Origin: a virus | Strand: one strand, 5' to 3' | DNA length: 22,961 nt | Virus record (IMG/VR): IMGVR_UViG_3300021137_000107 | Location: 1-22,961 of that record | Notes under the pieces: model-generated | What the model was told of the DNA's origin: nothing | The model's input: the letters and a program-made list of their open reading frames with translations, nothing else | Databases searched by the model: none | Shown here: positions 1 through 22,961 of the stretch, piece after piece | How positions within the stretch are numbered: the first letter of the stretch is position 1 | Layout of the letters: every line of letters begins with the position of its first letter | Made by a program: the position numbers and the translations under genes

Positions 1-682
1 CGGGGTCGAGTGTCGCTACGCCCTGCGTCCACAGGTCGAGGACGAGGTTGAGTTGCGCTCGCAGGTTGAGCTGCACGGTGAACTGCTGACTGGCGTAGTT
101 GCCCGAGCATCCCTCGCTGGGGTCGCCCAGGTTGAACACTGCCACCTTCTCGATGTTGCGTCCAGCCTTGCGCAGTTCCTTGATGCGTGCGATGCAGTCC
201 TCGAATGACTTGTGCACTCGGTCTACCGTCGCAGCCACGCCACCGTTCTCGGACTTGCCTATCTGCCAGTCAGCCCAGTTGATGAGGAAGGTGCAGGGCT
301 CGGCAGTTGTGGTGTTGGGCTTTGTTTTCGCCGGTCGCCACTTCTCGACGAGCGAGGTCAGGCGCTCGATGTCCACGTCCGTCAGGGTGGGCGTGCGACG
401 TGCGAAGCGTGCTCGGTAGGAGTAGAGCCAGACAACATCTCGGTCGCCGGACTCGGTGCGCTTGGACTGCTGCCACTTGGACATGCGCACGGTGTCGTCC
501 ACCACGAAGAACTCATCGGGGTCGAGCCCGAAGCCCTTGAGGATGTCGTGCCAGTCTGAGGCCAGTTGGATAGGTCGGGTTAGTTCGCCGGTCTGAAACT
601 CGCCACCATCGGGCCCGACTTCGACAGATGATCGGATTGCCTTCTCGGGACGTGGCTCGAACTCGTCGAGGTTCACTGGCAT
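1..682 (-). CDS. calcineurin-like metallophosphoesterase (Mre11/SbcD-like), N-terminal part
   Basis: An open frame starts with ATG at 682 and runs off the left edge after 227 codons, so the C-terminal part is missing. From about residue 130 it reads NWADWQIGKSENGG, then about 50 residues on VAVFNLGDPSEGCSGNY. These match the first two metal-binding motifs of calcineurin-like phosphoesterases (D-x-H/Q and GD-x-x-E). Phage members are usually annotated as Mre11/SbcD-like nucleases acting in DNA replication or recombination. Gln replaces the usual His of motif I. The first 110 or so residues precede the catalytic domain and are not recognised. The start overlaps the upstream stop by 10 bases; a GTG at 676 (GTGA overlap) is an alternative. 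An AAGGG lies about 10 bases before the ATG. The fold is fairly certain, the substrate is not. Confidence 0.72.
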   Translation of the reverse strand, partial: MPVNLDEFEPRPEKAIRSSVEVGPDGGEFQTGELTRPIQLASDWHDILKGFGLDPDEFFVVDDTVRMSKWQQSKRTESGDRDVVWLYSYRARFARRTPTLTDVDIERLTSLVEKWRPAKTKPNTTTAEPCTFLINWADWQIGKSENGGVAATVDRVHKSFEDCIARIKELRKAGRNIEKVAVFNLGDPSEGCSGNYASQQFTVQLNLRAQLNLVLDLWTQGVATLDP

Positions 683-894
683 GGGCACTGACCCTTGCGG
701 TGGTTGTAGACCACGTTCTCACGGAACGTCGCCCCTCGGCGTAGTAGCCAGCGAACGATGCTCGCCGTCGAGATGTCGGGCTCGGTTTGTGCTGCTTGGA
801 ACTGCTCTTGTTCAGTCGTGCTCAGAGCGGCGACGAACTTCGCCACTATGCAGACTTTCTTTTGTGCATCATGAAACTCGGACAGGTCTACCAT
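673..894 (-). CDS. small unknown protein, possible nucleic-acid binder
   Basis: A 73-residue protein starting MVDLSEFHDAQKK and ending NHRKGQCPCQ. I chose the ATG at 894 because a strong GGAGG lies five bases before it; an in-frame ATG at 921 has no ribosome site. The middle is acidic and helical. The end is basic: IVRWLLRRGATF, a short spacer, then HRKGQCPC. The arrangement of a predicted helix, a basic loop and a final Cys-x-Cys suggests a compact DNA- or RNA-binding fold, but two cysteines and one histidine do not make a full zinc site. I do not recognise the family with certainty. It sits between the tail genes and the phosphoesterase, where phages often switch from structural to replication functions, and its stop overlaps the next start. 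Confidence 0.7.
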   Translation of the reverse strand: MVDLSEFHDAQKKVCIVAKFVAALSTTEQEQFQAAQTEPDISTASIVRWLLRRGATFRENVVYNHRKGQCPCQ

Positions 895-928
895 TGGGGC
901 CTCCTCAGTTCTCCGCACCATGAAACTA

Positions 929-1273
929 TCAGAAGCCTGTCGGCGATACGGTGATTTCGCCCTGCCAGACGGCTGAAGTCTTGGTGGTGTCAGTGCCTGA
1001 GGACGGCTGGCCTGACCAGATGACCGACCAGACTCCAGCCTTGCCGGTGGTCGAGAGGTCGGCGTGGTACTTGCCCGTGCCATCTCGGACGATGGTGCCG
1101 GTGGGGTCGCCCGAGCCGTTGGTGTAGGTGTAGGTCAAGGCGGTCTGACCTGACACGCTGACCTGGAGCGTCACCACGTCAGGGTCTACTACCGTCCCAG
1201 TGATGCTGGTGAAGGGGTAGTCGTTCGTGCTCAGGCGCAGGGTGGCCCCAGCGAAGTAGGTATAACTAGACAT
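929..1273 (-). CDS. small Ig-like phage structural protein
   Basis: A 114-residue protein, all beta in appearance, with no signal peptide or membrane segment. The pattern GATLRL, DPDVVTLQVSV, GTIVRDGTGKYHADL, KAGVWSVIWSG and a final GEITVSP is typical of single-domain Ig-like proteins found near the tail genes of many actinobacterial phages. In those, the GxY-x-A-D-L strand and the GxWxxxW strand form the domain core. Its ATG overlaps the stop of the upstream repeat-protein gene by eight bases and an AAAGGAA lies about eight bases before it. The position at the end of the fibre cluster suggests a virion surface or tail-tip accessory protein. The role is inferred from position and fold only. 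Confidence 0.75.
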   Translation of the reverse strand: MSSYTYFAGATLRLSTNDYPFTSITGTVVDPDVVTLQVSVSGQTALTYTYTNGSGDPTGTIVRDGTGKYHADLSTTGKAGVWSVIWSGQPSSGTDTTKTSAVWQGEITVSPTGF

Positions 1274-1955
1274 GAACTGTTCCTTTGACTGAGGCGGCCT
1301 CGTCGGTGCCGGTGACTGTTGCTTGGTAGGAGGTGCCTCGAACTGAGGCGGTGTAGATCGTGCCGGTGACGGTTCCCGAGTAGGCCTTGTTCTTCACCGT
1401 AGCGACCAACACTGTGCCAATAACCGTGCCAGGTGATGATGGGGGGAAGTAATAGATTGCCGTGCCGGTACCAGCGAACGCTCCGAGGAGTGCGCCGAGT
1501 GCTTGGATAGCCCCGACTGCGTTGCCCTGAAAGGCCCCTGAAAGGCCCCCAGAGGCGAGCAATCGTGCCGACCCTGTGCCGGTGAACGAGTACGAGCCAG
1601 AGGCACTAGCGGCGATGGTTCCCGAAGCGGAAGCGGAGAACGCCCCCGACAGCGAGCCTGCATCCACCAAGTAGTCGGCTGACGAGCCATTGAACGAGCC
1701 GACCAGCGAGCCAGTTGAGGTGATGCTCGAGGTCGTGCTTGCGCCGGTGTAGGAATACGAGCCTGAGCCCGTCGCCTGAATGATCGCACTCGCCGAGCCA
1801 GCGAACGAACCGGACAACGAGCTGGTGCTAACGACGCTTGCCGATGATGCACCAACGTATGAGAAAGCACCCGAGCAGGTCGGCGTGAGGTTATTTGATG
1901 TCGAAGCCCACTGAAGCGAGCCCCATCGAGTTGCACCCCAGCCGGAGGTCGCCAT
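1266..1955 (-). CDS. glycine/serine-rich repeat protein, probable tail fibre component
   Basis: A 229-residue, low-complexity protein rich in Gly, Ser, Ala and Thr. Residues 1-25 contain GWGATRWGSLQW. Residues 29-170 consist of about eight degenerate units, each opening G-[AS]-[FY], at 29, 49, 65, 86, 104, 120, 140 and 158. After a Pro-rich break (PPSSPG) the last 50 residues hold a second repeat family with exactly 18-residue spacing: ATVKN at 185, ASVRG at 203, ASVKG at 221. The pattern suggests stacked beta strands, as in a solenoid or fibrous rod. AAAGGAG lies six bases before the ATG. It follows the long fibre gene, so a fibre shaft or tip accessory role is likely. I know of no named family for it. 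Confidence 0.7.
   Translation of the reverse strand: MATSGWGATRWGSLQWASTSNNLTPTCSGAFSYVGASSASVVSTSSLSGSFAGSASAIIQATGSGSYSYTGASTTSSITSTGSLVGSFNGSSADYLVDAGSLSGAFSASASGTIAASASGSYSFTGTGSARLLASGGLSGAFQGNAVGAIQALGALLGAFAGTGTAIYYFPPSSPGTVIGTVLVATVKNKAYSGTVTGTIYTASVRGTSYQATVTGTDEAASVKGTVHV
1269..1403 (-). repeat. 18-residue (54-base) C-terminal repeat, 2.5 units
   Basis: Three phased copies of A-[TS]-V-[KR]-[NG] start at residues 185, 203 and 221. The two full copies share the rest of the unit: aromatic Tyr, then GTVTGT or ATVTGT. The spacing of exactly 18 residues points to tandem duplication of a 54-base unit. Confidence 0.65.
1446..1871 (-). repeat. degenerate G-[AS]-[FY] protein repeat, about 8 units
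   Basis: Within the 229-residue protein, residues 29-170 repeat a motif of the form GxFxG...A......G.L at spacings of 20, 16, 21, 18, 16, 20 and 18 residues. Neighbouring units tend to pair into blocks of about 36 residues. The repeat is clear at protein level and only partly visible in the DNA, so the copies have diverged. Confidence 0.65.
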
Positions 1956-1966
1956 TCAAGTCTCCT

Positions 1967-2518
1967 TTAGGTCAGGGCGTAGTAGATGTTTTGAGAAGAG
2001 TTGTTTAATGCGTACGTCGTTCCAATAGTTGCAGGGTTAGTAGACCCTGTAAGAGCCGCCGCCGTGATTGGTTGGCTGGCAGTATTGACCGTCGTTGTGA
2101 GTGCGGCGAGGGATGGAACTGTTGTCGCCGTGATGCAGGCTCCGATGTAGTAGATGCCAGTTGTCGGCACGGTGTACGTCGTAGACGAGCCAGCAGCGAT
2201 TGTTGCGATGGGCCATGTGAACATTGTCGTGGCGTTCATCGAGGTAAGGCTCTGCTGAGCGGTAGCAGCGACGAGCGTAAACTGAGTGTAGCCAGCGTTC
2301 GAAGTGAACAGTCCAGCCCACGTTCCGGTGACGCTTGCGCCTGCGGTGCTTCCAGTGGAGAAGGTGATGTTGCTAATGACCTGACCGGCGTAGAGGTAGA
2401 CCGCCGTCGTTCGTATTGCACCAGTTGCAGGAGTGAAAGAGCCTGTGACGAACATTCGAGGCATGGTTTCGGCAACACTGCTTCCGACGCTTGAGCCGAA
2501 GCCTAGCGCCTGCGCTTG
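1967..2518 (-). repeat. shared C-terminal fibre domain, copy A
   Basis: Encodes residues 500-682 of the long fibre. It aligns along its whole length with copy B at 4510-5064, with roughly two thirds identical residues by eye and clear DNA similarity (for example the shared CCAGCCCACGTTCCGGTGA). Confidence 0.85.
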
Positions 2519-4015
2519 AGTGTAGCGATACGAAAGAGCCGTGCCGTTGGTAGCGAGAAACTGGTTGTTGGCACCAGCAGTTGTGATGCCGGTTCCGCCG
2601 TTTCCGATAGGCAGGGTTCCAGTGACTCCAGTAGTCAGGGGAAGTCCGGTCACGTTCGTCATGACACCACTCGCCGGAGTTCCGAGTGCCGGAGTGACAA
2701 GTGTAGGCGACGTTGAAAGAACGGTGGATCCACTACCAGTTGAGCTCGTGACACCAGTTCCACCGTTGGCAACTGCAAGAGTTCCAGCCAGTGTGATTGC
2801 GCCAGACGTAGCAGATGCAGGAGTCAGTCCTGTAGTGCCACCAGCGAACGTAGTGACACCCGTTGTAGACGTGAGCAACGTTGCCGAGGACGGAATTGTC
2901 GTTGAGTTGATTGTCCCAGCAGTTGTGTTTCCTGACAGCGTAGGAGTTGTGAGAGTGGGCGACGTGCTGAGGACGACGGAGCCGGAGCCGGTGGAGGTAG
3001 TCACACCAGTACCGCCGTTAGCGACCGCAACCGTCCCTGTCACGGTTGTGCTACCCAAATTAACGTTCTGCCAACCAACGCCACCGCTAATCGGTAGAGC
3101 CGTGAGGACCTGACCGAGTGCGCTCGCATTAGGGACTAACTGAAAGTTGGTGTTATTGCCGGTAAGGATTTGACCAGTTCCTGGCGTTGATGTTTGACCC
3201 GTACCGCCGTTAGCAACTGGGAGCGTGTTGATTAGTTGGTCGGCGCTGTTCGATGCAACCATGTACCACTGCGAGCCGTTGTAATTGACGAACGAATACG
3301 AGCCGTTGGCAGGGACTGAGAACGTCGTTACGCCGGTGGTGGAGCCAAGCGGAATCATTGACGGAGTGAAACTGAGCGTGACCGAGACCGATGACTTGTT
3401 GATGACTGTCCAGTTTGAGCCGTCGATTGGATTTGACGGTGCGGTGAGTGTCTGGCTGGCGGTTGAGCCGGAGAACAAAGTTATTTCATTGCGCCCAACC
3501 GTCGCCGTCGCTGACCGAAGTTGCAGGTGTGACGAGATGGTGGTGGTCCAAGTGCCAGGAGTTCCAGCAGTAGTGCAGACCCAGATAGTTCCGGTCAAGT
3601 CGACGATAAAGTCGCCCACTGCAAATGTACCCGATGAGGGAGCGCCATTCGCCGTACCGCCGACGTAGCGAGTGGCTGTCGTGGCGTTGCCCACCCCAGT
3701 GACGGTGAGGTAAGGCTGACCCTCGATGAGGCCAACTACCGAGGCAACCGAGGGAACAACGTTGATGGTTGAGCCAGCAGCAAAGGAGAACGCAGTCTGT
3801 ACGCCGTTGTACGATTCGACCGCTCTCGTAATGGTGAGAGTGGTGCCAGACAATGCCGTAGCCAGCACAATCTCGTAGTTCGTACCGTCGCTAATCAGGC
3901 AGTGGTACTGAGCGTTTGTGAAGCCAGTAGCCGAGGCCAGCGAGACTGTGGTGGCGACGTTTGTGATAGACGAAGCCAGCGTTGTGCCGACCCCATTGAC
4001 CGGAGATTCAGCCAT
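1967..4015 (-). CDS. tail fibre / receptor-binding protein with ANGGTG repeats
   Basis: A 682-residue fibre-like protein. Residues 1-90 form an adhesin-like module ([11 protein letters not shown], then [20 protein letters not shown]). Residues 100-260 are beta-rich. Residues 264-480 hold four NGGTG motifs (near 270, 334, 418 and 473) separated by Ser/Thr-rich stretches with near-identical pieces such as [13 protein letters not shown] and TPxL, as in many phage tail-fibre shafts. The last 183 residues are a globular beta domain shared with the 312-residue protein at 4510-5448, including [38 protein letters not shown] and [13 protein letters not shown]. Sharing of a C-terminal domain suggests that it binds the receptor. 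AAGGA lies about six bases before the ATG. GC content looks lower than in the head genes. Confidence 0.85.
2576..3226 (-). repeat. NGGTG shaft repeats of the tail fibre
   Basis: This segment encodes residues 264-480 of the fibre. Four copies of [AG]NGGTG occur, and longer near-identical blocks follow two of them (VANGGTGVT then STGSGS and VLSTSPTL). The repeat is visible in the DNA as recurring complements of GTTGCCAACGG-like words. Confidence 0.7.
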
Positions 4016-4017
4016 AA

Positions 4018-4098
4018 CTATTCCTTTTCTGGTACGTTTTCAGCCTCAGGCAAAGTCCATGAGGCCGTAGCGGTGCCGATGAAGTCGCCGTCGCTCAT
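4018..4098 (-). CDS. 26-residue mini-gene between fibre genes
   Basis: An ATG at 4098 overlaps the upstream stop as TAATG and opens a 26-residue frame ([12 protein letters not shown] to ENVPEKE) that stops at 4018, two bases before the long fibre's ATG. It fills the gap between two certain genes exactly. There is no ribosome site of its own, so translation would depend on reinitiation after the upstream gene. The peptide is acidic with no membrane segment. It could be a real small virion or assembly protein. It could also be a leader that keeps ribosomes moving to the fibre start, whose AAGGA lies inside this frame's last codons. Function unknown. Confidence 0.55.
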
Positions 4099-4469
4099 TA
4101 GGCGATAGCGACGGTCACTGCACCAGTGGCGAAGTTCACGGAGATTCCGGCAGGCAGTGAGCCAGTCAAGCCGGTGGTCGTGCCGCCGCCCTTGTAGTTG
4201 CCAGCCGTAGCGGAGTCCCAGATACCGAAGTAGGGGATGCCGCCCGACTCGACAGGGAGGTTCGTGAAGGTCTGCGAGTTGGTCGAAGCCTCCGAACCAC
4301 CCGATGCCGAGCCGAACGTGATGGCCTGACGAGCGTAGGAGCCACCCGAGATTTCGTTCGTGCCAGTCTGCGCAGGGGTTGCCGAGTGCAGGCTGAGGTA
4401 GTAGGTCGTCGAGGGGACGAAGATGGCGGCGATTGCCGTGTTCTCCGATGCGACTGCGAGTAGTGCCAT
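4098..4469 (-). CDS. small phage tail-fibre family protein
   Basis: A 123-residue beta-rich protein. It carries the signature YLSLHSATPAQTGTNEISGG, then SYARQAITF, YFGIWDSATAGNY and a closing GISVNFATGAVTVAIA. The order LALH-(T/S)A-P...NE(I/V)SGGSYARQ(A/P)...FGIWD is a widespread phage protein family annotated as tail fibre or minor structural protein. Members are usually 110-140 residues, so this looks complete. AAGGAG lies five bases before the ATG. It is placed between the two fibres that share a C-terminal domain, so an adapter or accessory role at the tail tip fits. No enzymatic residues are seen. Confidence 0.75.
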   Translation of the reverse strand: MALLAVASENTAIAAIFVPSTTYYLSLHSATPAQTGTNEISGGSYARQAITFGSASGGSEASTNSQTFTNLPVESGGIPYFGIWDSATAGNYKGGGTTTGLTGSLPAGISVNFATGAVTVAIA

Positions 4470-4509
4470 TAGTGCTCCTTAGTTGTCGATGATGAGGGAC
4501 TTAGTAATC

Positions 4510-5064
4510 TCAGGTCAGGGCGTAGTAGACGACAGACCCAGAGCCACCAGTTGAGTACGTTGTGCCGATGGTTGCAGGGTTAGCCGACCCAGTAATCGTT
4601 GCTGCTTGCAGTGGTGGGTTGTTGCTATTGGCAACAGGCGTCATGCCGTTCGCAGCGATGGTCGGCATGGTGGTCGCAGTGATGCAGACGCCGACGTAGT
4701 AGATTCCCGTCGCAGGCACGGTGTACGTCGTCGAAGCACCCGAGGCGACAGTGGCGATGGGCCATGTGAAGTAGGACGAAGCAGCCAGCGAAGTCAGGTT
4801 CTGCTGAGCGGTGGCGGCGACGAGCGTGAAGGTGGAGTAATTAGCATTTGGCGTGAACAGTCCAGCCCACGTTCCGGTGACCGTTGCGCCTGCGGTGGTG
4901 TAGGTGCAGAAGGTGATGTTGCTTACGACTTGACCAGCGTACAAATACACTGCCGCAGTACGAAGTGTACCCGAGCCTGGCGTGATGTTTCCATTGACGA
5001 ACGTCCGAGGCAAGCTCTCTGCAACGTTGTTGCCAATCGCTGAGCCGTAAGCAAGAGCCTGAAT
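4510..5064 (-). repeat. shared C-terminal fibre domain, copy B
   Basis: Encodes residues 129-312 of the short fibre. It is the partner of copy A at 1967-2518. Both copies end with ATIGTTY, a variable stretch of about ten residues, then YYALT and the stop. Confidence 0.85.
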
Positions 5065-5448
5065 CTGTGAGCTCACGCCACCCTGCACCGAGGTTGAGAC
5101 GACGAAGACCTGACCGGAGCCGTAGCCACCGATTTCGTGCTTGGCGATGGTCGTTCCGTTGTAGCCTCGTCCGTTGCCCTGGCTCGAAGCGTAGATCGTG
5201 ACCTTGTTGTCGTTGTAGTTGGCAGCCGAGCAGAGAATCTGCTCGCTGTCCACCTGAATCACGAACGGGCCGGAGGTGCCGAGCGGAATAGTCGTCGGGT
5301 TGCCGCTTGAGTCCACTTGGTAGAGCCCCTTGAGGCTGTAGAGCGTAATGGTCTCATTGTTCTTGTAGGTTGAGGCAATCGGGCCCACGAGCCATGTAGT
5401 TGGCTCAGTCAGAAGCGGAGCCACGAGGTTGTTCACTGGTAAGGTCAT
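4510..5448 (-). CDS. short tail fibre / receptor-binding protein
   Basis: A 312-residue protein. The N-terminal 125 residues form a distinct beta module (ETITLYSLKGLYQV, then QVDSEQILCSA and GNGRGYNGTTIAKHE) resembling adhesin modules of phage fibres and baseplate proteins. Residues 129-312 are homologous to the C-terminus of the 682-residue fibre. The gene starts inside the stop of the DUF1003 gene (ATGA) and has AGGAG seven bases upstream. It has no NGGTG shaft, so it may be a short fibre with a similar binding tip, or a fibre with a second specificity. A small inserted stretch around residues 250-275 differs most from the other copy. Confidence 0.8.
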   Translation of the reverse strand: MTLPVNNLVAPLLTEPTTWLVGPIASTYKNNETITLYSLKGLYQVDSSGNPTTIPLGTSGPFVIQVDSEQILCSAANYNDNKVTIYASSQGNGRGYNGTTIAKHEIGGYGSGQVFVVSTSVQGGVSSQIQALAYGSAIGNNVAESLPRTFVNGNITPGSGTLRTAAVYLYAGQVVSNITFCTYTTAGATVTGTWAGLFTPNANYSTFTLVAATAQQNLTSLAASSYFTWPIATVASGASTTYTVPATGIYYVGVCITATTMPTIAANGMTPVANSNNPPLQAATITGSANPATIGTTYSTGGSGSVVYYALT

Positions 5449-5828
5449 TTAGGTTCTCCTAGTTTGATTTGGTACAGCATTTCTTTGTGGTCGGCGAGCA
5501 TCTGCTTCGTGGCCTCAGAGACCTCGAGGTGATACTTCGCCAGTTCTGACGAGATGCGATCTGCACGCTTCGCAGCGATGAGCAGAATCGCCCCCTGTAA
5601 TCCTGCCAGTGTCGAGAGCAACAGGTTCAGCAGAATGAACGGGAATGGGTCGAATCCATTGACGCACATGTTGTACGTCATCCATACAGCCATGAAGCCG
5701 ACGAAGCCGAACACGAAGGGCCACGAGCCCATGCCGTGCCTCATGCGGTCGGCGGCCTTCTCGCCTAGTGTGCGGTCATCCCCCGAGCGAACGGCTGGAT
5801 GGAAGTCCCAGTGACCGATGCGCTTCAC
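5445..5828 (-). CDS. DUF1003 membrane protein, candidate holin
   Basis: A 127-residue protein with a GTG start at 5828 inside the stop of the upstream gene (GTGA). It fits DUF1003: GSWPFVFGFVGFMAVWMTYN, a short loop, then DPFPFILLNLLLSTLAGLQG, giving two membrane segments at about residues 35-56 and 61-85. The C-terminal 40 residues are a charged amphipathic helix (AKRADRISSELAKYH). The two-segment topology, small size and position directly after an endolysin and another membrane protein suggest holin or lysis-regulator function. DUF1003 itself has no well-established biochemical role, so the lysis call rests on context. GAGGG precedes the start by a few bases. Confidence 0.8.
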   Translation of the reverse strand: MKRIGHWDFHPAVRSGDDRTLGEKAADRMRHGMGSWPFVFGFVGFMAVWMTYNMCVNGFDPFPFILLNLLLSTLAGLQGAILLIAAKRADRISSELAKYHLEVSEATKQMLADHKEMLYQIKLGEPK

Positions 5829-6160
5829 AGGCCCTCGTGCGCCCCGAGGTGACGGTCAATCTTTGCGTCCGTAGAGTCGAGCTTGAGGTCGAGTTTGGTC
5901 AGTGCGCTTTCGATGCGGTCGATTGCGTCTCGCATGGACGAGCCGTGATTGGGCTTGTATTGCGCCTTGATTTCCTCAATCTCCGAGGCGAGGCGCTCGG
6001 CAGCGAGGTCTGAGGCACGAGTAGCGATGCGGTGGTGGAGGAATTGCTTGACCTGGTTGATGGTCTTGAACGTACCCCAGACGAAGCCGAGGAAGAAGCC
6101 GATGCTGACGATGAAGTTAATCCACCAGTTAGCGGTGTTGAGCGAGAATCCCAGCATCAT
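5825..6160 (-). CDS. single-pass membrane protein with coiled coil, holin-like
   Basis: A 111-residue protein with one N-terminal membrane segment (about residues 10-32, WWINFIVSIGFFLGFVWGTF) followed by a long charged helix with coiled-coil character (LAAERLASEIEEIKAQY). A NHGSSMRDAID motif and a final helix follow. This architecture and the NHGSS motif resemble small membrane proteins (DUF2746-like) beside endolysins in actinobacterial phages. The ATG overlaps the endolysin stop as ATGA and there is only a poor ribosome site, so translation is probably coupled to the lysin. It may be the holin, with the DUF1003 protein as partner or antiholin, or the reverse. Confidence 0.72.
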   Translation of the reverse strand: MMLGFSLNTANWWINFIVSIGFFLGFVWGTFKTINQVKQFLHHRIATRASDLAAERLASEIEEIKAQYKPNHGSSMRDAIDRIESALTKLDLKLDSTDAKIDRHLGAHEGL

Positions 6161-6711
6161 GATTTGGGCTCGAAGGGTCGGACCTCGTGGCCTTCCACCT
6201 GTGGCACTACTTTCGTCAGGTCGGGCGTGGCGACCTTGAGAATGTCGGGCGTGCGAGGCGTTCCAGCGATGCCGGTGTGGAAGCGCAGATAACGCTGAGG
6301 CTGGCGACCGTCTTGGCTGACGTGGACGAGCGAAGGGTCGCCCTGCTGACCGTGCGAGATGGTGAGAGGGTCGGGACCGGCCTGCACGATGAGCGCCGTG
6401 TGCCAGCCCGTTGATGGGCCGTAGACCACAACGTCGCCAGGCTGGACTTGTGCGAGGGGAATCTCAAGACCGTGAGTGAGCAGGGTGCCGGTGTAGCCGG
6501 TGTGATTGTAGCCCAGTCCGTTCGGGTCGTCGGCTCCGGCGATCCAGTAGCACCACGTCACGAAGGCTGAGCAGTCAGCGTTGATGGGGAACTTCGGGGG
6601 GAATACGCCGATGGCACTCATGCGCAGAGGCCCCTCGGTGTAGTTGAAGTGTGCGCTGTTTGCGTGAGCCCACTGCGCCCATGCGACGATTGCTTGGCGT
6701 GTGTCGTTCAT
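6157..6711 (-). CDS. endolysin, NlpC/P60- or CHAP-like peptidase
   Basis: A 184-residue protein with a papain-like peptidoglycan hydrolase domain over residues 1-145. Visible catalytic elements are Cys47 in NADCSAFVTWCYW, His104 in PGDVVVYG...WHTALIV and a polar third residue at His120 in LTISHGQ. Such enzymes cleave peptide bonds or the amide link in peptidoglycan. The last 40 residues are Pro-rich without a recognisable wall-binding domain. No signal peptide is present, consistent with holin-dependent release. AGGAG lies five bases before the ATG. The two following membrane-protein genes support a lysis role, although a virion-associated wall hydrolase cannot be excluded because the tail hub genes are just upstream. 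Confidence 0.85.
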   Translation of the reverse strand: MNDTRQAIVAWAQWAHANSAHFNYTEGPLRMSAIGVFPPKFPINADCSAFVTWCYWIAGADDPNGLGYNHTGYTGTLLTHGLEIPLAQVQPGDVVVYGPSTGWHTALIVQAGPDPLTISHGQQGDPSLVHVSQDGRQPQRYLRFHTGIAGTPRTPDILKVATPDLTKVVPQVEGHEVRPFEPKS

Positions 6712-6719
6712 GATTCTCC

Positions 6720-7220
6720 TTAGTTGATGCCGATAACGGTGATGTGGGCGTAGGCGACAGTCATGGAGGCGCTGCCGCCGGTCTTTGCGAAAAGGTAGAG
6801 GCTAAAGGGCTGGGTGTCGGGGGCGTTGTAGATGAACGAGCCCGAGAACGATGCGGCCTGTGTCGCCTTTGTGAAGCCAATCTGGTAATCCATGATGAGT
6901 GGGGAGGGGGTCAGGGTCGGGTCTGGGTTGAGACTGAGAGCGGCGTAGACCTGCGTGTCTGCCGAGGGCAGGGAACTGGTCTCGCCGAAGTTGAACAGGA
7001 TGAGGTAGCGCAGGAAGCCAGCAGGCGCAGTGTTTGGGCCGGTGTAGGTGGCGATGCTTGTTAGTGCACCGAGGTTGGTGTAGTTCGTGGTGACACTTTT
7101 GCCCGTGTTGCTCGGCGTGCCGCTATCCCACGCCCCACCCTGTCGCCAGAAAGAAGCGTCTGAGCCGTCGCCCAGTGAGGTCAGTGATGAGCCGAAGTTC
7201 GAGGAGTTCTTTATGACCAT
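6720..7220 (-). CDS. small beta-rich minor tail protein
   Basis: A 166-residue protein without membrane segments or signal peptide, rich in Ser, Thr, Gly and aromatic residues (SFWRQGGAWDSG, LRYLILFNFGET, GSFIYNAPDTQPFSLYLFAK). The alternating pattern suggests a beta sandwich such as a carbohydrate-binding or tail-tip accessory domain. Its ATG overlaps the hub gene stop as TAATG and I see no ribosome site of its own, so it is probably translated by reinitiation and kept in proportion to the hub. I do not recognise a family. The role as a hub-associated tail protein is inferred from this coupling. Confidence 0.68.
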   Translation of the reverse strand: MVIKNSSNFGSSLTSLGDGSDASFWRQGGAWDSGTPSNTGKSVTTNYTNLGALTSIATYTGPNTAPAGFLRYLILFNFGETSSLPSADTQVYAALSLNPDPTLTPSPLIMDYQIGFTKATQAASFSGSFIYNAPDTQPFSLYLFAKTGGSASMTVAYAHITVIGIN

Positions 7221-9589
7221 TAGTTGTGTACCGGATAGGGGTCGAGGACGAATGAGGAGTGCCAGGTGCCAGGGTCAGCCACGAAGTCGTGCGTGATGCT
7301 CTCGATGACCATGCGAGCACTAATAGCGTTCGCTCCCGAGGCGTTAGGCATCGTGCGCTGGAACGAGATGATGTCCCCGAGCCCTGCGCTCAGCATTGAA
7401 GGCAAGTTTGTTCCGTTGCCGGTCTCGCTCATGAGGGTGACGTTGTTCACTCTCCAGAGGGGCTGGCGGTAGAGGTAGCCGAGGAAGTAGGCGGTGCTCA
7501 GAGCGTCGGCGAGCGAGGTGGAGACGGTCGCACTCTTGCTCAGGGTGGAGAAGCCCCATCGAGCCTCGGCGGTCACGTTCTCGTAGATCTGGTCCGTGCC
7601 CGATTGCGGGGTAATCCGAACAGTCGTCCATGTGTCAGCGTCGTCGAAGATGACCTCAGCCGAGGGGCCGTCGTAGTGCAGGGCTCCTCCGCTTGCCGTG
7701 TCGCTCCAAGTGTAGGACGATGCGGCCGAACTCGGGAGCCACATCCAGTAATAACCCAGAGCAGGCGTGCCGCCTGTCCACCCTGCGGAGAACGTCAGCG
7801 TTGTCGCTGTGTTGGACGTGACAATCGCCGAAGACGTGCCGGAGTTGAGGATGACCCCGACCCACTGGTTCGTTGTCCACGATTGCGTGCTGTCGGTGAG
7901 AGTGGTTGCCGTGACCGCCGTTGCGGTTCCAGCGTTCCATGTTCCGAAGTAGTTCTGCGTGTCGAAGCGGAAGTAGCCGTCTGGTTGCTGGTAGAACGAG
8001 CCTAAGTCCGTGTCTGTGGCCTGCTGGATGAGATCTAGGGCGGTTGAGCCAGTGACGGGAGAATCCCAGTAGTAGGGCTCTACAGAGGCGTAGCCGTTCA
8101 CGGACGAGCCGTAGGTGTAGGCGTAGGCGGTCTGATAGGCAGAGCCGACTAGGTAGTTCGAGACGCTGAGCGTGCAAGTCGAGGACAGGCCGCCGTCGTT
8201 GTTGATGGTTCCCCAGCCTGCGAGGACGAGCACCTCGGCGATGCGGTCGCCCGAGAGCACCTTGTTCGAGGTGACGGGGTAGCCCTTTTGGAGCATCGTG
8301 CCTGCGGTGTATCGCTGCTGAATCTGCGCCTGCGGAATAGAGACGACGTTGGAGATGACAATCTCGTCCACCTGCCCGTTGAAGGTGACGTTAGTGCCGC
8401 TCGCTCCGATGTTCAGGTTGCCCGACGTGCTCAGCGACGAGGCGGTCAGCCCCGTGATGGCGGTGAAGGTGCCGTCACAGTAGAGGTAGGTAGTCGTGCC
8501 GACCACGACGAGCCCGACGTGGTGCCAGTAGCCGTCATTGACTGCGATTCCCGAGGAGACGGAGAGGGCCAGAGTGGTCACGCCGGTCCACGCTTCGAGC
8601 TGCCCCGAGGTGCCGACACGAATCTGCACGGTGGTCGAGCCACCACTGACTAACTGAGTGACGGCTTGCCCGTTGGTCTGCTGACCAAGAATCCAGAAGT
8701 CGAGGCTACCGATGCCGGACTGCGCAGGGAGTTTGATGTACCCTGCGCCCTGGTTCGATGCGCCCGAGAGGTCTGCGCAGCCGTTCGTGTCGTAGATCAA
8801 CACGCCGTGCTGAGGGTACGAGACCTGCCCGACGAAGGTTCCATTAGCGGCGCTCGAGGTCAGGTCGTAGACGGTCGTGTTATAGGCCACGCCTGCGCCG
8901 GTAGAGGTGTAGGGAGCGGTGACGGAGACGGTGAACGAGTTCGCCGAGATTGCCGTGACAGTGGCGTTCGAGACGTTGAGCGCCTGATTGCCCCCGAGCC
9001 CTGAGACGGTCACGTTGTCCCCGACCTTGAAGGCGTTGCTCGTGCAGTAGTAGGTGACGGTCGAGCCACTGCCGACTGCCGAGGTGACGACGGTGCTGGA
9101 GTAGTTAGAGCACCGATACCAGTTCTTCGTGGCGGCTGAGTTGGCGTAGGTCTGCCAGAATGAGGGGCGGTAGAGGTACTTGAGGCTCAGGTACTTCGTC
9201 AGGTCGGTGGCTTCGATGTCGAGGTCCGAGTTGAGTTGGTCCCCGACCTTCTCTCGGATGGTGTCAATTACGCCCAGGTAGACAGGGTAGGTATTGCCAG
9301 CCCACGTTGCTTGAATTGCCACCGGCATCCGAGGGGCGATTTGATGCGTGTTGTTGAAGAAGCCGTCTCGGTTGTTGAGCGTCATCTTCAGCGTCGCCGC
9401 TTCGACACGATCGAGGTAGTGCTGCTTGCCGGTGCGAGTAGAGAAGTCTCGGACGTACTTGCCTACATAGGTCCAGTTCGCGTCAGATTGTTGCGAAGAT
9501 GGGAGGGCGTGGTAGGGGAAGGTTGCGAGGTTGGTGATGCCGAAGCCAATCCACACGTCGATGACTGGAAGCGATGCGATGGTGGTCAT
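7220..9589 (-). CDS. Dit/hub-like minor tail protein with inserted LamG domain
   Basis: A 789-residue protein. Residues 40-135 match the distal-tail/hub pattern of actinobacterial phages (VRDFSTRTGKQHYLDRVEA, LNNRDGFFN, PRMPVAIQATW, PVYLGVIDTI, DLDIEATDLTKYL). Residues 175-232 are an inserted beta module (FKVGDNVTVSGLGG). Residues 245-430 are a LamG/ConA-like lectin fold (DGYWHHVGLVVVG, YLYCDGT, FNGQVDEIVISN). Residues 553-617 are another module (TATTLTDSTQSWTTNQWVG). The scaffold resumes to the C-terminus. It likely forms the tail tip where tube and fibres meet, with the inserted modules touching the host surface. The start overlaps the upstream stop (ATGA) with GGAGG five bases before it. 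Confidence 0.82.
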   Translation of the reverse strand: MTTIASLPVIDVWIGFGITNLATFPYHALPSSQQSDANWTYVGKYVRDFSTRTGKQHYLDRVEAATLKMTLNNRDGFFNNTHQIAPRMPVAIQATWAGNTYPVYLGVIDTIREKVGDQLNSDLDIEATDLTKYLSLKYLYRPSFWQTYANSAATKNWYRCSNYSSTVVTSAVGSGSTVTYYCTSNAFKVGDNVTVSGLGGNQALNVSNATVTAISANSFTVSVTAPYTSTGAGVAYNTTVYDLTSSAANGTFVGQVSYPQHGVLIYDTNGCADLSGASNQGAGYIKLPAQSGIGSLDFWILGQQTNGQAVTQLVSGGSTTVQIRVGTSGQLEAWTGVTTLALSVSSGIAVNDGYWHHVGLVVVGTTTYLYCDGTFTAITGLTASSLSTSGNLNIGASGTNVTFNGQVDEIVISNVVSIPQAQIQQRYTAGTMLQKGYPVTSNKVLSGDRIAEVLVLAGWGTINNDGGLSSTCTLSVSNYLVGSAYQTAYAYTYGSSVNGYASVEPYYWDSPVTGSTALDLIQQATDTDLGSFYQQPDGYFRFDTQNYFGTWNAGTATAVTATTLTDSTQSWTTNQWVGVILNSGTSSAIVTSNTATTLTFSAGWTGGTPALGYYWMWLPSSAASSYTWSDTASGGALHYDGPSAEVIFDDADTWTTVRITPQSGTDQIYENVTAEARWGFSTLSKSATVSTSLADALSTAYFLGYLYRQPLWRVNNVTLMSETGNGTNLPSMLSAGLGDIISFQRTMPNASGANAISARMVIESITHDFVADPGTWHSSFVLDPYPVHN

Positions 9590-9810
9590 CGGAGCCTCCG
9601 CTTCGTCGTAGGTGCTGGCTTCTGCTGCTGAGCCGTGTGTCCGTACAGGTTCCCCATCGAGCGTACCTGTTTAGTCTGCGAGATGCGGATGGCCTCAGCG
9701 ACGGCCTTGATGAAGGCAGGGTTGGAGACGAGGGCGGCAGCGATTGAGTTGATGTCGATGTTGATGTTCCACGTCTCGTTGATGCCGAGATTGTTATCGA
9801 ACGTCGGCAT
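9586..9810 (-). CDS. small protein following the tape measure
   Basis: A 74-residue protein: INETWNINIDINSIAAALV, then a helical NPAFIKAVAEAIR and a basic Lys/Arg-rich end (PTTKRRLR). Its ATG overlaps the tape measure stop by one base (TAATG) and only a weak GGTAAG-like site precedes it, so coupling is likely. Its own stop overlaps the hub start (ATGA). Small proteins are common at this position in actinobacterial phages, but I do not recognise a defined function. It may help the tape measure or the hub assemble. Confidence 0.7.
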   Translation of the reverse strand: MPTFDNNLGINETWNINIDINSIAAALVSNPAFIKAVAEAIRISQTKQVRSMGNLYGHTAQQQKPAPTTKRRLR

Positions 9811-11441
9811 TACTTACCCATCGACCCGTGATGACCGACGTTCACGTTCACGACTGATTTGCCTCGTGGATAGCCAGGTGAGTTGGGGCTGTAGTTGCGT
9901 CCTCCACCTGCTGAGGTGCTAATTGGGTTGGGGCCGATGATAGGCAGCGTGGGGATAGGGGCGAAGGCGAAGAATGGGTTGATTTTGTTCAGCGCACTAG
10001 AGAGCGTGTTCACCGTCAAAGCAGCGATGTCGTAGCCTCCGGCGATTTTGTTCTTCTGCCACTCGGCGCTGGCCTTGTCGAACGACGCTTGAGTCGGCTT
10101 TCCGAGGTTCCATGCAGTAAGTGCCCCGAGAACACCAGTGGCGACGGCTGCACCAATCACGGCGGCGGTTCCCTCAGCAACTGCGACACCGAACGCTTCA
10201 GCGATGGCGACACCGATGCTGGCGACCTTCAGGCTCAGCGCACCAGCGAGGGCGGCGGCGAATACTTGCCCCATGCCCTTCAGAGTAGACGGGTGCTTTG
10301 AGAGGTAGTCCATCGAGCCGGTGATGATGTTGGCAGCGTCCTTGACGTAGGGGAGCAGGGTCAGGCCGAACTTTGTGGCGCTGTTCTGTAGGCGAATCTC
10401 AATCTGCTTCATCTGGAAGTTCAGTTGGCTTGTCACGTCCTTGAAGTTCGCCCCTAGTGCCCCTCCTGTGGAGCCTTGCAGGTTCTTGTTAGCGTCGGCG
10501 ACTTGGTTCAGGTTCTTAGCGAGGGTCGAGACGAGACCGATGGAGGCAGGGCCGAACGTGTCCTTGATCAGCGTGTTCATGGGGATGCCGGTCTTGCGTG
10601 ACTGCGTCTCCAGCATCTTCAGCACGTCCACGAGGCCAGTGCCAGGCTTGCGAGCGGTGGCGGCAAGTGTCTCGGCGTTGAGCCCTAGTCCCTTGAGTTG
10701 CTTCGCCGAGGCAGAGGTGGGGTTCTCAATCTTCTCTAGACCCGTTGCGAGCGAGGTGTAAGCCTTCGCAGTACCGAAGCCAGCCTGAGACGCTACGGAC
10801 GAAACTGAGGCCATCTCAGCGAGGTTTAGGCCAGCAGCAGCGAGTGCGCCTCCGACCTTGCCACTGAGCACGCCGGTCAGTTGCTCCAGCGATCCGACAT
10901 GACTCTTGTTCGCTTGCACGAGCAGGTCAGAGATGGCAGCAACGCTCATCCCCCGAGCGATTTGCAGGCGCTGGATGGCGACGACGGACTGAGTGGTCGA
11001 GACCACATCCCCACCCGTGATGGCTGAGGCCTTCGCTGCGGCGTTCACGAGGTCGTAGGCAGCCTTGCCTCGATAGCCAGCCTTCTCCACCTGGAGGAAG
11101 GCGTTGCCGATGTTGTCCGACGAGATGGCGGTCTGGCTCGAGATGTTTAGGATGCTCTTCTTGAGCGAGTCCACTTCAGCAGACGTTGCGCCCGACTGGT
11201 TCTGAATCTTGTCGAGGACATCGTTGAACTTGAGAGCCTGATCCACTGCGTAGCCAGCGATTGCCCCTCCGAGACCGATGACGGCGGTGGAGGCTTTGCT
11301 GGCGAACTTGTTGAACTTGGTTGAGGAGGCTTCGGCGGCGAGGCCGAACTTGCCCATCTTCTCCTCAGCCTCGGTCATCTTCGCCATGTATTCTTTCGTG
11401 TCAGCGAACAAAGTTGCTATAATTGGATTTAGCAATCCCAT
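9810..11441 (-). CDS. tail tape measure protein
   Basis: A 543-residue protein, mostly alpha-helical and Ala-rich. Residues 1-60 carry charged helices (KMTEAEEKMGKFGLAAEA). Residues 80-360 match the phage minor tail / TP901 tape measure core (SSDNIGNAFLQVEKAGY, STTQSVVAIQRLQ, EQLTGVLSGKVG, LKDTFGPASIGLV style). A hydrophobic, Ala/Gly-rich region at about 395-450 could insert into or cross the host membrane during DNA entry. The last 70 residues are Pro/Gly/Asn-rich. At about 0.15 nm per residue the tail would be near 80 nm, which is short for a siphovirus. AGGAG lies five bases before the ATG and the gene starts two bases after the preceding stop. Confidence 0.9.
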   Translation of the reverse strand: MGLLNPIIATLFADTKEYMAKMTEAEEKMGKFGLAAEASSTKFNKFASKASTAVIGLGGAIAGYAVDQALKFNDVLDKIQNQSGATSAEVDSLKKSILNISSQTAISSDNIGNAFLQVEKAGYRGKAAYDLVNAAAKASAITGGDVVSTTQSVVAIQRLQIARGMSVAAISDLLVQANKSHVGSLEQLTGVLSGKVGGALAAAGLNLAEMASVSSVASQAGFGTAKAYTSLATGLEKIENPTSASAKQLKGLGLNAETLAATARKPGTGLVDVLKMLETQSRKTGIPMNTLIKDTFGPASIGLVSTLAKNLNQVADANKNLQGSTGGALGANFKDVTSQLNFQMKQIEIRLQNSATKFGLTLLPYVKDAANIITGSMDYLSKHPSTLKGMGQVFAAALAGALSLKVASIGVAIAEAFGVAVAEGTAAVIGAAVATGVLGALTAWNLGKPTQASFDKASAEWQKNKIAGGYDIAALTVNTLSSALNKINPFFAFAPIPTLPIIGPNPISTSAGGGRNYSPNSPGYPRGKSVVNVNVGHHGSMGK

Positions 11442-11443
11442 GA

Positions 11444-11905
11444 TTACTCCTGAGCCTGATTGAAGAGACGGTGGGCGAGTGCGTTGAGGCGCTCTGATGC
11501 GTTTTCCACGCCCATCGCCATGAAGGGGAAGGCTGGCGCAGAGATGAAGCGTGTGCCGAACTCGACGAAGGGTGCGTAGTCCATCGAGGGGCCGGTGCCG
11601 GACTCCCAGCCCTTGCCCGACTGCCGGACGTACTTGCGAGAGATTGAGCTGCGCAGGTTGCCGGTGCGGATGGTGGGGTTAGGGCGCTGGGCTTTGTAGG
11701 GGCCGGTGCCCTTGTAGTAGACGTGGCCTGACTTGGAGACGGTGCGAGAGCCACCAGGACGGGCCCTGAACTGCTCCTTAGCACTATCGCCGATGATGTC
11801 GGCTCCCTCGGTGACGAATTGACGAGCGGCGAGGCTCATCTTCTCCATGTCACGCTTGAGTTGGTCGTTGAACTCGGGGATTCCTGAGACGATTACCCTA
11901 GCCAC
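11444..11905 (-). CDS. HK97 gp10-like tail/neck completion protein
   Basis: A 153-residue protein of the HK97 gp10-like family. The signature is RTGNLRSSI, then MDYAPFVEFGTRFISAPAFPFM. Family members act as connector or tail completion proteins at the head-tail neck. I chose the GTG at 11905 because AGAGAGG lies six bases before it; an in-frame TTG at 11911 would sit directly on that site. The start overlaps the stop of the frameshifted chaperone by eight bases. It is unusual that this gene lies between the tail chaperones and the tape measure, since in HK97-like genomes it normally precedes the tail tube gene. Confidence 0.82.
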   Translation of the reverse strand: MARVIVSGIPEFNDQLKRDMEKMSLAARQFVTEGADIIGDSAKEQFRARPGGSRTVSKSGHVYYKGTGPYKAQRPNPTIRTGNLRSSISRKYVRQSGKGWESGTGPSMDYAPFVEFGTRFISAPAFPFMAMGVENASERLNALAHRLFNQAQE

Positions 11906-12487
11906 GCTCAACCTCTCTAAAGACTTGATCTATTGCCAGCAGCCAGTCCGTCACCTGCCGAGGCTGGTCGAGGAACTCCTCGTGCGAGCCTCCGAGGGCT
12001 TTGCGGAAGCGGTACTCACGAGTAAAGTCGGACAGTTCAGCGTCCACCTCAGTCGTCTTGCCCTCGAGCGCCGCCTTTAGTTTGCCGAGGCGACGGTAGG
12101 GGCTTTTGGGTCGGTGTCAGGCTCCGTGTTGATGCCTGCGCCGTTGAACTCATTACCACATCCCTCAGCGAGTGCGTCGAACGTGGCCTTAGGCAGGTCG
12201 AGCACCGACTCAAGGGTTGGCAGGTCGCCCAGCGTCCACTGCTTGACGAGCCCGACGATGAGCTCAGCCTGGTAAGCGTCCATCGCCTTCACCTGGTCAT
12301 CCGACAGCGTGCTGTACGCTCCCCACGTCTCTGGCTTCGTGTCATCGAATCCGAGGGAGGCGAGGTGTGCAGCAACACTGGCGGCTGACAGGTACGCCCG
12401 AGAGATGGAGCGAGTTGTGCGCTCGCTGATTTCGTCTCGGGAGGCGATGACTGCTGACTGGTTGTTGGGTAGTTGGATGATTGGCAT
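11898..12487 (-). CDS. tail assembly chaperone G-T, -1 frameshift product
   Basis: The product is read from the ATG at 12487 to the AAA codon at 12106-12104, slips back one base, and continues to a TAG at 11898-11900, giving 128 + 68 = 196 residues. The added part starts SPYRRLGKLKAALEG and continues with a clean helical, charged sequence (SDFTREYRFRKALGG, QVTDWLLAIDQVFREVERG) and no stop, right up to the next gene. The organisation equals lambda G/G-T and its many siphovirus counterparts, where the long form binds the tape measure and recruits tail tube subunits. The shift site is a canonical heptamer in the required frame and the tape measure gene is close downstream, so confidence is high. 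Confidence 0.88.
12077..12487 (-). CDS. tail assembly chaperone G, unshifted product
   Basis: A 136-residue protein starting MPIIQLPNNQSAVIASRDEI, with an AAGGGG six bases before the ATG. It is acidic and helical (ISRAYLSAASVAAHLASLGF, QAELIVGLVKQW) and ends in a Pro/Thr/Ala-rich tail. It directly follows the major tail protein gene and carries the slippery heptamer 8 codons before its stop. These features identify it as the abundant short tail assembly chaperone, a cytoplasmic protein absent from the mature virion. ALPT-rich end residues are replaced by the T domain in the frameshifted form. Confidence 0.87.
   Translation of the reverse strand: MPIIQLPNNQSAVIASRDEISERTTRSISRAYLSAASVAAHLASLGFDDTKPETWGAYSTLSDDQVKAMDAYQAELIVGLVKQWTLGDLPTLESVLDLPKATFDALAEGCGNEFNGAGINTEPDTDPKAPTVASAN
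12104..12110 (-). promoter_or_regulatory. -1 ribosomal frameshift site C CCA AAA
   Basis: On the minus strand the seven bases CCCAAAA lie in the frame C CCA AAA of the chaperone gene, fitting X XXY YYZ. The -1 frame is open for 68 codons. A possible stimulatory stem, CGCCT (12092-12088) with AGGCG (12076-12072), begins 11 bases downstream; the stem is short and less certain than the heptamer. Confidence 0.85.
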
Positions 12488-12506
12488 TGTTCCCCTTCTT
12501 TCTTGC

Positions 12507-13511
12507 TTAGTAGGCGGCGGACTGTCCGTTGATGGTGACTACCTTGATGGGCGAGTAGCCGGTGGCAGCGTCGGTGGCGTTGGCGTTGGCGGTGAACTCC
12601 ACCTCAATCTCGGTGAACTCTTTGCCTCGGGTGCGCTTGACGCTGTGGAACTGCGCAGTCGTCATGGTCAGGGCCACTGAGTGCTGGGTGCCACCAGAAG
12701 CGTCGTTGGGGTCGGTCAGCGTGATGACGACGGCCTGAGGCGAACGGGTGAGACCGTAGGCGCTCGAGCCGGTGGTGAACACGTCAGCGTTCGTAGCCAC
12801 GACGAACGTGAACTTGCCGGTGACTTCGATGGGGCCAGCGAACAGGTCGTAAGGGGCCTGCGTGCCGAGGGTGTAGATCGCCTGCGTCTTGCGGTTGATG
12901 GTCAGGTCGCCGGTGGTGACGTTGGTGTACGTCGTGCCACCGATGGAGACCGTCGTGTCCCATGCCGGAATCAGGTGCTCTGAGCTCAGGCTCTGCGAGG
13001 CGAAGACGGTGGGCGCTGAGGTGTAAGAGGTGTAGGGGTTCGCTAGGTACTTGATGGTGGCCTCGGCTGCGGCTTCTGCTCCGAAGGTTAGGGCGAGCGA
13101 GTCAGCCTGCGATGCGGTGGTGGTGAAGTAGTTCGCACCGTCGAAGTCGAGGATGGAGTAGGTGGGGGGCTGCGAGCCGGTTGAGGCTGAGTTGAGCACC
13201 TTGATGGTGTGGGTGTAGGCGGTCGAGCCCGTCACCGTGTCAGCGCCACCGAGGATGGACTGAGCGAGCACGGGGAAGGTGTCGGCGAAGAGGTAGGACT
13301 TGAACTCGAACTCATCGTGACGGACACCCTGCACCTGGTCGTAGACCGTCGTGGGCGAGCCTCGGAAGGCTTCATCACGGAGGAACATCTGCTGAGGAGT
13401 GATCTGCGGAGTCGAGACCGGAATCCACGAAGGCGTGCCAGTCGTAGGCAGGGTGCCTGACGTGACTTCCTTGATGATTCCGAGATAACTATTGGCTGAA
13501 AGAAAGGGCAT
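12507..13511 (-). CDS. major tail tube protein
   Basis: A 334-residue beta-rich protein with no signal or membrane segments. It opens with MPFLSANSYLGIIKEVTSGT, a pattern typical of siphovirus tail tube proteins in actinobacterial phages. It continues with tube-fold strands (DEFEFKSYLFADTFPVLAQ, YTHTIKVLN, LTINRKTQAIYTLGTQAPYD, GKFTFVVATN) and a strand-rich C-terminus. It stacks as rings around the tape measure to form the tail tube. The position just before the chaperone pair is diagnostic. AAGGA lies about seven bases before the ATG. The length is at the larger end for the family, suggesting an added surface domain, although none stands out. Confidence 0.88.
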   Translation of the reverse strand: MPFLSANSYLGIIKEVTSGTLPTTGTPSWIPVSTPQITPQQMFLRDEAFRGSPTTVYDQVQGVRHDEFEFKSYLFADTFPVLAQSILGGADTVTGSTAYTHTIKVLNSASTGSQPPTYSILDFDGANYFTTTASQADSLALTFGAEAAAEATIKYLANPYTSYTSAPTVFASQSLSSEHLIPAWDTTVSIGGTTYTNVTTGDLTINRKTQAIYTLGTQAPYDLFAGPIEVTGKFTFVVATNADVFTTGSSAYGLTRSPQAVVITLTDPNDASGGTQHSVALTMTTAQFHSVKRTRGKEFTEIEVEFTANANATDAATGYSPIKVVTINGQSAAY

Positions 13512-13520
13512 CGCTAGTCC

Positions 13521-13736
13521 TTAGTTTGTAGGGGTAGAGGTTGGGTCGGCTTCGGGTGTTGCTGGCGCTACAGGGGCTTCTGGGGCGCTCTGCGTCGCTT
13601 CTGCGGCAGTCCAGCGTCCGTCGCTGGGGTCTGCGTCGAGGTCGTAGGTCTGACCAGGCTCGGCGACGAGCACCGCACCATTGACCACGATGTTCGGATA
13701 GGTGCGCTCTTCGCTGTCAGTGAACGTGAATTGCAT
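13521..13736 (-). CDS. small protein with Pro/Ala-rich tail
   Basis: A 71-residue protein. The ATG at 13736 is preceded by AAGGAG at four bases and lies eight bases after the previous stop; longer frames reaching upstream lie inside the tail terminator gene. The N-terminal 40 residues look folded (MQFTFTDSEERTYPNIVVNG, then EPGQTYDLDADPSDGRW). The rest is an acidic Ala/Pro/Thr-rich disordered tail. Small proteins of this kind, with a short beta N-terminus and an acidic tail, are common next to major capsid or tail tube genes. The function is unknown; an accessory or decoration role is possible. Confidence 0.72.
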   Translation of the reverse strand: MQFTFTDSEERTYPNIVVNGAVLVAEPGQTYDLDADPSDGRWTAAEATQSAPEAPVAPATPEADPTSTPTN

Positions 13737-13744
13737 GATGCTCC

Positions 13745-14272
13745 TTAGGAGATGTAAGAGTTGGAGTTGGTGATTTCGATGACCGTCACTCGCACAGTTG
13801 AAACTACCTGAGTGACGCTCGCTGAGCCGTTGATTTGCCGAGGGTAGTACGAGACGACATCGATGTCCTCGGCCTCGGGCGTGGTGCCTTCGCCCCACTG
13901 GAAGATGGGCCCCGAGCCTCCGCAGTTCTTCGATGCTCGGATGGCGTTGGTGAATGAGTCGAGGAAGGCTTCGGAGTCTGCGCCAGCGTCCTCGGTCTTT
14001 CGCTTTGAGCTGCGGAAGATGCAGGTGAAGACGACGGTGTAAGCGATCTTTTTGCCCCCACCCGTTGCGCCGGTCAGTTCGATGCGCTTCTCTCGTTGCG
14101 CTTCGATGTAGGGGTAGACGATGCAGCCGGTGGCGTGCCCTGGGTCTTCGTTGTCGTAGAACTCGCCCTCGGGGGTGAACTTCGCAGGGAAGGTCTTGAC
14201 GCTGGCGAGGTAGGTGATGCCGGCGTTGTTCAGGTAGTTCACGAATTGCGTGCGTACCGTCTCACGGCTCAC
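13745..14272 (-). CDS. probable tail terminator (gpU-like)
   Basis: A 175-residue protein with a GTG start at 14272 inside the stop of the adaptor gene (GTGA). The pattern is an N-terminal helix (ETVRTQFVNYLNNAGI), a beta core with a long strand pair (CIVYPYIEAQREKRIEL, KKIAYTVVFTCIFRSS), a central helix with many charges (DSEAFLDSFTNAIRAS) and a final strand (STVRVTVIEIT). This order matches tail terminator or minor tail U-like proteins, which cap the tube and join it to the neck. Position between adaptor and tail tube supports it. A head-closure (stopper) role is the main alternative, since no other candidate for either lies in this interval. Confidence 0.65.
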   Translation of the reverse strand: MSRETVRTQFVNYLNNAGITYLASVKTFPAKFTPEGEFYDNEDPGHATGCIVYPYIEAQREKRIELTGATGGGKKIAYTVVFTCIFRSSKRKTEDAGADSEAFLDSFTNAIRASKNCGGSGPIFQWGEGTTPEAEDIDVVSYYPRQINGSASVTQVVSTVRVTVIEITNSNSYIS

Positions 14273-15183
14273 TGACGGCCTCCGATGACCTTGAAGGGCT
14301 CGAGGAGGTCGTAGCCCTGCATCTCATCTTCCATGCTCGTCTGTGAACGTCCAGAGACGGCCTGAGGCTCGCCAATCTCGTTGATGACCAGCCCACCCTG
14401 TCCTCGCTCTTTGACCATCGCCACGACGAAGTGGATGACGGCCTGCTTGACGGCGGCAGGCATGGTGGAGGCGTTCACGCCGATTCCGTGAGCGTAGAGG
14501 AGACCAGAGGCGAGGGTTATAACGTTCCCCGTCACAGAGGAGACCTTGCACGTCTCGTCCTGCATCCCGTCCCAGATGGTGAAGTTCATGCCAGCGAAGA
14601 AGCCGGTCGTGTCGGTCAGGGTGATTGACGTGGCCCCGACTGCTGCCGAGGCGGTGAGGAATGAGTTGCCCCAGCCGTTGATGTAGGAATACTGGCACCA
14701 CATGTTCGTCTGGTAGCCCCAGCGTCCTCCAGCGATGCCGAGGTTGCCGAAGTAGAGCCCGAGCGTCGAGGGTGCAGTGAGGATGAACTGGTCACGATCG
14801 ATGGCGACGTTGCTCGAGGAGATGGTGATTTCTTGCAGGCCAGAGCCAGGGCCCCAGCCGACCTGCACGTCAGTCACGGCGAGGATGGGCGAGAATGACG
14901 GAGTGAAGGTGATGTTGCCGTCACGAGAGGGGCGGTACCAGCCGTTCTCCGTGTTCACGGTGGCGTTGAGCGTACCCATCTTGCCGTAGCAGAAGATGTC
15001 AGCCTTGCTTGACGCTCGCTTGATGAGCTCAGAGAGCGCACGGTCCTGAGCGACGATGCTGGCGTTCTCGATGAGGTTCGTGAAGTCGATGGCGGCGGCG
15101 GTAGGGGAGAACTTGACCTCGTTGAGCGAGACGTAGGGCTCGATAATGCCTTCGGTCTGATAGAACGGGGCGATGACGGTCAT
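14269..15183 (-). CDS. head-tail adaptor with inserted beta module
   Basis: A 304-residue protein starting MTVIAPFYQTEGIIEPYVSL. The ATG at 15183 overlaps the upstream stop as ATGA. Helical parts (LIENASIVAQDRALSELIKR near residues 34-53, and AAVKQAVIHFVVAMVKERG near the end) fit the helical bundle of HK97 gp6-like adaptors that dock under the portal. Between them is a beta-rich insertion (ASAAVGATSITLTDTTGFF, then VSSVTGNVITLASGLLYAHG), a module recurrent in phage adhesion and structural proteins. Canonical adaptors are about 100-150 residues, so this one is roughly twice the usual size. The position after the capsid gene supports the call; the insertion may be exposed at the neck. Confidence 0.72.
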   Translation of the reverse strand: MTVIAPFYQTEGIIEPYVSLNEVKFSPTAAAIDFTNLIENASIVAQDRALSELIKRASSKADIFCYGKMGTLNATVNTENGWYRPSRDGNITFTPSFSPILAVTDVQVGWGPGSGLQEITISSSNVAIDRDQFILTAPSTLGLYFGNLGIAGGRWGYQTNMWCQYSYINGWGNSFLTASAAVGATSITLTDTTGFFAGMNFTIWDGMQDETCKVSSVTGNVITLASGLLYAHGIGVNASTMPAAVKQAVIHFVVAMVKERGQGGLVINEIGEPQAVSGRSQTSMEDEMQGYDLLEPFKVIGGRQ

Positions 15184-15437
15184 TGTTCTTCTTCCAGGTT
15201 GGTCCCGTCGCACTTGCCGCAGTGGTCACGGTAGAGAGAATTGAATCCGCAGTCGAGGCACTTGAAGCCCCGAGCGTTGCGGAAGTTGGTGCCAGCGACA
15301 GCGAAGTCACCGGACTTGATGAGAGCCCTAGCGGTCTGGCCCTCGATGTGGAAGGTGCCGTCTTTCTGACGGGGAATGACCTTGCCATCGTTCACTTGTA
15401 GTTCTTTGAGGCCTGCGTCTGAGCCTACGAGTTTCAT
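15180..15437 (-). CDS. small zinc-ribbon protein after the capsid gene
   Basis: An 85-residue protein. The first 50 residues are a small beta domain (KVIPRQKDGTFHIEG, then ALIKSGDFAVAGTNF). The end is a zinc ribbon with two Cys pairs, CLDC and CGKC, about ten residues apart, followed by an acidic tail. AAGGGAG lies five bases before the ATG and is contained in a possible inhibitory hairpin with the upstream capsid 3' end. The stop overlaps the adaptor start. I do not recognise a family name; small proteins in this slot include capsid decoration proteins and assembly factors. A zinc-stabilised capsid-associated protein is the most economical guess. Confidence 0.75.
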   Translation of the reverse strand: MKLVGSDAGLKELQVNDGKVIPRQKDGTFHIEGQTARALIKSGDFAVAGTNFRNARGFKCLDCGFNSLYRDHCGKCDGTNLEEEQ

Positions 15438-15439
15438 TA

Positions 15440-15469
15440 CTGCTCCCTTCGAGACTGGGAGGGGAGCAG
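15440..15469 (-). promoter_or_regulatory. alternative hairpin covering the ribosome site of the zinc-ribbon gene
   Basis: On the RNA, CTGCTCCC (15469-15462) can pair perfectly with GGGAGCAG (15447-15440) around a 14-base loop. The second strand contains most of the AAGGGAG ribosome site of the next gene. The first six bases of the first strand are also part of the 14-base-pair hairpin, so the two structures exclude one another. Confidence 0.5.
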
Positions 15470-15501
15470 GGCTGGTGGAAGGGGATACACCAGCCCTGCT
15501 C
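15464..15501 (-). terminator. 14-base-pair perfect hairpin between capsid and zinc-ribbon genes
   Basis: The arms GAGCAGGGCTGGTG and CACCAGCCCTGCTC pair perfectly around a 10-base loop. It is GC-rich but followed by CCCTCCC rather than a run of U, so full intrinsic termination is doubtful. It could pause polymerase, attenuate transcription or protect the capsid mRNA. It lies downstream of the most highly needed gene of the phage, where such structures are expected. Confidence 0.75.
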
Positions 15502-15511
15502 GACCCTCGGT

Positions 15512-15531
15512 GCTAGGCAGTGGTGCCTAGC
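15512..15531 (-). terminator. perfect hairpin directly after the capsid gene
   Basis: An 8-base perfect inverted repeat with a 4-base loop (GCTAGGCA, CCAC, TGCCTAGC on the transcribed strand) lies eight bases after the major capsid stop. There is no U-tract, so it may be a weak terminator or an RNA 3'-end protector. Confidence 0.6.
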
Positions 15532-15539
15532 GGATTTGA

Positions 15540-17201
15540 CTAGGCGGTGAGGCCCGTCACGATGCCCGACCAGGCTGGCGCACGGAAGGCGAGCGAGCCG
15601 TAGGTGTACGAGCTGATGTCGTACGAGAAGCCAATCTGAGGCCACTCGATGATCATGCTGTCCACGACGTTGTGCGCTTCGACGGTCTGGCTCACGCCGG
15701 AGTCGGGGAAGGGCAACTGCTTCTGGTGGACGATTGCGACACCGGCAGGCATGAAGCGGTGCGTGACGAGTTCGACCATCGTTCCGGTCGCTTCGTTCTG
15801 CAGAGCGTTCACAAGCGAGCCGAGCACCACGCCGTTGTCGCCGGTCTGGTAGTTCAGACGGTAGGCGGCGTTGGACGAGTTGGTCTGAATCGCAGCAGCC
15901 AGGGCACGGCGGATTGCAGCCGTAGTGATGACAACTTCAGGGTCAGCCATCGTGCTGTTGAACAGCGAGATGAATGCGTCCTGGAGGAAGCCACCGGCCT
16001 CGTTCTGAGCCGACACTGAGCCGTTGAACTGCTTCTGGTAGCCACCCGACTGAGCGAACGTGCTGATGAAGCCGTCGTAGCCAGTCGCCGAGTTCGATCC
16101 TGCGGCGCTCGAGTTGTAAGACCCGTCCGTCGAAGGGTAGGTGCCGGTGATGGAGGAGTAGCCGAGGCCAGCAACAGCAGACGACAACAGAGGCGTGGTG
16201 GTTTTGTAGGTGGTGCCGGAGACGACGACGTAGATGTTCACTGCGACTGCGCTGTAGGGCACGGTGCCGGAGATGGCAACCTTGACACCCTGACCAGCCG
16301 TAGCGTTGGTCACCGTACCAGCAGACACGCCAGCAGTCTCACCGTAAGCCGACGAGAGCGTGACGTAGACAGCCGACGACGAGGTGGCAGGGAGACCCGT
16401 ACCAGTGGTGTCGTTCGAGGCGGTGAAGGTCAAGCCCGAGGTGCTCAAGGCAGTCGAGACAGCGTTCAGCATGTTGCGCTCTTCGCCCAAGAAATGCGCC
16501 CAAATTAAGGCAGTGTGGGACAGTTGGCGCAGGTCGGAAAATCCGGCACCGGCGAACTCGGCCTGGAGGCTCACGGAGTCCGAGACACCCTGCTCGACGA
16601 ACGACTTGACAATCTTGTCAGCAGCGTAGGTGATCTTCGTAGGACGGTTCAGCGACACGCCACCGAATGACGTGGAAGCCGAGGTCGAGTTGAAGAACGT
16701 CGAGAGGTTAGCGACACCACCGACACCGGCGTTCGAGACACCAGTGATGCGACGGAACTCGAGAGCCTGTCCCTGAGCCTTGATGCGTGCGGTGGAATTG
16801 CGGAGATACAATTCCTTCGGAATCAGCAATGAGAGGACCGGGTCCAAATTGTAGGGGACGAGACCCGAGACACCCGAGATGGTCGAGTTCAGTGGGCTGG
16901 TGAGGGTGAGGTCCTTCTGCAGGTCGGCGAGGCCGGCGAGCGAGGACTCGACAGCAGCGAGCTGGTCGCCCGAGACTGCCTTAGTGATTTCCGTCTTCAG
17001 TTCCTCAATCTTCGAGGCGGCAGAGACGGACTTGGTGATGCCGACAGTCGGGGTGAACGACAACTCGCCTCGGCGAGCGGAGTTCAGCGTCTGGGCTTGG
17101 ACGGTGCTAAGGGCTGACTTGTAAGCCTCAAAGCGCTTGACCTGCTCATCGGCTGGCAGGCCGTGAAACATCTGGTCAAGGGAAGGAGCGGCGATGGTCA
17201 T
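15540..17201 (-). CDS. major capsid protein, HK97 fold
   Basis: A 553-residue protein. Residues 1-100 are helical and charged (ASKIEELKTEITKAV, LAGLADLQKDL), resembling a scaffold-like delta region that a prohead protease could remove. The HK97-fold core starts near residue 115 (LVPYNLDPVLSLLIPKELYL, then IKAQGQALEFRRI) and resumes after 375 to a typical end (PAGVAIVHQKQLPFPDSG, VVDSMIIEWPQIGFSYDISS, LAFRAP). Residues about 255-370 are a beta-rich insertion (VKVAISGTVPYSAVAVNIYV) resembling a fibronectin/Ig-type domain. It assembles the icosahedral shell. The gene follows the protease and precedes adaptor genes. Only a weak AGAAGA-type ribosome site precedes the ATG, which is surprising for an abundant protein. 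Confidence 0.88.
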   Translation of the reverse strand: MTIAAPSLDQMFHGLPADEQVKRFEAYKSALSTVQAQTLNSARRGELSFTPTVGITKSVSAASKIEELKTEITKAVSGDQLAAVESSLAGLADLQKDLTLTSPLNSTISGVSGLVPYNLDPVLSLLIPKELYLRNSTARIKAQGQALEFRRITGVSNAGVGGVANLSTFFNSTSASTSFGGVSLNRPTKITYAADKIVKSFVEQGVSDSVSLQAEFAGAGFSDLRQLSHTALIWAHFLGEERNMLNAVSTALSTSGLTFTASNDTTGTGLPATSSSAVYVTLSSAYGETAGVSAGTVTNATAGQGVKVAISGTVPYSAVAVNIYVVVSGTTYKTTTPLLSSAVAGLGYSSITGTYPSTDGSYNSSAAGSNSATGYDGFISTFAQSGGYQKQFNGSVSAQNEAGGFLQDAFISLFNSTMADPEVVITTAAIRRALAAAIQTNSSNAAYRLNYQTGDNGVVLGSLVNALQNEATGTMVELVTHRFMPAGVAIVHQKQLPFPDSGVSQTVEAHNVVDSMIIEWPQIGFSYDISSYTYGSLAFRAPAWSGIVTGLTA

Positions 17202-17219
17202 CGCTGTATCTTCTTTCTG

Positions 17220-18845
17220 TTAGTTGGACTCAAGAGCACGGGCGCTCTCGAGGTAGGCGTTGCGGAGTGCAGGGTCATTCACTTGCGAGGCGATGTTGCG
17301 GAGACGAATGGCCTCCACCTCGTTTGCGAGGACTGCTGCTGACTTGCTGGTCTGTTCACGGGTTGCACGGAGTGCAGGCCCGCCAGGTGCAGCCATTGAC
17401 TTCACTTCGTCGAGCGCAGCCTTCAGGAGAGCAATCTCCTCTTTCGCTTCGCTCAATTCAGCCTTCGCCGTCATGACTTCTTCAAGGCCCAGCGCCTTGA
17501 CGATCTCGTTGCGCAGTTCCGTCTTCACTTCGTCAGTGGCGGCGGTTGCGGTTGCGGTCTTGATGAGGTCGGCGCTTACGCCGAGTGCTACATAAGCCAT
17601 TGAATCATCCTTGTCGTCGGTGTCCCATCCGGTGAATGGGGCAGGGGTTTCGTTCTCTGAGGCTTCGTCAGTCCACCAGCAGAGGAAGTATTCGAGGGTG
17701 CAGAGCAACTCACGAACGTCGCAGATTTCGTTCTCGTCGCCTGCGAGCATCTCGTCGAGCTCAGCCTTGATGCAGTTGATGAGTCCGAGGCGGATGGCGC
17801 TCAGTTCGGCTGCGTCGTGCTTCATGTCGTCAGCCTTCGCTAGGTCAGCGTCAGCGCCCTTCCAGTTGTCGGGGACTAGGTCGGTGCGTCCCAGAGCCTC
17901 GGCTCGGGTCTTGATGTGCGCCTTCGCTGCGGCTGGGTCCTTTGCACGTCCGATGGACTGGATGGCGTTGCGCAGGTCCTTGATGGTCTTGATGGGGAAG
18001 CCACCACCCTCCATAGCCTGACCGCTTGCCTCCATGCTGGCACGCTCAGCGTCGGTGTAGTCCTTCTTCGCCAGTTCGGGCTCAGCGTCCTTCATGTCAC
18101 GGTTGTCGAGGCCCTGAGGACGGCCCTGAACGTTCTGCTCCATGTTCTCGAGGCGGTCGTCGGGCTGGTGGCCCGTGCCTGCGCAGACTTCGCAGTCCGT
18201 CTCTTGGGTGTTGCCCATGACGTTGGACTTCTTGCCGGTGCCTGCGCATGACTGGCAGGGCTGAGGAGTGTCGTGGTTGAGAACGTCGATAGTGACACCA
18301 GGCTCTTCGGTCATTATGGCTTCGGCGTTCATCGCAGGGGACTCGGCCTTTTTGATTTCGGACACGGCGGCCCCTTTCACTAGTTCGCCCTTGATGGACT
18401 TGGCGATTTCAATTACTGCGGAGGGGTTAGCCGGACGGTCTACGAGTGAGACCTCGACGATTGTGCCGTCGATGATGCGTCCACCTGGTGCGGCGTTGTC
18501 CTTGACAACTCGAGCGCCCTTGATGCCGACCGAGAAGCCGGTGTAGACACCTTCAGAGACCATCTTGGCGGCCTGCTCGTCCACTACCTTTGCAGTGACC
18601 ACGAAGCCTGAGCCGGACTGCTCCATCTCGGTAGCCTTGCCGACTGCCTTGCTCTGGTGCATCTCTCGGATGTTGCCGATTTCCATCCACGCTGGCATGG
18701 CGCTCTTGAGCCATGCAGGGTCGCAGATTTGCTGGTCGAGGTCGAGGGTGTCGTCAGTGGCGATGCCCTTGACGTACATGAAGCCATCCTCGCCACGCTT
18801 GGCAGTCAGGCCACCGAAGTAGACGCTCTTGATGTTGTCAGTCAT
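17220..18845 (-). CDS. prohead protease fused to scaffold-like region
   Basis: A 541-residue protein. I chose the ATG at 18845, preceded by AAAGGA, because upstream residues overlap the portal gene. Residues 1-155 are an HK97-type (S78) prohead protease: GIATDDTLDLD, His63 in REMHQSKAVGKA, Ser105 in YTGFSVGIKG and the typical VEVSLVDRPANP. Residues 197-225 contain two CxxCxGxG motifs (CQSCAGTG and CEVCAGTG) like the DnaJ zinc-binding domain. Residues 286-326 hold a conserved helical pattern (TIKDLRNAIQSIGRAKDP). The last 85 residues are helical and charged (AELSEAKEEIALLKAALDEV), as in scaffolds. It matures the capsid and may also act as its scaffold, since no separate scaffold gene is present. 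Confidence 0.87.
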   Translation of the reverse strand: MTDNIKSVYFGGLTAKRGEDGFMYVKGIATDDTLDLDQQICDPAWLKSAMPAWMEIGNIREMHQSKAVGKATEMEQSGSGFVVTAKVVDEQAAKMVSEGVYTGFSVGIKGARVVKDNAAPGGRIIDGTIVEVSLVDRPANPSAVIEIAKSIKGELVKGAAVSEIKKAESPAMNAEAIMTEEPGVTIDVLNHDTPQPCQSCAGTGKKSNVMGNTQETDCEVCAGTGHQPDDRLENMEQNVQGRPQGLDNRDMKDAEPELAKKDYTDAERASMEASGQAMEGGGFPIKTIKDLRNAIQSIGRAKDPAAAKAHIKTRAEALGRTDLVPDNWKGADADLAKADDMKHDAAELSAIRLGLINCIKAELDEMLAGDENEICDVRELLCTLEYFLCWWTDEASENETPAPFTGWDTDDKDDSMAYVALGVSADLIKTATATAATDEVKTELRNEIVKALGLEEVMTAKAELSEAKEEIALLKAALDEVKSMAAPGGPALRATREQTSKSAAVLANEVEAIRLRNIASQVNDPALRNAYLESARALESN

Positions 18846-18853
18846 AGTTTCCT

Positions 18854-21463
18854 TTAGTCTTCTCGTGTTGAGTAGCACAAACAATTCGGGTGGGCTGGTA
18901 GGTCGGCTGATTCGTCGAATGAGTGAGGGTTCTGGTCTTCTTGCGCCAGACACTCTTCGCAGGCATCCGGCTCGGTTTCCCAGTTCCAGCCAGTAGCGCC
19001 GCCTGCTTGGTAGGCATCGACGGCGGCGATGTTGAAGGCTCGGTTGGCTTCGGTTGCGGCGATCACGTCAGCCCGAGTGACGGCGTTGGCGAGTTGCCCC
19101 GAGGGGAGCCCCTGCACTACGCCCTTCAGACGAGCTGCGATGTCCGTCGCTGACTGCCCCGAGGACACGCCCTGAATGACTTCCTCTCGGATGCGGTTCA
19201 GGGTTGTCTGGTTGATGTCTTTGACGAGGTTGCCGACGTTGGCGTAGAGCCGAGCCGTTCCTTGCCCTGCCACGAATGAGCCAGCGTATTCCCCACCCTG
19301 ACGAACTGCGGTCTCGTAGAGGGCTTGCAGGGCCGTCTGAAGCGGTTCTGGGTTCGTGCGCAGGTTGCCGAGCGCCCCTTGTGCCACGCCTGCGATGAGG
19401 TCGGGACTGGCTGACTCGGGAACGTTGCGGAGCACCTGGTCGAGGAACTCCGAGAGACCAGTGACCGATGCCGCCAGCGCCGCCTCTAGAGCCTTTTTGT
19501 GCTTGGCGACTGCCGAGCGGATGGGCTCTAGGTTCGGGTAGGACTTCTTAGTAAGAGAACGTCCTTTTGGGGTATCGCTTATCTGCGCTTTCAAGACTTC
19601 GGCCTCTTCCGGCGTGTGGTGCTTGAACTCGAAGGCTCGGGAGCGAGGCTTAGCGGCGAACTTGGCGAAGGCTTTAGCCTCTTGCGCCTTTAGGTCAGTT
19701 TCCGGCGTGCTGCTCGGACGCTCGACTTCTTTACCCGTGTCTTGAGCGCCTTCGTCTTCTGCGCTTTGTGGGCTCGATGACGACTGCTCACTGGGGGTCT
19801 CTTTCTGTCCGATGGTCTCGCCGGAGCCCGATACGTCGAGCAGGCCCTTGAGGAACTGGATGGCGTTGCCTGCGACGATGAACGGCTCGTCGGCTTCTGG
19901 CATGTCGTAGAGCGCCTGACCGAGTTCGCCTTGAATGTCGTTGAGGGTCTTCTGCCCCGAGAACAGGCTGATTTGGTTCGCCTGCGCCTGCTCCTTCGCA
20001 GCCATAGCGTTCGCTCGGTCTTGCATGACGAAGGTGACGTTGAGGTCAGCGTCGAGGTAGCGACGGCACAGGCTGTTGATGATGTCGGTGATGTAGTTCT
20101 CCATCGGACGGGTCGAGACCGTCTCGGAGGACTGTGCTTCGCCTTCCATCTGACCCTTGCCACCACCGAGACCGGCACGGGCCACGACTCCGAGAGCCGA
20201 GGGAGCCACGCCGAAGATGGAGGCGATGCGCTTGATGATGAACTCGTCGTAGTCGCTCTTGAAGCGTTCGTCCATCGTTGGCATGGCAATTGGGTCGAAG
20301 CCGTCAGGGAGGACCTTGATGCGGTGGCGCTCTGCCGTAGATCCGGTGAGGCGCTCGTTCAGCACTCGCTCGTAGCCCGACAACTTCTCGAGGCTGAGCT
20401 CTTGGCTGGTCGTCTTCATGAACGTCGTCGGCATTGAGCCGAACTGGTACTCAGCCCTCATCCATGCCTGACGGTCGAGGTAGAGCGTCGCCGAGGGGAT
20501 TGCTTCCTCGACTGGGCTGAAGCCGTAGGGCGACCAAGTGCGACGGTTCTTGATGAACACGCTCATCTGGTCGGTCTTGAACTCGCCGTACTTGCCTGGT
20601 GAGTTGTAGAAGTCACCGTCTGAGTCGGGAGAGGCCACGAACTCGCCACGAGGGAAGCCCCAGAGCACCTGCTGGTAGGCAGGCAGTGGTGGGTGGGGAG
20701 TGTCGCCTCGGTTGTCGAGCAGAATCTTGATGGTCGGAGCGTCGATGATGTCGAAGCCGATGATGGCTCCCCCGAGGTTGTAGCGAGGGTAGATGCAGAG
20801 TTGGTCGTAGACGAACACTTGCCACAGGGCCTCGGTCAGCCACTCGCTCCATGAGCGCTCAGACTGGACGTAGGGGTTCTTGAAGAATGACTGAAGGCGG
20901 TTGATTTCCTCGCCGTACTTCTCTCGCCCGATGCGTGAGGCCTTAGCGTGCGAGCAGTTCTCCTCCTGCATGATGGTTGCGATGCAGTTCTCGGAGAGGT
21001 CGAATGACCAGTCCTGCTTCACGAGGTCGCCCACTCGAATCTCGATGGCTCGGTGGATTACGTCACACTGCTCAGCGAGGGACTTGAGGACACCGTAGGG
21101 GACCTCTTGCTGGGTCAGGTTGAGATTCGTCGCTACCTGAAATTCATAGCGTCTGGGGAGCGCACGGCCTGAGTCGTCGAGCACTACGTCGATTGGCGCA
21201 GGGAGCAGAGGTGCAGCAGGTCCGAGCATCGCACCGAAGCCACCCTGAGGACCGACACCAGGGCGATCCATAGGAATCGCCTGACCGATGCCTGTGACGA
21301 TGCCCTGCCCCCCGATGGTGGAGTAGGGCTCAGCAGGCGTGGCTCGGTTGTAGTTGGTGGTTCCGAGAGGCGAGCCCGAGAGCCCAGCCTTTACAGCCTC
21401 GGCGACGGTCTCAGCCAGTTTCAGGTCTCGTGCCTTCCGGCTGAATCGGTCTCGAAGTGCCAT
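18854..21463 (-). CDS. portal protein fused to MuF-type head morphogenesis domain
   Basis: An 869-residue protein starting MALRDRFSRKARDL at 21463, seven bases after the terminase stop, with AAGGA just upstream. Residues about 75-545 are an HK97-type portal (IEIRVGDLVKQDWSFDL, PYGFSPVEEAIPSATLYL, ASIFGVAPSALG). Residues 546-615 are a Ser/Glu/Pro-rich linker. Residues about 650-869 form a MuF-type domain: helices, then TRADVIAATEANRAFNIAA and the end motif with Cys835, Cys838 (CEEC), His858, Cys861 and Cys863 (HPNCLC). The portal forms the DNA gate; MuF proteins are minor head components that may enter the host with DNA. The two are usually separate genes. Confidence 0.9.
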   Translation of the reverse strand: MALRDRFSRKARDLKLAETVAEAVKAGLSGSPLGTTNYNRATPAEPYSTIGGQGIVTGIGQAIPMDRPGVGPQGGFGAMLGPAAPLLPAPIDVVLDDSGRALPRRYEFQVATNLNLTQQEVPYGVLKSLAEQCDVIHRAIEIRVGDLVKQDWSFDLSENCIATIMQEENCSHAKASRIGREKYGEEINRLQSFFKNPYVQSERSWSEWLTEALWQVFVYDQLCIYPRYNLGGAIIGFDIIDAPTIKILLDNRGDTPHPPLPAYQQVLWGFPRGEFVASPDSDGDFYNSPGKYGEFKTDQMSVFIKNRRTWSPYGFSPVEEAIPSATLYLDRQAWMRAEYQFGSMPTTFMKTTSQELSLEKLSGYERVLNERLTGSTAERHRIKVLPDGFDPIAMPTMDERFKSDYDEFIIKRIASIFGVAPSALGVVARAGLGGGKGQMEGEAQSSETVSTRPMENYITDIINSLCRRYLDADLNVTFVMQDRANAMAAKEQAQANQISLFSGQKTLNDIQGELGQALYDMPEADEPFIVAGNAIQFLKGLLDVSGSGETIGQKETPSEQSSSSPQSAEDEGAQDTGKEVERPSSTPETDLKAQEAKAFAKFAAKPRSRAFEFKHHTPEEAEVLKAQISDTPKGRSLTKKSYPNLEPIRSAVAKHKKALEAALAASVTGLSEFLDQVLRNVPESASPDLIAGVAQGALGNLRTNPEPLQTALQALYETAVRQGGEYAGSFVAGQGTARLYANVGNLVKDINQTTLNRIREEVIQGVSSGQSATDIAARLKGVVQGLPSGQLANAVTRADVIAATEANRAFNIAAVDAYQAGGATGWNWETEPDACEECLAQEDQNPHSFDESADLPAHPNCLCYSTRED

Positions 21464-21470
21464 CTCGTCC

Positions 21471-22889
21471 TTATCGTGGGTAGACCTGTACGAGGTCGTA
21501 GTCGTTATTGTGCGCCCCACAGGAGGGGCAGGAACTAGCGTCTCTCGCCACTGGCATCCCACACATGGAGCAGGGAGGAGCCAGTTCGAGGAAGAATCTG
21601 TCGGCTGACGTGCCACCAGCCAGCCCGAGTTCGGTGAGGCCGTGCACGAGAGCGTCGAGGCGGTCAGGTGAGAGGCCGGAATCGGGAAGCCATGTGGTCA
21701 TCTGGTCTTCGAGCTCGTCGAAGGCTCCGACGTGGCTGATGCGCCCCTGCTCGTAGAGTGCGGCGACTGGCTCGGCTCGGAGGCGCTTGCCCTGCTTTGC
21801 CGTGATGCCCTTGAACGGTGCAGTCGGGAGCACGGAGCGAATGGTCATCTCCACCATGTCGCCGCCCTGGTTCTTTTCAGCGACGATGCGGTCAGCGTTG
21901 AAGTCGTGAAAGGCTTGGACTGCCCTGTGAGCCCACCCAGAGGGCGTGTCACGGCACGAACGGTCGCTAAGGACGTATCCCCTACCGTCTGCGCCTTTGC
22001 CGACGACGAGGATGCCGGTTTCGTCTGAGTGCTCGCCGGAGGTCACGGCTGGGTCGATGGCGACCACGACTCGTACCAGTTCCGGTACCACTTGGAGCCG
22101 GTGGTCTTCAATCATGCCGAGCGTCCAGAGTGCGCCAGGTGTGTCCGTGAGCACTTCGCCGTAGAGCTCTTGGCGACCGAGACGTGTGCCGTCATAGCGT
22201 GAGCGCAGTTCAGCGAGGGCGGCTGGTGAGAGGTTGTCGGCGTTGTCGAACGTTGATCCACGAGTGACGACGACTGAGCCGTCCGTGCGTCCCATGAACT
22301 CTCGGATGAGTTTGGTCGGGCGAGGGGTCGTGGTGATGATGGTCTGAGGGTTGCCGATACGAAGCGCCGGAGCGAGGCCTGCGGTCCATGTCTCCTCGTA
22401 GCTCCATGCGGCGAACTCGTCGAGCCATGCGTAGGACAAATTTAATCCTCTGGCCCGATTGGGAACGTCTGCCGAGACCATGTGAATCTTCGAGCCGTTG
22501 GTCAGGGTGATTTGCCCGTTGCTTCGGTTGTATTGCTCAAGGGTTCCGGCTGGGAGGCTCTTGATGAGACCGGAGGGGCCCTCGACACAGGTGCGTCGAA
22601 CGTCGGTGAAGGTCGGGGCGACGACTGCACACTCAATACCTGGCTCGCTCAGGGCTTTCTCCAGTAGCCAGCCTGCGCCGGTGAAGGTCTTACCCCAGCC
22701 TCGGCCTGAGAGAATGAGCCAGATGCGCCAGTTGCCCTCGGGAGGGAGTTGCTGAGGTCTCGCTGAGCTGCGGTATCGGGTGTGAACGGCCTCGGCTTTG
22801 GCTTGCTCGGCTTTGACTGCCCGAGCCTTGAGTTCTAGAGCCTCAAGCCGTTTCAGTTCCGCTAGTCGTTGCTGGAGAATCGTTGTCAT
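21471..22889 (-). CDS. terminase large subunit with C-terminal zinc ribbon
   Basis: A 472-residue DNA packaging motor. Residues 62-68 are the Walker A loop (GRGWGKT), 153-158 the Walker B (YAWLDE), and 186-191 the coupling motif (TTTPRP). The nuclease domain shows Asp279 (VVVAIDPAVTSG), Glu338 (RIVAEKNQGGD) and Asp412 (DRLDALVHG). The protein then continues with a Cys4 zinc ribbon: Cys440, Cys443, Cys454, Cys457, before a short aromatic tail. This ribbon is not a standard part of the terminase. The N-terminal 40 residues are a charged helix. GGAGAG lies about five bases before the ATG, and the start region overlaps the end of an upstream gene by 47 bases. Confidence 0.93.
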   Translation of the reverse strand: MTTILQQRLAELKRLEALELKARAVKAEQAKAEAVHTRYRSSARPQQLPPEGNWRIWLILSGRGWGKTFTGAGWLLEKALSEPGIECAVVAPTFTDVRRTCVEGPSGLIKSLPAGTLEQYNRSNGQITLTNGSKIHMVSADVPNRARGLNLSYAWLDEFAAWSYEETWTAGLAPALRIGNPQTIITTTPRPTKLIREFMGRTDGSVVVTRGSTFDNADNLSPAALAELRSRYDGTRLGRQELYGEVLTDTPGALWTLGMIEDHRLQVVPELVRVVVAIDPAVTSGEHSDETGILVVGKGADGRGYVLSDRSCRDTPSGWAHRAVQAFHDFNADRIVAEKNQGGDMVEMTIRSVLPTAPFKGITAKQGKRLRAEPVAALYEQGRISHVGAFDELEDQMTTWLPDSGLSPDRLDALVHGLTELGLAGGTSADRFFLELAPPCSMCGMPVARDASSCPSCGAHNNDYDLVQVYPR

Positions 22890-22961
22890 CTATCTCTCCG
22901 AGCGTAGCCTCTAGACGCTGAATCTCGGCTTGGATGTAGTCGAGGGTGATGACTTCGGTTC
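22843..22961 (-). CDS. C-terminal end of an unidentified gene before the terminase
   Basis: An open frame enters from the right edge and reads about 38 residues to a TGA at 22843, overlapping the terminase by 47 bases. It contains a helix with heptad character (DYIQAEIQRLEATLGEID) and an acidic, Thr/Ser-rich end. A small terminase subunit often lies here and often ends with a helix for oligomer contacts, so that is a reasonable candidate, but the visible part is too short to identify. The long overlap is unusual in this otherwise tightly but shortly overlapping genome. Confidence 0.5.
   Translation of the reverse strand, partial: TEVITLDYIQAEIQRLEATLGEIDDNDSPATTSGTETA

Follow-up and report, generated by a model that had tools for sequence, protein, structure and literature searches.

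The stretch of DNA analysed here (the window) comprises 22,961 bases, a virus record from an uncultured lake-virus lineage; this fragment carries the head and tail cluster of a tailed phage. Its genes encode a terminase, a portal protein with a Mu-F-like end, a protease-like protein and a capsid-family protein (PHROG 13692), beyond which lie a zinc ribbon, several small genes, a tail tube and a tape measure. The capsid-family gene (15540..17201, minus strand) matched PHROG 13692 with an E value of 1e-60; this family carries no function label in PHROGs, and by tblastn the protein shares 24% identity with a protein of Alicyclobacillus phage MMB025 that is annotated as its major head protein. On the basis of synteny and the weak MMB025 match, we take this gene to be the major capsid gene. 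Its TAG stop codon occupies positions 15542-15540 of the minus strand, and the next gene on that strand (15180..15437) encodes a zinc-ribbon protein of 85 amino acids. A scan of positions 12000-18000 found no sigma-70-like promoter. Elsewhere in the cluster, the protease-like protein (17220-18851, minus strand) contains two CxxCxGxG motifs (CQSCAGTG ... CEVCAGTG) that resemble DnaJ zinc-binding repeats, and the terminase large subunit (21471-22889, minus strand) ends in a zinc-ribbon-like tail, CSMCGMPVARDASSCPSCG.

Between the capsid and zinc-ribbon genes, the minus strand encodes two perfect hairpins, of 8 bp and 14 bp, as an earlier note on this DNA had described. Hairpin 1 (15512..15531) begins 8 nt past the capsid stop and consists of the 8-bp stem GCTAGGCA/TGCCTAGC, in which 15531-15524 pair with 15519-15512, and the loop CCAC. 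The trinucleotide ACC separates it from hairpin 2, which as a whole spans 15459..15508. The inner helix of hairpin 2 is a perfect 14-bp stem formed by the 5′ arm GAGCAGGGCTGGTG (15488..15501) and the 3′ arm CACCAGCCCTGCTC (15464..15477), with 15501-15488 paired to 15477-15464. It is lengthened across a 2-nt bulge, TC (15502..15503), on the 5′ side by a 5-bp outer helix that the earlier note overlooked, in which GAGGG (15504..15508) pairs with CCCTC (15459-15463). The C-rich apical loop TATCCCCTTC (15478..15487) contains CCCTTC, which is complementary to GAAGGG in the Shine-Dalgarno (SD) region of the zinc-ribbon gene. That region, read from the sequence as GAAGGGAG (15443..15450, minus strand), follows hairpin 2 after an 8-nt linker and is itself followed by CAGTA and the zinc-ribbon ATG. 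The folding energy of the element region was -67.6 kcal/mol, compared with -44.5 +/- 3.8 kcal/mol for shuffles (z -6.1), and no other 70-nt stretch of the window is as stable as the element. It also holds the only perfect minus-strand hairpin of at least 10 bp in the window, of which shuffles contained 0.45 on average.

IMG/VR capsid searches, reaching down to about 45% identity, yielded 149 relatives with usable sequence past the capsid stop. A hairpin lies 3′ of the capsid gene throughout these relatives, and the zinc-ribbon gene comes next in almost all of them. Within the broad clade of the window the order is fixed: hairpin 1, usually starting GCTAG, is followed by a short spacer, the outer helix, the 2-nt bulge (mostly TT, otherwise TA or TC) and an inner helix GAG...CTC that carries a loop with CCC(C). 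The basal GAG and CTC are invariant, and the C residues and one T of the loop are nearly so. Among 28 family members, pairing in hairpin 2 was kept in 97.6% of cells, as against 50-56% in slid-alignment controls, and both-sided changes occurred at 12 of the 16 pairs, a level reached by none of 500 shuffles. The outer helix covaries as well (GAGGG/CCCTC, GCAGG/CCTGC, GGCGG/CCGCC, GTGGG/CCCAC and CAAGG/CCTTG), and hairpin 1 is kept in relatives with altered stems (GCTAA/TTAGC, GCTCACCG/CGGTGAGC and GCCAACTG/CAGTTGGC). When hairpin 2 was registered by hand, we counted 515 Watson-Crick pairs, 40 G-U, 6 others and 0 A-C; the presence of G-U and absence of A-C indicate that the molecule under selection is the gene-strand transcript rather than a DNA palindrome. 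Intergenic divergence ranged from 0.00-0.23, compared with 0.07-0.55 at fourfold codon sites, and was lower in every compared pair (0.02 versus 0.22 and 0.05 versus 0.30 in two close pairs); overall, the divergence of intergenic bases was lower than that of fourfold sites by a factor of roughly 2-10. Run on the whole intergenic region, RNAalifold was limited by the varying lengths of the loop and of hairpin 1 and returned no more than the inner 9 pairs of hairpin 2. The two-hairpin element is a conserved, strand-specific, capsid-linked RNA structure.

Several relatives depart from this plan. Hairpin 1 of L008, L016, L030, L039, L042 and L075 bears a conserved extra arm, GACAGGC-UGNNC-GCCG, atop a varying stem, and its sequence conservation suggests that the arm may be a recognised motif. 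A tiny aromatic-rich open reading frame (ORF), such as MTYYIIETYPPLFFEVSQ, which shares an ATGA overlap with the start that follows, lies between the element and the zinc-ribbon gene in L024, L025, L064 and L290, and longer ORFs are present in L086, L221 and L230. A distant sub-clade (L238, L247, L248, L251, L255 and L256) has a different, larger structure at this site, in which a GCGGUUGUCUCC stretch is conserved.

A covariance model of hairpin 2 (R1) scored 64.5 bits on the minus strand of the window and 28.6 bits on the plus strand, and also recovered the capsid-linked copies in relatives. It had no good match in 669 kb of other viral contigs, a control set drawn from the viral contigs among the matches listed for a looser pattern. 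In two exact-pattern scans of IMG/VR, copies lay behind the capsid gene or before the zinc-ribbon gene on contigs that include these genes, the exceptions being L322 and the trio L296, L316 and L317. The L322 match does not fold as the element and was rejected as chance. The trio represents an unrelated phage with a real copy of hairpin 2 (49 bits where scored, E 4e-9), located at L296:1316-1366 on the plus strand, with the same bulge and the loop UAUCCCCUUC, and identically in L316 and L317 (L317:12601-12651, minus strand). This copy directly precedes a terminase-like gene and neighbours a divergent gene, and no capsid homologue was found nearby. Eighteen motif-pattern matches in cellular genomes were also rejected, as none folds into the element and their number is about that estimated for chance. 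A nucleotide search of the phage collection found no match, a capsid search across 84,980 genomes found no relative, and our literature search found no described capsid-terminator RNA of such a kind. Mu-gpT-DE, a motif in Rfam from Mu-like phages, is likewise a conserved RNA structure that lies 3′ of the major head gene; the window, however, matched none of the 4227 Rfam families at gathering thresholds, and low-threshold matches fell far below the gathering scores.

We put at about even the chance that the element is a cis-acting RNA that steps expression down after the capsid gene, as a leaky U-less terminator, a 3′-end protector or both, with SD masking in second place. Hairpin 1 and the long hairpin 2 would fold as soon as they are transcribed and would stop or pause part of the RNA polymerases, as a leaky, U-less, tandem-hairpin terminator; in addition or instead, they may form a stable 3′ end that shields the capsid message from 3′ exonucleases. 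Read-through RNA would then carry the zinc-ribbon gene and those following it, with translation starting at their own SD. If cleavage or another event made the 5′ arm unavailable, the SD just behind hairpin 2 could pair with the 3′ arm, which would lower downstream translation further; as a second layer, such masking is weakly supported. The covariation of hairpin 2, the G-U to A-C asymmetry and the low intergenic divergence are consistent with this proposal, as are the capsid-linked position and the lack of a sigma-70-like promoter in the region scanned. Partial termination or 3′-end protection, and the resulting expression ratio, are what we infer from these observations. Intercistronic hairpins such as the malE-malF REP and that of Rhodobacter puf stabilise the upstream mRNA and, like the element, follow a highly expressed gene within an operon; they are not tied to a capsid gene, however, and stabilisation by the element is only proposed.

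The best clue to function comes from distant members of the family, which carry terminator-like hairpins with U-rich tails at the same site. These include two cultured phages, Thermoanaerobacterium phage THSA-485A (AAAAGGAG..CTCCTTTTTGATTTG) and Alicyclobacillus phage MMB025 (GGGC..GCCCTATTTGTTTTG), as well as contigs L219, L241, L264, L236, L223 and L242. Distant relatives, L264, L236 and L292 among them, have a U-tract directly behind the stem, whereas C-rich sequence follows the stem in the window's clade. There, the C-rich 3′ side of the outer helix takes the place of the U-rich tail, which it has presumably replaced. In the window, CCCTCCCAGT stands after hairpin 2 in place of a U-tract, in agreement with the earlier note. 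The element shows the GC-rich stem-loop of a canonical intrinsic terminator, but a consensus terminator scan called none at the site; the structural part of a U-less I-shaped terminator, a strong hairpin with no U trail, is present. From the missing U-tract, the earlier note had concluded that simple termination does not explain the hairpins. Such an exclusion is unsafe, because U-less I-shaped hairpins reduced downstream expression in vivo in Mycobacterium (PMC5335608) and the distant relatives have U-rich tails. The I-shaped terminators of high-GC bacteria resemble the element as strong GC-rich hairpins without a U-tract inside an operon, with a partial effect reported (PMC5335608), and the same likeness extends to the U-less terminators of the actinophage phiC31 early region (Ingham et al. 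1995, as cited in PMC8355165). Tandem hairpins have also been proposed as terminators (PMC8355165).

Precedent for the position comes from T7, whose only terminator for its own polymerase, Tphi, lies immediately after capsid gene 10 and is leaky (PMC5592923). The element likewise directly follows the major capsid gene; downstream genes would be reached by read-through, and a high capsid to downstream ratio would result. The site is where that ratio would be set, as the earlier note had suggested. By contrast, Tphi acts on T7 RNA polymerase, whereas the element comprises two hairpins, is without a U-tract in the window's clade and is only proposed to terminate. In E. coli, ribosomes repress a terminator that lies near a stop codon, and its activity returns as the distance grows (PMC4824070); the start of hairpin 2, 31-61 nt past the capsid stop among the members listed, is in line with this effect. 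It is the U-rich hairpins of distant members, the T7 precedent, the U-less mycobacterial hairpins and the stop-to-hairpin distance that lead us to favour a post-capsid reduction in expression.

Some observations sit less well with the proposed post-capsid step-down. The sequence after the stem is C-rich in the window's clade, and the mycobacterial polymerase is reported to require a U-tract in vitro (cited within PMC5335608). Sequence is conserved beyond what a plain terminator would require in the 2-nt bulge, the GAG/CTC stem base, the near-invariant C-rich loop and the GACAGGC arm of some hairpin 1 variants. The conserved bulge, stem base and loop, together with the single syntenic site, set the element apart from I-shaped terminators. 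To our knowledge, U-less I-shaped terminators have not been described as sequence-conserved families. Finally, the unrelated phage has hairpin 2 before its terminase-like gene with no capsid homologue ahead of it.

An RNA that binds a factor is still conceivable, given the terminase-linked copy, the conserved bulge and loop of hairpin 2 and the extra arm of hairpin 1. In the broadest form of this idea, the element would define a new phage RNA family, tied to one capsid lineage plus the terminase-like gene of an unrelated phage, whose bulge, base and loop are read by a polymerase-associated or ribosome-associated factor controlling the late operon; we regard this as unlikely. A protein-binding or polymerase-binding RNA, with hairpins that a phage or host factor recognises by sequence as well as by shape, seems to us unlikely in a similar way; it could serve, for example, in processive antitermination, in processing of the RNase III type or as a translational operator. 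The bulge, GAG/CTC base and C-rich loop do persist amid freely varying stems, the GACAGGC-UGNNC-GCCG arm is conserved in hairpin 1 variants, and hairpin 2 occurs alone upstream of the terminase-like gene. However, Rfam yielded no match, there is no known partner, and the hairpins resembling terminators that distant relatives carry at this site suggest a simpler role.

The earlier note had proposed a switch, in which the 3′ arm of hairpin 2 has two possible partners, the 5′ arm (leaving the SD free) and the SD (hiding it), and the choice between them would set downstream translation. As the main function this now appears rather improbable. The alternative pairing itself was confirmed: CTGCTCCC (15462..15469, minus strand) pairs perfectly over 8 bp with GGGAGCAG (15440..15447, minus strand) in the window, where the arm-SD pairing can also be written CUGCUCCC/GGGAGCAG, and the shorter CTCCC/GGGAG pairing is present too. 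Because the outer helix extends hairpin 2, the alternative must break that helix as well. Both states are possible energetically, but the forced alternative (-65.6 kcal/mol) is 5.5 kcal/mol worse than the best fold (-71.1 kcal/mol), and hairpin 2 is transcribed first. The idea that the SD becomes covered once the large stem is disturbed held up in silico: after removal of the 5′ arm, most SD bases of the window were >95% paired, and across 42 relatives the median probability of the SD being unpaired fell from 0.52 to 0.25 (0.34 with shuffled arms). A family-wide cut at the loop similarly lowered mean SD accessibility from 0.52 to 0.28 (0.35 with shuffled arms). The proposed ribosome trigger fared worse, since capsid ribosomes stop 31 nt before hairpin 2 and are therefore poor candidates.

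Whereas hairpin 2 covaries strongly, the 8-bp alternative is confined to the window's closest relatives; other relatives have arm-SD pairings of 4-8 bp, mostly through near-invariant bases, and in most of them these are 4-6 bp formed by the invariant CUC and the SD. Separate lineages do show different pairings, CACCCUU/AAGGGUG (L242) and GCUCCC/GGGAGC (L278), and own arm-SD pairs were slightly more stable than swapped ones (-10.4 versus -9.8 kcal/mol, p 0.011, by a permutation test that ignores relatedness). On the present data the switch may operate, yet it is not why the hairpins are conserved; it would be at most a secondary layer.

A pseudoknot, in which the C-rich apical loop of an undisturbed hairpin 2 pairs with the SD and so blocks the ribosome site, strikes us as quite improbable. 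The loop and SD of the window could pair as CCCUUC/GAAGGG, and members with unusual SDs reach up to 8-9 bp (GUUUCCCUU/AAGGGAAAU in L086, GUUCCCCU/AGGGGAAU in L290 and AUUCCCCU/AGGGGAAU in L084). The loops beat shuffled loops (z -4.6), and the loop is conserved while the stems change. Yet pairing of the SD with its own loop was no better than with the loops of other members (p 0.15), and a linker of 7-10 nt would need to span about 19 bp of stem. Loop-SD covariation, convincing by eye, was rejected because swapping partners gave p 0.28 and p 0.15. A DNA-level palindrome serving as a recombination or packaging site, suggested by the near-perfect inverted repeat, was rejected as far-fetched because of the 40 G-U versus 0 A-C pairs on the gene strand, alongside the far lower R1 score of the other strand.

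Phages need hundreds of capsid copies and few of the proteins encoded by neighbouring genes, often from one transcript. The element, well defined and supported by covariation, sits at the point where the capsid to downstream ratio would be determined in this lineage of uncultured lake viruses, and distant cultured relatives carry terminator-like hairpins at the same spot. It is also relevant to the question of whether hairpins without a U-tract can end transcription in high-GC hosts.
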